Positions 1 through 64,000 of a stretch of DNA of 64,000 nucleotides are shown one piece after another; position 1 is the stretch's first letter, and every line of letters begins with the position of its first letter. This DNA is from Capsulimonadaceae bacterium (GTDB taxonomy: Bacteria; Armatimonadota; Armatimonadia; Armatimonadales; Capsulimonadaceae). Under the pieces are notes generated by a model. It made no database searches and was not told the origin of the DNA. It was given only the letters and a program-made list of their open reading frames with translations. The translations under genes were made by a program, and so were the position numbers. The stretch lies in assembly GCA_031292625.1 (NCBI GenBank), contig JARLGU010000003.1:1-64000 (forward strand). The letters are read 5' to 3'.

Positions 1-267
1 GCGGAGCGAATCTTCAAAGGATTCTCTCCGCCGGGTTGTGTCGCAAGCTGTTAAGTCGGAAGTTCCCGCGGCACGGACCCGCCGGAACGCCCTCCCTATC
101 CCCCCGATATTGTCAGCTTAAGTCGCCCAGTACGTCCTGAAGACTATTAAGCGGGCTATGGCTTTCGCTTTTTTTCGCGTAACCCATCCGCGCTTTGCGG
201 CTTCGCTGCGCTGCTCTCGCGAGATTGCCCGGCCTACATCGCCGTTACGGGCGAGGTTGCCGGTCGA
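1..267. other. Left edge, no intact gene seen
   Basis: No convincing reading frame, RNA gene or repeat was found here. The reading frame of the transposase remnant that follows has no good start codon, so this DNA may be sequence that replaced the 5' part of that gene, or the left flank of a deletion. Confidence 0.4.
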
Positions 268-864
268 TTGACCTGCAGAGCCCGTCGAGTGGTCGACGGA
301 TTCGAATTATGGAAGAAAGCCTGTGAAAACGGCGCAGAACTTCTCTGGCGCGTCAAGCGCAACATGCGACTGCCTTGCAACAAGCGCCTCGCCGACGGCT
401 CCTATCATTCGGCGATTTATCCGACCACAAAAGATCGCCGCAACCAGCGGGACGGCGTTGCCGTCCGCGTGATCGAATATTCGCTGACGCGTGCCCCGGA
501 CGCCGAAGGCGAAAAGATCTATCGCCTAATCACCACGCTGACTGATCACGAATCCTATCCGGCCCTAGAAATGGCCGCGATCTACGCCCACCGATGGGAA
601 ATCGAAATCGCGTTTGACGAGTTCAAAACCCACCTCGGCGGACGCGATCTGGTTCTACGCAGCAAGACGCCGGATGGTGTCCGTCAGGAGTTTTGGGGCT
701 TTATCATGGCGCATCATGCGATTCGCTCCATCATGCACGACGCCGCGGAGAAAGCCCAAATACCGCCAAATATCCTTTCGTATACCCACGCTCTTCTCGA
801 AATCCGACGCAAACTGCCGCAATTCCTGATTATTCCCCCCTCGGGCCTGGAAAGCCAGGTATGA
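268..864 (+). pseudogene. IS4-type transposase, 3' remnant
   Basis: The 198 codons encode only the C-terminal half of an IS4-type DDE transposase. The diagnostic Y-x2-R-x3-E-x6-K signature is intact (YAHRWEIEIAFDEFK, about residues 113-127), with E the third catalytic acid. IS4 enzymes are usually about 400 residues, and the part carrying the two catalytic aspartates is absent upstream. The frame opens at a TTG with no ribosome-binding site, so I read it as a 5'-truncated, inactive copy. No matching terminal repeats were found to delimit the element. It neighbours recombinase remnants, which fits a mobile-DNA accumulation zone. Confidence 0.8.
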
Positions 865-1059
865 CGATCTCCTCGCATGCGTTGCCGAGATCCGGCTTCC
901 GCCCCGTGCGCCACGAAGCGCCAAGAGGTGCGTTAAACGAAAGATCTCGAACTTTCCGCTCAGGCAACGCGGCCAGCCAGCGAGTCAGAAAACAGAACCG
1001 CGTCAACCAATCGTAGTAATGTTGTAATTAAGTGAGCAGTATTGAGGCTAGCGCTCAAG

Positions 1060-2841
1060 TCATTTGCCGACAGGTAGCTTTCCGGCCTTTATCAGGGCTG
1101 TATTAATCAATACTACGAGCTTGCCTTCGTCGAGGCTCGAACTCGTATAGTCCCACGCATGTCCGGCGATTACGCCATCGACGTCGATGACATAGATGGC
1201 TCCAAGATATTGGCGCATTATCTCATCTGGCTGCGACCAAACGTGAAAACCATCGCCTGCAGGGTTAATCCTTGCGTCAAGATGCAGTTGTAGCGGGGAG
1301 TCGTTGTTGTCGCTAATCCAGCGAAACTCAGGAGTGTTCCGTTTATAGATATTCGCTTGATCCAGTCCGAAATAGACAACGTCGCTCGAATAGTAGTCAA
1401 GCGCAAATAAGGAAAGACGCTTAATCACATCACTATGGTTCGAAAATAGCCGCGCGACAGGCCAAGTCACGACAACTTTCGCTCCGCGATAAGCACTGAT
1501 TTTGTCGACCGAGCCAGCCTGCATCTGACCCGTCGTCGCCATATCGCGTACGGAAGGGGAATTAGCCAATATATCCGGCGCCAGTGTTCCCGCAGCCATG
1601 ACGCCTTCGGGGACCTCTTCGTCCGGCGTAATCTCCGGCGAGCTCGGACGAGGCGATACGTTCGACGCGTGTGGAAGCGGGTCCAGAGTGAACGAAAGCG
1701 TTGGCGAATCCCCGCGTGCAAGTGTTACCCTCTTTGCCCCAGTCCGGTAGCCGGGGGCTGATACGTCAACTTCGACTGCCTTGACTTGCGACATGCCAAG
1801 GTCCACGCATACCGGTATGCCGACGCGGCCCGGTTGGCCGTCTACAATGATCGATGCATCAGGTGCATCGCACGAGACGGTTAGCGCTGCGGTTGTACTG
1901 ATGTCGGCGATGACCGGAGGATGTGTAGGCGCGGGAGTAGGCGCAAATCGCGCAAGCACCATCGCCCCAAGGGTAGCGCGACCATCAGGTGTTTGTACGG
2001 CATTCATTTTTGCAGCATACAAATGCACAGAGTATTGGACGTACTGCTTAAGGCTGTCGAATGTTACCGCGTTCTTCTCCGTGTCGGTTGCGTCGGGGTC
2101 ACCGGAAAGCCCCTTTATCAGATAATGCGTAAAGACGCCTTCTTTGAAATCCGCCGGGTCTCCTTCGAGGCTCGACTCGGTTGGAAGGCAGGACTGCAGT
2201 TCGGCGACTTCTGGACCAAGCGTTCCTTCGCCAATAGTCTGACCATAGCCGCTCGAACCAATACCCTTGCCAAGAAGATCTCGACAGGCATCAGTGATGA
2301 GCAAGACACGCTTGGGGTGCAAAGTATCCAGGCGCTGGCGAATTGCGGTAAAGTTGATACACGTGCTGAGAATATGGTTGCGATCAAAATCCTCCGGCAC
2401 CAGCCAGTCGGCATCTACACCAGAACCGTCTTTTCCGCGTGTGCCGTGGCCACTGTAGAAGAATATAACTTCACTCTTATCCGGCACGATACCCGTGTAA
2501 AGCGAATCCAGAGCGCTTTGAATATTACGCTCGGTAGGTCGAAGACCGGGATCGCCATTCGGGTCGTCGATCATCAATACAACGTTATCGAAGCCGAAGC
2601 GGCACTTCAGTAGCGCTGCGAAATTTCGAGCGTCGTTGCCGCTGGAATGCAGTCGCATTCCGCCGGGGTAGTCGCTCACACCGATGACGAGCGCATACTT
2701 GGCGTAACTGGGAGCAGAGGAGATCGGCGTTAGGATGATACGCTTGTCTGCCGTTTGCGCATGGGCCACAAGGGACGTGAGCGCTACTACCAGGGCGATG
2801 AGTGTGACGAACAGCGTAATATTATTTGAGCGCGGCAGCAT
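1060..2841 (-). CDS. Secreted caspase-family (C14) protease with PEGA-like domain
   Basis: This 593-residue protein begins with a signal peptide or anchor (residues 1-28, ending in AHA) followed by a caspase-like p20 domain (about 45-300). The catalytic dyad is visible: His132 in YSGHG and Cys186 in TDACRD. Residues about 320-385 (SIIVDGQPGRVG, then VSAPGYRTG) resemble a PEGA-type beta-sandwich. The last 160 residues are not recognised. I chose the ATG at 2841 over a TTG at 2862 because it leaves a clean signal peptide and has GGGAG about 12 bases upstream. Bacterial caspase homologues are usually arginine/lysine-specific peptidases; substrate and role here are unknown. It stands alone, between transposase and recombinase remnants. 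Confidence 0.85.
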   Translation of the reverse strand: MLPRSNNITLFVTLIALVVALTSLVAHAQTADKRIILTPISSAPSYAKYALVIGVSDYPGGMRLHSSGNDARNFAALLKCRFGFDNVVLMIDDPNGDPGLRPTERNIQSALDSLYTGIVPDKSEVIFFYSGHGTRGKDGSGVDADWLVPEDFDRNHILSTCINFTAIRQRLDTLHPKRVLLITDACRDLLGKGIGSSGYGQTIGEGTLGPEVAELQSCLPTESSLEGDPADFKEGVFTHYLIKGLSGDPDATDTEKNAVTFDSLKQYVQYSVHLYAAKMNAVQTPDGRATLGAMVLARFAPTPAPTHPPVIADISTTAALTVSCDAPDASIIVDGQPGRVGIPVCVDLGMSQVKAVEVDVSAPGYRTGAKRVTLARGDSPTLSFTLDPLPHASNVSPRPSSPEITPDEEVPEGVMAAGTLAPDILANSPSVRDMATTGQMQAGSVDKISAYRGAKVVVTWPVARLFSNHSDVIKRLSLFALDYYSSDVVYFGLDQANIYKRNTPEFRWISDNNDSPLQLHLDARINPAGDGFHVWSQPDEIMRQYLGAIYVIDVDGVIAGHAWDYTSSSLDEGKLVVLINTALIKAGKLPVGK

Positions 2842-2882
2842 GAGACATTCGCTCCCATTCAAATCGTTTGAGCTGACGGCAT

Positions 2883-2911
2883 ACGATAAGCCATCGAAAA
2901 ACGATTCACAA
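2883..2911 (-). promoter_or_regulatory. Probable sigma-70 promoter of the caspase-like gene
   Basis: On the minus strand TTGTGA (2911-2906) is followed after exactly 17 bases by TATCGT (2888-2883), about 40 bases before the chosen start at 2841. Position and spacing fit a housekeeping promoter; both boxes are imperfect. Confidence 0.45.
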
Positions 2912-2972
2912 TCTATTGTAGTTGGAAATCGTAGCCATTTGAGGCCTGGCTGCCTACTTTATTATTTACCTG

Positions 2973-3674
2973 AAAATCGAACCGGCGAGCCGTGCCCGAA
3001 AGCAGGCGGCATTTTCGGCGAACTTCGACTGGGCGATCCGCCAGGGAATAATGGATACCAACCCCGTCAAGGCGTTGCAGCGTGTTCATTTGGAACCGCC
3101 GCCGCCAAGGGGCATACCCCGCACCGAATTCAACGCGATCCTCGCGCACGTGAGGAGCAGCCGTGACCGACTGCTTTACCGTATGCTCTTCGAGTTGGGG
3201 TTGCGTATCTCGGAGGCGCTTGGCATCCGCGTCGAGGATATCGACTTAACCAAAGACGACGAGCATGTTCGCGTTTTAGGCAAGGGAAACCGAATACGAA
3301 CCCTACTGCTTGATGACCCCAGTCTGGTCAAGGAACTGCGCGCCCATATTCGCAGGAACGGATACAAGTATGGGCTGATCTTCCGAGCCGCAAAGAACGG
3401 CACTGGCAACGCCATGCGGTATCAGTCCGTTCACGAACTGTGAAGCAAGGCGTGCGATAGAGCGGGAGTCGCGGCAACCCTGCATCAATGCCGACATGCA
3501 CACGCAACCGAGTTGATTAATTCATCCGCCGCGAACGGTGCTCCAATTTCATTGGCGACCATTCGCAAACGCTTGGGTCATCGTCAAATTGCCTCAACCA
3601 TGCGGTACGCCGAGCTGTCCGACGAAAGCGCCGACACCGAACTGCGAGCACGGCGACGGCGGATGAAAGGGTGA
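2973..3674 (+). pseudogene. Tyrosine recombinase, 5'-truncated with in-frame stop
   Basis: The frame reads through FDWAIRQG and MDTNPVKALQRV, typical of the end of the N-terminal SAM-like domain of XerC/D-type integrases, then the catalytic domain: Arg in LGLRISEAL, then HQCRH (the H-x-x-R box), RKRLGHRQ and the nucleophile in MRYAELSD. A single in-frame TGA at 3441-3443, where relatives have Trp before SKA, interrupts it, and the same frame continues to the stop at 3672-3674. The N-terminal DNA-binding domain is mostly missing: the frame is open only from 2943. It is most likely a dead integrase left from an earlier insertion. Confidence 0.8.
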
Positions 3675-3691
3675 CTGCAATCCCTCATAGC

Positions 3692-3712
3692 CCCCGGCAC
3701 GCGCTGCCGGGG
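3692..3712 (+). terminator. GC-rich hairpin after recombinase remnant
   Basis: CCCCGGCA (3692-3699) pairs perfectly with TGCCGGGG (3705-3712) around a 5-base loop, just past the stop of the broken recombinase. There is no U-run, so termination is uncertain. Confidence 0.35.
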
Positions 3713-3950
3713 AACGGGGGGCGGGGGTACTTTGGAAAAGGGATGGTTAGAGTAGAACGGCTATCAGTCGCACCGTTGAATGCCTTGTGGGTGTCAGACG
3801 GCGGCGGGGACGCAGTGTCGAGGCTGTCAATGATGTTGACGAGAAAGGATACGAAACACGGCTCGACAATCAGTGGTATACTTGCGTTTGCGTACGATTG
3901 CAGGCACGCGTACCAGTCGCAAGAATTGGTGGGCGAGCAGAACAAATCAA

Positions 3951-5318
3951 ATGAACAAAACTGAATCACATGAAGACGGTTGCAAATGTGCAAGTGGATG
4001 CGCAATATGCGGGGATATGGCTCCCTTTGAACTTCCCTCTGAGCTGTATAGTGATTTCGTTCATTCTTCTGTGGTCATCTTTGCGGGGGCGGGAATAAGC
4101 ACTGAAAACCATCGGATATTCCCATCCACGTTGTACGAAAATATTTGTGCAGAGCTAAAACTAGATATTCAAAATGGTCTTCTATTCCCAGATGTTATGA
4201 CTCAGCTATGCAAACAGTCAAATGGTCGAGCTAAATTGCTGCGAAAAATCAAAGACCGTTTTGACTATGTTCGCTCCTTTCCCGAGCTTTACGGAATTTC
4301 CACGCGATTCCACAGAGAGTTATCAACACTTTTCCTTGTTGACACCATTGTTACAACTAACTGGGACTCGTTTTTCGAGGACGAGTGCGGGGCTCTGCCA
4401 TTTGTAACCGCAGACGACTACGCATTTTGGCAAAACTCAATCCGAAAAGTATTCAAAATTCACGGGTCCGAAAGTAGTTTTGGATCGATAGTGGCGACGC
4501 GAGAGGATTATGAGAAGTGCTATGAAAGGCTATCAACGGGTTTGTTGGGGGCGCATCTTAAGCTGATGATAGCAACGAAAACGGTGGTGTACATAGGTTT
4601 TTCATTTACGGACGATGATTTTATCCGCATCCACGATATTCTAAGCCGAGAAATGCACGGGATTAGACCACAAAGTTACATCGTCACACTTGACCGCAAG
4701 TCCGATAGTCGATTTCGCGAACTGGGGCTGATACCAATATACACCGACGGGACGCATTTCATTTCAGAAGTTAAAAAGAAATTGGTGGCGGATAATCTAA
4801 TGTTAGCGGATGAACGCTTTGACGACATTCCATATATGCTTCAAAAGGTATTCGAAGCGCATCGCGCTATCGGATCGATTAACAAGAAAGAGTTTCCTTC
4901 TGTCCTATATTGTGGTAGTTATCAAGACGGGTTAATGCATGCTTTCGAGCGCATGTTGGCATTACGTCGAACTGGCTACTATTCCCACACATGTAATGTA
5001 AGAAATGCCATTCAGAGTTATCAAGGCGATGATCTCAAAAAGAAGGTTGAAGGACGGAGATTCTTTGATGTAGCCTATGTTGAAGGCTACACCGACGGAA
5101 ATCTATACTTGCTTGCCGATAACGAGATGCGTCGTCATATGCCATTGTATTTTGCCTTTGGCTACAATAAGCCGATTCGAAGTCTAAAGGGTTTTGTTAA
5201 AGTTCTGGAGAAGTCGGCAAGCCTTGCACCTGAACAAAACGATATTGCTATCGCCATCCTAGAAAAGTATCAGGACGCAAATGGTATAGAGCTTCACCAT
5301 ACGCCATTTCTATCGTGA
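3951..5318 (+). CDS. SIR2-domain protein, probable defence NADase/deacetylase
   Basis: The 455-residue protein carries a SIR2-like NAD-binding domain: GAGIS (46-50), TTNWD (135-139, Asn137), catalytic-type His171 in KIHGSE, and IGFSFTDDDF (215-224). This pattern is that of the SIR2 and SIR2-like domains of anti-phage proteins, which deplete NAD on infection. A Cys-x-Cys-x3-Cys-x2-Cys cluster at the N-terminus (C11, C13, C17, C20) could bind a metal. Residues about 285-455 form a domain I do not recognise, possibly the sensor. The ATG at 3951 was chosen because upstream codons look unlike coding sequence. The gene is clearly more AT-rich than its surroundings and sits between two recombinase genes, so recent transfer is likely. 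Its end overlaps the convergent integrase by 25 bases. Confidence 0.8.
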   Translation: MNKTESHEDGCKCASGCAICGDMAPFELPSELYSDFVHSSVVIFAGAGISTENHRIFPSTLYENICAELKLDIQNGLLFPDVMTQLCKQSNGRAKLLRKIKDRFDYVRSFPELYGISTRFHRELSTLFLVDTIVTTNWDSFFEDECGALPFVTADDYAFWQNSIRKVFKIHGSESSFGSIVATREDYEKCYERLSTGLLGAHLKLMIATKTVVYIGFSFTDDDFIRIHDILSREMHGIRPQSYIVTLDRKSDSRFRELGLIPIYTDGTHFISEVKKKLVADNLMLADERFDDIPYMLQKVFEAHRAIGSINKKEFPSVLYCGSYQDGLMHAFERMLALRRTGYYSHTCNVRNAIQSYQGDDLKKKVEGRRFFDVAYVEGYTDGNLYLLADNEMRRHMPLYFAFGYNKPIRSLKGFVKVLEKSASLAPEQNDIAIAILEKYQDANGIELHHTPFLS

Positions 5319-6655
5319 AAAGGCCTCTTGTAATAATCGGAAAGGTTTGTGCATGTAGACACCATTGACACCCCCGCCATTGCCATATCTAATAGTCCAC
5401 TGTCTGTCAACGCTGTCAACGCATTTCGCTCTCCACGCCCCCACGATCCACGACCACGCCCCGCACCCGGCGTAGCCGCAAATCCCGCTACTCCACACCA
5501 TGACTTCGGTACCTTGTCTGCCTTAACGCGACGGACTTCGGCACGTGCTTCTTTAGCACATCGCGGCACACTTGCCGTGGGGCGGGCGACTGGGGCACCA
5601 CTGCTGACGGGCGTTGGTGGAGATACGGGTTCCTGCGGGGCTTGTGGGGCTTCCTGACGCTGGTATTGCGATGTGGCGAGCCCCACGAACCGCGATTCCC
5701 TGACGGCTAGCTGATCCACATGCAGGTAGTGGTTCAGCGTCGTGGTCGGCTTTGTGTGCCCGAGACGGGCGGCGACCGTCAGAATGTCCACGCCTTGCTG
5801 GAGGAGACGACACCCTGCAAGATGCTTGAGCCCGTGTGGTAACAGTCCTTTATCGTCGCCAAGCCCCGCTTGAATGGCATATCTTCGTATTTGGGCGCGG
5901 ATGTACTCGTCGGTTATCTTTTGCCGGGGACCGTGGCAAAAGAGCCGTTCATGCTGGCATCGTATCGGGCGATGCTTGAGCCACGCTTCTATTGCAGCAG
6001 CCGTTTCGGGCGTGAAGTAATAGGTTATTTTCGTCTTTCGTTTTCGACCTTTCGCCAAAGAACGAAAGCAACCAGATTCAAGGTCGAGGTCGGCAATATC
6101 TAACGTGCAGACTTCATCGACCCTGCACGCGGAATTGACGAGCACGTAGAGTATCGCAACATCCAACGCTCGTTCCTTGGCGACCGGATTCTTTTCCGCC
6201 TGTTCGATAAGACGCAAGACATTTGCGTCGGTCGAGACGGGACGAACCCCGGAACCATCCCGACTTGGAATGCTGACCGTTTCCGTTGGGTCGAAGTCGA
6301 GTACTCGCTTCTTCACGAGCCACCGGGCAAGTCCCGTGATCGGGTGCATCGCGGCTCGTACAGTATTCGCGCTTACGCAGGATGGCAAATCGCCCGTGGG
6401 GTGGCATATATTGCGTCGTTCGGGGGCACGGTGCTTGTGGTAACGGACGTATTCGTCGATGTTGTCGGGGCTGAAGTCGTCAATCGTCGGTTCGTCGATG
6501 CCGTATTCTACGCTCAGCCACTGGAACCAGCGCTTCATCCACGTGCGATAAGTGCGAAATCCGCTCAGGGAATGATCGTATCGGAAATCTTCGAGGTATC
6601 TCTCCGCGAGCGCCTTCAGCGGCAATTCGGCGAGCTTCGTAACGGGGCGTTCCAT
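5294..6655 (-). CDS. Tyrosine recombinase / integrase
   Basis: This 453-residue site-specific recombinase has an N-terminal SAM-like core-binding domain (about 12-120) and a catalytic domain (about 140-315) with Arg178 (ACRVDE), His274 and Lys277 (HGLKH), His300 (LGH) and nucleophile Tyr310 (LNHY). The second catalytic arginine of the H-x-x-R box is replaced by Lys277, which is unusual. Residues 320-453 are a Pro/Ala/Arg-rich tail absent from typical XerC/D. The gene lies beside three 21-bp direct repeats, an inverted tRNA fragment and a tRNA gene, so it probably mobilises, or once mobilised, the island holding the convergent SIR2 gene. Confidence 0.85.
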   Translation of the reverse strand: MERPVTKLAELPLKALAERYLEDFRYDHSLSGFRTYRTWMKRWFQWLSVEYGIDEPTIDDFSPDNIDEYVRYHKHRAPERRNICHPTGDLPSCVSANTVRAAMHPITGLARWLVKKRVLDFDPTETVSIPSRDGSGVRPVSTDANVLRLIEQAEKNPVAKERALDVAILYVLVNSACRVDEVCTLDIADLDLESGCFRSLAKGRKRKTKITYYFTPETAAAIEAWLKHRPIRCQHERLFCHGPRQKITDEYIRAQIRRYAIQAGLGDDKGLLPHGLKHLAGCRLLQQGVDILTVAARLGHTKPTTTLNHYLHVDQLAVRESRFVGLATSQYQRQEAPQAPQEPVSPPTPVSSGAPVARPTASVPRCAKEARAEVRRVKADKVPKSWCGVAGFAATPGAGRGRGSWGRGERNALTALTDSGLLDMAMAGVSMVSTCTNLSDYYKRPFHDRNGVW

Positions 6656-6693
6656 CTGCTAACCACCGATTAATGGTAGTCAGTCAATGCTTG

Positions 6694-6763
6694 TGGGCTC
6701 ATAGCTCAACGGTTGGAGCAGTCCCCAATCCGTTTAGAGCAGGAGAAAATCCGTACAGAGCAG
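6694..6763 (+). repeat. Inverted tRNA 5' fragment and three 21-bp direct repeats
   Basis: Bases 6694-6723 reproduce, with about two mismatches, the first 29 or so bases of the tRNA encoded on the opposite strand at 6864-6836. From its end runs a phased repeat: units ending GAGCAG at 6721, 6742 and 6763, exactly 21 bp apart, the last two also sharing AATCCGT. Their place between an integrase and a tRNA suggests recombinase arm or core sites, or a remnant attachment site. That role is inference. Confidence 0.55.
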
Positions 6764-6788
6764 ATACTCACACCGCAAACGGGGGAAA

Positions 6789-6864
6789 TGGTGGGCCCAG
6801 AGGGATTCGAACCCCCAACCAATCAGTTATGAGCCGACTGCTCTAACCGTTGAGCTATGGGCCC
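6789..6864 (-). tRNA. tRNA with CAT anticodon (Met, or Ile2)
   Basis: The 76-base minus-strand sequence folds as a full cloverleaf: acceptor GGGCCCA pairs with TGGGCCC, D-arm AGCTCAACGGTTAGAGC, anticodon loop CTCATAA, and T-arm GGGGGTTCGAATCCCTC (6814-6798). The 3' CCA is encoded at 6791-6789. A CAT anticodon is shared by elongator Met tRNA and by Ile2 tRNA that needs lysidine; I cannot separate them by eye. It is not an initiator: the three G-C pairs at the base of the anticodon stem are absent. Confidence 0.92.
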
Positions 6865-7422
6865 CCACCATTCTGTCACACGTCGCCGCATCAGTCATAC
6901 ACGCTCAACAAGCTCGAGTCTGTGCCGCGCCGAGATTCCATTTTACCATAGCAGAGCCGCTAGGCAAGCCATTCAGGCGCTTAGAGTTCAACTCATGCCG
7001 CCAAACGCCCCTGCGTAAAGTCACTTCGTGCCCGTATGGACAAGACATCGTCCTCGATCCATCGCGAACAAGCCGCCTTGCTGACGCCGCCAGGGCGCTA
7101 CAATGGCATGACGCGCTCTCTCGCCTGAGCCATCGCCACGGGCTCAAGCGAAACGCAGACGGGGCAGACAACCGTTGGCAAACTGGCGAATGAACACGGC
7201 GCCACCCTGCAATTGCCGAACAGGGAGTTGAAATCCCGCTCTCATTGTGGTAGATTAATTCTCGGCAGTAGCAACCAAGCCGGCGGAAATCGCCGTGTCT
7301 TCGAACCGTGCGCCTCTGCCACACAACAGCATACCATCCGACCGTGAAGAGACTCTGAGCGGAAAGACATCTTTGCATTACATAGGTTGCGCCCTGCACG
7401 CGACAGAGGGCTATGAATGTCT
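6865..7422. other. Intergenic stretch with no supported gene
   Basis: I find no gene with a ribosome-binding site or recognisable protein here. The longest open stretch, on the minus strand across 6905-7399, has a Trp/Cys/Arg-rich translation without family resemblance and is probably chance. The distal part presumably carries the promoter and leader of the TM1266-type gene; I could not recognise a riboswitch class. Confidence 0.4.
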
Positions 7423-7454
7423 ACGTCTTTTCAATTGGGAAAAGACGTTTTTTT
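7423..7454 (+). terminator. Intrinsic terminator or attenuator before the TM1266-type gene
   Basis: ACGTCTTTTC (7423-7432) pairs perfectly with GAAAAGACGT (7439-7448) over a 6-base loop, and seven T residues follow (7448-7454). This is a textbook rho-independent terminator, yet it ends only 20 bases before the start of the next gene on the same strand. No gene upstream needs it, so it may be a leader attenuator. Confidence 0.75.
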
Positions 7455-7473
7455 ATGAAGGAACCTCAACACT

Positions 7474-7722
7474 ATGGATAAGAGACTCGGAGTCATTGGA
7501 ATCGTCGTCGAGGATTTGAAGGCCGCGAATCAGATCAATGCTATTCTGCATGATTTTGCCGGGATCATCGTCGGCCGGATGGGAATCCCTTACAAAGAAC
7601 GAGGGGTTTCCGTTATCTCCTTGATCGTCGATGGCAGCAACGACGAGATCAGCACGATGACGGGCAAGATCGGGCAAGTCCCCGACGTCTCCGTCAAGTC
7701 GTCGCTGACGAAAACCAGCTAG
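7474..7722 (+). CDS. TM1266-family iron-only hydrogenase system regulator
   Basis: The 82-residue protein matches the small ACT/NikR-C-like ferredoxin-fold family typified by Thermotoga TM1266, which accompanies [FeFe]-hydrogenase maturation genes. Recognisable features are MDKRLGVIGIVVED at the start, NAILHDFAGIIVGRMGIPY in the centre, and VSVISLIVDGSNDEISTMTGKIG toward the end. It has no separate helix-turn-helix; family members are thought to be regulators but the ligand is unknown. GAAGGA lies 9-14 bases before the ATG. hydG starts 74 bases downstream, so the two probably share a transcript controlled by the hairpin at 7423-7454. Confidence 0.85.
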   Translation: MDKRLGVIGIVVEDLKAANQINAILHDFAGIIVGRMGIPYKERGVSVISLIVDGSNDEISTMTGKIGQVPDVSVKSSLTKTS

Positions 7723-7796
7723 GCGGCACGCGGCGTCGAGCCATAAGCTCCCGCCGCGCAAGCGACCATTCACATCGCAATAATTGGAAGAACCAA

Positions 7797-9215
7797 ATGT
7801 ACAACTGCAAATCGAAGGACGCAACCGAGTTTATTGACGATCAAGAGATCCTGGATACCCTGGAATACGCCCAAAAGAACAAGAACAACAGGGAACTGAT
7901 CGGCTCCATTCTCAAGCGCGCCAGAGACTGCAAGGGCCTTTCCCACCGCGAGGCGGCGGTCCTGCTGGACTGCGACCTGGTGGACCTCAACGAGCAGATG
8001 TATGCTCTAGCGCAAGAGATCAAGCAAGATTTCTACGGCAACCGCATCGTCATGTTCGCCCCCCTGTACCTTTCCAATTATTGCGTGAATGGTTGCGTCT
8101 ATTGTCCTTATCACGCCAAGAACAAGAATATTTCGCGGAAGAAACTCTCACAAGACGATATCGTTCGTGAAGTGGTTGCTTTGCAAGACCTTGGGCATAA
8201 GCGTCTCGCTCTTGAAGCGGGCGAAGATCCGGTCAACAACCCAATCGAATATATCCTGGAGAGCATCGAGACGGTTTACCGCATCAAGCATAAAAACGGC
8301 GCGATACGGCGCGTCAATGTCAACATCGCCGCCACAACGGTTGAGAACTACAGCAAACTGCGCGATGCCGGCATTGGCACCTATATTTTGTTCCAGGAGA
8401 CGTACAACAAGGCGAACTACGAAAGCCTCCATCCGACCGGCCCCAAGCACAACTATGCCTATCATACGGAGGCCATGGATCGCGCCATGGAGGGCGGCAT
8501 CGACGATGTCGGTATCGGCGTCCTGTTCGGTCTGAACATGTACCGCTATGATTTCGTCGGCCTGTTGATGCATGCGGAGCATTTGGAAGCCGCGATGGGC
8601 GTCGGGCCGCATACCATTAGCGTTCCGCGCATCTGTCCAGCCGAGGACATCGACCCCAAGAGCTTTAGCAATGCAATTTCAGACGATATATTCGCGAAGA
8701 TTGTAGCCGTCATCCGCATCTCTGTTCCGTATACGGGAATGATCATCTCAACTCGCGAATCGCAAAAATCGAGGGAACGCGTGCTCCACCTGGGCGTTTC
8801 TCAGATCAGCGGCGGATCGAGCACAAGCGTTGGAGGCTATGTTGAGCCGGAAGCGGAGGACGATAATTCCGCGCAATTTGAACGCAGCGATACGCGTACG
8901 TTGGACGAAATTGTAAGCTGGTTGCTCGATATGGGCTACATCCCGAGCTTTTGTACGGCATGTTATCGGGCAGGGCGAACGGGAGACCGTTTTATGAGCC
9001 TGGTAAAGTCAGGGCAAATTGCCAACTGTTGCCAGCCTAATGCGCTTATGACGCTAAGCGAATATCTGACGGATTATGCATCTCCGACGACCAGGTCAAA
9101 AGGCGAAGCCCTGATTGCAAGCGAGATTTCCCGCGTCCCGAACGAAAAGACGCGTGAGATTGCAAAACAAAACTTGATAGAAATATCGAAAGGCAAACGC
9201 GATTTCCGGTTTTGA
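7797..9215 (+). CDS. hydG: [FeFe]-hydrogenase maturase HydG, radical SAM tyrosine lyase
   Basis: HydG cleaves tyrosine with a radical-SAM [4Fe-4S] cluster to make the CO and CN ligands of the H-cluster. At 472 residues this is full length. The radical-SAM CX3CX2C motif is C96, C100, C103 (CVNGCVYC), preceded by the family-typical FAPLYLSNYC. The auxiliary-cluster cysteines are C386 and C389 (CTACYR) with C411/C412 (CCQPNA). GGAAG sits 8-12 bases upstream of the ATG. No hydE, hydF or hydA lies within the window, so it is an orphan here with only the TM1266-type regulator. Its codon use looks more AT-rich than its neighbours, hinting at transfer. Whether a hydrogenase exists elsewhere in the genome cannot be seen. 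Confidence 0.93.
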   Translation: MYNCKSKDATEFIDDQEILDTLEYAQKNKNNRELIGSILKRARDCKGLSHREAAVLLDCDLVDLNEQMYALAQEIKQDFYGNRIVMFAPLYLSNYCVNGCVYCPYHAKNKNISRKKLSQDDIVREVVALQDLGHKRLALEAGEDPVNNPIEYILESIETVYRIKHKNGAIRRVNVNIAATTVENYSKLRDAGIGTYILFQETYNKANYESLHPTGPKHNYAYHTEAMDRAMEGGIDDVGIGVLFGLNMYRYDFVGLLMHAEHLEAAMGVGPHTISVPRICPAEDIDPKSFSNAISDDIFAKIVAVIRISVPYTGMIISTRESQKSRERVLHLGVSQISGGSSTSVGGYVEPEAEDDNSAQFERSDTRTLDEIVSWLLDMGYIPSFCTACYRAGRTGDRFMSLVKSGQIANCCQPNALMTLSEYLTDYASPTTRSKGEALIASEISRVPNEKTREIAKQNLIEISKGKRDFRF

Positions 9216-9392
9216 TTTTTCGCATTCGCTTGTCCCGTCCCGCATAAGCGCACCGTGGGACGAGTTCGCGGCGCTGGACGAATATGCCTCGAACGTGAAA
9301 GCCTCATAGAGGCACGCTTTTGGCGCCTGCGAGCAGACCGCTCTTTGCTTCGTATCGCCAGCCGCGCCAGCGGCCGGCATACCGGCTACCGC

Positions 9393-11771
9393 CTATTTGG
9401 GGGTCGTCGACGAGGTCGAACTGCTCGCAGCAAGCGAGAGCGTCGAGGACGGAAGGCCTGGGGCCGATACGATCAGTTCGACCGCCCCGGTCTCACCGGC
9501 CAAAGAGCGCAGAACCACGAGCGCTCGGCCCCGATACGTTGCGTGCGTTGAGCTGCGGAAGCATGTGTGATTGCTCGGGTCCGGTGCCGCCATCGCAAAC
9601 AGCGCGGCCGAACCGGTCACTTCCGCGGTCACACTCACTGCGGCGTCCGGCACACGCAGGCCGTTTTCGTCCTCGATCGCGACATCGACGTGGGCGACAT
9701 CGTTGCCGTCGGCGGTCATGACGAGCGTGTCCGCCGTCAGCCGGATCCGGGCGGGAGCGCCTGCCGTGCGCAGTTCGTGCTCCGCGACGACGCGTCCCCC
9801 TATCTTGCCAATCGCCTTGAGGCAACCGGGCTCGAACGGCGCTTGCAGCGTATGAATCGGCGAACCGTCCGGGTTTGCGCGACTTACGCCCAACGTCCTC
9901 CCATTCAGCTCAATGTGGATCTCCTCGCAGTTCGAATAGCACACCACTTTGAGCGCCTCCACCCCTTCCCAATTCCAATGCGCGTGAACATCCGGCAGCG
10001 TCCAATCCACGTGCGGCGACGCTCCAGGTCTCTCGACCGCAAGGTAAACCGACGGCGCGCCCGACCAGATCGCACGATAGTAGTAGTAATGGGGCTTTGG
10101 GTAGCTGCAGAGGTCGATTGGCGACGAGACGCTTTGGATACGCGGCCAAGCCGCCTCGCCCAGGTAGTCATGTCCGGCCCAGATAAACTCGCCCGCGACC
10201 GCCGGGTTGTCCTTTACCGCACGCCAGTAGTCGAAATACTGATGCGTCTCGGTGCCAAGCAGCTTGCGCTGGGGATGGTCGCGGTGGATCGAGACATAGT
10301 AGTCCGGATACTTCCGGTGGACATAGTTGTAACCGGCGACGTCCAGCATATCCATTAAGCCGACTTGATTCGCCTCCCAGGCAAAATCGCATCCCATGGT
10401 AACCGGCCGCGTTGGGTCTTCCTCGCGCGTGATCTCAATGAGACGTTTAAGCTTGGGGAGCGCGCTTGGGCGGCCTTGCTCGGGGATCTCATTACCCACG
10501 CTGTAAATGACGATGCTTGGGTGACGCCGGTCCCGGCGGATCATAGTCCGCAGATCGGTCTCCGACCATTGATCGAAGTAAAGGTGATAACCAGCCTCGC
10601 ACTTCCCCCACGTTCCTTCGACCAATCCCGGCGTATAGCCTTCGGTCCACTCGTCAAACGCTTCGTCCATCACAAGAAAGCCCATCTCATCGCAGAAGTC
10701 GTAAACTTCCGCCGGAAAAGGGCAGTGACTGAGCCGCAGAGCGTTGCATCCCATGTCCTTGAGCAGACGCAATCGACGCCGCCACGTGCGTTCCGGAACC
10801 GCGGCGCCGATGCAACCGGCGTCATGATGCAGGCATACGCCCTTCAAGTGAGTCTTTACGCCGTTAAGCACAAAACCCTGATCGGCATCGAAGACGGCAG
10901 TCCGGATACCGAGCGGAAACGTCTGCTCGTCGACCACTGAAACGCCATCGCGCAGCGTGGTCCGTACGCGATAGAGGTACGGATTGGACGGCGACCAGAG
11001 GTTCGGGTTTGCAACCGCGAATTGCTCGGAGATCGTCGTCGCGGAATGCTCAAGCATCGCAAAGCGGCGGCTTTTCTCGGCGACAATCCGTCCGGCTGCA
11101 TCTTCAATGACCGTGGTAAGCGTGCACGAACAGGACGATGTTTCATCCTGGGTCTCGCTCTTCTGTCCCACGCGGATGGTTTCCGCAAACCTTGCGACCA
11201 TCACGCGGATCGCGACATCCACGGTTGCAAGCGCCGCCCCCTCGGAGAGCGACGCCGTCGCGATCGAGCATCCCCACGGATCGATATGCAAGACATTACG
11301 CTCGATCAACCAAACATGCCGGAAGATGCCGCTTCCCGAGTACCACCGGCTGTTCGGCTGCTTTGAGTTGTCGACACGCACCGCGATCACGTTCGCCGCG
11401 GAGTCCTTGGCGAGAAACGGGGTGATGTCATACTCGAAGGCCGAGTATCCATAAGGCCTGCGTCCGAGATAGCGCCCGTTGATCCAGACGTCGCTGTTCA
11501 TGTAGACGCCGTCGAAGTGGACGTAGTGCTTCTTGTCCGCGCTCGCCAGCGCCGTGAAGGACTTTCTGTACCAGCCGACGCCGGTCGGCAAAGATGCCGT
11601 CGCTCCCGTGTGGCTCGCGTCGAACTCTCCCTCGACGCTCCAATCGTGCGGCAAATCCACGATCCGCCAGGCGGAATCGTCGTACTCGGGGCGCGCGGCT
11701 CGCGAATCGTCGCCAAGAAAGAAGCGCCACTCATCTTCGAAATCACGATGGCGCAAATTGGGTGTCGTCAT
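9393..11771 (-). CDS. Glycoside hydrolase family 2, beta-galactosidase-like
   Basis: The 792-residue protein has the GH2 order: sugar-binding jelly roll (about 1-165, with GVGWYRK and SRWYSGSGIFRHVW), Ig-like domain (to about 295), TIM barrel (about 295-590) and C-terminal beta domains. The acid/base is Glu428 in SVGNEIPEQ and the nucleophile is Glu508 in LLGTETHQY. No signal peptide is evident, so a cytoplasmic beta-galactosidase or beta-glucuronidase acting on imported oligosaccharides is likely; the exact sugar is open. I start at 11771, where GAGT-free upstream codons stop resembling the family and AGGAT precedes the ATG; an in-frame start at 11867 would add 32 residues. It converges on hydG. 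Confidence 0.85.
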   Translation of the reverse strand: MTTPNLRHRDFEDEWRFFLGDDSRAARPEYDDSAWRIVDLPHDWSVEGEFDASHTGATASLPTGVGWYRKSFTALASADKKHYVHFDGVYMNSDVWINGRYLGRRPYGYSAFEYDITPFLAKDSAANVIAVRVDNSKQPNSRWYSGSGIFRHVWLIERNVLHIDPWGCSIATASLSEGAALATVDVAIRVMVARFAETIRVGQKSETQDETSSCSCTLTTVIEDAAGRIVAEKSRRFAMLEHSATTISEQFAVANPNLWSPSNPYLYRVRTTLRDGVSVVDEQTFPLGIRTAVFDADQGFVLNGVKTHLKGVCLHHDAGCIGAAVPERTWRRRLRLLKDMGCNALRLSHCPFPAEVYDFCDEMGFLVMDEAFDEWTEGYTPGLVEGTWGKCEAGYHLYFDQWSETDLRTMIRRDRRHPSIVIYSVGNEIPEQGRPSALPKLKRLIEITREEDPTRPVTMGCDFAWEANQVGLMDMLDVAGYNYVHRKYPDYYVSIHRDHPQRKLLGTETHQYFDYWRAVKDNPAVAGEFIWAGHDYLGEAAWPRIQSVSSPIDLCSYPKPHYYYYRAIWSGAPSVYLAVERPGASPHVDWTLPDVHAHWNWEGVEALKVVCYSNCEEIHIELNGRTLGVSRANPDGSPIHTLQAPFEPGCLKAIGKIGGRVVAEHELRTAGAPARIRLTADTLVMTADGNDVAHVDVAIEDENGLRVPDAAVSVTAEVTGSAALFAMAAPDPSNHTCFRSSTHATYRGRALVVLRSLAGETGAVELIVSAPGLPSSTLSLAASSSTSSTTPK

Positions 11772-12046
11772 AATAGTCCATCCTGCGGCAACCTCTAGCG
11801 ACCTTGCCACGCGCGGATCCCCGCTTACATGCAGAGGGCTCGATGCGGCAATGGCCGGCGTACTCACACACGTGACTTACTGGGTTAGCCCAGGTCAACT
11901 TCGCCAAGAAGCAGAAATTATCCCCCCGCACAAGACGCCAGAATTGAAATTAACTGAAATCTTTTCGCGCTCTTGCCAGCCCGGCATGATGCAGCGCCGC
12001 CGACGAGCACTCGTTGGCGGCGCCGGCATTCTCGATACGAAATACA

Positions 12047-12619
12047 CTAACGGGCCGCGAGAACCTGCGCCTCCCTTTCCTTGATCCGCTGATTTAGGCG
12101 GATTTGAAGATACAGCACGCCGAAAAAGAACGTCCCCACCGTGCCGAATCCGCGCAATTTAGGAGCCGTTCGCTCGAGCACGGCATTGAGCGTGCCGCGA
12201 AACCAGAATGCCAAAAAGAGGCCGAAAACTCCGACCAGCAAGCCAACTGCCTGGTCACCTTCGTGAAAGAGCCGGGCCATCGATGGCGCGGTCACGCCGA
12301 CCATTCCCGCCGCAAACGCAACAACGAAATTGGCGATTTGCAGGCAAAGGAGCGTCCAGATCAGCGGGATCGGAATCGCCTTGCTGGGGATCACGCGATC
12401 GACGACCTTAGCCGTTCGCAACATCCAAAATGGCGCATAAAGCCCAAGGGTAACGATTAGCAGCAAGAGCAACAAGAACTCATTCTGGCGCTCGAATTCG
12501 CGGATATCCGCCGTACCCTCCCCGGACAAAGGAGGCAGCGGCTCAGCGGTCGGCGTTGGCGGCCAGGCAGGCGCCGAGCGAGACTTATCGGTCGAAGACG
12601 GCGGGGTCTGGTCTGACAT
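12047..12619 (-). CDS. DUF4234-like integral membrane protein
   Basis: The 190-residue protein starts with a Pro/Ser-rich hydrophilic segment (1-45) and then has about four hydrophobic stretches, including LLLIVTLGLYAPFWMLR, which resembles the DUF4234 signature, WTLLCLQIANFVVAF, and VGLLVGVFGLFLAFWF. It ends in a Lys/Arg/Glu tail. The function of the family is unknown. The ATG at 12619 is preceded by AGGAGAAAGAG; an upstream TTG or ATG at 12721 would place coding sequence across the probable promoter, so I rejected it. Confidence 0.6.
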   Translation of the reverse strand: MSDQTPPSSTDKSRSAPAWPPTPTAEPLPPLSGEGTADIREFERQNEFLLLLLLIVTLGLYAPFWMLRTAKVVDRVIPSKAIPIPLIWTLLCLQIANFVVAFAAGMVGVTAPSMARLFHEGDQAVGLLVGVFGLFLAFWFRGTLNAVLERTAPKLRGFGTVGTFFFGVLYLQIRLNQRIKEREAQVLAAR

Positions 12620-12712
12620 ATTTACTCTCTTTCTCCTCGCCAGTACGGACGGCGAGGACGAACGTGTGCAGAGGCCACGAGTTGTCGTCTGTCTCAAGCG
12701 TGATAATTGAGC

Positions 12713-12740
12713 ATTATACATACTATGAGAATATTTACAA
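12713..12740 (-). promoter_or_regulatory. Probable sigma-70 promoter of the DUF4234-like gene
   Basis: On the minus strand TTGTAA (12740-12735) and a perfect TATAAT (12718-12713) are 16 bases apart in an AT-rich patch, about 95 bases upstream of the start at 12619. Confidence 0.55.
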
Positions 12741-12931
12741 CCATTTTCTCGTAATTTTGAGATTCTATTTCAACATAGATGCTCAATGAGCGCGCCGCGC
12801 GCCGCCAACGCAACTGGCTCATCGCGGCATAAACGATGCGTCTCGAAAGGGTGAGGAGGTATACATAAGAGCAAAGATACGATTGTCTTGACTGATCGTT
12901 TCGACCAATCAGCAGACAGGAACATTTAGTA

Positions 12932-14884
12932 ATGAACGAAGCACCGATCATCGCGCGCAAGCTGTTTTTTGGCAATCCCGACCGCTCGTCGGTCCAAATC
13001 AGTCCCGACGGAGCAAGCATTTCCTGGCTGGCTCCCGTCAACGGAGTGCTGAACGCTTGGGTCGCCTCAAGGGATGACTTGGCGAGCGCTCGCCCGCTCA
13101 CTCACGATACGGCGCGCGGGATTCGCAACTATTGCTGGGCCTATTCGTCCCGGCAGATTCTCTTCACACAGGACAATAACGGCGACGAAAACTGGAGGCT
13201 TTATGCGGCCGACGTGCACACCGGAAGCGTCAAAGACCTTACGCCGTTTGATGGGGTCAATGCGCATATCGTCGCGACCAATCCGAAATACCCTGAAGAG
13301 GTGGTTGCCGGACTCAACAATCGCAAGCCCGAGTGGCACGACATTTACCGCGTGAACACCGTTACGGGCGAATTAACGCTGCTCCTACAACATGACCGCT
13401 TCTGCTCGGTGCTCGTGGATAACGATTACCGCATCCGCGGCGCGTACCAGATGACTGCTGACGGAGGGCTTGACCTTTTCGTCCCCGTGAACGGCGATTG
13501 GCGGTTGAGAGAGACGATCCCGCCGGAAGATATGATGACTACCGGACCCATTGGCTTCGACAAGACCAACGAGCGCCTCATTGTAAAGGATAGCCGAGGA
13601 CGAAATACGGCCGCGCTTGTGGAAGTCGATTACGAATCCCGCTCCACGCGGATCCTCGCGGAAGACCCGCTTTCCGACGCCGACGACATCCTTCGCCATC
13701 CCGCCGATAAGCATATCCAGGCGGTCTCGTTTAACTACGACCGCAAGCGCTGGCAGATCCTGGACGAGTCGATCGAGCCGGATCTGGCGTATTTGCGCAC
13801 CGTGTCGCACGGCGACGTCGAGATTACGAGCCGCTCCCTCGATGACCGCTTCTGGCTGATCGCGTTCCTGATCGACGATGGCCCGGCCCGCTATTACCTC
13901 TACGAGCGGGAGAAGCGCCATGCCGCATTCTTGTTTACCAACCGGGCGGCCCTCGAGGGCCTTGCACTCGCAAAGATGCGCCCCGTTGTCATCAAATCCC
14001 GCGACGGTCTCGATCTCGTCGCCTACTACACGCTGCCGGTTGGCTGCGACGCCGACGGCAACGGCATCCCCGATCGCCCGATGCCGATGATCTTCACGCC
14101 GCACGGAGGGCCGTGGTGGCGCGATTCGTGGGGGTACGATGCGTGGAACCAGTGGCTTGCCAACCGCGGCTACGTCGTGCTGTCCGTGAACTTTCGCGCC
14201 TCCACCGGCTTCGGCAAGGCGTTCCTCAACGCCGGCGATCGTGAATGGGGCGGCAAGATTATCGAGGACCAGGTCGATGCCGTCCAGTGGGCGATCGCCG
14301 CCGGGATCGCCGATCCAAACCGCGTGGCTGTGATGGGCGCAAGCTTCGGCGGGTATTCGACGCTCGCGGGGCTGACGTTCAACCCCGAGTTATTTGCCTG
14401 CGGCGTGGACCTCGTCGGCATCGCGAACCTGGTTTCGTGGATGGAGTCCATTCCGGCCTACTGGAAACCCGTCTTGAACCTCCTGGTCACGCGCGTCGGA
14501 GATCCCAGCACGGAGGACGGCAGGGCGCTTCTCGTGAACCATTCGCCGTTGACGTTCGTCGACCGCATCTGCAGGCCCTTGCTGATCGGACAGGGCGCAA
14601 ACGATCCCCGAGTGCGTCAAGCGGAGCCTGACCAGATTGTCTCCGCCATGCACGCCAAGAAATTCCCGGTCACCTACGTGGTTTACCCCGATGAAGGTCA
14701 CGGATTCGCCCGTCCGGAAAACAACCTCTCGTTCTACGCAATCAGCGAGGCATTTTTAGCGAGGCATCTCGGCGGTCGCAGTGAGCCCATCGGAGGCGAT
14801 TTCGAGGGCGCCAGCCTCGATGTCCTGACGGGAGCAAACGAAGTTCCGGGCCTCGACGAGGCAATCGACAAGCGCCTCTCTTGA
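12932..14884 (+). CDS. S9 family peptidase, acylaminoacyl-peptidase-like
   Basis: At 650 residues this matches prolyl-oligopeptidase-family enzymes with an N-terminal beta-propeller (about 20-360; repeated blades such as SYFTQDNNGDENWR-like segments around 85-100) and a C-terminal alpha/beta-hydrolase. The catalytic triad is Ser471 (GASFGGYS), Asp558 (GANDPRVRQ) and His590 (DEGHGFARPEN). HGGPW about residue 391 forms the oxyanion region. There is no signal peptide, so it probably trims short or acylated peptides in the cytoplasm. AGGAA lies 9-13 bases upstream of the ATG. The last 45 residues extend beyond the usual fold. The downstream gene is a LacI regulator with its own promoter. Confidence 0.88.
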   Translation: MNEAPIIARKLFFGNPDRSSVQISPDGASISWLAPVNGVLNAWVASRDDLASARPLTHDTARGIRNYCWAYSSRQILFTQDNNGDENWRLYAADVHTGSVKDLTPFDGVNAHIVATNPKYPEEVVAGLNNRKPEWHDIYRVNTVTGELTLLLQHDRFCSVLVDNDYRIRGAYQMTADGGLDLFVPVNGDWRLRETIPPEDMMTTGPIGFDKTNERLIVKDSRGRNTAALVEVDYESRSTRILAEDPLSDADDILRHPADKHIQAVSFNYDRKRWQILDESIEPDLAYLRTVSHGDVEITSRSLDDRFWLIAFLIDDGPARYYLYEREKRHAAFLFTNRAALEGLALAKMRPVVIKSRDGLDLVAYYTLPVGCDADGNGIPDRPMPMIFTPHGGPWWRDSWGYDAWNQWLANRGYVVLSVNFRASTGFGKAFLNAGDREWGGKIIEDQVDAVQWAIAAGIADPNRVAVMGASFGGYSTLAGLTFNPELFACGVDLVGIANLVSWMESIPAYWKPVLNLLVTRVGDPSTEDGRALLVNHSPLTFVDRICRPLLIGQGANDPRVRQAEPDQIVSAMHAKKFPVTYVVYPDEGHGFARPENNLSFYAISEAFLARHLGGRSEPIGGDFEGASLDVLTGANEVPGLDEAIDKRLS

Positions 14885-14918
14885 CGGTGAAATAAAAAGG
14901 GCAGCGGCAAAACGCCTC

Positions 14919-15000
14919 TTGACAGTTAGAGAAGCCAGTGATATACTGAGATCAACCAAACGGCGTTTGTTATATTGTTTGACATTTCCAAACGGCGTTT
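14919..15000 (+). promoter_or_regulatory. Strong promoter with two LacI-type operators
   Basis: TTGACA (14919-14924), 17 bases, then TATACT (14942-14947): a near-consensus sigma-70 promoter with a start expected near 14954. Immediately downstream are two identical near-palindromes AAACGGCGTTT (14958-14968 and 14990-15000), 32 bp centre to centre, about three helical turns. Placement over the initial transcribed region, right before a LacI-family gene, indicates autoregulation by looping or cooperative binding. The regulator assignment is inference. Confidence 0.75.
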
Positions 15001-15018
15001 ACTTGCAAGGAATGGCAG

Positions 15019-16098
15019 ATGCTCGGAACTGAAGAGACGAAAAGAGTATTTAAGAAGGCATCGCTTCGAGATGTTGCAAAGGCGGCGAATGTCTCGGTGA
15101 CGACGATGTCACATTATCTGTCCGGGCGCTCCGGGATCTGCTCGGCGGAGACAGGGCGGCGGATTCAAGGCGCTCTCGAAAGACTTCACTATGTTCCGAA
15201 CTCGCTCGAGCGGGGACTGCGCTCCGGTCGAACCCAGTGCCTGGGTATCTGCATGACGCATCTCAAGGACATTGCCGTCGATGAGCGCGATTCGTTTGTC
15301 ACACGTGCCTGGAGAGGCATCGGGAAAGTCTCAGATGAATACGAGCTATCTTTATTGCAATATCCAGTCACGGTTCGCGAAGGGACCGATGCTGCTCCCT
15401 TTCTGGATGGCCGTATCGACGGGCTGGTCATGAGCGTTTTGAGCTATCGCGATGCCCGCCTAGACAAGATCGTGGCCGCAGGACTTCCCTGCGTCGCAAT
15501 TGATTGCATTGAGGATCTACCGCCTAACTGTGGCGCCGCCTGGGCTGATGAATCGATGACTGCCAATCTTGCCCTTAATCGTCTGTGGTCCGCCGGTCAC
15601 AGGCGCATCGCCTTCATTGCGGCGAGTAGCCTGGTCCCGCCGTACGTGGGCATCTCAGGACGACGGATCGTAGCCTACATTCAATGGATGTCGGCGCGTA
15701 GCGTCTATATGCCGGAATATCTCCTTTCCGCACAAGCCTGGGAGGGGAATGGCGTGGAAGGCGCGATTACTGAAATGTTGGCGTTGCCACGGAGGCCGAC
15801 CGCGCTATTTTGCGCGAACGACCGCATCGCGTGGAGGGTAATCGAGGCGCTGTCGGCGAAGGGTTTCGATGTGCCCGGAGACTTTTCGGTCGTTGGCGTC
15901 GATAACCTGATCCTGTCAAATGCGCCAGCTCCCCGCTTGACAACGGTGGACGTACCGGCGGATGTCATTGGCGAACAAGCGATGCGCGCCCTCATGAAGC
16001 TATTCAGCAACGCACCAATCGAAGAGTGCCGAATTTGCGTCCCGGTCACGAATCTTGTCGAGGGCGACACCGTCGCGCTCGCACGAGAACCGTACTGA
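15019..16098 (+). CDS. LacI-family transcriptional regulator (locus A)
   Basis: The 359-residue protein has an N-terminal LacI helix-turn-helix (about 11-35: SLRDVAKAANVSVTTMSHYL) with hinge helix near residue 60, then a periplasmic-binding-protein-like effector domain to about 350 (VVGVDN and LTTVDVP are family marks). AAGGA precedes the ATG by 8 bases. It is first in an apparent operon with a pseudopilin (28 bases downstream) and a beta-helix protein, so it probably represses these until a plant-derived sugar is bound. The effector cannot be inferred from sequence. Its own promoter carries two matching operators. Confidence 0.92.
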   Translation: MLGTEETKRVFKKASLRDVAKAANVSVTTMSHYLSGRSGICSAETGRRIQGALERLHYVPNSLERGLRSGRTQCLGICMTHLKDIAVDERDSFVTRAWRGIGKVSDEYELSLLQYPVTVREGTDAAPFLDGRIDGLVMSVLSYRDARLDKIVAAGLPCVAIDCIEDLPPNCGAAWADESMTANLALNRLWSAGHRRIAFIAASSLVPPYVGISGRRIVAYIQWMSARSVYMPEYLLSAQAWEGNGVEGAITEMLALPRRPTALFCANDRIAWRVIEALSAKGFDVPGDFSVVGVDNLILSNAPAPRLTTVDVPADVIGEQAMRALMKLFSNAPIEECRICVPVTNLVEGDTVALAREPY

Positions 16099-16126
16099 TC
16101 GATAATTCAGGAAGGGATGACTTCTC

Positions 16127-17044
16127 ATGAAAAAAATGGCTTTCACTTTAATAGAACTACTTATTGTTATCGCTATAATTACAATATTAGCGGCAATATT
16201 GTTCCCTGTGTTCGCAACCGCGCGCGAAAAGGCGAGGCAGTCGTCATGCGCGAGCAACGAGAAGCAACTCGGCACGGCATTTATGCAATACGTCCAAGAT
16301 TACGACGAATCGTTTCCTAATGGTCTTGCCGGATCGAGCGGCTACAACGGCGGAGGTTGGGCGGGGCAGATTTACCCCTACTGCAAAAGCGTGCAGCTCT
16401 TCACCTGCCCTGACGACCCGTTTCAAGCGACAACGTCTACGACATGGGGGCAGCGCAGCGCGATCTCGTACGGCTATAACGTCGACTTGCATCAGGTATC
16501 GACGGATCTTTCGTATCAGGAGGCGTCGAATGCGCCGGGCCTCATCATGGGCAAGTTGTCGGCGCCTGCTGTAACGGTTGTTCTATTCGAAATCCAACAA
16601 GTTAATCAAGGAGCAAATCTTAAAGCAGAAGCGCTAGGCCAGGAAGAGTGCTGCTTTAATAATGACAGCCTCAACCTGTCTCCAACTGGCAACGGCGGCT
16701 ATCAGAGTATCATCGCTGGCTGGCAAGGCGGGGCTGACTACGCGACCGGACCGCTGGGCGTCTACACGAGCGCGGCCTTCCCAGCGTACGGCGCGACGAG
16801 CGCCCCGACTGCATGGCCGAACGGGGGATACTGGCCGGGCCGCCATTCCGGCGGTTCCAATTGGCTGCTTGCCGATGGGCACGTCAAGTGGTTGCTCGGC
16901 GCGAACGTGTCTCCCGGCAGCGATGCTTCAAGGCCGACAGGCATAACGGATGCGCCAAGGTCGCCGGCCAGTCAAACGACGGCCGCAGGCACGTCGAACC
17001 TAGGCAACGGCAATTCGTACGCAATTACGTATAGCCCCATTTAA
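16127..17044 (+). CDS. H-X9-DG pseudopilin (DUF1559-like), locus A
   Basis: The 305-residue protein starts with a type IV prepilin-like signal ([12 protein letters not shown], then a 20-residue hydrophobic helix), so it should be processed by prepilin peptidase and held at or beyond the inner membrane. The residue before the cleavage site is Ala rather than the usual Gly. The C-terminal half has the H-X9-DG signature, His240 to Asp250-Gly251 (ADGHVKWL). These proteins are abundant in Planctomycetes and Armatimonadota; function is not established. GGAAGGG precedes the ATG. It lies between a LacI regulator and a polysaccharide-type beta-helix protein, the same arrangement as at 22-25 kb. Confidence 0.9.
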
Positions 17045-17103
17045 CTCGGTGAGACATTGCCCATACTCGGGCGTTCGGTTCCATTTAGGGAGGTCAATAA
17101 TTC

Positions 17104-18951
17104 GTGAAGTACTTTTACCTTCTCGCCATTTCCGTCGTTCTTATCCTATCGTGCCGCCCGACGACGAGCGCCGCGACAGTCTATTACGTCAGCGCGAGCG
17201 TTTCGCCCGGCGCTGCTCACACGGGCGCGGCAAGCGATCCGTTTCCCACAATTGCGCAGGCTGCGAAGCTGGTTGGTCCCGGCGATACGGTGATCGTCAA
17301 ACCGGGAATCTATCGGGAAACGGTGAAGCTCCGCGCGAGCGGCACGCTTATCGCGCCGATAACATTTGAGGCGCAACCGGAGGGCAAAGCCATCCTCACC
17401 GGCGCGGATGTTGTGACGGGGTGGAAGCGCGTTGACGGAGACGCGCCGATTTACAGCATCGATTGGAATCACACCTTCTCAATTGGCAATGGGCCGGATG
17501 GCAAGCCAGTGGAGCATCATCCGGCGGACGCGCCTCTCTGGGGGCGAGCGGAGCAGGTGATCGTCGATGATCTTCAATTGCTGCCAGCAGCTGGCTTGGA
17601 CGATCTTCGCGCGGCCTGGCTTAAACATGCTGCGACAGCCCCACTCGCACCAACGGTGCCAGCCCCGCAGGCCAGGTTCGGCGGGCCGTTCGCGGGCGCC
17701 TTCGCCGTCGATACAAATGCACAAAAGCTGTACGCGTGGCTCGCCGACGGATCGGACCCGAACACACACGCCGTACAGGCGAGCACACGCGGATTCGTCT
17801 TTGGCCACACTCCGTGGGATAGCAAGGACGGTATCCACGACATTGTCGTCCGGGGCTTCGTCTTTCGCTACGGCGCGACATTCCCGCAACGCGCGGCGGT
17901 ATGTCTCTTCGGCAGGAATAATCTCGTCGAGAATTGCGTCGTCGAGCAAATGGCCGGTTGCGGCATGAGCGTCAACGGTACGGTTCGACGCTGCGTGATT
18001 CGGGACAACGGGCACATTGGAGGGGGCGCGATCGGCGACGGATTTGTGAATGAACAGTGCGAATGGAATGACAACAGCTGGAAGCCCATCAACAGGGATT
18101 GGGAGGTCGGAGGCGACAAAATCTGCAACGTAAACGGCGGAACGCTGCGTGAGTGCGTCTTCAAGCACAACGCGGGCACCGGGCTCTGGTTTGACATCGA
18201 CGCGAACAATATTCGCGTCACGAATTGTGTGCTTCAAGATAACGACGGCGACGGCGTCGCGATCGAAATCAGCCGGAACATTCAGGTCGATCACAACTTG
18301 TTTTTTGGCAACAAGACCGGGATCGCCATTGAGGAAAGTCAGAATTGCCGCGTATTGAACAACACCCTCGTCAATAATGCGCATAGTGACATCGTTTTCC
18401 GGGAACAGGGACCACGACCGCTCAAAACGCGCGATGGCTATACGATTGCTTATCATGACACTGCCGATGCTGTCGAAGATAACGTTGCCGCGGGCGGATG
18501 CGAGTACCCGCTGAGCTTCGGTTGGTGGGACAATCCGTTTTTCGGAAGGCATCCCAACGACACGTTGGCAATGTATCCGACTGAGGAGGCGTTTGACCTC
18601 CATCTCAAACAGGACGCCGTCAAGATATACGATCCCACGCAGCAGGGGTTGACGGTGGATCGCAACATCTACTGGAGCCCGGCCGGTAAGGGAGTCGTAC
18701 TCTATGGCGCCCCGTGGCGACCGAAACACAAAGAATTTGCCGGTCTCGCATCGTGGAACGCTCTCACGGGTTTCGACAAGAACAGTCTTGTCGCGGACCC
18801 AGGGTTCGTGAACGCTGCAAGCGGCGACTACAGAGCAAAACGCACCGGAACGGCGGCGAAACTTAAGGCTGGCTGGGGCGATGCGCCGCCGGATCCGGTA
18901 GCCTGGATCAAGGCGAAGCTGGCCGACTGGCAGAAAGCCTACGTTCGCTAA
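17104..18951 (+). CDS. Secreted right-handed beta-helix protein, polysaccharide lyase-like
   Basis: The 615-residue protein has a signal peptide (1-23) and then a DUF1565-type start (YYVSASVSPG, FPTIAQAAKLVGPGDTV, GIYRETV) leading into right-handed beta-helix turns with Asn/Gly-rich coils, most regular between about 240 and 430 (for example NNIRVTNCVLQDNDGDGV, RNIQVDHNLFFGNKTG). Such folds occur in pectate lyases and other polysaccharide-acting enzymes; I see no catalytic set that fixes the substrate. The start is a GTG 10 bases after GGAGG. It is third in the LacI-pseudopilin operon, so it is probably the structural target of that regulator. Confidence 0.82.
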   Translation: MKYFYLLAISVVLILSCRPTTSAATVYYVSASVSPGAAHTGAASDPFPTIAQAAKLVGPGDTVIVKPGIYRETVKLRASGTLIAPITFEAQPEGKAILTGADVVTGWKRVDGDAPIYSIDWNHTFSIGNGPDGKPVEHHPADAPLWGRAEQVIVDDLQLLPAAGLDDLRAAWLKHAATAPLAPTVPAPQARFGGPFAGAFAVDTNAQKLYAWLADGSDPNTHAVQASTRGFVFGHTPWDSKDGIHDIVVRGFVFRYGATFPQRAAVCLFGRNNLVENCVVEQMAGCGMSVNGTVRRCVIRDNGHIGGGAIGDGFVNEQCEWNDNSWKPINRDWEVGGDKICNVNGGTLRECVFKHNAGTGLWFDIDANNIRVTNCVLQDNDGDGVAIEISRNIQVDHNLFFGNKTGIAIEESQNCRVLNNTLVNNAHSDIVFREQGPRPLKTRDGYTIAYHDTADAVEDNVAAGGCEYPLSFGWWDNPFFGRHPNDTLAMYPTEEAFDLHLKQDAVKIYDPTQQGLTVDRNIYWSPAGKGVVLYGAPWRPKHKEFAGLASWNALTGFDKNSLVADPGFVNAASGDYRAKRTGTAAKLKAGWGDAPPDPVAWIKAKLADWQKAYVR

Positions 18952-18979
18952 CCGCCGTATCCAACTCGTACTCCTCCAG

Positions 18980-19011
18980 GGAACCGCCTTCGCGCTAGCG
19001 TCGGCGGTTCC
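18980..19011 (+). terminator. Hairpin closing the locus A operon
   Basis: GGAACCGCC (18980-18988) and GGCGGTTCC (19003-19011) form a perfect 9-bp stem 29 bases after the beta-helix stop codon. The U-tract is weak (TTCC), so efficiency is uncertain. Confidence 0.5.
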
Positions 19012-19191
19012 TTCCATGCAGGTGTGTTTAGGCTCGCCTTTCAGGTGTGCTACACTTTCTTATGAATCCCCGGCGAAGCCAAAAAATCTGGTATGCAGCG
19101 CCTCCCGATGGCATAATTCACCCGGAAATGCGCTCCCGTCGACTAGACCATCCTAGAGGCGCGGCATCGGGACATTCCGGATTGGATCGAT

Positions 19192-19788
19192 ATGAATAAG
19201 ACACGACTGATCACACTTGCTATTGCTTTGCTTACGACCACCGGCTCGACCGTTGCGCTAGCGGCCGATCGGGACTCGCGTGAACCTAACTGGACTATTA
19301 AGTTGGGGGCCTATATGCCGTCAAGCTCCAGCCTCAGAAGTGACCTCGGAAATACATGGTACGCACTGGACATCGACTCGGGATCGAGGGCGGCGGCTGG
19401 TTCGCAGACCGTCGTCTACGAATACGCCGATACTGTCTTTGCGAGCAAAACAGTGGACGACGCCGAAGGCGATTCAGCTTCGCTCAGCCTATCCAGCGGC
19501 GGCGTCGGTTTCGCCATCAGGACGAACCTCGCCAACTCCGAAGAGCACTCTATCGTGCCTTACGCCGGCGCGGGGCTCGGCCTGTATCAGAACTACGCGA
19601 CGCTCCTGGTTAACGTCCCTGGTGAGAGCGCATCCGGGGCGAACTCGAGCACGAACCTGGGATATAAACTCGACGCTGGCATTGCGTTCTCCAACCGCGT
19701 CGTGCTGGAAGCCGACTACAGCGACGCCGGTCCCCTCGGCGATGTCCGCCTCAATGGTTTCAGCCTATTAGCAGGGGTGAAGTTCTAA
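19192..19788 (+). CDS. Outer-membrane beta-barrel protein
   Basis: The 198-residue protein has a clear signal peptide (1-24, ending ALA) and a mature part built of alternating hydrophobic/polar strands separated by Gly/Asn turns (WTIKLGAYMPSS, GGVGFAIRTNL, IVPYAGAGLGLYQ, LGYKLDAGIAF, VVLEADYSD), ending in Phe (LLAGVKF) as outer-membrane barrels do. It resembles OmpW/OmpA-type eight-strand barrels in size. This supports a diderm envelope. Ligand or pore role is unknown. It stands alone on the strand and is followed by the convergent AraC gene. Confidence 0.7.
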   Translation: MNKTRLITLAIALLTTTGSTVALAADRDSREPNWTIKLGAYMPSSSSLRSDLGNTWYALDIDSGSRAAAGSQTVVYEYADTVFASKTVDDAEGDSASLSLSSGGVGFAIRTNLANSEEHSIVPYAGAGLGLYQNYATLLVNVPGESASGANSSTNLGYKLDAGIAFSNRVVLEADYSDAGPLGDVRLNGFSLLAGVKF

Positions 19789-19902
19789 CGATGACGCGCG
19801 ACGCCATCCGTTCCAGAACCTGCCTCCCGTCCGCATGAGGGAAGACGACGCAACGCATCCAGATGAGCGAAGAACGAGCCGCGCGCCCTCCAGTTGATTT
19901 CG

Positions 19903-20721
19903 TCACGCGTCGCCTCCAAGCAACCGCACGCTGCGCGGGGAGCGGCCGTATGCGCGGCGAATAGCTTTGTTGAATTGCTGCAGGTCCGGCATGCCGACGG
20001 CGTACGCAATGGCCTTGATCGGCAGGGTCGTGTTGGCGAGCATGTGAAACGCGCGTGCGGTGCGGCGCGCGAAGATATAACCGGCGACCGTTTCGCCGCA
20101 CGCCTTGCGAAACAGCTTGGCGAGATAGCTCTTGGAGACGTTCACCTCCATCGCCAGATCCTCGACGCAGATTTCGCCGCCCAAATGCAGTTCGATCAGT
20201 TCCTGAGCCCGTCGAACCGACGGGTACGTCGATGGCGCGCTCGGAGTCTCGTCGCGTTCGGCATATTCGGCGACGCCGCAGAGCAGCTCCCACGCGCGAG
20301 CGACGAGACGGTACGGCGCATTTTCTTGCGCCCCGACTGCGCTAGACATCGCGGTGTAGATGCCCTCAAAACGATCGTCGAGGCGAATCACGGGGACGAC
20401 GCGGCTGCCGGCCGCCCCGGCGCCGGCAGCCTCCCGGAAGTGAACGTAGCAATGTTTCCCTGGTTTGGTGTAACGGTACCAGAGCGAAACGTTGGGCGGG
20501 ACGATGCTCAGGCAGCCGGGTTCAATGAAATGCCGCACGCCGTCGAGATAAAGTTCCACCTCGTAGAGATACAGGTGCATGCACCAGAGACCCGGCAGCA
20601 AGTACCGCTCCTCGCCATGCGTCCCCATGACCGCGACGCCAGCGCCTGCAATCACCGGGGGCCGGTCCAGCGCGATACGCCATCGCGGATCCCCGAAGAG
20701 TTCTGTCTTATCCACATGCAT
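19903..20721 (-). CDS. AraC-family transcriptional regulator (first)
   Basis: The 272-residue protein has an N-terminal cupin-like sensor part (about 1-150, VELYLDGVRHFIEPGCLSIVP) and a C-terminal double helix-turn-helix (about 180-270, ICVEDLAMEVNVSKSYLAKLFRK then IKAIAYAVGMPDLQQFNKAIRR). I place the start at the ATG at 20721 because TATAGA lies exactly 6 bases before it with TTGGAG 17 bases further upstream, suggesting a leaderless message; an in-frame ATG at 20748 is the alternative. It is divergent from the uroporphyrinogen-decarboxylase-like gene at 20831, its likely target. Confidence 0.88.
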   Translation of the reverse strand: MHVDKTELFGDPRWRIALDRPPVIAGAGVAVMGTHGEERYLLPGLWCMHLYLYEVELYLDGVRHFIEPGCLSIVPPNVSLWYRYTKPGKHCYVHFREAAGAGAAGSRVVPVIRLDDRFEGIYTAMSSAVGAQENAPYRLVARAWELLCGVAEYAERDETPSAPSTYPSVRRAQELIELHLGGEICVEDLAMEVNVSKSYLAKLFRKACGETVAGYIFARRTARAFHMLANTTLPIKAIAYAVGMPDLQQFNKAIRRAYGRSPRSVRLLGGDA

Positions 20722-20830
20722 TGCGATTCTATACCACAAAGAACGCATATCTCCAATTGCGACGATACGCGCACAGTGCTATTATTTTCACACATACGAA
20801 CCGGAGATTTTGTTGCAATGGAGACACGAC

Positions 20831-22105
20831 ATGGCCTTTAGCGCCCATGACACGACCATCATACGCCAATTGGCGGCGACCTACGCCAACGTCGCCGCAA
20901 ACCCAATCCATGCGCGAAAGGCGGATCTTTGGCGGCGCCTCAACCGCCTGGAACCCGTTCGGCCGCTTGTCTGGATCAACGAGGTTCCGTGGCATGAAAT
21001 TGCTAAGGCATCCGACGAATTAACGCTGCGCTGCGAAGACCCTTACGGCCGCTCGGTCGAGTCCGCATTGCGCAGAGTGCTGTACCAGTGGACGCACTTT
21101 CCGGGGGATATGATCCTGGACCCGGAGCTTTACGTCAACGTCGTCTGCTCGCCAGTGGGCGTCTACGCCGACTACGGCATCGCCGCATCCGAACAGCGCA
21201 CCGGCGATTCACACGGTTCCGCGAGTTTTCAGCCGGTGATCAACGACCTGACCGACGTCGCCAAGCTTCGCACGCCGGAAGTCGTCGTCGATTGGGACGA
21301 AACGGATCGCCGCTTTGCCATCATGAGCGCGGCCTGCGCCGGCATCGTCCCGGTGAAGATCCGCGGCATCGTCCACCAGTGGATGTCGCCGTGGGATCAA
21401 ATGGTGCACTGGTACGGGATCGAGCGCCTGTACACCGACATGATCGACCAGCCTGATCTCGTGCATGCGCTCTTGAGGAGGTTCATGGAAGCCGTTCACG
21501 AGGTCCTCGACCGCCAGGAAGAGATGGGGCTCCTCGACGCGGGCAACGGCAACTATCGCGTCGGCTCCGGCGGCCTCGGGATCACGGATCAGCTTCCCAA
21601 CCGGCCGTTCGGCAGTGCGCCCGTCTCTCCGCGCGACCAATGGGGAACATCGACCGGGCAGATATTTTGCGACGTTTCGCCGGCAATGCACGATGAATTC
21701 TGCCTGCAATACGAACAGCCGTATCTCGAACGATTCGGCCTATCGTGTTACGGCTGCTGCGAGCCGCTGCATCATAAAATGGGGATACTGCGGAAGGTCA
21801 AGAACCTGCGCCGCATTTCGATCAGCCCGTGGGCCGACCTCACGGTCGCGGCGGAGCAATTGCAGGCCGACTACGTCTTCTCATTCAAGCCAACGCCCGC
21901 CGTGTTCGCGAGCGACGACTGGAACGATGAACCGGCCCGGCGAAATCTGCAAAGCCTGTTTGAGAAGGCGCAAGGCTGCCGGATCGAGATCATCATGAAA
22001 GATATCTCCACGGTCCGCGACCATCCCGAACGCATCGACCAATGGGAGACGCTGGCGATGCAAATGGCAACGCACTACGCGGAGGCTAACGGACTAGATG
22101 GGTGA
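20831..22105 (+). CDS. Uroporphyrinogen decarboxylase-like protein
   Basis: The 424-residue protein belongs to the URO-D/cobalamin-methyltransferase-like TIM-barrel superfamily by overall pattern (a long WETDRRFAIM-type segment, YGIERLYTDMIDQPDLVHALL, and the zinc-type motif CYGCCEPLHHK near residue 310). It is not the haem enzyme: that is shorter and lacks this Cys-rich motif. Members like this are common in sugar-use clusters of Armatimonadota and related phyla, substrate unknown. GGAG lies 7-10 bases before the ATG at 20831. It is divergent from an AraC regulator and nearly abuts the convergent secreted protein at 22112. Confidence 0.65.
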   Translation: MAFSAHDTTIIRQLAATYANVAANPIHARKADLWRRLNRLEPVRPLVWINEVPWHEIAKASDELTLRCEDPYGRSVESALRRVLYQWTHFPGDMILDPELYVNVVCSPVGVYADYGIAASEQRTGDSHGSASFQPVINDLTDVAKLRTPEVVVDWDETDRRFAIMSAACAGIVPVKIRGIVHQWMSPWDQMVHWYGIERLYTDMIDQPDLVHALLRRFMEAVHEVLDRQEEMGLLDAGNGNYRVGSGGLGITDQLPNRPFGSAPVSPRDQWGTSTGQIFCDVSPAMHDEFCLQYEQPYLERFGLSCYGCCEPLHHKMGILRKVKNLRRISISPWADLTVAAEQLQADYVFSFKPTPAVFASDDWNDEPARRNLQSLFEKAQGCRIEIIMKDISTVRDHPERIDQWETLAMQMATHYAEANGLDG

Positions 22106-22111
22106 GGGCTC

Positions 22112-23323
22112 CTATCGTCGCGCAGCGCCCGGCGCGAGCCAATCAACCGCCTTCGCGGAGAATTCGGCCTGCGCAGGGAAGTGGCCATGGGCCTTCTTAT
22201 AGGCGGTCACCCATTGATCCGACTGGGCATAATAGCGCGCGAATAGATCGTACACGGGCTGCTTGACGTTCTTGTCGTCGATTAGCCAGAACCCCTTTTG
22301 CGTCCCATCCTTATCGACCTCGTTGTTGTACAACTCCCAGTAGAGAACAAACGGGCATCCCCATTCGACGGCCGCGCGGAGGATCTGTCGCGAGAGCTCT
22401 TCCTGTTCCTGCGGCGTGCGGAAGATCAGCCCCGTCGCCTGCGTCCATGCTTTCGCGCGCGAGAAGCCGAACTCGCCGATGAAGACGCGACGCGACGGTA
22501 AGCCCGGTTTGGGCGGAAGCTGCGATTGGATATAATCGAGCGAGCTCTTGAGGCGTGCTTCACGGTCATCGCCAGAGATCGAGTCGTAGCTGGAGTACGA
22601 TACGAAATCGGAATTCACCTTTGCGATTACCCGATTTGACAGTCGCGGCAGCCCCTTGTCCATGGCGTCGCGCACCCGATTTACCTCAACGTAGTGATAG
22701 ACTTCGACATCCTTGTGCGGCGTGTCGCGGCGCGCATCGTCCACGGCTTTCTGGCGGACGTTGAACCAGTTCGTGATGCCTGTCAGCTCCTCGTCCGTTG
22801 GCACATGCTTATCGTTTGCATGCAGCAGGATCCAGTCGCCCTCCCAGTTGCCGAGATAAAACTTCTTTCCCGTGCCGTTGTACGTGCGCAGCAGGTACTG
22901 GGTCAAGTCATAGATCTGCCGGCGGTTCGCGGCGAGATCGTACTCGGAGCCGTTCCCTTGCGGATAAGTCCAGAGGACGTAATTCGCGAACGGCATGGCG
23001 AAGACGGCCTTGATGGACGGATCGGTCTGGACCAACTCCACGAGTGACGCTGGTTTGAGGCCGCTCGCGCCCTTATCCGGCGCGAGCGTGAACTTGATAA
23101 CATGCGAACCCAACCCAAGAATGACGCGAGCGGTTTCCAGAAGTTTCGTTTCGTTCGTGAACTGATACGACGAACCGATCGTCTGAACGCCGGCGATCGT
23201 GTTGTAGCGCGCAGTCTCGGAAAGCGCGGCCGTCCCCACCCCGCCGTCGGCAAATGCCGCCGCGCCGCAACTCAATAGGGCGACGACCATCGCCAACAAG
23301 CATGCTTTACGAAAATCTATCAC
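22112..23323 (-). CDS. Secreted TIM-barrel protein, glycosidase-like (locus B)
   Basis: The 403-residue protein has a signal peptide (1-25) and a body with the look of clan-A glycosidases: LGLGSHVIKFTL, KKFYLGNWEGDW, a tract naming a working week of helices, and RRVFIGEFGFSR where Glu would be a strand-7 nucleophile. The Glu in NWEGD or YWELYNNE could be the acid/base. I do not recognise a specific GH family. The start is a GTG 5 bases after GAGGAG. It is the last gene of a LacI-pseudopilin-enzyme operon on the minus strand, 45 bases after the pseudopilin. Confidence 0.65.
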   Translation of the reverse strand: MIDFRKACLLAMVVALLSCGAAAFADGGVGTAALSETARYNTIAGVQTIGSSYQFTNETKLLETARVILGLGSHVIKFTLAPDKGASGLKPASLVELVQTDPSIKAVFAMPFANYVLWTYPQGNGSEYDLAANRRQIYDLTQYLLRTYNGTGKKFYLGNWEGDWILLHANDKHVPTDEELTGITNWFNVRQKAVDDARRDTPHKDVEVYHYVEVNRVRDAMDKGLPRLSNRVIAKVNSDFVSYSSYDSISGDDREARLKSSLDYIQSQLPPKPGLPSRRVFIGEFGFSRAKAWTQATGLIFRTPQEQEELSRQILRAAVEWGCPFVLYWELYNNEVDKDGTQKGFWLIDDKNVKQPVYDLFARYYAQSDQWVTAYKKAHGHFPAQAEFSAKAVDWLAPGAARR

Positions 23324-23368
23324 TTTACTCTCCTCTTGCCATCGCCACTTCGCCGGCCTTCAACAACG

Positions 23369-24265
23369 CTACGTCCCGCTGAACGTCATCACGACAGGAG
23401 AAACTCCATCGGCCAGATACAGATCGTCAGTGCTCGCCGCAAATCCGCTCGCCCCGGCAGGATGCGCCTGATTGCCGCAACCCGTTGCGGTCGAGTCCTC
23501 GTAGCAGCCAAGCTTTGGCGAATTGTAACCCGATGAAATCTGGTTGGGACGCAGGAACTTAACGTGACCGTCCGCGGCGACGTAGTTGTTGCCCGTCTGA
23601 TGGTACGGGTTTGGGGTCGAATTCGACGTAGAAAATACGCTGCTCCTCATTCCCATGCCGCGCCCCAGCGAATCGAACCCTTCCGCGTATTTGCAATTTA
23701 CCGTGGGCTGGGCATTCAGGCAGTTCGGCGTCGATCCCGCGCTGGCAGCCCTACCTAGCGGCGAATTCGTGTCGGCCTGGATCTGCGGTTGAGCCTCGCA
23801 GCCCGTCACCTCAAACAACAGAACCGTCGATGACGCCGCGTTGAACTGTGAAATCGTCGCGGCCTGGTTTTGTCCCAAATTGGCAATCGTTCCCGTGTTG
23901 TATGCAAATACGGCGAGATTGGCCGCGTACGAGATCAGCGAATAGCTCGGCCCCGTCGTGCTCGGCGTCGTGTCGTCGGGACAAGCGAACGCGGCAAGGC
24001 TCTTGACATAGGGATAGATCTGCGAAGACCATCCTTCACCGAGCGAATTGTTGCCGCACGGAAGACGCTCGTCGTAATCCTGGACATACTGAACAATGGC
24101 CAGTCCAAGCTGCTTTTCGTTGCTCAGGCACGCCGCGGCGCGCGCCTTCTCCCTGGCTTGAGCAAAAACCGGAAACAATACAGCGGCCAATATAGCAATA
24201 ATTGCGATAACGACGAGCAACTCTATTAATGTAAAGCCTTCTTGTCGTCCAGCGTCGCTTCTCAT
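23369..24265 (-). CDS. H-X9-DG pseudopilin (DUF1559-like), locus B
   Basis: This 298-residue protein has the prepilin leader [10 protein letters not shown], cleavage expected after Gly10, then FTLIELL and a hydrophobic helix with the [18 protein letters not shown] segment shared with the locus A protein. The H-X9-DG signature is [12 protein letters not shown] near residue 243. The ATG at 24265 is preceded by AGGAGG, 8 bases away; an upstream in-frame start would overlap the LacI gene and lengthen the leader unnaturally. It lies 34 bases downstream of a LacI regulator and upstream of a secreted glycosidase-like gene, repeating the locus A order. Confidence 0.9.
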
Positions 24266-24299
24266 TCCTTTTCCTCCTGAACGCCGCCGCGCCGCTAGA

Positions 24300-25376
24300 C
24301 TAGCCAGCGACTGCACGGCAGCTATCCCGTTCAATCAAGCTGACGGGAACGTCGATTTCGACCGGCGGTTCCGGGCGATTCGGCGAACCATCCGCCTTCA
24401 ACCGGCTGGCTTCATCGAGGCGAGCCTGCAAGCGTCTCACGGCCAGTCGTCCCATATACTCAGAGTCCACCCGCAGCGTCGTGAGCGGCGGACAAGACAT
24501 CGTGCTATACCGGTCATCGTCAAAGCCCAGTACGCTGATATCCTCTGGAATCCGCAGCCCCATCGCGTGACAGATCTGGAACACGGTGTAGGCGTGCGGG
24601 TCGTTGGCCGCCATCAAGGCGGTCGGCCGGCGATCGGACGGCAACGTCAGAAGCGCCTGCACTTTCGCGGTAAAGTCGTCGCGCGAGACGGCGGACACGA
24701 TCAGCGATTGATCGATCCCCCTGCCGGACTTCGTCAGGGCGACCATGTAGCCGGTTAACCGATCCTGGAATGTCGACGTCTGCGCCTCGCTCATCACGAA
24801 CGCGATCCGACGGTGGCCCAGCTTCGAGAGGTATTCGACCCCTTCCGATGCGCCCTGGATGCCGTTTGACACAATGCAGTCGTAGCGCTTTGCCGAATCG
24901 CGGTTGTCCACCATCACGATCACCGGAACGCGAGCTAGGAACTCGGTCAAGACAGGCTGGTCCGCCGTTCCCACCAGCAGCATGCCATCGACCATGCTTT
25001 CGCGAACCATGCGCGGCAACCCGTACGCCAACGCGTGCCGCGTGGTCGAGCTCAACATCAACTGGACGCCCTGCACATCCGATTCCGCCTGCGAGCCGGC
25101 AAGCAGCGGGGCATAAAAGGCGTCCGTATGAATGGACGCCGCTTCCGACGGCGCGAAAAACTGAAAGCCCAGGACGCGCTGCGACTTCACCTCGCGAGCC
25201 TGCAACGCCTTGGCGGCGCGCGCTCGCACCCGGGGCGGCCGGTAGTTGAGCCGTTTGGCCGCCTCGAGGACACGCTTCCGCGTTTCGGGGTTGATCAAAT
25301 CTTCCTCCGAAAAGCTTCGTGAAACCGTGGTAGGAGACACTCCGGCCTCTTTGGCAACTTCGTGGATCGTCGGCAT
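24300..25376 (-). CDS. LacI-family transcriptional regulator (locus B)
   Basis: The 358-residue protein has the LacI helix-turn-helix at its extreme N-terminus (2-25, [20 protein letters not shown]), hinge region near 55-60, and an effector domain with [23 protein letters not shown] near 280-300. Its ATG coincides with the expected transcription start: TAGAGT ends 6 bases upstream, so the message is probably leaderless. It heads the operon with the locus B pseudopilin and the secreted TIM-barrel protein and presumably controls them. Effector unknown. Confidence 0.92.
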
Positions 25377-25382
25377 ACACCA

Positions 25383-25456
25383 ACTCTATCATGGCAGCGA
25401 AATTATGTCAAGGGAATCCGTGTCTCCTTGTGCAAATTTTCCGCATATTTTCACAA
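25383..25456 (-). promoter_or_regulatory. Promoter and upstream palindrome of locus B LacI
   Basis: On the minus strand TTGACA (25411-25406), 17 bases, TAGAGT (25388-25383), then 6 bases to the ATG at 25376. Upstream, bases 25428-25456 form an imperfect palindrome with arms TTGTGCAAAT and ATTTTCACAA. That position, above the -35 box, fits an operator or activator site; the binding protein is unknown. Confidence 0.65.
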
Positions 25457-25495
25457 ATGAACATCCGCGACGCGTCCGGCGAGCCGCGCCAAGAC

Positions 25496-27274
25496 TTACT
25501 CAAGCCGCTTCCCGGCATCCCATGCGGCATAGTCTGCCGCGACGGACTTGCCCGTATCCGTGTAGACCAGCTCGGCGCTGGCCCCATCCTTGATCAACGG
25601 CAGGCTGTCTTGCCCCTGGACGGTAAACGCCCACGGCGCGGCGGCCATAAGGCCGTGCAGAGACTGCAGCGCGCGGTTGACGGAGTGGATGTACGGAGCA
25701 TTGTCGCCGCCGTATTCGCCCGCGATAACCGGAAGACCGGCATCGATCGCCGGACCGAAATTGACGGCAATATCTTCCGGCGAAAGATAGGCGTGGCCGT
25801 CGTAGAGATCGACGGCCACCGACGTGATCGGATCGCGCGCCGCGCCGCGGCCATCTTTCGAATAGCCCTCGAAGGGGACGATCACGAATGCATCGGGATC
25901 GATCGAGCGGATCTCGCGCACATACCGCTCGGCGACGGGCTTCCAGGTCTGCCAGGTCGAGAATTCCTTGGGTTCATTGCAGACTTCCAGCCAGACGCTC
26001 TGGCCGTTGTACTTTTTCGCCATGGCGCGCACGACGGCAAGGCCTCGAATGATCCTGAGGGAAAGGCTGTCCGCCTTCGGGAGGTCCTGCGGTGCAATGA
26101 TGGGATAAATGCCGGCGGTCAAGATATTCTGGACGACCTGATCGACTGCGTGCTGGTAGAGCGGTTCGCCCGCATAGCGGTCGGGATTGAAGTTGAACCG
26201 AATGAAGTGGCATCCCATGTCGCGCAGCAGGACAAAGTATCCCGGCGAGTTGAGATCCGGAAACGTGTTCCAGCAGATCGCGTTGCCATAGTTGCCGCCG
26301 CGCACAAAGGACGCGGCCGCGGTTGCGGCGCCGTCGGAGTAAAAGGCGAACGGCTTGTCGTCCATCGTCAGAAAGCGGCGGTTGACGACGTGCAATCGCG
26401 GAGGCATCGTTTCGCGGGGCGCTTGCTTTACCCAGCTGTCGCCGCCGGTCTCGATATCCAGAGCGTGCCAGCGCCACTGGATCGGATCGCCCCATGCTTG
26501 CGCGAAAAGGCCAAAGTCCAGCGTCCAAACTCCAGCGGACACGTCGGGGATCCGGAATGTCACCGGAATGGCGCGGTACGGATCGCGCGGCTCGTTACCC
26601 GGTCGAGCGTCCTTCATCGCGGCCCAGACCTGCGATGTGCCCGCTGAGCCCTTGGCCATCGCCCAGAAACCTTCGTCGCTTCCGGTGTAGGAGGCGGGGA
26701 TCTTAACAGTCGCGGGAACGACGATCTCGTACTTGCCGATTCCGCGATCCACGGCCTCCGCGAGCCCGATATCAATTGTGGGCTTGACGACACGGCTTTC
26801 GGACGTTGTAATCGTAAGGGCGAGCGTCGTTCGCGTCCCTTCGGGGACCCCGGCTGCACTGTCGTAGAGCACGTTGGAGAAGTCGATGGACTTGGAGTCG
26901 CTTGCGGCGAAAAGCAGCAGACGGAATGTGCCATACTTTCCGGCGGGCAGCTTGAGTGCGAACGATCCAGTGACGGTTAGCCCCTTGAACAAATGAAGAA
27001 TGAGCGGCCTGCCATCTTGATCGACGGGGTTAACCGGCTCCCATCGATCCTCCCCGGTAACATCGTCGCGGTGGACATAGAGTTGAAGGGCCGTATTGGC
27101 GCTTCTGTTGACCGCCTTGAATCCATAGCTGAACGTCACGTCAGCCATATCGGCGACGGCTCGAATGGACACCACTGAAAGCTTGAGCGGCTCAGCAGCC
27201 GCGGGACGGCCCGCAAATGATAAAACAGCACAAATAAGAAAAATATATGCATTCAAGCGAGTAAAATTAGCCAT
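25496..27274 (-). CDS. Secreted GH5-like endoglycanase
   Basis: The 592-residue protein has a signal peptide (1-27, ending AAA), an N-terminal beta-sandwich region (about 30-290) and a C-terminal clan-A TIM barrel (about 300-580). The barrel shows the GH5-type acid/base in WLEVCNEPKE and the nucleophile in PVIAGEYGGDN, plus CHFIRFNFNPDRY early in the barrel. Substrate is probably a plant beta-glycan but cannot be fixed. The ATG follows AGGAGG by 7 bases. It is a single-gene unit between the locus B regulator and the chemotaxis cluster. Confidence 0.8.
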   Translation of the reverse strand: MANFTRLNAYIFLICAVLSFAGRPAAAEPLKLSVVSIRAVADMADVTFSYGFKAVNRSANTALQLYVHRDDVTGEDRWEPVNPVDQDGRPLILHLFKGLTVTGSFALKLPAGKYGTFRLLLFAASDSKSIDFSNVLYDSAAGVPEGTRTTLALTITTSESRVVKPTIDIGLAEAVDRGIGKYEIVVPATVKIPASYTGSDEGFWAMAKGSAGTSQVWAAMKDARPGNEPRDPYRAIPVTFRIPDVSAGVWTLDFGLFAQAWGDPIQWRWHALDIETGGDSWVKQAPRETMPPRLHVVNRRFLTMDDKPFAFYSDGAATAAASFVRGGNYGNAICWNTFPDLNSPGYFVLLRDMGCHFIRFNFNPDRYAGEPLYQHAVDQVVQNILTAGIYPIIAPQDLPKADSLSLRIIRGLAVVRAMAKKYNGQSVWLEVCNEPKEFSTWQTWKPVAERYVREIRSIDPDAFVIVPFEGYSKDGRGAARDPITSVAVDLYDGHAYLSPEDIAVNFGPAIDAGLPVIAGEYGGDNAPYIHSVNRALQSLHGLMAAAPWAFTVQGQDSLPLIKDGASAELVYTDTGKSVAADYAAWDAGKRLE

Positions 27275-27669
27275 AACTCACCTCCTGGATCTTCCGCCGT
27301 TCGCGTATACACTTTACCCCACTCCGATGCACGCAATGGTTGCGCGACGAAAGTGCGCGTTTCGTCGCGCAGGAAGAGGCGGACGCAGCCGGGCGAATTG
27401 GCAAGAACCGCGCTCTACGGCAATCATCGCCCGCAATCGATAATAATCTTTGCTGATTGATTTATGCTTATCTGCTAAATCCCGGACAAATCTCCCCTGA
27501 GCCGCGAAGGCTTGCCAGCCAACAATAGATTCTGTAATAGTCCCTTGCCCAGTGGAACGTCCTTCTCGCTGGATAATCGGACACTACCAACGGATCTGTC
27601 TCATTTGCGAATGGACGGCGGCGAGGATCGCTGTTCCGGCAGGCGGATGGAGACCATGGAGAACTCGCA
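27275..27669. other. Divergent intergenic region before cheY
   Basis: The two flanking genes are divergent, so both promoters must lie here. I see AT-rich candidate -10 boxes around 27455-27480 but no pair I would defend. No RNA gene, riboswitch class or repeat was recognised. Confidence 0.4.
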
Positions 27670-28038
27670 ATGGCGAAATCGATTTTGGTGACGGATGACG
27701 CTCTATTCATGCGTGTAATGCTGAAAACTATTCTTGTCGGCGCCGGGTATTCCGTTACGCTGGAAGCGGGAAACGGTCAGGAAGCGCTCGCGCTCTACCG
27801 CGCCAACAAACCCGACCTTGTCCTGATGGATATCACCATGCCTGTCATGGACGGTCTCACGGCCGTCAAGGAGATCAAAAAGGAATTTCCGGAGTCCAAG
27901 ATCGTCATGTGCACCGCGATGGGACAGAAAACCATGGTGGTCGATGCCATTCGGGCAGGCGCCAAGGACTTTATCGTTAAGCCGTTCCAGGCTGACCGGG
28001 TGCTCGAAAGCGTCCACAAGGTGATCGGCGATCCGTAA
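27670..28038 (+). CDS. cheY: CheY-type single-domain response regulator
   Basis: A 122-residue receiver domain with every conserved site present: acidic pair Asp9/Asp10, phosphoacceptor Asp54 (LMDITMPVMDG), Thr82 (CTAMG) and Lys104 (VKPF). With no output domain it should act by protein contact, on flagellar or pilus machinery. It begins the cheY-cheX-cheR-cheD-cheB run. No histidine kinase lies in the window, so its CheA must be encoded elsewhere. Confidence 0.92.
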   Translation: MAKSILVTDDALFMRVMLKTILVGAGYSVTLEAGNGQEALALYRANKPDLVLMDITMPVMDGLTAVKEIKKEFPESKIVMCTAMGQKTMVVDAIRAGAKDFIVKPFQADRVLESVHKVIGDP

Positions 28039-28166
28039 AGGCATAGTGCCGTTCGCCGCCCCTCATCTCAAAGCGAACGCGAGCATGCAGCGTCGTCAGT
28101 AACCGGCATGCGGCTTGAATGCTCCCTCAAGCGCGGAGCCACAATCGTCGCGGAGTGACAATTGCA

Positions 28167-28631
28167 ATGAAAGTCGAATACGTCAATCCATTTGTATCTT
28201 CGGGCCATAACATCCTGGAGATGGTCCTTCAGCAAACGCCATCTAAGGGTCAACTGACCGCGCTGCCGTCAACGTTTACGTCGGAGCAACTCAACGTCAC
28301 GCTTGGCGTGACGGGGGACATTATGGGCACGGTGATCTACGGCATGTCGATGGTGACAGCCGACAAGATCGCGTCCACGATGATCGGTCAGCCTATTAAG
28401 ACCTTTGATGAACTTGCTGCCAGTGCGATCGCCGAGTTGTGCAATATGATCAGCGGCAACGCCATGACCCTTCTTTCCGAAGCGGCCTTTGTCTGCGACA
28501 TTGCCCCCCCGACGTTGATACGAGGGGCGAATTGCAAGATCTCGACATTTAGCATTCCTGCGATCGTCGTGCCGTTTATTCTTACGCAGGGCATCTTCAA
28601 GGTAACCGTCGGTCTTAAGTCCCGAAAATAA
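28167..28631 (+). CDS. cheX: CheX-type CheY-P phosphatase
   Basis: The 154-residue protein matches the CheC/CheX/FliY phosphatase family: one E-x2-N phosphatase motif is visible, Glu90 and Asn93 in ELCNMISGNAM, as in CheX. It should dephosphorylate CheY-P. The start is the ATG at 28167, since MKVEYVNPFV is the usual family beginning; upstream codons from 28119 lack resemblance. It lies 129 bases after cheY and before cheR, so it probably resets the upstream regulator's signal. Confidence 0.85.
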   Translation: MKVEYVNPFVSSGHNILEMVLQQTPSKGQLTALPSTFTSEQLNVTLGVTGDIMGTVIYGMSMVTADKIASTMIGQPIKTFDELAASAIAELCNMISGNAMTLLSEAAFVCDIAPPTLIRGANCKISTFSIPAIVVPFILTQGIFKVTVGLKSRK

Positions 28632-28726
28632 GTGCCCGTCACTTTACGACGCCTGGCCTTATCGCCCATCGACCCTAACCGTCGTGGACGGCCAATCGGC
28701 CAATGATATTATAAGGGAATGCTTCA

Positions 28727-29605
28727 ATGACCAGTTTGACTCCCATCGTACTACGCCAGGACGAGTTCGAACGATTTCGCGCGCTCGCTTATCAGGCTGC
28801 GGGTATCAACCTTACGGAAGCAAAGAAGCAGCTCGTCCAGTCGCGACTCTTCAAGCGGCTCAGGCATTACGGCTTGTCGTCTTTTCAAGAATATCTTCGC
28901 CTCGTCGATAGCGAGGGCGAAAATGGCAACGAGATGCGTTACCTGATCAACTCGCTGACGACCAATAAGACCGATTTCTTTCGCGAACCGCATCACTTCC
29001 GGTACATTTCGCAGACGATCCTCCCGGACATGATCGACCAGGCGGCACACGGGCGGCGCGCCCGGCGCATCCGCGTTTGGCATGCAGGGTGCTCGACCGG
29101 TCAGGAGCCGTACACGAACGCGATGACAATCGCCGATACGCTCCGCGGCCAGGGAATGTGGGATGTCCGCCTGCTCGCCTCGGATATCGACACCGATGTT
29201 CTGGCGACGGCAAAGGAAGCAACATACTCGGCCGAACAGCTCGAACCGGTTCCCGCCGCGCTGAAGGAGCGCTATCTCAAGCGCGTCATGGGACGAATGG
29301 ACCAGTATCAGGTTACACAAGACCTTCGCGGTATGATCGCGTTCCGCCAGATCAACCTAAACGAAGACGCCTGGCCGATCCGCGCCGATGTTCGCTTCGA
29401 CATTATTTTTTGCCGGAACGTGGTAATCTATTTCGATAAGCCGACCCAACGAAAGCTCTTTGGCCGCTTTCAAAGGCTTCTCGTGCCGGGCGGTTATTTA
29501 TTTATCGGTCATTCCGAGTCTTTATTCGGAATCAATGACGCGTTTGAAACAGTCGGCGGCACGATTTACCGTGCGCCGGACGAGACGGAAAGCGTTGCAA
29601 GGTGA
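28727..29605 (+). CDS. cheR: CheR chemoreceptor methyltransferase
   Basis: The 292-residue protein has the CheR alpha-helical N-domain (about 8-75) and an AdoMet-binding domain: TTNKTDFFREPHHF, WHAGCSTGQEPYT (motif I, with GQEP in place of the common GEEP), SDIDTDVL, and IIFCRNVVIYF. It transfers methyl groups from AdoMet to receptor glutamates. AAGGGA lies upstream of the ATG. Its TGA stop overlaps the GTG start of cheD (GTGA), indicating translational coupling. Confidence 0.92.
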   Translation: MTSLTPIVLRQDEFERFRALAYQAAGINLTEAKKQLVQSRLFKRLRHYGLSSFQEYLRLVDSEGENGNEMRYLINSLTTNKTDFFREPHHFRYISQTILPDMIDQAAHGRRARRIRVWHAGCSTGQEPYTNAMTIADTLRGQGMWDVRLLASDIDTDVLATAKEATYSAEQLEPVPAALKERYLKRVMGRMDQYQVTQDLRGMIAFRQINLNEDAWPIRADVRFDIIFCRNVVIYFDKPTQRKLFGRFQRLLVPGGYLFIGHSESLFGINDAFETVGGTIYRAPDETESVAR

Positions 29606-30111
29606 ACTCTCACACGGCGTTCGAACACCCTCATCAGCTACGTTCTATTAGCGTGGGCGAACTGCACGTGTCTCACTCCGGTCTGTTGATTCGGACTGTC
29701 CTTGGCTCGTGTATTGCTGTCTGCCTTTTCGATCCCCGCTCGGGGATCGGCGGAATGAACCATTACCTGCTTCCCTATGGCCCGAGCGGCAGTCCGAGCG
29801 ACTGCCGGTACGGCGAGTACGCCATCCCGCTTCTCATTCAGCGCTGTATCGCAAAAGGCGCTTCGCCGGAACGGCTAATCGCGAAAATATTCGGAGGCGC
29901 CAGCATGCAGACTCCCAGCGGCGACGCCGCGCAGCGCGTGGGTGAACTCAACATTGGCTTCGCGGTAGAAGAATTGACGGATCGCGCGATCCCAATCGCC
30001 GGACAGGATGTGGGCGGGCGATTCGCTCGCGACATCCGGTTCGACACGCAGACCGGCGGGGTGCGCGTCAAGCGCATATTGATCGGCGCGTCTCTCGCAG
30101 TGAAAAGATGA
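29602..30111 (+). CDS. cheD: CheD chemoreceptor glutamine deamidase
   Basis: The 169-residue protein shows the CheD catalytic set: Thr32, Cys37 in VLGSCIAVCLFD and His54 in GGMNHYLLP, followed by RLIAKIFGGASM typical of the family. CheD deamidates specific receptor glutamines and in many bacteria is bound by CheC-type phosphatases; the neighbouring CheX-type gene makes a similar feedback loop possible. It starts with GTG overlapping the cheR stop by 4 bases and ends 4 bases before cheB. Confidence 0.92.
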   Translation: MNSHTAFEHPHQLRSISVGELHVSHSGLLIRTVLGSCIAVCLFDPRSGIGGMNHYLLPYGPSGSPSDCRYGEYAIPLLIQRCIAKGASPERLIAKIFGGASMQTPSGDAAQRVGELNIGFAVEELTDRAIPIAGQDVGGRFARDIRFDTQTGGVRVKRILIGASLAVKR

Positions 30112-30115
30112 CATT

Positions 30116-31186
30116 ATGGCTGAGAGAAAAATTCGCGCGCTCATCGTCGACGTCAGTGCGACAATGCGCGCCCTATTGAGTCACATTCTCTCGGCGGACC
30201 CCGATGTCGACGTTGTGGGCGCCGTTCCCGATATCAACCTCATTCGTGATAAGCTCGCCCGGATGAATGTCGATGTGCTGACGTTTAATGCGGCGCTTGC
30301 CGGCTGGGAAGGCACCGTCGCCCTCAGTGAAACCGTCAAAGCCTACCGGCTGCCCGTCGTCGTTCTCGGTTCCCGCACCCACCCCGAATATGCGGCCCGC
30401 TATGCGAGCCTGGACCAGCGGATCGTTCACTACGTCCCGCTTCCCAAATCGGCAAGGACCGCGGGCGAAACCGAGATCAACCTGATTGTCGATCTGGTTA
30501 AATCAGCCGCCCGCAAGGGCTGGAACCTGGAACGCGCCAGCTCCCCGCCCACGGCGGATGCCGCGGCAGCCATCGAAGAACGGGTCCGCGCAGCCCGCGT
30601 GCCGGTCGGCAGCTATTATTCGCGCGAGATCATCGCAATCGGCGCGTCTACAGGCGGAACTCAGGCGATTGCCGAAGTTCTGCGCTCGTTTCCCCCAGAC
30701 GCCCCCGCAACCGTAATTGTACAGCACATGCCCAAAGGTTTTACGGCAAGTTTCGCCAAACACTTGAATACGGCAATGGCGGTCGAGGTAAAAGAAGCGC
30801 AAGACGGCGACGAAGTGCGGCCCGGCCGGGTCCTGATCGCACCCGGAGGAAGCCACATGGTAGTCGTCAGGCGAGCAGGCCAATATCGCGCATCGGTCGT
30901 CGATACCGCGCCCGTCAATCTGCACCGCCCATCCGTCGACGTGCTCTTCGACTCCCTCACGAGCGTCGGATCGCATACGGTCGCCGCAATCTTGACCGGG
31001 ATGGGCGCCGACGGCGCGGCGGGCATCGCCCGCCTGCATTCCAGCGGCGCGCGAACGATCGCCCAGGACCAGGAAAGCTGCGTCGTGTTCGGCATGCCCC
31101 GTGAAGCGATCCGCCTGAACGCCGTGGATTCCGTGCTCCCCCTCTCGCGCATCGGCAAAGAGCTGCTTTCGCTCGCCCGCCGGTAG
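30116..31186 (+). CDS. cheB: CheB methylesterase with degenerate receiver domain
   Basis: The C-terminal methylesterase (about 168-352) is complete: Ser178 (GASTGG), His204 (QHMPKG), Asp299 (LTGMGADG). The N-terminal receiver (about 5-125) is altered: the acidic pair is Asp12-Val13 rather than Asp-Asp, and the phosphoacceptor aspartate is Asn58 (VLTFNAALAGWEG, where the family has LDxEMPxMDG). Lys111 near the usual active-site lysine remains. The enzyme therefore probably cannot be activated by CheA phosphorylation and may be constitutive or controlled by another ligand. It lies 4 bases after cheD and ends the operon, converging on NAD synthase. Confidence 0.92.
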   Translation: MAERKIRALIVDVSATMRALLSHILSADPDVDVVGAVPDINLIRDKLARMNVDVLTFNAALAGWEGTVALSETVKAYRLPVVVLGSRTHPEYAARYASLDQRIVHYVPLPKSARTAGETEINLIVDLVKSAARKGWNLERASSPPTADAAAAIEERVRAARVPVGSYYSREIIAIGASTGGTQAIAEVLRSFPPDAPATVIVQHMPKGFTASFAKHLNTAMAVEVKEAQDGDEVRPGRVLIAPGGSHMVVVRRAGQYRASVVDTAPVNLHRPSVDVLFDSLTSVGSHTVAAILTGMGADGAAGIARLHSSGARTIAQDQESCVVFGMPREAIRLNAVDSVLPLSRIGKELLSLARR

Positions 31187-31288
31187 TGAACGGCGAGCGA
31201 AGATCGGCCTCGTTTTTGTTCAATCCCACGAGGACATGAGCGCGCTTCGCCCGGAGAGTACCAAGCTACGCCAAAGATGGAGGCCCTG

Positions 31289-31375
31289 CTCCCCGAAACG
31301 GGGAGATTATCAGAGGCGGATGCGCGGGGTGCGATTCTCCTCCCGTTTCAGGGAGGGCCCGCCGTCTATGGCGGG
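31289..31375. terminator. Three stacked hairpins between convergent genes
   Basis: Three short perfect stems lie between the stops of cheB and the NAD synthase gene: CTCCCCG/CGGGGAG (31289-31305), CCTCCC/GGGAGG (31339-31356) and CCCGCC/GGCGGG (31358-31375). None has a strong U-run. They probably end transcription from both sides. Confidence 0.4.
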
Positions 31376-31433
31376 AAGGTCGGTTCGGCAAGGAGCGCCC
31401 CAACCTGTCCGCGACGATCGCTTCCAGCCAGGC

Positions 31434-33497
31434 CTATGCCTGTTCCGGCACGCCGCGCTCAAGTTCGTCGAGCCACACCGTAGGTTCGCTGTCGCTGGGA
31501 GCGCGCCAATCGCCGCGCGGGGATAGGGAGCCGCCGCTGCCGACCTTCGGGCCGTTGGGAATGCACGTCCGCTTGAATTGGCTTGTCTTGAAGAAGCGCC
31601 AGAGGAAGACCCGCAGCCATTTCTTGATCGTCGCCAGATCGTACTCGTTGCGCTTCTCGGCGGGCAGCGCGATCGGCCACCCCGGAGTCGTCTTGTCGCC
31701 CCAGGCGTGCAGACTGAGGAAGGCCACCTTACTCGGACGAAAACCGTAGCGGGTGACATAGTAGACATTAAAGTCCTGCAACTCGTACGGCCCAATTTTC
31801 GCCTGCGTGCTTTGCGCCGGCTCATCCGTGTCGTCCCCCGTGTTCGGGACCAGCTCCGGCGAGATCTCGGTATCCAAAATCGACAGCAGCGTCTCGTTGG
31901 CATCCGCGCCAAACAAGCCCTTTGAGACCACCCAGCGGATCAAGTACTGAATGAGCGTCTTGGGCACCGACGCGTTGACGTTATAATGCGACATGTGATC
32001 GCCGACGCCGTAGGTCGCCCAGCCAAGCGCCAGTTCGCTCAAGTCGCCTGTCCCCAACACCATGGCATCGTTGAAGTTCGCGAGGCGGAACAAATGCGAC
32101 GTGCGCTCGCCGGCCTGGACATTCTCAAACGTCACGTCGTACAGAGGCTTGCCATCGACAAACGGATGGCCGATGTCGCGCAGCATCTGAAGGCACGACG
32201 GGCGGATGTCCAGCTCGGACGCCATGACGTTCAGCGCCTGCATCAGCGCGCGAGCATTCGCAAGCGTCCGGTCGCTCGTCGCGAATCCAGGCATCGTATA
32301 CGCCAAGATATTCGTGCGCGGCAGGCCAAGCGTGTCCATCGTTCGGGCGGCAACAATCAGCGCGTGGGTCGAGTCCAATCCTCCCGAAACGCCGATTACG
32401 ATCTTTTTGAGGCCCGCGCTGCTTAGGCGCTTCGCAAGCCCATGCACCTGGATATTGTACGCCTCGTAGCAGTGCGCGTCACGCATCGCCGGGTCGTTGG
32501 GGACGTACGGAAAGCGCTCGACGGGACGCAGCAAGCCGGTGACATCGGTTGGCGGGACGAACGCGAACTCGACCGTACGCATGGCGGCAAGCTGCTCGCG
32601 AAACTCGCCGGCGCAATCGCTAAAACTGGTTGTCCGCGACCGCTCCTGCACGAGCCGCTCGACGTCGATGTCCGCCGTAATCATCTGCTCGTCGCCGCTG
32701 AACCGCTCCGATTCCGAGAGCAAGAGATTGTTCTCATAAATGAGCGCCTGACCATCCCACGCAAGATCCGTGGTCGATTCGCCCGGTCCCGCCGCGGAAT
32801 AGAGGTAGCCCGCGATACAACGTCCTGACTGAGACGCACAGAGATCCTTGCGATACTGCGCCTTGCCGATCGTAATATTGCTTGCCGAGAGGTTCGCCAG
32901 AACGGTCGCGCCCGCGAGTGCGCCGAAGGTGCTCGGGGGAATGGGCGTCCAGACATCCTCGCAGATCTCGACGTGGATCCCAAAATGCGCGTATCCGGCC
33001 GCCCGAAAGACGAGGTCCGCGCCGAAGGGGAGCTGCTGTCCAAACAGCGTCGCCGTGTCGCAGATGGCATCGCGCCCCGATGTAAACTGGCGCTTTTCGT
33101 AGAACTCGCGATAGTTTGGCAGGTAGCTCTTCGGGACGATCCCAAGAATCCGGCCCGCGTGGATGACGACCGCGCAATTGAACAGCTTGCCTTCGATCCG
33201 CAGCGGCGCGCCCGCCAGAATGACCGGCGTCAGCGTCTCCGACGCCCTTACCAGCTCGCCGATGGCATCCACTGTTGCTTCGAGCAATGCGTCCTGCTGA
33301 AACAGGTCATCGTTCGAGTAGCCCGAAATCCCCATCTCCGGGAAAAGCGCGACCGCTGAGCGCCGCTCGGACGCGCGCCTGGCCAGATCGATCGTGCGCG
33401 CGACATTGTAGGCCGGATCGGCCACGCGAACCTTGGGCACGCAGACGCTGGCGCGGACAAAGCCGTGCGAGTAAATCGAATAAAACGGATGCGTCAT
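31434..33497 (-). CDS. nadE: Glutamine-dependent NAD+ synthase
   Basis: The 687-residue enzyme makes NAD from deamido-NAD, ATP and glutamine. It has an N-terminal nitrilase-fold glutaminase domain with Glu54 (FPEMGISGY), Lys123 ([12 protein letters not shown]) and Cys179 (EICEDVW), and a C-terminal ATP-pyrophosphatase-type synthetase with SGGLDS at 371-376. The length matches the long bacterial form. I prefer the ATG at 33497 to the one at 33515: TATAAC lies exactly 6 bases before it, suggesting a leaderless start, and the extra six codons would overlap that box. Position after hairpins and away from other NAD genes suggests a single-gene unit. Confidence 0.93.
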
Positions 33498-33729
33498 ATT
33501 GCTGTTATAGCCCATTTCGAGGCTTTCTGACGCATCCGCGGTCGAATGGAAGATGCGCTCGCCGCAAGGGCTTGCCTCAAGCCAGCTTGGCTCCAGCGCT
33601 ACGAGGGGCTATGAACAGGGACGCCGGAAAGATTGACGCGCGAGACGAAGCGTCAGCGAGCGATCGAGGGCCGTTTGCATAAACGGTCGCCAGAAGGAAC
33701 GGTCCGTCCCAAAAGTTCCTAAGTCTCTC

Positions 33730-34500
33730 CTACCCCACGCTCTCCCTGCAAAGACCGTACGCCTCGCGAAGCGCATCGAGAGGATTGCCGGCCGGGACGA
33801 TCTCGTGGCCGACGAAGCCATTGTAACCGGTCGCGGCGATCGCGCGGAAGACGGCCGGGTACGAAATCTCCTGCATCTCGCCGATCAGCTCATGGCGGCC
33901 GGGATTGCCGGCCGTATGATAGTGCGCGATGCGGGACGCGTGCGCGCCGATGGTGCGCACGAGGTCCCCCTCCATGATCTGCATGTGGTAAATGTCGTAC
34001 AGAATCTTAAATCGTTCGGAGCCGACCGCATCGACGATTTTCGCGAGCCAATCCGTATGATCGGCCTGATAGCCGGCGTGGTCCACCTTGCTGTTGAGCA
34101 GTTCCATAATCAATGTTACGCCTGCATCTTCGGCGCTTCGCGCCACGCGCCGCAAGCCTGCGGCGATGACCTCCGCGCCCTCGTCGTCGCTTTGCCCCGG
34201 CAGACGATTTCCGCTGAAGACGATCAGGTTCGCGATGCCGTATTTTGCCGCGACCGTGAGGTTTTCGTCGATCTCCCGTGCGATCCGGTCATGGTTGGCC
34301 GGATTGTTGAGCCCGTCGCCGATCGAGTTGTGTCCATTGTGACTCGCGATAACAAAGCCGCAATCCCTGGCGGCGGCAAGAAGATTGCCGGGCAGCAGCT
34401 CGACTCCTTCAAATCCGATCTTGCGTGCGCCATTTAGTAGCGCGGCATCGTCGACTCCCTTGTTGGCAAACGACCACCAGCTAAAGGACTGCTTAAGCAT
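33730..34500 (-). CDS. Sugar-phosphate isomerase/epimerase, hydroxypyruvate isomerase-like
   Basis: The 256-residue protein has the AP-endonuclease-2/xylose-isomerase TIM barrel: metal ligands fit in MELLNSK, ILYDIYHMQ, AHYHTAGNPGRHE and GHEIVPAG. It is closest in feel to hydroxypyruvate isomerase (Hyi), which interconverts hydroxypyruvate and tartronate semialdehyde, but such proteins have many substrates. AAGGAG lies 6-11 bases before the ATG. It abuts the two tandem dehydrogenases on the same strand (3-base gap), so the three probably form a catabolic unit under the divergent AraC regulator. Confidence 0.8.
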   Translation of the reverse strand: MLKQSFSWWSFANKGVDDAALLNGARKIGFEGVELLPGNLLAAARDCGFVIASHNGHNSIGDGLNNPANHDRIAREIDENLTVAAKYGIANLIVFSGNRLPGQSDDEGAEVIAAGLRRVARSAEDAGVTLIMELLNSKVDHAGYQADHTDWLAKIVDAVGSERFKILYDIYHMQIMEGDLVRTIGAHASRIAHYHTAGNPGRHELIGEMQEISYPAVFRAIAATGYNGFVGHEIVPAGNPLDALREAYGLCRESVG

Positions 34501-34503
34501 AAC

Positions 34504-35496
34504 CTACTCCTTCGTCCAATCAAACAGAATCCCCATCGTCTCGCCCAACCGCGTAGTCGCGGTTTCGTATGCGACGGCGGCGTCTTGAGGTCGAAAAATG
34601 TGCGTGTTTAGCCCCGCGAGGTCGAAACGGCCACGGGAGGCGAGGCTAAAGAAGAGGCGCGGCACGGTGACGTTGTTCCATTCGGCATCGTTGTGCGCGT
34701 CGTGCGCACCGATAATCGTCAGGCCTCGTATGATCACGTCCTTGCTGAGGCGCTGCCTCGACGGCGATCCCGTAATGCCTAGCATGACGACGCGCCCGAA
34801 GTCCGCAGCGAGACCAAGCGCGGCATCGAACACGCCGGCGTTGCCCGTTGCGTCGTTGACGATCCGCGGCAGTTTTCCGCCCGTCGCCGCAAGCACGTCG
34901 TCGCGGCATTGGTCGACCGGCTTATTGATTATCGCCGTCGCGCCGCCGGGGAGCGCAAGCTTGAGGCGCGATTCGACAGGTTCGACGACGACAATATGCT
35001 CCAGTCCGGCGGCCGCCGCCCATCGGACCGACATCTGGCCGATCGGACCAGCGCCGATAATCAGCACGCTATCGCCAGCGCGATAATCGGATGCGCGAGC
35101 GCCCATGAAGGCGATCTTGGCGAGCGCAAACCACGCCGCATCCTTGTCGTCCAGCCCATCCGGCACGGGCACGACGTTCGCCGCCGCAACCGCTCCATGG
35201 GACGCATGGAATCCGCGAAATGCGACTCGCTGACCGAGTGAAATGCCCGAGACGCTATCGCCAAGCGCGACCACTTCGCCAATTGCCGAGTAGCCGGGAC
35301 AAAACGGATACTTAATCCAATCGTCCCAGTACATGCCGGCGTCAAAGTTGCGGGTGAAGACCCGGTTTTCCGTGCCCGTACTGATGAGCGTATAACGGTT
35401 GCGGACGAGCACCTCTCCGGCCTTGGGGACAGGTGTTTCGAATGCTTCGTGGATGACCTGGCGGACACCCGGAAACACGATTCGAGATGACTTCAC
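34504..35496 (-). CDS. MDR-family dehydrogenase, paralogue 1
   Basis: The 330-residue protein is a medium-chain dehydrogenase/reductase: N-terminal GroES-like part (PGYSAIGEVVALG) and a Rossmann domain with GAGPIGQMSVRWA near 155. The usual zinc-ligand GHE is absent, replaced by CPGYSAIGEV, so it may not use catalytic zinc. It is very similar to the gene at 35575, roughly three residues in four by eye. The start is GTG. Substrate is probably a sugar or polyol derivative, given the isomerase beside it; this is inference. Confidence 0.85.
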   Translation of the reverse strand: MKSSRIVFPGVRQVIHEAFETPVPKAGEVLVRNRYTLISTGTENRVFTRNFDAGMYWDDWIKYPFCPGYSAIGEVVALGDSVSGISLGQRVAFRGFHASHGAVAAANVVPVPDGLDDKDAAWFALAKIAFMGARASDYRAGDSVLIIGAGPIGQMSVRWAAAAGLEHIVVVEPVESRLKLALPGGATAIINKPVDQCRDDVLAATGGKLPRIVNDATGNAGVFDAALGLAADFGRVVMLGITGSPSRQRLSKDVIIRGLTIIGAHDAHNDAEWNNVTVPRLFFSLASRGRFDLAGLNTHIFRPQDAAVAYETATTRLGETMGILFDWTKE

Positions 35497-35574
35497 GCCT
35501 GTGACCTCACAATCCGGACGCGCGGCTCGTCAAAAAGTCGACAAGCCGCACGCCGTGACGTCTGTTTTTCGAGC

Positions 35575-36567
35575 CTACTTCTTATCCCACTCGAACAGAA
35601 TGCCCATTGTCTCCCCACGCCGGGTGTTTGCCGTCTCGTAGGCCTTCACGGCATCGCTTGGCGCAAACACGTGCGTGGCGAGCCCGCCGAGGTCAAAGCG
35701 GCCGCGCGCGGCGAGGCTAAAGAAGAGGCGTCCGATCGTGACATTGTTCCAGGTCGCATCATTATGGCCGTCGTGAGCGCCGACAATGACCAGGCCACGC
35801 CGGATCACGTCACTGGTCAATTTCTGGCTGGCAGGCGAGCCCGTATCGCCGAGGATAACCACGCGGCCAAAATCGGCGGCAAGCGTAAGGGCGGCGTCGA
35901 AAACGGCGGCGTTGCCGGTGGAGTCGATTACGATTCGAGGCAACTTGCCGCCGGTCGCGGCAAGAACGTCGTCGTGACACTTGTCGACCGGCTTATCGAT
36001 GACGGCGGTTGCGCCGCCAGCAAGGGCCAGTTTAAGACGCGAGGCAACAGGATCGGCGACGATAATATGTTCCAGGCCAGCGGCGGCCGCCCAGCGAACG
36101 GACATCTGGCCGATCGGCCCGGCGCCAATGATCAAGACGCTGTCGCCGACATGATAATCCGCGACGCGAACACCCATGAACGCGATCTTCGCGAGAGCGA
36201 ACCACGCCGCTTCCTTGCTGCTAAGCGCGTCGGGGATGGGAACGGTTTCGGCGGCGGCGACGGCTGCGTGCGAGCGATGGTTGCCCCGGAAGGCGACGCG
36301 CTGGCCGATTGTCCGATCCGTGACGCCCTCGCCAAGCGCAGCGACCTCGCCGACCGCCGAGTATCCAGGGTGAAACGGATATTTGACCCAGTTGTCCCAG
36401 TGCGTCCCTTCGTCGAAGAGGCGGTTGAAAACGATATTTTCCGTTCCCGTGCTCATAAGCGTATAATGGTTACGCACGAGAATCTGGCCGGCTGCCGGGA
36501 CGGGCATTTCGCACTCTTCGTAGGCGACTTGCTGTTTTCCCGTGAATACAATTTGTGACGAGCTCAT
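35575..36567 (-). CDS. MDR-family dehydrogenase, paralogue 2
   Basis: This 330-residue protein has the same architecture and length as the next gene downstream, including GAGPIGQMSVRWAAAAGLEH in the Rossmann part and HPGYSAVGEVAALG in place of a zinc site. The pair differ mainly in the N-terminal 100 residues and a few surface loops, consistent with a tandem duplication and partial divergence of substrate. GAGG lies 7-10 bases before the ATG. It heads a minus-strand operon divergent from an AraC regulator. Confidence 0.87.
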   Translation of the reverse strand: MSSSQIVFTGKQQVAYEECEMPVPAAGQILVRNHYTLMSTGTENIVFNRLFDEGTHWDNWVKYPFHPGYSAVGEVAALGEGVTDRTIGQRVAFRGNHRSHAAVAAAETVPIPDALSSKEAAWFALAKIAFMGVRVADYHVGDSVLIIGAGPIGQMSVRWAAAAGLEHIIVADPVASRLKLALAGGATAVIDKPVDKCHDDVLAATGGKLPRIVIDSTGNAAVFDAALTLAADFGRVVILGDTGSPASQKLTSDVIRRGLVIVGAHDGHNDATWNNVTIGRLFFSLAARGRFDLGGLATHVFAPSDAVKAYETANTRRGETMGILFEWDKK

Positions 36568-36713
36568 GTATCGAACCTCGCGATTTGAATGTTGGCCCGG
36601 CGTTTGCCGTCGAGCGTGTTCATTATCGCAGCAGCTCTCCAGGCTGGCAAGGCTGAAAAACGGCTATCTCTTCCAAAAAGCGGCCGTTTCGCAATGCGGG
36701 AAAAAGAACGAAC

Positions 36714-37538
36714 ATGTTGATGGACGAAGAAGACGTGCAGGCGTATGTCGGGGCGGGAGGATTTTCGTTTCAGGGAAGCGTCCGCCACGCGACCGGGACA
36801 AGCTACTGCGAGTTCCATAGCCATGCCAATTTCGAGATCGTCTTGCACGCCGAAAACGCCGGCATTGTGTCGCTGAGCACGGGGCAATCGCTGGAGTTCT
36901 CGGCAGGCGGAGTCGTGCTTCACCCGCCTTGCATCGCGCACTCCCAACAGACGACCCTCCCGGGCACCGATCTTTGCGTCCAAATCGGAGCGCCGTCGCC
37001 GCACCCTGCCGCCCTGAATAGGCTGATTTTCATTCCCCTCAATCGAAAACCCTGGCTCGCAACCGACGTCAAGTTGCTCACCGAAGCGCCCGCGCGTAGA
37101 TCCGCCGCGCAATCGATGGCGCTGAACATGCGCGCCGCCGCCCTCTTCGTCGAGCTTCTGGATGCGTATGACGAAGACAGGCAGGCGATTGCTAATCCGC
37201 CGGGAGCGGATCTGGCCGCGGAGGCGGAGCATGTGATCCGGGGTGAGTACGCGAGCATCCGGTCGGTCGCCGAAATCGCGGACAGGCTCTGCGTCAGCGC
37301 CAGCCGCCTGCGCCATGTTTACAAGCAGCAATACGGCGTCGGCATTAAGAAGCGCATCATCCAAACGCGCCTTGACCATGCGTGCGAGCTCCTCGCGACA
37401 TCCACGCTCCCGATCAAGGCGATTTCCGCCATGTGCGGCTTCGAGACCGACCGCCATTTTTCCGCCGCGTTCCGGATGGCGCTCGGCTATGCGCCGGGCG
37501 AATACCGGCGGCAATGGCAGAACGGAAACGACGGGTAA
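36714..37538 (+). CDS. AraC-family transcriptional regulator (second)
   Basis: The 274-residue protein has an N-terminal cupin-type sensor (about 15-95, with HSHANFEIVL) and a C-terminal double helix-turn-helix (about 170-270: RSVAEIADRLCVSASRLRHVYK and IKAISAMCGFETDRHFSAAFR). The start could be the first ATG at 36714 or the third codon ATG. It is divergent from the dehydrogenase pair and hydroxypyruvate-isomerase-like gene, which are the natural targets. Effector unknown. Confidence 0.9.
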   Translation: MLMDEEDVQAYVGAGGFSFQGSVRHATGTSYCEFHSHANFEIVLHAENAGIVSLSTGQSLEFSAGGVVLHPPCIAHSQQTTLPGTDLCVQIGAPSPHPAALNRLIFIPLNRKPWLATDVKLLTEAPARRSAAQSMALNMRAAALFVELLDAYDEDRQAIANPPGADLAAEAEHVIRGEYASIRSVAEIADRLCVSASRLRHVYKQQYGVGIKKRIIQTRLDHACELLATSTLPIKAISAMCGFETDRHFSAAFRMALGYAPGEYRRQWQNGNDG

Positions 37539-37609
37539 GCATTTAGTCTACGTTTGTTTGTTAGTCCGTAGGGGTAAACGATAATGAGCGCTCAGGAGGC
37601 GCGTCCCTG

Positions 37610-38065
37610 ATGACTGAACAACGCATGGACAAGCATGGAAGCACTGAGGCTCGGCGGCTATTTGAAAGCGATACGGCGCAGATCGGCGCCCTCGGCGATA
37701 TCGTCGAGGAGCACGGCGGCGACAACATTGTGCTGGTTACCGAACCGTCAACGGGCGGAGCGGATGCGGGCGAGAGCGACTTCGCGGTCGAAATGAACTC
37801 CAATGATCCGTCGGACGACGTCGAGGCGATCGATGACGAGTTTCCAGGCGAGGATGTTGAGGATTCGGAAGGCATCGGCGAGACCGATCTCATGGGCTCC
37901 GCCAAAGGAATCGCCCGCGGGTTCGGCAGCCACCTTGCACAGGATATCGGGTCGGATGGCTTTCAGATAGAGGAGATCCCGGCCGGCGCGGCCGCTAAGC
38001 GGAACTGGCCAGCCAAGGGCGGCGAGCTCGACGACTACGACGACAATAAGACAAGCAGCGCCTAA
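37610..38065 (+). CDS. Acidic low-complexity hypothetical protein
   Basis: I do not recognise this 151-residue protein. It is rich in Asp, Glu and Gly, especially residues 50-95 (ESDFAVEMNSNDPSDDVEAI), has no signal peptide or membrane segment, and is probably largely disordered. The ATG follows AGGAGG by 11 bases, which supports real translation. It lies 71 bases after an AraC gene and converges on the ExbB/ExbD unit. Confidence 0.55.
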   Translation: MTEQRMDKHGSTEARRLFESDTAQIGALGDIVEEHGGDNIVLVTEPSTGGADAGESDFAVEMNSNDPSDDVEAIDDEFPGEDVEDSEGIGETDLMGSAKGIARGFGSHLAQDIGSDGFQIEEIPAGAAAKRNWPAKGGELDDYDDNKTSSA

Positions 38066-38131
38066 CGATGGTCCGCCGGGTCACCGTCCGCCGCACGGTT
38101 CCCGTGCCTGGGAGAGTCCGTTGCGGCAGGA

Positions 38132-39385
38132 TCAGCTCAGCTTGATGCACAACGAAATCGCAGTGCCGCGCCAACCGTTTTCCAGGCGCGCGAGAATGCG
38201 GTTGATGCCCTTGTAGAAGTGGACCTTCCGGAAGCCTTCATCGATCTTCCAGCCTTTTAAATCGTCCGAACTCTGCCAGACCTTGTCCCCATTGATCCAG
38301 ATTTTGGATTGATCGTCGGAGCCCGCCGCGATCCAGAGATCGCACGCACGGTCGAACTGCACCTCCGTGTAAAGATAATAGATCGCGTACTCTTCGGCGT
38401 CCAAGGGAACGACATCCGGCGATGGCGATTGCAAAAACTGCCACGACACCGGCCGATCTTTCTTTCCCAAATAGGCGGCATCGAGGTTCACGATGCTTTC
38501 CGGCTCGAAGGGCGTGTCCAGATTGGATCGCCGGGAATTGGGGAACGGACCGACACAGTACCATGAGTCGATAAACAGCCAGTCGGCGTGATCGCCTCCC
38601 GCTGCCACGCGGCGTCCCGCGACGGCGGTGATCGGACCGAAGCCCTGTCCGGCGGCGGCAAGCGGAGCCGGTTGCCACGGCACTGTCAAATCTACCGCCT
38701 GGCCTTCCGCCATTTCGCGGACGGACGGCGTCGAGCCGTCGGATGTCACCGCAGCGGTGACGCCGGTCGGGCCAACAGGCAGGTTGTGCGCCGCTCCGGC
38801 GAGCGCGCGCATCGAGAGCAGCATCTGGTCGAGGTCGCCGCTCTGCGCCGCCGTGCGCGCGGTCTGCGCCAGCGGATCCCCATTTGCGAGCTGCCTGGCA
38901 TCATCGAGAGGCACCCCGCCATCGATCGCCATTTTTCCGGCGCGGATCGCTTCGAAATCGCCGACAGCCTGGCGAACGGCCATCGCCGCCGCGCCCACCG
39001 GGTCTGCTGCCGAGGCAGGCGCTCCAGACGGCCCTTCAGGATGCTCGCCGGCGACGAGGCCGGAATGAGCGCCGTGGATGCGGTGATACTCTCGTTCGAC
39101 TCGCTCTCGCACCGCGGCTATCTGGCCGCGTCTCATCTCGATCTCAATCGCCGATTTACGCGCCTTGTCGATCGCCCGCTGAACGTCGGGCGGCGTGAGC
39201 GGCGCTGGCGGAGGGACAGTGCGGGCCGCTGCGGCAGCGGGAGAACAGGGAGGCAGAGCGGCCTGACGGGCGAGATGGACGAGCCACAGGGCAACCGTCG
39301 CATGCAAAGCCAGCGAGACGGTCCATCCGGCGACGACGAAGCCGTTATTGAACTTGCTTTTGGTCGCGAACATGGACGCCGACAT
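38132..39385 (-). CDS. TonB-position membrane protein with beta-sandwich periplasmic domain
   Basis: The 417-residue protein has one N-terminal membrane helix (about 18-40), a Pro-rich then coiled region (about 48-110, ending MRRGQIAAVRERVEREYHR) and a C-terminal domain (about 275-417) with WYCVGPFPNSRRS, ASIYYLYTEVQF-like strands, AGSDDQSKIWINGD and YKGINRILARLENGW. This last part closely resembles the N-terminal domain of the secreted protein at 54130-56763 and looks like a galactose-binding-type sandwich. The usual TonB C-terminal domain is not present. It follows ExbB- and ExbD-type genes, overlapping exbD by 41 bases, so it occupies the TonB position. Role unknown. Confidence 0.6.
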   Translation of the reverse strand: MSASMFATKSKFNNGFVVAGWTVSLALHATVALWLVHLARQAALPPCSPAAAAARTVPPPAPLTPPDVQRAIDKARKSAIEIEMRRGQIAAVRERVEREYHRIHGAHSGLVAGEHPEGPSGAPASAADPVGAAAMAVRQAVGDFEAIRAGKMAIDGGVPLDDARQLANGDPLAQTARTAAQSGDLDQMLLSMRALAGAAHNLPVGPTGVTAAVTSDGSTPSVREMAEGQAVDLTVPWQPAPLAAAGQGFGPITAVAGRRVAAGGDHADWLFIDSWYCVGPFPNSRRSNLDTPFEPESIVNLDAAYLGKKDRPVSWQFLQSPSPDVVPLDAEEYAIYYLYTEVQFDRACDLWIAAGSDDQSKIWINGDKVWQSSDDLKGWKIDEGFRKVHFYKGINRILARLENGWRGTAISLCIKLS

Positions 39386-39830
39386 TTCTCAGTCCTACGA
39401 ACTGGCAGATCTCGAGCAGCTCGACAACCTTCTGAAAGTGCGTGTCCTGATCGCCATCGATCCGCACGCGCCGGTTGACGTTCTGCGCCGCGGCGGTTTT
39501 GACGCGCTCAATCATCTGGTCGGCGGTCACCGGTTGCCCATCGACGTACCGCTGCCCCTTCGCGTCGATCCCGAGCACCAGGATATTGGGTGCGGGCGCT
39601 GCGGCTGCGGAGAATGTCGCGGCGGGCAAGGTGACATCGATCTCCCGGTTTCCCTGCGGCTTTGCGGGAGCGGTGATAAAAGCGGTGGTCACCATGAAGA
39701 TAATCAGCAGAACCAAAGTGACATCGACCAGCGGAACAACGTTAATCTCCGCCATCGGCGTGAGCGAATCCCCGGCCCCCTGGGACCAAGTGCGCTGTTC
39801 AAGCTGATTGGAAGGCGGCGAAATCCTCAC
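39345..39830 (-). CDS. exbD: ExbD/TolR-type biopolymer transport protein
   Basis: The 161-residue protein has a short cytoplasmic start, a single helix with the family motif MAEINVVPLVDVTLVLLIIF (conserved Asp in VDV), and a periplasmic domain with VDGQPVTADQMIERV. It couples the proton-motive force to an outer-membrane or periplasmic partner with the TolQ/ExbB-type gene. The start is the GTG at 39830, which overlaps the tolQ-type stop as GTGA; longer in-frame starts overlap that gene too far. Coupled translation with its neighbours is expected. Confidence 0.85.
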   Translation of the reverse strand: MRISPPSNQLEQRTWSQGAGDSLTPMAEINVVPLVDVTLVLLIIFMVTTAFITAPAKPQGNREIDVTLPAATFSAAAAPAPNILVLGIDAKGQRYVDGQPVTADQMIERVKTAAAQNVNRRVRIDGDQDTHFQKVVELLEICQFVGLRNVGVHVRDQKQVQ

Positions 39831-40468
39831 GGTGCGACGGCCTCGTTGGCGGCGGCCAAAAGATACGCCACATACTCTCTGGCGTTGGCCTCCGCCTGCA
39901 TCGTTACATCGTTGACCACGCCCGTCAGCCAATTGTACGCAAGCACGGAAGGAACGGCGACCGCGAGGCCCATTGCGGTTGTCACCAACGCTTCGGTCAC
40001 GCCGCCCGCGACAATGCTCGCCCCCGTTTGACCGGTCATTGCGATCGTGTGAAACGCCGCAAGTATTCCAAGCACCGTTCCGAACAAGCCGACGTACGGC
40101 GCGGTGGACGCGACCGACGCAATCGCAGGCAGGCCCCGGCGCAAACCGGCCGCCCGCGACGCAAAAGTCTGCTCCGCGGCAAGCGCCGCGTGCGGCGGAA
40201 GGCGCTTTAGCGTCTCGCCCGCAACAAGCAACGCGACGCAGCTGGGAGATGCCTGGTAACGCGCGGCCTGCGCAAGCGCCGCGGCAATGCTCGTGGAGCG
40301 GCCCGCGGTCAAGACGCCTATGACCGCCTTATATCCCGAGCGCTCCTGCCCGGAGACCTGGTTTAAGGTCAGCAGCCGTTCAACGACGACGGCAACAACA
40401 AGCACTGAGTAGAGGGCCAGGACGGCCTTAGTAAGAAGGATGCCGGTGGATGCGAGAGAATAAAACAT
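39827..40468 (-). CDS. exbB: MotA/TolQ/ExbB proton channel family protein
   Basis: The 213-residue protein has three hydrophobic helices: 13-34, about 115-140 (ASTAPYVGLFGTVLGILAAF, the MotA/TolQ/ExbB hallmark) and about 155-180 (ALVTTAMGLAVAVPSVLAY). It forms the stator with the ExbD/TolR-type protein that follows in a GTGA overlap. AAGG lies about 12 bases before the ATG. The third protein of the unit lacks a TonB domain, so whether this is a Ton, Tol or other energiser is open. Confidence 0.88.
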   Translation of the reverse strand: MFYSLASTGILLTKAVLALYSVLVVAVVVERLLTLNQVSGQERSGYKAVIGVLTAGRSTSIAAALAQAARYQASPSCVALLVAGETLKRLPPHAALAAEQTFASRAAGLRRGLPAIASVASTAPYVGLFGTVLGILAAFHTIAMTGQTGASIVAGGVTEALVTTAMGLAVAVPSVLAYNWLTGVVNDVTMQAEANAREYVAYLLAAANEAVAP

Positions 40469-40599
40469 AGGGTAATTGCCTTGCGCAACTTAGGGTTCGC
40501 CAAAACCGCCTGAAATCCTGCTGGAAGCACGCCTTGGCGCGCAATCCGAGGCGATTGCGGTGCAACGTCAGGTTACCCGATCCACGGCGAACTAGAAAA

Positions 40600-40627
40600 G
40601 GCCTCTCTCGCCGGAACGAGAGAGGCC
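40600..40627 (-). terminator. Rho-independent terminator of pstS
   Basis: GGCCTCTCTCG (40600-40610) and CGAGAGAGGCC (40617-40627) form a perfect 11-bp stem over a 6-base loop; on the minus strand it is followed by TTTT. It lies 42 bases beyond the pstS stop. Confidence 0.8.
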
Positions 40628-40668
40628 GAAGTTGGCATGGCGCTTTGAAGCGCCCATAAACGAGGCAG

Positions 40669-41706
40669 TTAGTGGATTTTCGCGACAGCTTCCAGGGCCT
40701 TTGCGCGAACCTTCTCAGGAAGGGGCGAATAGTGCAAGGGACCCGTGAACTCAGACTTTTGACCTTCGGTCAAAATCCATTTGACGAACTTCTTCACTTC
40801 CGCGTTCTTCTGCCATTCGACGCGGACAATCAAATTCGAGACGCCGACAATCGGATACGCTTCCTTGTTCGGCGAATCGTTAATATCTAGCTTGAGGTTT
40901 GCGGGAACCTTGATTCCCTCGGCGGCCACGGCAGCCGATTCGTCGCTCGGATAGATCGTAACGCCGGATTTGTTCTTGATCTTCGCATAGGGAATGTCAT
41001 TCTGGATGGCGTAAGCCAGCTCGACATAACCGATGCTGTACGGCTTGTTCTTGAGGTAGCCGGCAACGCCAGGGTTACCCTTCGCGCCCAGACCGACCGG
41101 CCAGCTTACGGACTTGCCAGCGCCGACGGTCTCTTTCCAAGTGCCGCTCACTTTGGAGAGATATCCGGTAAAAATCGCGGTGGTTCCCGATCCATCGGAG
41201 CGATGGACGACCAGAATGTTCTCGTGCGGGAACTTAGTGCCAGGGCTAAGCCTTGTGATCTCGGGGTCGTCCCAATAGGTGATCTTGCCCTCGAAAATGT
41301 CCGCAATCGTCTTGCCGTTCAAAGCGATGCCAGGGCCAACGCCCGGTACGCTGTAGGAGACGACGACCGCGCCGACGATGTCGGGGATGTTGATCGTCGG
41401 AGCGCCGACCTGAGCTTCTTCGCCGCCGTTCATCGGAACGTCCGAGCAGCAGAAGTCCACCGTTTTCGAAATCAGCGCATTAATTCCGCCGCCGGAACCA
41501 ATCGGCTGATAGTTGACCTCGACGCCCGTGGAGGCCTTGTAGGCCGCGATCCACTTGGACATGATCGGGTTAATAAACGTCGCGCCGGCGCCGGTAAGCG
41601 CTTGGGCATGCGCGGCGGGGGCGGCAATAAGCAAAGTTGCAGCCACAAGAGCGCTGGCGACTTTGCCGGGCAGTTTCGAACCGCGCAAACTGAGTGTTTG
41701 ATGCAT
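40669..41706 (-). CDS. pstS: Phosphate ABC transporter substrate-binding protein
   Basis: The 345-residue protein has a signal peptide (1-34, ending AHA) and the PstS phosphate-binding fold: GAGATFINPIMSKW, YQPIGSGGGINALISKTVDFCCSD, VHRSDGSGTTAIFTGYLSK and a Lys/Glu-rich end. It should bind phosphate in the periplasm. GGGAGAG precedes the ATG by about 9 bases. No pstC, pstA or pstB follows: a strong terminator does, so this is a single-gene unit and the permease must be elsewhere. A run of TTAA-type repeats upstream may be a Pho box. Confidence 0.93.
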   Translation of the reverse strand: MHQTLSLRGSKLPGKVASALVAATLLIAAPAAHAQALTGAGATFINPIMSKWIAAYKASTGVEVNYQPIGSGGGINALISKTVDFCCSDVPMNGGEEAQVGAPTINIPDIVGAVVVSYSVPGVGPGIALNGKTIADIFEGKITYWDDPEITRLSPGTKFPHENILVVHRSDGSGTTAIFTGYLSKVSGTWKETVGAGKSVSWPVGLGAKGNPGVAGYLKNKPYSIGYVELAYAIQNDIPYAKIKNKSGVTIYPSDESAAVAAEGIKVPANLKLDINDSPNKEAYPIVGVSNLIVRVEWQKNAEVKKFVKWILTEGQKSEFTGPLHYSPLPEKVRAKALEAVAKIH

Positions 41707-42020
41707 GAGGGTCTCTCCCTGAAAATCAGTGGAATTTGGATGTTTCCATATTGGTCGACGTTAGATCGCGTCGAATCCATCAACCTTCGATTCTAATCCC
41801 CATACGTTAAACCCATATTAACAACATTAAGGGATTGTTAAATACGGCGAATAACAACAAAAATATAACCTAATAGATCGGCAAGATGACACACCCACAA
41901 ACTAAACGCGGTAACGACGCTTTCAGATAGATCGAAAAATGGGAAGTGATTCAGAGGGCGCGGCGAGAATACTCATGCTGTCAATCGTTCGGTTCTAATC
42001 TCTCCTGAAAGGTTACCCCT
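41707..42020. promoter_or_regulatory. Divergent intergenic region with a Pho-box-like repeat
   Basis: This AT-rich region separates divergent pstS and esterase. On the minus strand, bases 41842-41806 contain four TTAA-centred repeats (TTAACA, TTAATG, TTAATA, TTAACG) at 9-11-base steps, like the TTAACA-type direct repeats of PhoP boxes; phosphate control of pstS would be expected. No RNA gene was recognised. Confidence 0.4.
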
Positions 42021-42788
42021 ATGGCATTTTCCGAGTTTCACCTGTCGCAAACAAATTCCCTGTCCAAAATGGTCTCATTCCACGCGATCGTTCCTCAAGG
42101 AAAGAAGGGGCCGTTTCCCGTCCTGTACCTGCTCCACGGAATGTCTGACAACAATACGGCGTGGACAAGGCGAACGTCGATCGAGCGTTATGTCGAAGAC
42201 CTGCCGCTCATCGTCGTGATGCCCGACGGCGACCGCAGTTTTTACTGCGACGCAATCGAGCGCCCAACCTGGAAGTATGAGTCCTACATCACGAGCGACC
42301 TGATCGACTTCGTCGACGAAACGTTCCGCACCGTTCGCTCGCCCAAAGGCCGAGCAATTGCGGGTTTATCGATGGGCGGATACGGGGCCATGAAGCTCGC
42401 ACTGAAGTTTCCGAAGCTTTTCGGCGTTGGAATTAGCTACTCGGGCGCGCTTCTTGCCGCAGCGCGCTCGGAAAGCCCCGAGTGGTCGGCGTCGAAGGAG
42501 TGGACCGACATCTTCGGACCGGCTCCCAAAGGCGGGCCGAACGACACGTTGGCGCTCGCGGAGGCGGCCGCCGGGAAGGGCAACGCGCCCGCATTGTGGA
42601 TCGACTGCGGATCGAGCGATTTCCTGATCGAAGAGAACAGAGCGTTCCACGAGCACCTCAACCGCCTCGGGATCGCACACGAGTACTCGGAACACGAAGG
42701 CGCACACTCGTGGGACTATTGGGATGCCGCGCTGTTGCGGACGCTTCCCTGGCTAAAAGAGCGCCTTGGGATCGCCCCCCCTCGATAA
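42021..42788 (+). CDS. Alpha/beta-hydrolase esterase, EsteraseD-like
   Basis: The 255-residue protein resembles the esterase D/tributyrin-esterase family: LYLLHGMSDNNTAWTRR (oxyanion region), nucleophile Ser117 in GLSMGGYG, Asp near residue 197 (DCGSSDFLIE) and His in HEGAHSWDYWD near 228. No signal peptide, so it is cytoplasmic; substrates of this group are short acyl esters or S-formylglutathione. AAAGG lies 8-12 bases before the ATG. It is followed by an intergenic repeat element. Confidence 0.85.
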   Translation: MAFSEFHLSQTNSLSKMVSFHAIVPQGKKGPFPVLYLLHGMSDNNTAWTRRTSIERYVEDLPLIVVMPDGDRSFYCDAIERPTWKYESYITSDLIDFVDETFRTVRSPKGRAIAGLSMGGYGAMKLALKFPKLFGVGISYSGALLAAARSESPEWSASKEWTDIFGPAPKGGPNDTLALAEAAAGKGNAPALWIDCGSSDFLIEENRAFHEHLNRLGIAHEYSEHEGAHSWDYWDAALLRTLPWLKERLGIAPPR

Positions 42789-42790
42789 AT

Positions 42791-43004
42791 AGACTGGCGG
42801 CCGGACGCCCGCGCGAGATGCCGCGCGCCTCGTTCACGGCGGCGATCTACGAAGCCGCGTCAACACGCATACGGCCTTTTGCCGCCAGCGTCCGACCCCA
42901 GCGCACATCGTGAAGCAGTGAAACCGCTGTGACGGCCCTTTTCCAAAAACGGCCACGGCGGCCGGGGAGCCGTCTTACAAGGCCTTTCGATTAATTACAT
43001 ACAC
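42791..43004 (-). repeat. MITE-like dispersed repeat, copy 1 (reverse)
   Basis: Read on the minus strand, this stretch aligns along most of its length with copies at 49517-49755 and 57947-58180 (shared blocks TGCGCTGG, GGCGGCAAAAGGCC, TGAACGAGGCGCG). Its first end keeps the outer inverted repeat (TAAGACGGCTCC); the other end is divergent or lost, so it is probably a truncated copy. It lies between the esterase and the GGDEF/EAL gene. Confidence 0.75.
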
Positions 43005-43059
43005 TTTTAAAGAACGCTCCCAATTTCGCCGACAATACTCGAGGGTGCTGCTCAACAAT

Positions 43060-45492
43060 ATGAACCGCCCCCAAGGACGGCGAAGCGTGGATACTCGATC
43101 CAAGGACTGCGTAGACTGCAATGCGCCATTGTTGCCGCTCAAGCCAAGCCCATGGACGCTGCTTGGCTACGTCGGCGCTTGCGCGGCAACGGCTCTTGTG
43201 TTGGGCTCCATTGTGGTGACGATGTATGCGTCAGCCGACCGTGCGCGCGTCGAACAGATTGCGCTGAACCGCCTCAAAAGCGAGGTCTGCGCTCTGAGCT
43301 CGATCGAAGAAACGGCGCGCGCGAATCGCGGCATTAGCCCTACCCTTCGCAATGAGCACATCGGCCGGATGGGCGAGATACGCGCGACGTTCGCCTCCAT
43401 CCGTCGATCGTCCCCACGCAGCGCGAGCGTCAGTCAGCTTGGCGTTGCGCTTTCCGATTATGAATTAAGCATTGCGCGGCAGATGCGCCTGATCGAGGAC
43501 GGCGATGCGGACGCTGCGGCGGAGCTCTTGTCCTCGAACGCGGATCCGCTTTTTCATAGCGCGGCCGATCAAATAGACGCTCAGATCAGGCGAAGCGGAC
43601 GTTGGGCGAAAAAGGCGCAGTCGGCCGCGGACATCGTTACGTGGAGCGGGCTTGCAATCGGCGCGCTCTTGACGGCGTTCTTGCTGTGGCGTCGCCAATT
43701 ATCCCAGCAAAGCCTCGGCCGGATGGCGCTTGAGAAGAACATGATCAGCCGATCCGAGCGCCGCTTCAACGCGCTCGTTCGCCACGGTTCCGACATTACG
43801 GTTGTCGTAGGTTCCAATCGGGAGATCATCTACGTGAGCCCGGCGGTTGCGCATGTTCTGGGCTACGATCCCGCGGAGCTAATTGGGATCCCGGGATACG
43901 AATTCATTCACTCCGACGAACGTTCGCACATTACCACGGTGATCGACCAGATTCGCGCGGCCAAACCGGATTCTTCCACGATGATGGAGGCTCGCGTTCG
44001 AAACGCATCTGGACAATGGCGATTGTTCGAGTTCGTCATCACCAACATGCTCGATGAACCGGAAGTCGAAGGCATCCTTCTCAACTGCCGCGATATTTCG
44101 GAGCGCAGCGAGTTCCAAATACAGCTAGCTCATCTGGCTCTGCATGACACGTTGACCGGCCTGCCAAATCGTGCGCTGTTTATGAGCCACGTCGCGCGCG
44201 CGCTCGACCGCTCGCGCACCAAGCTCTCGTCAATCGCCGTGCTTTGCATCAATATCGACGACTTCAAACTAGTCAACGACAGCCTCGGACACGATGCCGG
44301 AGACATCCTTCTCGTTCAGCTCGCTCGTCGCTTGCAAGAGTGCGTCCGGCTGTTGGACGCAATAAGCCGCATCGGCGGCGACCAGTTCACCGTGCTGCTG
44401 GAGGACCAGGCGGACGATGATGTACGCGCAATCGCGCAGAAAATTATGGCGGCGCTGTGGACGCCGATCGTCGTCGAAACCCGTGAAGTATTCGTCAGCG
44501 TCACCATTGGGGTGGCAATTGCGAGCGGCGAGTATGCGTCGGCTGACGAGTTGCTCCGCGATGCCGAAACCGCAATGTATAATGCAAAGGCCGCCGGCAA
44601 GTCGCGGGTTGTCGTGTTCGAGCAGGGCATGAACGCCCGAGCGCTCGAAAAGCTCGATCTGCAAACCGATTTGAACCGGGCGCTCAAGAAAAAGCAGTTC
44701 GAAATCTATTACCAGCCCGTCGTCTCTCTTGCTGACGGCTGCGTGACCGAAGTCGAGGCCCTGCTGCGCTGGAATCATCCGACGCGCGGGCTCGTGCTGC
44801 CCGACCAATTCATACCGATCGCGGAGCAGACCGGCTTGATCGTGCCGCTGGGGCAGTGGACGCTCGAACAGGCTTGCCGCCAGGCCAGACAATGGCAAAT
44901 CGACCGCATCGGCCAGTCGCCAATCGGCGTCAATGTCAACATCTCGCCGCGACAGCTCCTGCAGCCCGACTTCCTGGACAAAGTGAGGCGGGTACTCAAA
45001 ACGACGGGACTTGCCGGCGAACTACTCACCCTCGAGATCACCGAATCGTTCATGATCCAGGATACGGAACCTGTCATTCCGATGCTGCACGATCTCAAGA
45101 AACTGGGGGTCAAGCTCGCGATTGACGACTTCGGAACCGGTTACTCGTCGATGGCCTACATCTGCACATTGCCGATCGACTCGCTCAAGATCGATCGTTC
45201 CTTTATTACAAAATTGGGCGAACAAGATGACGACGCCGTGATTGGCGCGATCGTCACCCTCGCCAAAGCTCTACGCATCGAGATCACCAGCGAAGGAATA
45301 GAAACCGAGGAGCAACTTACTGCGCTGCAAGAGATCGGATGCGACAATGGACAGGGATTTTTCCTCTCCCCGCCGCTGCCGCCGGACAAGCTAACGAGCG
45401 TGCTTATGCGAAGCCGCAAGCTCTCGCTGGTTACGAACCGTGCCGCCAAGCCATCGGATGCGGACGACGGGGAAATGCTGCGGATCGCGTAG
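43060..45492 (+). CDS. Membrane PAS-GGDEF-EAL cyclic-di-GMP protein, degenerate GGDEF
   Basis: The 810-residue protein has an N-terminal periplasmic sensor flanked by two helices (about 33-55 and 200-218), a PAS domain (about 232-350), a GGDEF domain (about 355-520) and an EAL domain (about 545-790). The cyclase motif is GGDQF (439-443), its usual Glu replaced by Gln, so diguanylate cyclase activity is doubtful and GTP binding may instead regulate the EAL part. EAL residues look intact: EAL at 566-568, NISPRQ, EITES, DDFGTGYSS, KIDRSF, EGIET. So it probably degrades c-di-GMP. I start at the ATG at 43060, with GAGGG 14 bases upstream; a GTG at 43045 is possible. Confidence 0.9.
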   Translation: MNRPQGRRSVDTRSKDCVDCNAPLLPLKPSPWTLLGYVGACAATALVLGSIVVTMYASADRARVEQIALNRLKSEVCALSSIEETARANRGISPTLRNEHIGRMGEIRATFASIRRSSPRSASVSQLGVALSDYELSIARQMRLIEDGDADAAAELLSSNADPLFHSAADQIDAQIRRSGRWAKKAQSAADIVTWSGLAIGALLTAFLLWRRQLSQQSLGRMALEKNMISRSERRFNALVRHGSDITVVVGSNREIIYVSPAVAHVLGYDPAELIGIPGYEFIHSDERSHITTVIDQIRAAKPDSSTMMEARVRNASGQWRLFEFVITNMLDEPEVEGILLNCRDISERSEFQIQLAHLALHDTLTGLPNRALFMSHVARALDRSRTKLSSIAVLCINIDDFKLVNDSLGHDAGDILLVQLARRLQECVRLLDAISRIGGDQFTVLLEDQADDDVRAIAQKIMAALWTPIVVETREVFVSVTIGVAIASGEYASADELLRDAETAMYNAKAAGKSRVVVFEQGMNARALEKLDLQTDLNRALKKKQFEIYYQPVVSLADGCVTEVEALLRWNHPTRGLVLPDQFIPIAEQTGLIVPLGQWTLEQACRQARQWQIDRIGQSPIGVNVNISPRQLLQPDFLDKVRRVLKTTGLAGELLTLEITESFMIQDTEPVIPMLHDLKKLGVKLAIDDFGTGYSSMAYICTLPIDSLKIDRSFITKLGEQDDDAVIGAIVTLAKALRIEITSEGIETEEQLTALQEIGCDNGQGFFLSPPLPPDKLTSVLMRSRKLSLVTNRAAKPSDADDGEMLRIA

Positions 45493-45501
45493 AGGACGGC
45501 G

Positions 45502-48129
45502 CTATGCAGTGACCGGGGATTTCGGACAGAGCGACCGCGCAATGCGGATGATTTCGGCCAACGGCATCTGCCATCCCGCCAGATAAGTGTCTTTGTAGTG
45601 CTCGCCAAGACGCGCTTGGACGCCCGAACGCAAGGCGCGCGCATCGGTCTCTTCTCGCGCCGATAGGCCGAACTTGGTCTCGTCGCGCAGATGGTCGGCG
45701 CCGCCGAGAAGCATTGCGACGCGCGGATCTCCGCCCCCCGCCTCCGTCGCGCGGACGACGGCGTCCAACGCCGAAGCGACCCCGCGCTTGTCTCCGAGCT
45801 CGTAGAACAGGTCCAGGCTCGACGAGAACCACCCAAGAGCCGTCAACGAGTCGTTGCGCCCCATCTGCAGGTTGCCGAGATTGCCCATGGCCACGGCGCA
45901 GGCGCGGGTTGAGCCCACCTCGCGGCTGAGCGTCAGGCTCTGTCGCAAATTCTCGTCAGCTTCGTCAAACTTGCCCTGGCTGTAGGCAAGCATCCCAAGG
46001 TTGCCGAGTATCATCGCAATGCCCAGTTGGTGCCCCATGCTCGTAAACACTGCGAGGCATTCCGAGTAGAGCTGGCGGGCTTCATCATATGCCTGTTCGT
46101 GCTGGCAAATGAGCGCCAGGTTTGCTTGTGCAACCGCGCAGCTGGGCGAACCTTCTTCCCCTCGCAGAATATCGACGCTTTCAAGCAAAAACGCCCTGGC
46201 CGCCTGCATGTCGCCCAATTCGGACGCGATCACGCCCGCAGACATCAATGCGGCAGCCCGCAAGGAGTTCGGTTCCGGCGCGCTCGCAAGAACCCGGATT
46301 ATCAAATTCAGCCCATCGCGCAGATGGCCTCTTATCGCCCAGAACTGCCAAAGCGCGTTGACCATGTTCAAACAGTCTTCTATTCGCCCAGACTGGATCT
46401 GAAACTCGATCGCCGCCCGGAAATTCGGCTGTTCTCGATCGAGGCGCTCCATCAGCGCGCGGGGCGGATTCGACTGTATCTCCGTCGCAAATTGCTTCGC
46501 CAGCCCAAGGTAAAACTCGGCGTGCCGCTGGCGCAATTCATTTTGCGCCGCCTCATCGGGCAGGTCAACGAAACCGCGCAACAGATCGAGCAAGCGGAAC
46601 CATCGGAGATCCTCGCGGTCGGTGACGAGAACGAGGGACTTATCGACGAGATAGCCAAGGTGATCGGCGATTTCGTCGTCGCGCACGTTCGCGTCGGCGT
46701 AGATCGCTTCCGCCGCGTCTAGCATCCAGCCGCCCGAGAAGACCAAAAGCTTGGCAAGCAGATCGCGCACCCTGTCAGGAAGGGACTCGACGCTCCACTT
46801 AAGCGCCGATGTCAATACGCCGGACTGCGGCGACTGGCCGCCGGAGCGCTGGGCGTGCAGGCCGTAGCTTGAACGGACGCGGTCGGCGAGTTCCTTCGGC
46901 GGCAGAATGCGGATGCGCGGCGCGGTTAGTTCGAGCGCAAGCGGTATCCCCCCAAGGTCGCGGCAGATTGAGGCAATTGCGCCGGCATTTCCTTCGGTAA
47001 TGTGGAAGCTAGGCGAGACGGCGCTGGCCCTGTCGACGAACATCTCCATGGCTTCGGGCAGCCTCGCGACAAGCTGGGCGGCGTCCGCGGATGCGTCGGG
47101 AACCTGCAGCGGACCGATCGGAAGCAGCTGCTCGCCCGGAATGCCCAATGGCTCGCGTCCCGTCGCAATAATACGCAGATGCGGGCAGTCGTTCAGAAGT
47201 TCCTCCGCGAACTCATTAAGTCCGCTTCGGACAGAATCGAAGTTGTCGAAAATCAGCAAGCAATGGTGCGAGCGGAGATGCGTGGCGACGGCCGCGCTGC
47301 CAAGCATGCTGGCATTCCGCAACCCCATCGCCGATGCGACCAGATCCGCGATGTTCGCATTCGCCGGAGCGCCGCCAAGATTGATGCTCCACGCCCCGTC
47401 GCCATATGCGGCAAGAGTACGCAGAGCGTACTCCCGCGCAAGGCGCGACTTGCCGCACCCCGCGGCGCCGATCAACGAAACGAGCGGCGTCCTTTCGAGG
47501 GATTTTCGCACGCTCTCCAGCTCGACCGATCGACCGAAGAAGCTTGTCAGGAGCCGTTTGATATTGGTCGGAGTAGAATCAAGGTCTTGCGGCCGAGGAA
47601 AGACCGCCTTGAGATCGGGGTGGACGAGCTGGTAGACGCGTTCGGGCCGGTCGATGCCGCGCAAATGGACGAAACCGAGATCCTGCAGCGAACACTCCTC
47701 CGGCAAGTCGTCGAGCGCCAGAGAGCGTGCGGCATCGGACAGCAGAACTTGCCCGCCGTGCGCGATGGAAAGCACCCGCGCGACGCGGCTGAGCGTATGA
47801 CCATGGTAGTCGTCGTCGCCCACATCGACCGCGCCAATATGCACGGCCATGCGGACGCGGATCTCATGGTCGCCCCAGGACTGTTTGGAGAGAGCTATTT
47901 GCCCGGTAATCGCGGCAACGATCGCCTGGTCGACCGACGGGAAGGATGCATAAAGCGCATCGCCCACCTTCTTGAACGTGCGTCCGCCAGCCGCCGCGAT
48001 ACAATCCTCCAACACGGCGTCATGCCGTGGAAGCGCGGAACGCATATAGTCGGCCGCGACTTTCCACAGCCACGTGCTTCCTTCGATATCCGTGAATAGA
48101 AATGCGATCGTCTGCGAAGCCGTCGGCAT
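45502..48129 (-). CDS. Class III nucleotide cyclase fused to NB-ARC-type NTPase and TPR
   Basis: The 875-residue cytoplasmic protein has an N-terminal class III cyclase domain (about 5-175) with metal aspartates Asp14 (LFTDIEGST) and Asp57 (KVGDALYASF), an AAA/NB-ARC-like NTPase (P-loop LIGAAGCGKS at 218-227; Walker B-type Asp294 in LLIFDNFD), and a winged-helix/TPR C-terminus (about 440-800, repeated helices such as AQANLALICQHEQAYDEAR). This is the LuxR-less Streptomyces/mycobacterial cyclase-STAND layout: signal binding on the TPR part could gate cAMP synthesis. I start at the ATG at 48129; a TTG lies 9 bases upstream. The gene is divergent from DAHP synthase. Confidence 0.87.
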   Translation of the reverse strand: MPTASQTIAFLFTDIEGSTWLWKVAADYMRSALPRHDAVLEDCIAAAGGRTFKKVGDALYASFPSVDQAIVAAITGQIALSKQSWGDHEIRVRMAVHIGAVDVGDDDYHGHTLSRVARVLSIAHGGQVLLSDAARSLALDDLPEECSLQDLGFVHLRGIDRPERVYQLVHPDLKAVFPRPQDLDSTPTNIKRLLTSFFGRSVELESVRKSLERTPLVSLIGAAGCGKSRLAREYALRTLAAYGDGAWSINLGGAPANANIADLVASAMGLRNASMLGSAAVATHLRSHHCLLIFDNFDSVRSGLNEFAEELLNDCPHLRIIATGREPLGIPGEQLLPIGPLQVPDASADAAQLVARLPEAMEMFVDRASAVSPSFHITEGNAGAIASICRDLGGIPLALELTAPRIRILPPKELADRVRSSYGLHAQRSGGQSPQSGVLTSALKWSVESLPDRVRDLLAKLLVFSGGWMLDAAEAIYADANVRDDEIADHLGYLVDKSLVLVTDREDLRWFRLLDLLRGFVDLPDEAAQNELRQRHAEFYLGLAKQFATEIQSNPPRALMERLDREQPNFRAAIEFQIQSGRIEDCLNMVNALWQFWAIRGHLRDGLNLIIRVLASAPEPNSLRAAALMSAGVIASELGDMQAARAFLLESVDILRGEEGSPSCAVAQANLALICQHEQAYDEARQLYSECLAVFTSMGHQLGIAMILGNLGMLAYSQGKFDEADENLRQSLTLSREVGSTRACAVAMGNLGNLQMGRNDSLTALGWFSSSLDLFYELGDKRGVASALDAVVRATEAGGGDPRVAMLLGGADHLRDETKFGLSAREETDARALRSGVQARLGEHYKDTYLAGWQMPLAEIIRIARSLCPKSPVTA

Positions 48130-48138
48130 GAAGGACAA

Positions 48139-48444
48139 TTCGCCTGCACGGCCAAGATCACCTTCTCCCGACGACCCGCGCGAAGAGATTCAGGACGGGA
48201 CGAGATTTAAAACAAACGCCTCGGCCTGACGCCGCACATTGCCGCGCCGCGGCCGCCAAATACGATCAGCCCAGCGGCGACAAGCGCCCGCTGCGGCTCC
48301 GTCTTGCATTCGTACGGGCTGTTGCGGTAAACTTGACGCCACGTTTGGCGCGGAACGCAAGGGCGTCGCGAAGGGTTGTGCTAAACGGGAGCGCGAAAAG
48401 ATATTTCGCTTTCGTCATGCCGCGGATTGAGGAGTCGAAGGTCA
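48139..48444. other. Divergent intergenic region before DAHP synthase
   Basis: The flanking genes are divergent and must both be promoted from here. I see a short GCGAA/TTCGC stem near 48390-48412 but no attenuator peptide, T-box or trp-type leader that I can support. No gene is recognised. Confidence 0.35.
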
Positions 48445-49479
48445 ATGATTATCGTAATGTCGTCAAAGGCGACGCCCGAAAACTTGGAAGAACTCACCGG
48501 CGTCCTGAAAGAGCGGGGCTACGATGCCCACTTGTCTAAGGGGGTCGAGACCACGATCGTCGGTGCGGTCGGCGCGTTGCCAAGCGCCGAGGAGAAGGCT
48601 GCGTTCATGGAGCAGCTTGAGACGCTGCCCTACGTGGATCGCGTCGTTCCCGTCGCCAAACCCTATAAGCTGGTCAACAAGCAGTTTCATCCCGAGCCGA
48701 CCGTCATCGATGTCCGCGGCGTCCGCATCGGCGATCCAGCCAAGGTGATCGTCATGGCGGGTCCATGCACGGTCGAGACGCCCGAGCAGCTTCACGCCTC
48801 CGCGCAGGCCGTTAAGGCCGCCGGCGCCCACATTTTGCGCGGCGGAGCGTTCAAGCCGAGCACGTCGCCGTACTCGTTTCACGGTCATGGGGAGGCGGCG
48901 CTCAAGATGCTCGCGGAGTCGCGCGAAGAATTTGGCATCCCGATCATTACCGAAGTCATGGATGTCCGCGACGTCGAGCTTGTCTGCAAATACGCCGACA
49001 TTCTGCAGATCGGGACGCGCAACATGGCGAACTTCACGCTTTTGAAGGAAGTCGGCGACGCCAAGGTTCCGGTAATGCTCAAGCGCGGAATGGCGGCGCT
49101 TTACGAGGAATATCTGCAGGCGGCCGAATACATTGCGAGCCGCGGGAACTACGAAATCATGCTGTGCGAGCGCGGCGTGCGCACGTTCGAGACCTACACG
49201 CGCAACACTTTTGATATCAACGCAATTCCGGCGTGGAAGGAGCTCAGTCACCTCCCAGTAATCGCCGATCCGTCGCACGCCACGGGCAAGGCATCGCTCG
49301 TCGCGCCCGTGACCAAGGCCGCGGTTGCCGCGGGAGCCGACGGCGTCATCATCGAGGTCCATCCGTACCCGAGCCGGGCGCTCAAGGACGGTGCGCAGTC
49401 TCTGGAGCCCGAGGCGTTTGCGCGTCTCGTTCGGGAGCTTGAGCCGGTCGCGCAGTCAGTCGGACGAACGATCCGGTAG
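48445..49479 (+). CDS. aroF: DAHP synthase, type I-beta with N-terminal ACT-like domain
   Basis: The 344-residue protein makes 3-deoxy-D-arabino-heptulosonate 7-phosphate, the first step to aromatic amino acids. Residues 1-70 form the ferredoxin-like regulatory domain of the Thermotoga-type enzyme (MIIVMSSKATPENLEEL, VPVAKPYKLVNKQF), which confers feedback control by aromatic amino acids. The barrel has MAGPCTVET, RGGAFKPSTSPYSF, GTRNMANFTLL, VMLKRGM and IADPSHATGK. GAGGAG lies upstream of the ATG. Prephenate dehydrogenase follows 439 bases downstream beyond an intergenic repeat. Confidence 0.95.
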   Translation: MIIVMSSKATPENLEELTGVLKERGYDAHLSKGVETTIVGAVGALPSAEEKAAFMEQLETLPYVDRVVPVAKPYKLVNKQFHPEPTVIDVRGVRIGDPAKVIVMAGPCTVETPEQLHASAQAVKAAGAHILRGGAFKPSTSPYSFHGHGEAALKMLAESREEFGIPIITEVMDVRDVELVCKYADILQIGTRNMANFTLLKEVGDAKVPVMLKRGMAALYEEYLQAAEYIASRGNYEIMLCERGVRTFETYTRNTFDINAIPAWKELSHLPVIADPSHATGKASLVAPVTKAAVAAGADGVIIEVHPYPSRALKDGAQSLEPEAFARLVRELEPVAQSVGRTIR

Positions 49480-49516
49480 GTTCGGCAGAGCTCCGAAGCC
49501 AGCGATTCATTTAAGA

Positions 49517-49755
49517 GCGTGTGTAAGAGATCGAAAGTTCTTGTAAGACGGCTCCGTTGCCGCCGGGGCAATTTTTGAAAAAGGGCCGACGCAACGCTTT
49601 CACCGGTTCGCGATGTGCGCTGGAATGGGACGATGGCGGCAAAAGGCCGTACGCGTGTTGACGAGGCATCGCAAATCACCGCAGTGAACGAGGCGCGAGC
49701 GAAAAATTGCCCCGGCGGCAACGGAGCCGTTCTGAATCTTTCTCGCACTACGCCC
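49517..49755 (+). repeat. MITE-like dispersed repeat, copy 2 (most intact)
   Basis: This 239-bp intergenic element has perfect 29-bp inverted arms at 49548-49576 and 49702-49730 (outer end ACGGCTCC, inner end CAATTTTT). Flanking bases outside the arms are also loosely inverted. The interior shares long blocks with copies at 42791-43004 and 57947-58180. The arms can fold into a long hairpin. It carries no transposase. The minus-strand reading frame through it (FFARASFTAVI...) is partly kept in the other copies but broken by stops. It lies between aroF and tyrA. Confidence 0.8.
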
Positions 49756-49918
49756 GCCTATTACCCACACTCGAAGCGCTTCTAGATCCGGGACGGAAAG
49801 CTGTTCCGGATTAAAGCCCTGCCCGTTTCGAGAGCGGGCGCAATCGCCCTCGCGGTCGCGAAGGTATACTCCGATTGGTTGGCAACGCCGTCGCGGGCGC
49901 TGCCCAAGGAGTGACGGC

Positions 49919-50785
49919 ATGAGTTCGGAGGATGGCTTTGGAACTGCAGCGATCATCGGGGTCGGGCTGCTTGGAGGATCGATCGGTCTGGCGCTCAAGG
50001 CGCGAGGCCGGTGCGCTCATGTGATCGGGATCGGCAGGAACGAGGCGCGCCTCGAAAAGGCGGTTTCGCTCAACGCCGTGGACTCGTTCACGACCGATAT
50101 CGAGTCCGGTTGCCGGGACGCGGATGTGATCGTCGTTTGCACTCCCGTCGCCAGAATTATCGCTGATCTGCCGCGCATTCTTTCCGCCGCGCGCCGCGAC
50201 GCTGTCGTTACGGATGTCGGCTCCGTGAAATCCGCGATTGTCGAAGCAGCCGGGGGAGATTCTCGCTTTATCGGCAGCCACCCCATGGCCGGTTCCGAGG
50301 CAGGCGGCGTCGAGGCTGCGCGGAAAGACCTTTTTGTAGGCGCCGCCTGGGCGATCACTCCGGTTGCCGCGACGTCGGCGAAGGCTGTGGAGACGGTGCG
50401 CGCGCTTGGCGAGGCGGTTGGCGCAGTTGTGCGGAGGCTCGATCCCATCGACCACGACCGGGCAGTCAGCCTTGTCAGCCACCTTCCTCATGTACTTGCG
50501 ACATCCTTGATGCTTTACGCGCAAAGCGAGGCTGCTGGCAAGCCGCTTCTGCGTTCGATGTCAGCCGGCAGCTTTGCGGACGCCACCCGCGTCGCCGCGT
50601 CGTCCCCCGAGCTGTGGCGCGACATCTGTTTGGGCAACCGGGACGCAATCCTGAGCGCAATCGACGGCCTGCAGGCTCAACTTGGCGAGGCCAGGCGGCT
50701 CATCGAACGCGCGGACGGCGATTCCATCGAGGCGTACTTTGCGGCTGGCGCTGACGCCAAGCGTTCCTGGCGAGACGTGGAGTAA
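49919..50785 (+). CDS. tyrA: Prephenate dehydrogenase
   Basis: The 288-residue enzyme oxidatively decarboxylates prephenate to 4-hydroxyphenylpyruvate in tyrosine synthesis. It has the N-terminal nucleotide-binding fold (IIGVGLLGGSIG, 12-23), VTDVGSVKSAI, FIGSHPMAGSEAGGVEAA (the prephenate-binding loop, His127-type), and DHDRAVSLVSHLPHVLATSL in the dimerisation helix region. There is no chorismate mutase or ACT domain. AAGGAG lies 6-11 bases before the ATG. With DAHP synthase upstream it forms a small aromatic set interrupted by a repeat. Confidence 0.93.
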   Translation: MSSEDGFGTAAIIGVGLLGGSIGLALKARGRCAHVIGIGRNEARLEKAVSLNAVDSFTTDIESGCRDADVIVVCTPVARIIADLPRILSAARRDAVVTDVGSVKSAIVEAAGGDSRFIGSHPMAGSEAGGVEAARKDLFVGAAWAITPVAATSAKAVETVRALGEAVGAVVRRLDPIDHDRAVSLVSHLPHVLATSLMLYAQSEAAGKPLLRSMSAGSFADATRVAASSPELWRDICLGNRDAILSAIDGLQAQLGEARRLIERADGDSIEAYFAAGADAKRSWRDVE

Positions 50786-50943
50786 CCCAGGGGTCGTTCC
50801 GAAGCTGGAAGTAGACGCCCGGCTCAACTGCATTTTCAAGGCCCCTACGACTCCTTCACAGCCTTATCGTGCACGGATAAGCATCGAATTGCTATAAGAG
50901 GGCTATTGCCGCTCGGTTGCGAAAGCCCGGTTGAGGATAAGTT

Positions 50944-51879
50944 ATGAACATTTTCCAGAACCACACCATTGCGAAGTTTTGCCTGGCGGCCATTACCTGC
51001 CTGTCATACGCGTTGGCTGCCGCCGCGTCCGAAGCCGCCCCGCCGGTTCCATCCATCGCCAATTTGTCGTACGGCCCCGCGCCCCATCAATTGATGGACA
51101 TCTATTTGCCCTCGCAGGGCAAAGGACCGTTTCCAGTGGTGATTTGGTACGGAACCATCTGGAAACCGGGCAAGGTCGCTCCCGGCCTCGATCATTTCCT
51201 GCCAGCGAACGTCGCGCTCGCGGCCGTGGAAGTGCGGACGATGGAGGATGCGCAGGCCGATAAGGTTGCCGTGCCCGTCTCGTATGTCTTGCTGGATGCT
51301 CGACGCGCGGTGCAATTCGTTCGCCTGCACGCCAAGGATTACAACCTCGACCCCGACCGGATCGCGACGGCCGGAAGCTCGCAAGGAACCTTGCCGGCGC
51401 TCTACGTCGCCTGCGCCGGGGAAAAGGCTGATCCGAACTCATCTGATCCGGTCGAACGAGTCTCGACGAGGGTGACGTGCGTCGGCGCATGGCGCAGCCA
51501 GCCGAGTATCGACCCCAAGGTCATGCAGGACTGGGTGCCGGGCGTCAAGTGGGGCGCGCCTTCCCTTGGCTGCTCGTTCGAAGAATCGCTGCAAAAGCGC
51601 GACGATTTGTTGCCAATCATCAACCAATGGTCGCCGGACGCGCTTCTGCACAAGGGAACGCCGCCGATCTACTTTTACAATAACTGGGGATTGATCAAGC
51701 CGGAGGAAGTTACCGATACGGATTATCGCGTCCATTCCCCGCTGTGGGCGCTCGGTTTTCAAAAGCTGGCCGAATCGCGCGGCGTGACGTGCTATTCAGA
51801 ATTTCCCGGCCATCCCGCGGACAAGTACAGGGATATGTGGGACTTCCTCATTAGCGAGTTGACGCAAGCGCCAAAGTAA
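50944..51879 (+). CDS. Secreted alpha/beta-hydrolase (esterase/lipase-like)
   Basis: The 311-residue protein has a signal peptide (1-32) and an esterase-type alpha/beta-hydrolase: strand MDIYLPSQGKGPFPVVIWYG, then nucleophile Ser146 in AGSSQGTLPA, and an acid/His near the C-terminus (SEFPGHPADKYRDMW, His near 290). The oxyanion HGGG is altered to YGT-I, so the exact family is unclear. It may deacetylate polysaccharides or cleave small esters outside the cell. GAGGAT lies 7 bases before the ATG. A strong hairpin follows it. Confidence 0.72.
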   Translation: MNIFQNHTIAKFCLAAITCLSYALAAAASEAAPPVPSIANLSYGPAPHQLMDIYLPSQGKGPFPVVIWYGTIWKPGKVAPGLDHFLPANVALAAVEVRTMEDAQADKVAVPVSYVLLDARRAVQFVRLHAKDYNLDPDRIATAGSSQGTLPALYVACAGEKADPNSSDPVERVSTRVTCVGAWRSQPSIDPKVMQDWVPGVKWGAPSLGCSFEESLQKRDDLLPIINQWSPDALLHKGTPPIYFYNNWGLIKPEEVTDTDYRVHSPLWALGFQKLAESRGVTCYSEFPGHPADKYRDMWDFLISELTQAPK

Positions 51880-51892
51880 GCAAGACGAATTG

Positions 51893-51932
51893 ACGCCCGC
51901 GTCTTCGGACACCAAGTCGGCGACGCGGGCGT
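51893..51932. terminator. Hairpin between convergent hydrolase and DUF6785-like gene
   Basis: ACGCCCGCGTC (51893-51903) pairs perfectly with GACGCGGGCGT (51922-51932), loop of 18 bases. It lies between two convergent stops and probably serves both; no long U-run. Confidence 0.55.
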
Positions 51933-51953
51933 AGTTATCGAAAGAGCTTCCGG

Positions 51954-53972
51954 CTATGTCGCAAACGTGCGGTAGAGCTCCGTATTCATCGCCGTGCCAA
52001 TAATGCTCCATACGGACCCCGTCACGAAATCGCCAAGTACCAACCCCAGGAAGAACGGCAGCGCGACGGTGTAGAGCTTGATTCCTCCATAGCGCAGAAT
52101 GAGCGTCTTAACCAGCCAGGCTACGAACATGTCGCACCAAAAGAAATCGTTGGCGAACGTCGTGTTGAGCGCGTAGGCGGCGGGGGAGAATGGGAACGCG
52201 GCAAACCGGGCCCTGAGAGCCGCCAACGTCAACGTTATCGCTATGCCGGCTACCATCGCGAAAGGCGCGTGCGGATCCGCCGCCTTCGGATTGTGCAGCC
52301 AGTTTTCCAGATGCCGCCAGGGCGCGTTGCCCATGGTGGTAACGCGCCACGAGTTTACGTGTCCGGTTGCGGCTCCGTTGACGTAGTAGAGCTGGAGATC
52401 CCAGAGGAGCGCCGCAACGATCGCAACCGCTGCCGTGATCATCAGGACGGCCGCGAGAGGCTTGAGCTTGCCGCCGCTGCGCTCGACTCCGACGAGGCTT
52501 TCGAGCTGGTGGGGCATCGCCGCCGCGCGGTAGTCCAGGTTAAACCAGGACAACGCCGACGTATGCGCGAGGTCGAGGTGAGAGAGGTTCGCCGAGCCCG
52601 CCACGGTTGTGATCATGCTTTGCGGGTCGATCCACAAGAGCTCGCTGGAGAGCACGGCGGTTTCGGCGCGGATGCGGGACAACGTCACCATCAGCAGCAG
52701 GTAAATGCCGATAAAGACCACGGGCAGCCACCACGATCCGCCCCACGACCACACGAAGCCGCACAGCGCCAGGAAGCCCAACGCCAGTCCGCCAACCGCA
52801 GTGCGCGCGCTCATCGCTTCGCCGCTGTCGATGCCGTCCGGATCCCCATGAAAAACGCGCGCGAAGTATTGCGAGAACTGCTTTCGTCCGACCCAGAGAG
52901 CGGCGATGCCGAGGGCGAGCCATGCGCCCCAACCCTGGTACCCCCAATACGGAAATTGGTTATTGCCGTCTCCGCTCCAGGCCCCGGTCGGGTCACGAAG
53001 CGCATAGCATGTCGCGCCGATGTCAACGACCTTCTTAAGCAAGTAGAAGAACCATAAAGAGAACGAAACATCCGTGTTGATCAGGTATCCGAGGCCGACG
53101 CCGGCAGGATGCAGCATGTAGAACAGCGTCCCCGCGCCAGTCAGCGGAAATTGCAGGCTGCCTGTTTGAACGTAGTCCTGGCAATGGTTAATCGGCAGAA
53201 AGGGCAGCGTGGGGTAAAGGTAGTGCAACGAGTTGATCGAGTGAAAGAAACATGGCACGGCGAATCCGATCCAGAGCATTTTGTTGCGCAGCACCGGAGC
53301 GCCTTCACGCGTGATCTCAAGCGGAACCGCAATCACTGGAAACGCGAGGTGCTCGTCATCAGCCCACCGTTTGCGCAGGATCGCGGCCGTGCAAAGCGTC
53401 ATCCAGAGCAAGACCAGGAAGAACAGGCTCCACGAGAGGAGCGGAAGCGCCCACGCCTGCATGACTTTGGCCGTAAAAAACGTGGATTGCCCATTGTAGA
53501 ACCCAGCCAGAATATCCGGATCGCGTGGCCCGGAAAAGCGCGGCAGCAGGTACCAGAACGATTTCCATCCGTTGATCTGATTGGCGTAATAGAACGGGTT
53601 TGCCAGATACGGCGCGAAAAACCCCATATTACCGACGCCCGCGACGACGCTCGACATCGAAAGCGTGCTGTAGACGCTCATCAGCTCCGCCTGATGCAGC
53701 GCCGCCGTTCGCGCCCCAAACCGGCGGACGAGCAGATTCGCCAGGGTCACAACAAACAGGATGAACGTAACGCCGGAAAAAAGGCTTGAGATGGTCACCT
53801 CTGTGACGCCAGTCTTCATCTCGGAGTTCGCGATCCACCCGCAGCTGAGGACGATCAGAGGAATCGATATTGCAAGCACGAGGCCCCAGCGAACGGGCTT
53901 TGCGCCGCGGTCCGCCGCATGCGCGTGATCGTGCGATGAACTTGCAGTCGACGGTCGTGTTTCGACGTTCAA
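51954..53972 (-). CDS. DUF6785-like polytopic membrane protein
   Basis: The 672-residue protein has about 12-14 hydrophobic segments (for example LVLAISIPLIVLSCGWI, FSGVTFILFVVTLANLLV, LLSWSLFFLVLLWMTLCTAAIL, VFIGIYLLLMVTL, ALPFFLGLVLGDFVTGSVW). It resembles the DUF6785/DUF6784 proteins common in Armatimonadota and Planctomycetes, which look like oligopeptide-type transporters; function is not established. The start is a TTG 6 bases after AAGGAAGG. It lies downstream of the secreted carbohydrate-active protein, so it may import its products. Confidence 0.6.
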   Translation of the reverse strand: MNVETRPSTASSSHDHAHAADRGAKPVRWGLVLAISIPLIVLSCGWIANSEMKTGVTEVTISSLFSGVTFILFVVTLANLLVRRFGARTAALHQAELMSVYSTLSMSSVVAGVGNMGFFAPYLANPFYYANQINGWKSFWYLLPRFSGPRDPDILAGFYNGQSTFFTAKVMQAWALPLLSWSLFFLVLLWMTLCTAAILRKRWADDEHLAFPVIAVPLEITREGAPVLRNKMLWIGFAVPCFFHSINSLHYLYPTLPFLPINHCQDYVQTGSLQFPLTGAGTLFYMLHPAGVGLGYLINTDVSFSLWFFYLLKKVVDIGATCYALRDPTGAWSGDGNNQFPYWGYQGWGAWLALGIAALWVGRKQFSQYFARVFHGDPDGIDSGEAMSARTAVGGLALGFLALCGFVWSWGGSWWLPVVFIGIYLLLMVTLSRIRAETAVLSSELLWIDPQSMITTVAGSANLSHLDLAHTSALSWFNLDYRAAAMPHQLESLVGVERSGGKLKPLAAVLMITAAVAIVAALLWDLQLYYVNGAATGHVNSWRVTTMGNAPWRHLENWLHNPKAADPHAPFAMVAGIAITLTLAALRARFAAFPFSPAAYALNTTFANDFFWCDMFVAWLVKTLILRYGGIKLYTVALPFFLGLVLGDFVTGSVWSIIGTAMNTELYRTFAT

Positions 53973-54129
53973 GATTGCCTTCCTTTAGGACGATGCGCCT
54001 TTACGTACCGGAGCTTTCGACCAAGTTTGGTACATTTTACACTATCGCTGTCCGAGTGCGTGCGCGGCAGATCGCGACGCACGGCTGTCTCCGCGCAAGA
54101 ATCGGTAATACACGCGGAGACAGCCTCCC

Positions 54130-56763
54130 TCATTGAAAGACTTGTACTTCGGAGATGGCCATTTGTCCTCCAGGTTGATTTGGCCCGTCGGGCTTTATCC
54201 CGCGTATTCTGACGTACCGCGCCTTGGTCGGTGCAAACGAAAGGGCGAGCGCGGCTCCGTCGCCGCTCGTCGAATGTTTGATCGTCGTCCAAGCCACGCT
54301 GTCCGCCGAGACGTCTACCGAGTACTCGGTCGCATAATTGCCCGTGAACGTTACATTGATTTTGCTGATGGAAAGTACTTCCTTCAGGTCCACCTGAAGT
54401 GTCCAGGCGTACTCATCGCTCGCCTGGGCCACTGTGAGGATATCGTCGTCAACGGCGTTCGATGCCACGTCGACGCCGCCGCAGGGAGGAAGGCTCCGCT
54501 GTCCATCAAGGCTCAAGAGCTTGGCCGGTTTGTGAAAAGCGACGTTCGCCTTCGCGGCTTGCGGCGCCGCCGGTGCGGGATACGGCGTTTCCGTGTCCGG
54601 CAACGGCAGGGCCGTGGCCAGATCGAGGCGAACGATCGTATCGACCGGGTCTTGTTTCATGCTGTGCGTATCCAGTTCAACGACCTGGCCGTGCTCGGCG
54701 AACGGTATTGTCCTGTTCACGTTCATCCAGGTCGCCGATCGAACTTTGGCCCCGACGGATCCTATCGATACCGTACCGCCGCCGGGCAGCCCGGTCTTGC
54801 CGCGCGGGTTCTTGATGAAGTGAAGGTATAGGGCCATGCGGTCTCTGCTTAGGGTATCGTAACCCCACGACGGCGGCGGCAGCGGCCCCTTGTCAACGTT
54901 CGTGTATGACGTGTAGAGAGCCGGCGCTCCCGCTGGATTTGCCCACTCCGCCATCTTTCCGTGAGCCGCCAGAACAGGCGATCCCAGAATGGTCTGATCG
55001 GTCGACGGCAATGGCTTGCCAGCAATCCTATACATGGGCGTATGGTCGATATTCGCCGTGCAACCGTCGCCAATGAGCGATATCTGCAGCCGCAGCATAT
55101 CCTGCCAATCGAGCCCGTCCGCGCCCGCTACGGCCTGTGCCGCCGGGACAATAACTCGCCAGGATTCGAGAGATTGCCCCTTAGGCCACGCCGGCACCAT
55201 CGGCATCTCGCTGACGCAGTACTCGTTCGGCCACGAATCCCAAATCAGGGCGCGCCGTCCATAGGCCATGCTTTCGATGCATAGGACGTCCCAGTCACCG
55301 TTCTCCGGTCGTTCCATCCCGTTGAGCACAATGACCGCGTTCGGATCCGCGCTCCTGATTGCGCTGTAAATGGCGTCATCGGAAGTCACGTGGAATGTGG
55401 CCCAATCGAGGTATACAACGGCAGGGTGGTATTTGCCGATTGCGTCCGCATAGACCGAATTTGTTTGACTATACGAAAACTGAGGGCAATTCGCGATGTT
55501 TCCGAAGTACATACCCGTCTTGACGCCTGCCTTGTCTAGCGCCGCCTTATACGAGCCGATCAAATCGCCGTCCGAGTTGTGCGGCTCGAAACGAGACGGA
55601 TATCGAAACCGGTAGTCTCCGTTGCCGTACGAAATTAGCTCCGCAACCTGATAACCCTGACGCTTCATTAATTCCGCGAAACCATCAAAGTCGCGCGGCT
55701 GCAGCGTTTCCGGAGCATGCACGAGCCCGACGAGCCCCGCCTGCTCATACCAGCGGTTTGGCCGTTCGTTGACTTCAAGTGAAAGAGTCTTATGGGCGCT
55801 CTTGCCAGTCGAGTCCGTCAACGTAAACGCAATGTCGTATTTACCAAGCCTGGCCCGCGATGCGATTCGCCCATGAATCGTTCCCTCCGGCGCAAGCGTA
55901 AGCCCGGCAGGCAAGGCGTTCCGATCGGCGCTCCAGCGATAAGGCGGAACGCCGCCGCTTGCCATGAGCTGGAAACTCGATGCCTGCGCAAAGCAATCCG
56001 CGCGGTTGGCCTTTGACGGATAGCGCGCCTTCCAATAGTCGATATAGGGCACACGAAACTCGACATAAGGCCATCCGCGATAACCTGCGGGCATCTCTGC
56101 CGTCGCCACGTCGCGCAGGCTGCGAGTCGCGATCGCAAGGACGCCATCGCCGCCGTCGACCGAGCTCACGAGGCCACGGATCGTATTGCCGTCCGGATCG
56201 GTAATGCGGGCGTAGAAACCAAGGAAACCATCTGCGCGGCTCGCGACTTTGAGGAGGACGCCGTTCCAGCCGCGCTTTATCGTGATCGGCAGAACCGTTG
56301 CATCCTTGCCTGCGGACGGCGACGAGCCGTCGCCAACAGTTGCGCCATTAACCCAAGCCCGGAATTCGCAGTCGGCTCCTACACGCAGCTGCGCCGCATG
56401 CGCGTCCGGGGCATAAATGTACACATGGGCATAGACAACTCGACCTTCGGGCGCAAACCCCTTCTTGACCGTATAGTAACTGTACAGATCTTGATAGTCA
56501 TCGTAGTTTCTCGAGAACAGGCGATCGTCAAAATAGCTCCATTTTCGATCGCCCGCGGTCGCGCCTTCAGTGGGCCGGGCGTTTACTTCGCCAATAAAGT
56601 CGTGCGCGAAGCCAGCGTCGGCATTATCGTTCGGGAACGGTCCCGCGACAAGCCATGTATTTATGAATGGGGCATCGCCGATCGCGGACATTGCTTGCGC
56701 CTTACCGCAAAGCAGTGAGGACGCAACCAATAGGCAGGCAATGACCAGGCCGAAACATTTCAT
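54130..56763 (-). CDS. Secreted modular TIM-barrel protein with F5/8-type C domain (locus C)
   Basis: The 877-residue protein has a signal peptide (1-24), an N-terminal sandwich domain (about 30-200, WLVAGPFPNDN, IKRGWNGVLLKVAS) related to the ExbB/D-associated protein, an Ig-like putative domain (about 260-335), a TIM-barrel like that of alpha-L-fucosidases (about 345-715; AVVYLDWATFHV, LNGMERPENGDWD) and a C-terminal F5/8-type (discoidin) module (about 745-877; VSADSVAWTTIKHS, KARYVRIRGIK). The catalytic set is not obvious. I use the ATG at 56763, with AAGG upstream, because earlier codons lie in the LacI 3' region. It probably acts on cell-wall or plant polysaccharide. Confidence 0.75.
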   Translation of the reverse strand: MKCFGLVIACLLVASSLLCGKAQAMSAIGDAPFINTWLVAGPFPNDNADAGFAHDFIGEVNARPTEGATAGDRKWSYFDDRLFSRNYDDYQDLYSYYTVKKGFAPEGRVVYAHVYIYAPDAHAAQLRVGADCEFRAWVNGATVGDGSSPSAGKDATVLPITIKRGWNGVLLKVASRADGFLGFYARITDPDGNTIRGLVSSVDGGDGVLAIATRSLRDVATAEMPAGYRGWPYVEFRVPYIDYWKARYPSKANRADCFAQASSFQLMASGGVPPYRWSADRNALPAGLTLAPEGTIHGRIASRARLGKYDIAFTLTDSTGKSAHKTLSLEVNERPNRWYEQAGLVGLVHAPETLQPRDFDGFAELMKRQGYQVAELISYGNGDYRFRYPSRFEPHNSDGDLIGSYKAALDKAGVKTGMYFGNIANCPQFSYSQTNSVYADAIGKYHPAVVYLDWATFHVTSDDAIYSAIRSADPNAVIVLNGMERPENGDWDVLCIESMAYGRRALIWDSWPNEYCVSEMPMVPAWPKGQSLESWRVIVPAAQAVAGADGLDWQDMLRLQISLIGDGCTANIDHTPMYRIAGKPLPSTDQTILGSPVLAAHGKMAEWANPAGAPALYTSYTNVDKGPLPPPSWGYDTLSRDRMALYLHFIKNPRGKTGLPGGGTVSIGSVGAKVRSATWMNVNRTIPFAEHGQVVELDTHSMKQDPVDTIVRLDLATALPLPDTETPYPAPAAPQAAKANVAFHKPAKLLSLDGQRSLPPCGGVDVASNAVDDDILTVAQASDEYAWTLQVDLKEVLSISKINVTFTGNYATEYSVDVSADSVAWTTIKHSTSGDGAALALSFAPTKARYVRIRGIKPDGPNQPGGQMAISEVQVFQ

Positions 56764-56881
56764 GAGAACAACCTTTCGGAGCAAGTAGAACGCGCGCAAT
56801 GAAGCTGCCGCGCAAACCGGCGCAAGCAGCCTAAATCGCAAATGGCGCAAATCGAATATACAGCCGCGTCGACGCCGGTTA

Positions 56882-57883
56882 TCAGCCGGATGCAAGGCTT
56901 GTCGAACCGCGGATCACCAACTCTGGCGTCAGAACCGTGGACTGCCGGGGAAGATCCTTGTTCTCCAGGCGCTTGTTCAAAAACGTCCAAGCGATTTCCG
57001 CGAGGGCTTCGTATGGCTGGGCGATCGCGGTTATCGGCGGATCGACGCACTCCAGGTCATCGATACCGTCGAATCCAGTCAACGCGACATCCCCAGGGAT
57101 CGAAACGCCAAGTTGGCGAAGCGCCATATGAGCCCCAATCGCGAGCTCGTCCGAAAAGCAGAAGAGAGCATCGATGCCGCTTGGGCTGCTAAATCTTTCG
57201 AGCACGGCCTCACGCGCCGCTTTCCGCTGGTAGGCGGTCCGGTCCTCATTAAAGTTCACGAAGAGCGGTTCGAACCCCGCGTCCTTAAGACAGTTGATGT
57301 AGGCGTCATACCGGGCATTGCCCGCCTGACAGTCACACTCGGCGACCAGATAGGCGATCCGGCGGCGGCCGATGCCGATCAGGTGGCGCAGCACGGCCCG
57401 GGCGCCGACTGCAAGGTCAACGCCGACGTGATCCACCCGCGTCGAGTAGGATGCTCCGAAACTCACTATGGGAACGGATTCGACAACACTGTCCGGCAGT
57501 TTGTCTACGAACGCGGCGCAATCGAACGCCAGGACGCCATCGACAGGCCAGTAACTTGCCTCAAGGGGACTCGTTTCAGCCGTCACCTGGGCCACGTTCA
57601 GATGATATTCAGACTGCTCAATCACCTTGCGAACCGTATGGATCATATACGAGTAGAACGCTGGATGGAAGTCGTGGACGAGCAGCTCGATCATCTGCGT
57701 GCGTCCTTTGATAAGCGCTCGCGCCATCCGATTCGGCCGATAGCCCATTTCCTGAGCCGCCGCCCGCACCTGTCGCTTTGTCGCTTCGGAAATGGAGGCG
57801 TCGTCCCGGCCGCTTAACACATACGATACGGTCGCCCGAGAAACCCTCACCCGTTTGGCAATATCATTCATTGTGACTGTCAT
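56882..57883 (-). CDS. LacI-family transcriptional regulator (locus C)
   Basis: The 333-residue protein has the LacI helix-turn-helix (5-25, MNDIAKRVRVSRATVSYVLSG) and an effector domain with ALTGFDGIDDLECVDPPITAI near 275-295. It lies between the GH29-like gene upstream and the secreted modular gene downstream (119 bases away), all on the minus strand, so it probably controls both. No clear promoter was found in the repeat-containing gap before it. Sugar effector unknown. Confidence 0.92.
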   Translation of the reverse strand: MTVTMNDIAKRVRVSRATVSYVLSGRDDASISEATKRQVRAAAQEMGYRPNRMARALIKGRTQMIELLVHDFHPAFYSYMIHTVRKVIEQSEYHLNVAQVTAETSPLEASYWPVDGVLAFDCAAFVDKLPDSVVESVPIVSFGASYSTRVDHVGVDLAVGARAVLRHLIGIGRRRIAYLVAECDCQAGNARYDAYINCLKDAGFEPLFVNFNEDRTAYQRKAAREAVLERFSSPSGIDALFCFSDELAIGAHMALRQLGVSIPGDVALTGFDGIDDLECVDPPITAIAQPYEALAEIAWTFLNKRLENKDLPRQSTVLTPELVIRGSTSLASG

Positions 57884-57946
57884 AATTCAACACCTTGTGA
57901 TCGTCGATCCCGGCGCGACGGCAATTAGCGCCTGTATTATCTACGA

Positions 57947-58180
57947 GCGTGTATAAAAGATCGAAAGGTCTTGTAGGACCGCTCCCCGGCCGCCGTGGCC
58001 GTTTTTGAAAATAGGCCGTCACAGCGCTTTCACTGCTTCACGATGTGCGCTGGTCGGACGATGGCGGCAAAAGGCCATATGCGTGTTTACGAGGCAACGT
58101 AAATCACCGCCGTGAACGAGGCGCGGGCAAAAAATTGCCCCGGCGGCACGAGCCGTCTTGAATCTTTTTTGCAACACGCC
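57947..58180 (+). repeat. MITE-like dispersed repeat, copy 3
   Basis: This 234-bp element matches copy 2 in order and orientation: the CGTGTATAAAAGATCGAAAG-type end, a GCCGCCGTGGCC block, TTCACGATGTGCGCTGG, GATGGCGGCAAAAGGCC, then the AAAAAATTGCCCCGGCGGC arm. Its two inverted arms have drifted more than in copy 2. It separates the GH29-like gene from the LacI gene. Confidence 0.78.
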
Positions 58181-58196
58181 AGTTTATTACACGACT

Positions 58197-59195
58197 CTAA
58201 GTCGTAGCGGCCCGTCCAATGGACGCTAGCTCCTTGGCAAACTCTTCCGGTATTGTGCCGGCCAGTCCAATTGGCACATCCCATGTCACGGCCCCGCCCT
58301 TCTCGTTGACATGACGAGTAAAGCCAATCGAGAGGTCCGTATTGATACGAACGGGACCACGCCCCCACCACTCGCCCAAGTATGTTAGCACGTGAAGCTG
58401 GGCGCCATTGATTGAGCGGCTCAGCGGCGAATTACCATTCCCGACCCAAAAGTCGTCGAGTTCGCCTGCCGTATAATCTTCGTACTCGCTCGCGCTGACA
58501 ACAGGCTGATGTACGCCTGTGTTGAAAGCGACCAGAGAATCGGGGTTGCCGGCTTTGGCGGCTTCGGCAAGCGTGCGAAAATTGGGCGCGTCGTCATGTC
58601 GATAGAGCTTGTCAACGTAGTAACAACCGTCGAACCACCAACCGGACACCGATGCGCCCCAATTCCTGGACCACTGCGCGACGATCGCCTCCCAGTTGCG
58701 CAGCGCCATGCTAAGCCGGTCGTCGGTCCCTGGTGCTCGCAGGTAGCTGCCGGGCGCGATTCCGTTATTCGAAAAGTCCCATGACGGCGTAAAGCCCAGA
58801 GCTTCCACTGCCTCGCGGTGGTGACACGGAGCGCAAGAAGACAGATAAGCGATTGTACGCACACCGTGCGCGGCCAGCGCCTCGGCGAGTTCGCCGATTA
58901 AATCTCGCCGGGACAGCCGGCTTGGCGTTCCGACAATCGCGTCGTAGACCGAATTGGGCGAGCAGAAGAAACCGGAGTTCTGGCCAACCGTGAAAATATG
59001 ATAGCGCGAGCCAGTCTCCGCGACTTGCATGGCAAAGCGTTCTACGTCAAAAGCATCGACCAGACGATCCCAATCATCTACCGTAAAGGATGTGCCGCTC
59101 TCCCTGATGGGCTTTTCCGCGAGGAAGTGAGTCATCGTACCGAATCTCGCCGCGTGCAGCCAGTCGGTATTGGCTCGTTTCCAATCTGTCGCCAT
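58197..59195 (-). CDS. Alpha-L-fucosidase-like (GH29-fold) protein
   Basis: The 332-residue protein follows the GH29 barrel: ARFGTMTHF at the start, GQNSGFFCSPNS, a helix with RDLIGELAEALAAHGVRTIAYLSS, and WWFDGCYYVD where Asp189 fits the GH29 nucleophile. The normal length of GH29 enzymes is 430 residues or more with a C-terminal sandwich, absent here; the acid/base residue is not obvious. No signal peptide is visible. GGAGAG precedes the ATG at 59195. It lies directly downstream of the transposon-split pseudopilin and would be the next gene in that operon. Confidence 0.7.
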   Translation of the reverse strand: MATDWKRANTDWLHAARFGTMTHFLAEKPIRESGTSFTVDDWDRLVDAFDVERFAMQVAETGSRYHIFTVGQNSGFFCSPNSVYDAIVGTPSRLSRRDLIGELAEALAAHGVRTIAYLSSCAPCHHREAVEALGFTPSWDFSNNGIAPGSYLRAPGTDDRLSMALRNWEAIVAQWSRNWGASVSGWWFDGCYYVDKLYRHDDAPNFRTLAEAAKAGNPDSLVAFNTGVHQPVVSASEYEDYTAGELDDFWVGNGNSPLSRSINGAQLHVLTYLGEWWGRGPVRINTDLSIGFTRHVNEKGGAVTWDVPIGLAGTIPEEFAKELASIGRAATT

Positions 59196-59315
59196 CAATT
59201 CTCTCCTTATCGCTTCGCGCGGATGTAGGCCTCGCGCCGTTCAAGCCTTGCCCGTGACGGGCGGAATTGCGCGAGTGGCTCTCATCGGTTTCCATGCTTT
59301 GTCAGGCACGGAAAC

Positions 59316-59497
59316 CTATGTCGGGCCGAACGTAAGCGTGTAAATATGTCCGTTTGGATCGCTCATGTTCGCGGAACCTGCCGCCATGGGATATCCAAAG
59401 TTCGCGGGTGCATTCGAGCCATTCCCATTTCCCCAACCAACGCTTACCTTAGATGGCGGAAGGAACTTCGAATGGCCGTCCGCAGCAAGATAATTTG
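59316..59497 (-). pseudogene. H-X9-DG pseudopilin (locus C), 3' part cut off by transposon
   Basis: On the minus strand these codons read YLAADGHSKFLPPSKVSVGW and on to a TAG at 59318-59316, the C-terminus of an H-X9-DG pseudopilin. The matching upstream part lies on the far side of the IS1595 element, beginning again at 63687. Removing the element and one copy of the 8-bp duplication restores the frame as HQGGANYLAADG. The last 8 bases (59490-59497) are the left target duplication. Confidence 0.9.
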
Positions 59498-59520
59498 GGT
59501 AATAATATACTTGACTTAGC
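59498..59520 (+). repeat. Left terminal inverted repeat of the transposon
   Basis: Begins GGTAATAATATACTTGACTT and matches the reverse complement of 63664-63686 at 21 of 23 positions. Its TTGACT doubles as the -35 box of the transposase promoter. Confidence 0.92.
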
Positions 59521-59539
59521 GCTAGATAAATGGTATCAT
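59511..59539 (+). promoter_or_regulatory. Transposase promoter inside the terminal repeat, leaderless
   Basis: TTGACT (59511-59516), 17 bases, then TATCAT (59534-59539), followed after 6 bases by the transposase ATG at 59546. Transcription should begin at or next to that A, giving a leaderless message; no ribosome-binding site exists upstream. Confidence 0.7.
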
Positions 59540-59545
59540 ACTGTC

Positions 59546-60478
59546 ATGGATACCGAAACATTCATGCCGAAGACGTTGCAGCAGGCGATCACTTACTATT
59601 CGGACGAGCGCGCGTGCCTTGATATTCTGGTCGCGAAGCGTTGGCCGAATGGCGTTGTGACTTGTCCCTACTGCGAAGGTGAGAGCTGCACTTTCATGCC
59701 GTCCGCGTTCCGATGGCAGTGCAAGGGATGCCGCAAGCAGTTCTCGATCAAGGTTGGTACCTTCATGGAAGACAGCCCGATCAAGCTGTCAAAGTGGTTC
59801 CTCGCAATGTGGATGGTTGCCAACTGCAAGAACGGCGTATCTTCCTACGAGATCCATCGGGCCATCGGCATTACTCAGAAGTCAGCTTGGTTCATGCTGC
59901 ATCGCATCCGGTTAGCATTCGGTGAACAGCCGACCGAACTAAGCGGAACCGTCGAAGCCGACGAAACTTACATCGGCGGACTTGAGAAGAACAAGCACAA
60001 ATCCAAGAAGCTGAATCAAGGTCGCGGTTCAGTTGGCAAGGTCGCCGTCATGGGCCTACTCGAAGACGGCGGCAAGGCGCGAACCAAGAAGATCACTGCC
60101 GCGAGCAAGAAAGTCCTTCACGGCGAAATCTTCGAGAATGTGCAAGGCGGATCGACAATCCATACCGACTCATGGAAGGCTTACCAGGGCATCGACGATG
60201 CGTATATCCACGAGTTCGTAGATCATGCCGTTGAATACGTTCGCGACGGAGTTCATACCAACGGGCTTGAGAACTTCTTTTCGCTGCTCAAACGAATGAT
60301 ACGCGGAACCTACGTTTCGGTAGACCCCGCGCATCTTAAATCATACTTGGACGAACAGACCTTCCGGTTCAACGAGCGCAAGGACAACGACAGCGGACGC
60401 TTCCAGAAGGTGCTAGGAGAAATCAACGGCAAGCGGTTGACCTATCAGCAGCTTGTCAATTCAAGTGTCGTCTTCTAA
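59546..60478 (+). CDS. IS1595-family (ISXO2-like) transposase
   Basis: The 310-residue enzyme has an N-terminal zinc ribbon (CPYC near residue 36, CKGC near 58) followed by an ISXO2-like DDE domain: EADETYIGG (first acid), HTDSWKAY (second) and HTNGLENFFSLLKR (third region, Asn/Glu). The length is normal for the family. I start at the ATG at 59546 because it sits 6 bases after the -10 box within the terminal repeat; an upstream in-frame start would lie in target DNA. It should cut and paste the whole 4.19-kb element. A bidirectional terminator follows. Confidence 0.93.
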   Translation: MDTETFMPKTLQQAITYYSDERACLDILVAKRWPNGVVTCPYCEGESCTFMPSAFRWQCKGCRKQFSIKVGTFMEDSPIKLSKWFLAMWMVANCKNGVSSYEIHRAIGITQKSAWFMLHRIRLAFGEQPTELSGTVEADETYIGGLEKNKHKSKKLNQGRGSVGKVAVMGLLEDGGKARTKKITAASKKVLHGEIFENVQGGSTIHTDSWKAYQGIDDAYIHEFVDHAVEYVRDGVHTNGLENFFSLLKRMIRGTYVSVDPAHLKSYLDEQTFRFNERKDNDSGRFQKVLGEINGKRLTYQQLVNSSVVF

Positions 60479-60501
60479 ATTGCCGAAGCGTGGACCGAAA
60501 A

Positions 60502-60535
60502 GAAAACAGCCTGACTGAGAATCAAGGCTGTTTTC
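60502..60535. terminator. Bidirectional terminator after the transposase
   Basis: GAAAACAGCC (60502-60511) pairs perfectly with GGCTGTTTTC (60526-60535) over 14 bases. Runs of A and T at its ends give a U-tract on both strands, fitting the convergent transposase and PIN-like gene. Confidence 0.8.
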
Positions 60536-60538
60536 CAA

Positions 60539-60955
60539 TTACCTGCTGGCAGGCCGGATGCGGATATTGATGTCAAAATTGCAACATGGCGTCAATGAAC
60601 CTTTGGTATCGAGTTGCATACAACCAATTGGCCAACACTCGATGACTTGATCGCGTATCTTGTCCCAATGTTTTAGAAGGTAAATCGCTTGAGCCCGCTT
60701 ACCCATATTACTCCAACCTTTGGGCAGCCAAATAACATCAACGTTATGTGTTTTTAGAGTTGCCAGGTGTTCAATTTGCATCCTCTGATCGTTCGTGACA
60801 AGTATTAGCTTCCGCCTGCCAATCTCTGGCAGGAAATCAGGGTCCGCTGTACCAAGCTTGAAATACTTCGTTATGAACCATACGTCACGAAGCCCAATCT
60901 CTCGCAGGAGATTGACAAGACGTCTACTGGTACATTCATCAAAGAGAAAATTCAA
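60539..60955 (-). CDS. DUF5615/PIN-like protein, probable toxin
   Basis: The 138-residue protein matches the PIN-like DUF5615 (Mut7-C-related) family in its first 90 residues: FLFDECTSRRLVNLLREIGL at the start with Asp7/Glu8, and ILVTNDQRM with Asp in the middle. PIN folds are metal-dependent ribonucleases. The C-terminal 40 residues are an extension with Cys residues. It begins with TTG overlapping the upstream stop as TTGA, the usual antitoxin-then-toxin coupling. It is transposon cargo. Confidence 0.7.
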   Translation of the reverse strand: MNFLFDECTSRRLVNLLREIGLRDVWFITKYFKLGTADPDFLPEIGRRKLILVTNDQRMQIEHLATLKTHNVDVIWLPKGWSNMGKRAQAIYLLKHWDKIRDQVIECWPIGCMQLDTKGSLTPCCNFDINIRIRPASR

Positions 60956-61713
60956 GCGGCCAAAAAAGACCTATAGCCAAGCGTAGACTCAAAGTCAATT
61001 GCATCACGAACCGCCTTGCGATGAGCACCGAACCACCTGGCAACGCTTTCTACGGTTTCACCGGACTTGTACATTCCATATAGTACGTTCGTCGGAACTC
61101 CCGATCGGGGATCTAATGGACGGCCGAATGACCGTTCCCTGTCAATTACTACGTCTCTGTCTTTTCCAATCGGCCAGAACCTTGTTGGATCAAGTGCGTT
61201 TTCATAATCTACACGGGCCAGCAACCCTTCAACGGTCGCGCCTATCACGATTTGACCCATCTTCGCGAGATCAATATATACGGCATCTGGACTAACCCCA
61301 TCTGGAGCTACGCCGGCCACGATTGCGTCAATGTTCTTGGTAGCGATTATTCGCCCATTATAGGTGAATAAATTGGGTACGGCTAGCGGGTGCACACTAC
61401 CACATACCAGAGAGAGCCACTTTGCCGCCTCTCGGATTACAGGTAGCCTGATGCCCCTTTGCAGGAAAGTATCAATGAACATAACCTCGATCATTTGCTC
61501 GAAGGTAATAAGTGTTACATTGTGCGCCTCATATACGGGTGTCAATAGAATTGGACCGGAGCGCCGCGCCACGCCATCCGCACTAGACACAAATTCATAA
61601 CCGCATACCCATCTATTCACCTTGCGTGGCTGTACGTGAAGTATTCGACAGGCGGACGGAACTGTGTAGAAGGCGGTCGGTATAGTTTCGCGGGTAATCG
61701 GTTGACTTTGCAT
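60952..61713 (-). CDS. DUF433-containing antitoxin with N-terminal helix-turn-helix
   Basis: The 253-residue protein has a MerR-like winged helix start (about 14-40, YTVPSACRILHVQPRKVNRWV), a middle region seen in long DUF433 proteins, and a C-terminal DUF433 domain (about 195-250: DPRSGVPTNVLYGMYKSGETVESVARWFGAHRKAVRDAID). DUF433 proteins commonly pair with DUF5615 PIN-like toxins as antitoxins, which is the arrangement here with a 4-base overlap. It probably represses its own promoter. The divergent small ORF starts about 100 bases away. Confidence 0.75.
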   Translation of the reverse strand: MQSQPITRETIPTAFYTVPSACRILHVQPRKVNRWVCGYEFVSSADGVARRSGPILLTPVYEAHNVTLITFEQMIEVMFIDTFLQRGIRLPVIREAAKWLSLVCGSVHPLAVPNLFTYNGRIIATKNIDAIVAGVAPDGVSPDAVYIDLAKMGQIVIGATVEGLLARVDYENALDPTRFWPIGKDRDVVIDRERSFGRPLDPRSGVPTNVLYGMYKSGETVESVARWFGAHRKAVRDAIDFESTLGYRSFLAA

Positions 61714-61784
61714 ATGTTAGCTCAAATGGCCCGATCTATGTCTTCTTAACGCGATGTTCCGCCTAAAGGCGCTATTATCCTGCC

Positions 61785-61810
61785 CTATTTTCACAAACGG
61801 GGTAAAATAG
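61785..61810. promoter_or_regulatory. Inverted repeat and -10 box in the divergent cargo promoter
   Basis: CTATTTT (61785-61791) and AAAATAG (61804-61810) form an inverted repeat. The second arm includes TAAAAT (61803-61808), which ends exactly 6 bases before the ATG of the 58-aa ORF, so the site could be both operator and -10 box for a leaderless message. The bound regulator, DUF433 protein or XRE protein, is not known. Confidence 0.5.
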
Positions 61811-61814
61811 TCCT

Positions 61815-61991
61815 ATGGACACTCAACAGAAGCAAGTCAGCAAGCCCGAACCGCCCCCAGGCCACGACAAGACGCTTGACGGCTTCGCACGCGCCCTAGC
61901 CGTGCCGAAGGCGGAGCTAGAGCGACGGGAAGCGGAATGGCGGGAGAAACAGGCATCCAAAAGGCAAAAAGATTCGCAAAACACAGATTGA
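61815..61991 (+). CDS. Small 58-residue cargo protein
   Basis: The frame reads MDTQQKQVSKPEPPPGHDKT, then LDGFARALAVPKAELERREA and a Lys/Gln-rich end. The LAVPKAELERREAEW stretch is reminiscent of short helical proteins seen beside toxin genes in other bacteria, but I cannot name a family. Charged, with no membrane helix. A TAAAAT box 6 bases upstream supports expression. It may be an antitoxin-like partner or be chance; coding bias is good. Confidence 0.5.
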   Translation: MDTQQKQVSKPEPPPGHDKTLDGFARALAVPKAELERREAEWREKQASKRQKDSQNTD

Positions 61992-62118
61992 GTCAGAATA
62001 AATTCAGACTAACACTATATCTATGGTGGTAAAATATTTGCGACCACTACAGGTTGTACTTGGAATTCTGCCGGGATCCAGTAGGCTTCTATACACCTAA
62101 ATGGTTATTACATCAATG

Positions 62119-62166
62119 TCACGCCCGGCGGGAAACCGTTGGCTGCGTGCAATCCGCCGGACGTGA
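62119..62166 (+). promoter_or_regulatory. Hairpin in the leader of the XRE gene
   Basis: TCACGCCCGGCGG (62119-62131) pairs at 12 of 13 positions with CCGCCGGACGTGA (62154-62166). It lies about 35 bases upstream of the XRE start, whose AAAGGG ribosome-binding site follows. Could be an operator, an RNA structure, or a replication/transposition site. No function can be fixed. Confidence 0.45.
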
Positions 62167-62201
62167 CTCGACCTCCCGCAAGGGAGAAAGGGTTACGTTA
62201 G

Positions 62202-62399
62202 ATGGTTGACATTGAACTTGCGCGTTGGATGAGCATCCAGCGCAAGAAACTTGGACTGCGGCAATCGGATATGGCCGCGCTGGTCGGTGCTGCTCTTCAC
62301 ACGATAAGCATTAACCAGGCGCGAATCTCCGAATGGGAGCGAGGTTTGAAGCCCGTCCCTGCCTATATCGTCCCGATCCTGCGCCAAGTGTTGGCGTAA
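62202..62399 (+). CDS. Short XRE-family DNA-binding protein
   Basis: The 65-residue protein is a single Cro/C1-type helix-turn-helix (LRQSDMAALVGAALHTISIN, ARISEWERG). It has no effector domain, so it probably represses a nearby promoter, perhaps its own. AAAGGG precedes the ATG by about 12 bases. It is transposon cargo and is followed by a terminator that separates it from the convergent membrane-toxin gene. Confidence 0.8.
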   Translation: MVDIELARWMSIQRKKLGLRQSDMAALVGAALHTISINQARISEWERGLKPVPAYIVPILRQVLA

Positions 62400-62408
62400 G
62401 ATCCATCA

Positions 62409-62446
62409 AGCCCGATTGGTGTTCCAGCATCAGTCGGGCTATTTTT
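62409..62446 (+). terminator. Rho-independent terminator of the XRE gene
   Basis: AGCCCGA (62409-62415) and TCGGGCT (62434-62440) make a 7-bp stem followed by ATTTTT, 10 bases after the XRE stop. Confidence 0.65.
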
Positions 62447-62580
62447 CGTCCAAGTATTTTCGCGCGATTGCTTACTTGTAGTATGACCACCTCGTCTCTG
62501 ATAAGCAACACCGTCGCGACAAAGATACTGGTATTCTTGCTACCATTGCTGTGCAGCCAACCGTGGGACGCCATTCAATC

Positions 62581-63027
62581 TCACACTCTTTTGGATTGTA
62601 TCTTCGAGACCTCTACGAGCTTAGGAAGCTCATTGACCTGCTGGAAAAGATACTTCGTAACACTATGGAATATCGTCAAGATGTTCACGGTGGTTGTTGT
62701 GACCAATGCGAGCTGGACCTTCTCACTCAAGGTTATGGAGCCGCAACCGCAGGCAATCTCAACAATCATCACGGCAGACAGCCACACCGATAGCAGAATA
62801 AATATCCTGTGTGCGAAGTTCTTGCGTTCAGCAATATTCTGCTGATAATTCTCATTCCAGTGCTTAAGCGCTGCTATATACTCGTTATGTTGCTGCTTTT
62901 CAAAGGTTTCAGTTTCTTCCTTTGAAGCATTCGGATCATCTAAGCCAGCTTGTAGCTGTGAGGCATTAGAGGCAATTATTTCTTCTGCCCCTTGCAAATC
63001 CTTATTTTTGCTTGGATGCTTCAACAC
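62581..63027 (-). CDS. Two-helix membrane protein, putative Panacea-paired toxin
   Basis: The 148-residue protein has a polar, probably helical N-terminus (1-70, with QQHNEYIAALKHWNENYQQN), then two membrane helices (about 73-93 and 103-123). The second helix region, LSEKVQLALVTTTTVNILTI, resembles a two-helix module I know from membrane proteins next to defence genes. It starts with GTG inside the 3' end of the Panacea-domain gene (26-base overlap). Panacea antitoxins pair with varied toxins, including small membrane-acting ones, so a membrane toxin is plausible. That pairing is inference, not shown by the sequence. Confidence 0.6.
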   Translation of the reverse strand: MLKHPSKNKDLQGAEEIIASNASQLQAGLDDPNASKEETETFEKQQHNEYIAALKHWNENYQQNIAERKNFAHRIFILLSVWLSAVMIVEIACGCGSITLSEKVQLALVTTTTVNILTIFHSVTKYLFQQVNELPKLVEVSKIQSKRV

Positions 63028-63487
63028 TGAAGTATTCCTTGATTAAGGCATCACTGATTTCCATGTCATGATGAAACGTAGGTTCGTCCTTGTACGGTTC
63101 TATCGTCTTGGACCACGGCGTGCCAGGCTGATGCGTAAAACTTGAAAGATCGAGCGCGCTGAACTTCTTGTAAGAGTTCCATATTAGCTTAAGGAACTCC
63201 CTTGTCGTATGGTCCGCCTTATCGAGCGGGGCCACACATGCTACACAGCCCGTTATTGGGCTTGAGCCATACGCTTGAAACTCGCTGTATAGCGACGGGA
63301 CTACGGGACCATACTTCCAAGCCTGTATACGCTCGTTGATGAGTGGTGTACCGAACAGCCCCAAGTGCCATCCATGTGCAAAGTACACTAGTTTTTGCAG
63401 CTTCATGTGCGTAACCGATCTATATTCATCGTCGGTGTCCGCCAACTCTAAGAAGAAATTGGCAACAGACATCGCATCATATGCCAT
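63002..63487 (-). CDS. Panacea-domain (DUF4065/SocA-like) antitoxin
   Basis: The 161-residue protein carries the Panacea/DUF4065 fold over most of its length: MSVANFFLELA, MKLQKLVYFAHGWHLGLFG, IQAWKYGPVVPSLYSEF and the C-terminal EISDALIKEYFSVEA. In characterised PanAT systems this chaperone-like domain neutralises a neighbouring toxin. Its 3' end overlaps the two-helix membrane protein. A good sigma-70 promoter lies upstream within the transposon. It is cargo of the IS1595 element. Confidence 0.88.
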   Translation of the reverse strand: MAYDAMSVANFFLELADTDDEYRSVTHMKLQKLVYFAHGWHLGLFGTPLINERIQAWKYGPVVPSLYSEFQAYGSSPITGCVACVAPLDKADHTTREFLKLIWNSYKKFSALDLSSFTHQPGTPWSKTIEPYKDEPTFHHDMEISDALIKEYFSVEASKQK

Positions 63488-63560
63488 AAACTCACCAACC
63501 CTTCAGAAAACAACACGGAACTACGATTTGCACGAACATGAGTTCTTTACCCGAATCCTC

Positions 63561-63589
63561 ATTATGGCATGCATGAAACGACGCGTCAA
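63561..63589 (-). promoter_or_regulatory. Promoter of the Panacea/membrane-protein operon
   Basis: On the minus strand TTGACG (63589-63584), 17 bases, CATAAT (63566-63561), about 75 bases upstream of the Panacea gene start at 63487. It lies inside the transposon, so the pair carries its own expression signals. Confidence 0.65.
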
Positions 63590-63663
63590 GGCCAAATCGT
63601 CGACTAAGCAACTAAGCACTCAATAATTTTTACACCTAGCACAATATGGCCCACACACAGCCT

Positions 63664-63686
63664 GCTAAGTCAACTATATTATTGCC
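63664..63686 (-). repeat. Right terminal inverted repeat of the transposon
   Basis: Matches the left repeat (59498-59520) at 21 of 23 positions in inverse orientation and is immediately followed by the 8-bp duplication ATAATTTG (63687-63694). Confidence 0.92.
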
Positions 63687-64000
63687 ATAATTTGCTCCGC
63701 CTTGGTGCCTCGTCAGATTCGGCGTGCCGCTCGCCCACGTACGAGCGCCGGTGCTCACCTCGCTCGTCGTATCCGAACCGGGCATGCTCGATGCATTCAT
63801 ACTTACCCCAGACAGCTCCGAAACCAGGACAACGTTGGCGGTTATCGCGATTTGCGAAAGTTGATGCGGACCAACAAAATTCGAGGGAGTACCCGTGGGA
63901 GACGCAACCCAACACATGTCGCCGTTGTAGGCGTAGGAGTCCACGACGCTTCCGGAATAGGCGGTGCTAGCTGCGGTGGTATCGCTGGGACATTGGAACA
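63687..64000 (-). pseudogene. H-X9-DG pseudopilin (locus C), 5' part, runs off the window
   Basis: From the right edge the minus strand reads CPSDTTAASTAYSGSVVDSY and continues to TRHQGGANY, where the transposon interrupts it. CPSD followed by a Tyr-rich segment is typical of the middle of DUF1559-like pseudopilins. The N-terminal prepilin leader lies beyond the window. Reading past 63687 gives an artificial tail ending at 63636. Joined with 59316-59497 it restores H-X9-DG precisely. Confidence 0.9.

Follow-up and report, generated by a model that had tools for sequence, protein, structure and literature searches.

The 455-aa protein encoded beside two tyrosine recombinases and a tRNA-Met gene in the window, by which the whole analysed stretch of 64,000 nucleotides is meant, is likely to be an anti-phage effector of the SIR2_2 (NADase) kind that acts as a single-gene system and is carried as cargo of a mobile element integrated at the tRNA-Met gene. 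This interpretation, drawn from sequence comparison and a structure model, is suggested by the SIR2 domain and its NADase residues, by the conserved ends of the protein and by the mobile setting of its copies in three unrelated places, as well as by the AT-rich character of the gene as cargo beside integrases and a tRNA. A role in phage defence had been proposed in an earlier sequence-only reading of the same DNA and is supported here as an inferred function. The gene and the parts of it that are discussed below are the following:

3951..5318, forward strand: gene of the SIR2_2 protein, 455 aa, with a Cys cluster, a SIR2 NADase-type domain (residues ~28-284) and a C-terminal domain (~285-455) modelled as helical
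3981..4010, forward strand: codons of the Cys cluster, C11-K-C13-ASG-C17-AI-C20, defined in the alignment of three homologues
4803..5318, forward strand: C-terminal domain, residues 285-455, of no known family and conserved in three homologues

The open reading frame extends from 3873 to 5318 of the forward strand, and the start codon ATG at 3951 yields the 455-aa SIR2 protein. The description of the protein as AT-rich holds, as the gene has a GC content of 43.6% (0.436) compared to 58.1% (0.581) for the window; only ~0.1% of the 1368-bp stretches of the 64 kb window show a GC this low, with the lowest value located on the SIR2 gene itself. Two full-length relatives, with ~36% and ~45% identity to the protein, were found, resulting in a family of three members. 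The assignment as SIR2 protein is likewise sustained: SIR2_2 (PF13289) is matched with an E-value of 3.6e-17 and 63.2 bits against a curated cut-off of 24.5, and the glycine-rich motif GAG-x-S as well as the motifs TTNWD and KIHG are present. The best PADLOC model is ThsA (E 4.7e-20), covering residues 32-258 only, the nearest proteins in a sequence search of the PDB include ThsA, KomC, and DSR2, and a comparison of the three-member family profile with ThsA proteins by hhalign gave 99.1%, with the alignment confined to the SIR2 domain. An AlphaFold model, which was built from an input of 14 sequences and is usable for the SIR2 domain, has a mean pLDDT of 67 with mostly 70-90 in the SIR2 core, and Foldseek placed ThsA, KomC, and DSR2 on top (E ~1e-9 to 1e-7). 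TM-scores of ~0.6-0.7 were reached only where the target chain consists of the SIR2 domain alone, showing that the structural match concerns the SIR2 domain rather than the protein as a whole. NAD binding, for which the sequence-only reading had looked to a structure model, finds its counterpart in a SIR2/ThsA-type domain with invariant catalytic Asn and His residues: Asn137 and His171 are present in all 14 aligned SIR2 proteins (the alignment covering the three family members and 12 viral-contig SIR2 domains). These residues are the equivalents of Asn112 and His152 of ThsA, whose mutation abolishes NAD+ cleavage (PMC7272460). Since the residues needed by ThsA are matched, the protein is probably an NADase-type enzyme of the SIR2_2 group and would be expected to cleave NAD+, as judged from the sequence motifs and the modelled fold.

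The relatives are located in mobile settings. The first, WP_176451518.1, annotated as "SIR2 family protein" and ~36% identical, is encoded on the mobilizable Corynebacterium glutamicum plasmid pCGR2, where it is flanked by the relaxase gene mobF and a gene for a type IIG restriction enzyme-methyltransferase; it carries the Cys motif and the C-terminal domain, and its C-terminus is longer than that of the window protein. The second was found with the pattern FxGAGxSTEN on IMGVR_UViG_3300033630_000034 (locus L058, 9797-11155), a contig that is viral by its label in the IMG/VR collection, and is 45% identical over 444 residues. It begins 83 bp downstream of a large serine recombinase (serine integrase), in a module that also holds a HTH regulator and an ImmA/IrrE-like gene. 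The viral SIR2 gene is followed at 11313-11972 of the forward strand by an ORF of at least 219 aa, which has a weak PHROG match with no function assigned there and matches neither Pfam nor PADLOC. Homologues in defence-type settings had been anticipated, and the plasmid copy beside the restriction-modification gene and the viral copy beside the serine integrase agree with this; a relative inside a dense defence island was not seen. Searches of 61, 291, 397, and 398 genomes, which are overlapping sets, revealed other SIR2 proteins only and no further full-length homologue. Phage records yielded no full-length match, degenerate-pattern scans of genome contigs no relative, and the patterns GSIVATxxDY and DTIxTTNWD nothing, and WhiB, sought as an actinobacterial handle for widening the homologue search, was not found either. 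The searched collections being limited, further members are probably present in RefSeq under the label "SIR2 family protein".

No partner gene recurs across the window, pCGR2, and the viral contig, which supports the proposal of a single-gene system; in the window, no neighbourhood of defence genes exists apart from a gene for a caspase-like protein with a hydrophobic N-terminus. The mobile setting also has to be considered for a different function, in which the protein would act as a toxin or addiction module stabilising the mobile element, or as an element-versus-element exclusion gene, rather than in host defence. Each of the three copies resides on a mobile element, with an integrase adjoining two of them and mobF the plasmid copy, as this function would suggest; however, a small antitoxin-like neighbour gene is not conserved, and we regard this alternative as rather unlikely. 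Element-carried defence and addiction or exclusion are compatible with each other.

The N-terminus bears the four-Cys cluster recognised earlier, with Cys11, Cys13, Cys17, and Cys20 all present. It is conserved in kind across the three homologues: the motif [CH]-x-C-x3-4-C-x2-C is common to all three full-length members, which read C-K-C-ASG-C-AI-C, H-K-C-EDNG-C-AS-C, and H-R-C-EDTL-C-EI-C. The swap of Cys and His at the first position fits zinc ligands and, by this sequence criterion, the motif likely binds zinc. Among the other kinds of SIR2 proteins of the viral contigs, whose predicted proteins were read from the start, the cluster was not seen. In canonical sirtuins zinc is held by four Cys residues, and the four Cys residues might accordingly be taken for the sirtuin zinc module of an NAD-dependent protein deacylase or ADP-ribosyltransferase with a housekeeping role. 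The canonical module is inserted in the small subdomain, while the cluster at residues 11-20 lies ahead of the SIR2/Rossmann domain and is therefore distinct from that module. Moreover, the domain belongs to SIR2_2, whose proteins, including ThsA and DSR2, are reported to be devoid of this module (PMC12700824), and none of 291 genomes of the phylum contains a full-length relative, which speaks against housekeeping; a sirtuin of this type is very improbable.

The C-terminal domain was unrecognised in the sequence-only reading and stays so, as comparison to Pfam, PADLOC, and PHROGs revealed no match of meaningful score. It is conserved in all three full-length members, which keep the motifs Y-[QN]-D-G-L, A-x2-R, G-x-Y-S, and D-x-A-Y-x2-G-Y-x-D-G, and AlphaFold models it as helical with low confidence (mean pLDDT ~37-74 per block). 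Among 72,556 plasmids the domain occurs only in pCGR2 and its copy, and a scan of viral contigs for the domain found nothing. By analogy to known effectors one may guess that it serves as a sensor.

The closest known system is Thoeris. ThsA (PDB 6lhx, 8bto, 7uxt, 8wc0) shares the SIR2_2 NADase domain and its motifs GAG-x-S, TTN-[WY]-D, and K-[IM]-H-G, and its size of ~480 aa and the order of effector followed by C-terminal domain resemble the 455-aa protein. In contrast to ThsA, the protein described here has an N-terminal Cys/His cluster and a C-terminal domain that is not SLOG; an identity with SLOG (STALD) was rejected by an hhalign probability of 0.1% against the ThsA alignment. The protein could nevertheless be the effector of a Thoeris-like multi-gene system with a partner encoded elsewhere, its C-terminal domain binding a nucleotide signal from a TIR-type or other enzyme. 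ThsA proteins are its nearest relatives by sequence, several of the SIR2 proteins from the genome searches are ThsA proteins with TIR neighbours, i.e., true Thoeris pairs, and contig C18 of the genome itself encodes a protein in which SIR2_2 is preceded by a fused TIR-like N-terminus. Against this, besides the domain not being SLOG, a TIR gene such as thsB adjoins the SIR2 gene in none of the three places (window, pCGR2, viral contig), and we consider such a multi-gene system unlikely. The fusion on C18 (locus L062, 1348-2760, reverse strand) is the second SIR2_2 protein of the genome; its N-terminus, KVFVSYSRKD, was recognised as TIR-like by eye and suggests a TIR-SIR2 fusion.

The single-gene effector preferred here also resembles DSR2 and DSR1, in which one gene encodes an N-terminal SIR2 domain and a sensor-like C-terminal part and whose SIR2 domain superposes. 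The DSR proteins have ~1000-1200 aa compared to 455 aa, the Dsr models match the SIR2 part alone, and the C-terminal part of ~170 aa is not detectably related. KomC of KomBC (PDB 8zsf, 9v0g, 9xvc) shares the SIR2 NADase domain (Foldseek E ~7e-9), but it is a 264-aa SIR2 protein solved with KomB, whereas the 455-aa protein has an extra C-terminal domain and no such partner was seen. With Nezha (SIR2-HerA) and SPARSA (SIR2 with short Argonaute) the protein has the logic of the SIR2 NADase effector in common; neither an adjacent HerA-like ORF nor an adjacent or fused short Argonaute is present in the window, pCGR2, or the viral contig. The layout of N-terminal motif, SIR2 domain, and C-terminal domain is not covered by the models searched, and a zinc-binding-like tip combined with a helical end domain is not seen in characterised SIR2 systems.

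The SIR2 gene is flanked by a dead tyrosine recombinase on one side and a full-length one on the other, with the tRNA-Met next to them, and its 3' end overlaps that of the convergent full-length recombinase gene by 25 bp. The surrounding features are:

1..864, forward strand: repeat whose first 133 bp recur at contig ends, holding an ORF recognised by eye as transposase-like (268-864)
1060..2862, reverse strand: caspase-like (Peptidase_C14) protein that also matches PEGA weakly and begins with a hydrophobic stretch
~2985..3674, forward strand: tyrosine recombinase pseudogene, N-terminally truncated, with one internal TGA at 3441-3443
5294..6655, reverse strand: full-length tyrosine recombinase, 453 aa (Phage_integrase E 6.9e-25; box II HGLKH)
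6692..6723, forward strand: inverted copy of the 5' part of tRNA-Met, 32 nt, 91%, between integrase and tRNA
6789..6864, reverse strand: tRNA-Met (CAT), 3' end towards the integrase

The first recombinase had been called dead, which is borne out: it is devoid of the N-terminal core-binding domain, and its frame is otherwise open at ~2985-3674. The other one had been called intact, and this stands for its length and family match, with a caveat for its active site, where box II reads HGLKH with Lys at the position of the expected catalytic Arg. Five other integrases of the same genome read HxLRH or HxFRH and a sixth HSMRH; the nearest in-genome relatives of the full-length recombinase, on contigs C25 and C6, have 32-34% identity and read HSLRH and HSMRH. 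Near the relative on C6 (locus L053, reverse strand, reverse-complement nt 308-1297) an ORF resembling ArdC-type antirestriction proteins was noted by eye. The location beside a tRNA is correct, and the tRNA-Met, with its 3' end facing the adjoining integrase, is the probable attachment site. The 32-nt copy was rejected as a second att site, being inverted and spanning the 5' part of the tRNA; behind it stand two AATCCG-like repeats that end in AGAGCAG, and the copy and the repeats together are possible arm sites of the recombinase. Just past the tRNA, at 7797-9215 of the forward strand, HydG is encoded, a maturase of the [FeFe]-hydrogenase H-cluster.

The earlier placement of an island at 2973-6864 is right in that the region is flanked by integrases, but these coordinates probably do not hold the whole element, as the contig starts at base 1 of the window and probable att remnants are found on another contig. 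Positions 1-133 recur without a mismatch where contig C20 ends and where C28 starts, and the repeat is also matched at the end of C65 (98% over 303 bp). The presence of the 133-bp repeat at several contig ends indicates that the assembly broke there and that the sequence ahead of the window may be C20 or C28. With the repeat at four contig ends, two contigs are possible as predecessors and two as successors, which helps scaffolding. C20 is the only contig on which decayed copies of the tRNA-Met region were found. They lie at 331258 and 328813, include ~25 bp of 3' flank, share the orientation of the tRNA-Met in the window and reach alignment scores of 46 and 36 compared to shuffle means of 8.4 and 9.1 (maxima 16); they are probable old attachment sites. 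In locus L033 (14740-17400, corresponding to 328.7-331.4 kb of C20) the two copies, ~2.4 kb apart, flank a gene resembling acyl-CoA synthetases, probably an older integration unit. Of the signs expected of an element integrated at a tRNA, the integrase adjoining the tRNA 3' end is present; flanking repeats of the tRNA end would depend on the probable link to C20, made via a repeat that also ends C28 and C65. The element probably reaches beyond the contig start, and C20 is the probable sequence joining it there. Most simply, this would be read as a series of tandem integrations accumulated at tRNA-Met and running from C20 into the window. The last unit, of ~7.5 kb, would comprise the transposase-like ORF, the caspase-like gene (PADLOC caspase model E 3.5e-11), and the SIR2 gene with its two flanking recombinases, the dead one and the integrase; the caspase-like gene thereby probably lies inside the same element as the SIR2 gene. 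One dead recombinase, Lys for the catalytic Arg in the other, and decayed att-like copies might be expected if the SIR2 gene were a decayed or silent passenger of an old, dying element. This is quite improbable given that the SIR2 frame is full length and that all catalytic and motif residues are kept compared to homologues at ~36-45% identity.

For the single-gene effector we propose that the C-terminal helical domain, alone or together with the zinc knuckle, would recognise an infection signal and/or control oligomer assembly, that upon activation the SIR2 domain would cleave NAD+, and that the infected cell would thereby stop and the phage die with the cell (abortive infection). More tentatively, the protein may represent a distinct class of single-gene immune sirtuins in which the N-terminal zinc knuckle and the new C-terminal helical domain together sense a phage product directly and trigger NAD+ destruction, and which moves with plasmids, proviruses, and elements integrated at tRNAs and defends the element against competing phages. 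SIR2 NADases form one of the main killing arms of bacterial immunity, and a relationship to the human FAM118 proteins has been reported for them (PMC12700824). Such a compact member encoded by one gene, having a likely zinc knuckle at a position other than that of the sirtuin module and a C-terminal domain outside known families, would contribute a sensor type that is testable with one gene. As C. glutamicum naturally carries a copy on a small plasmid, such testing is practical.
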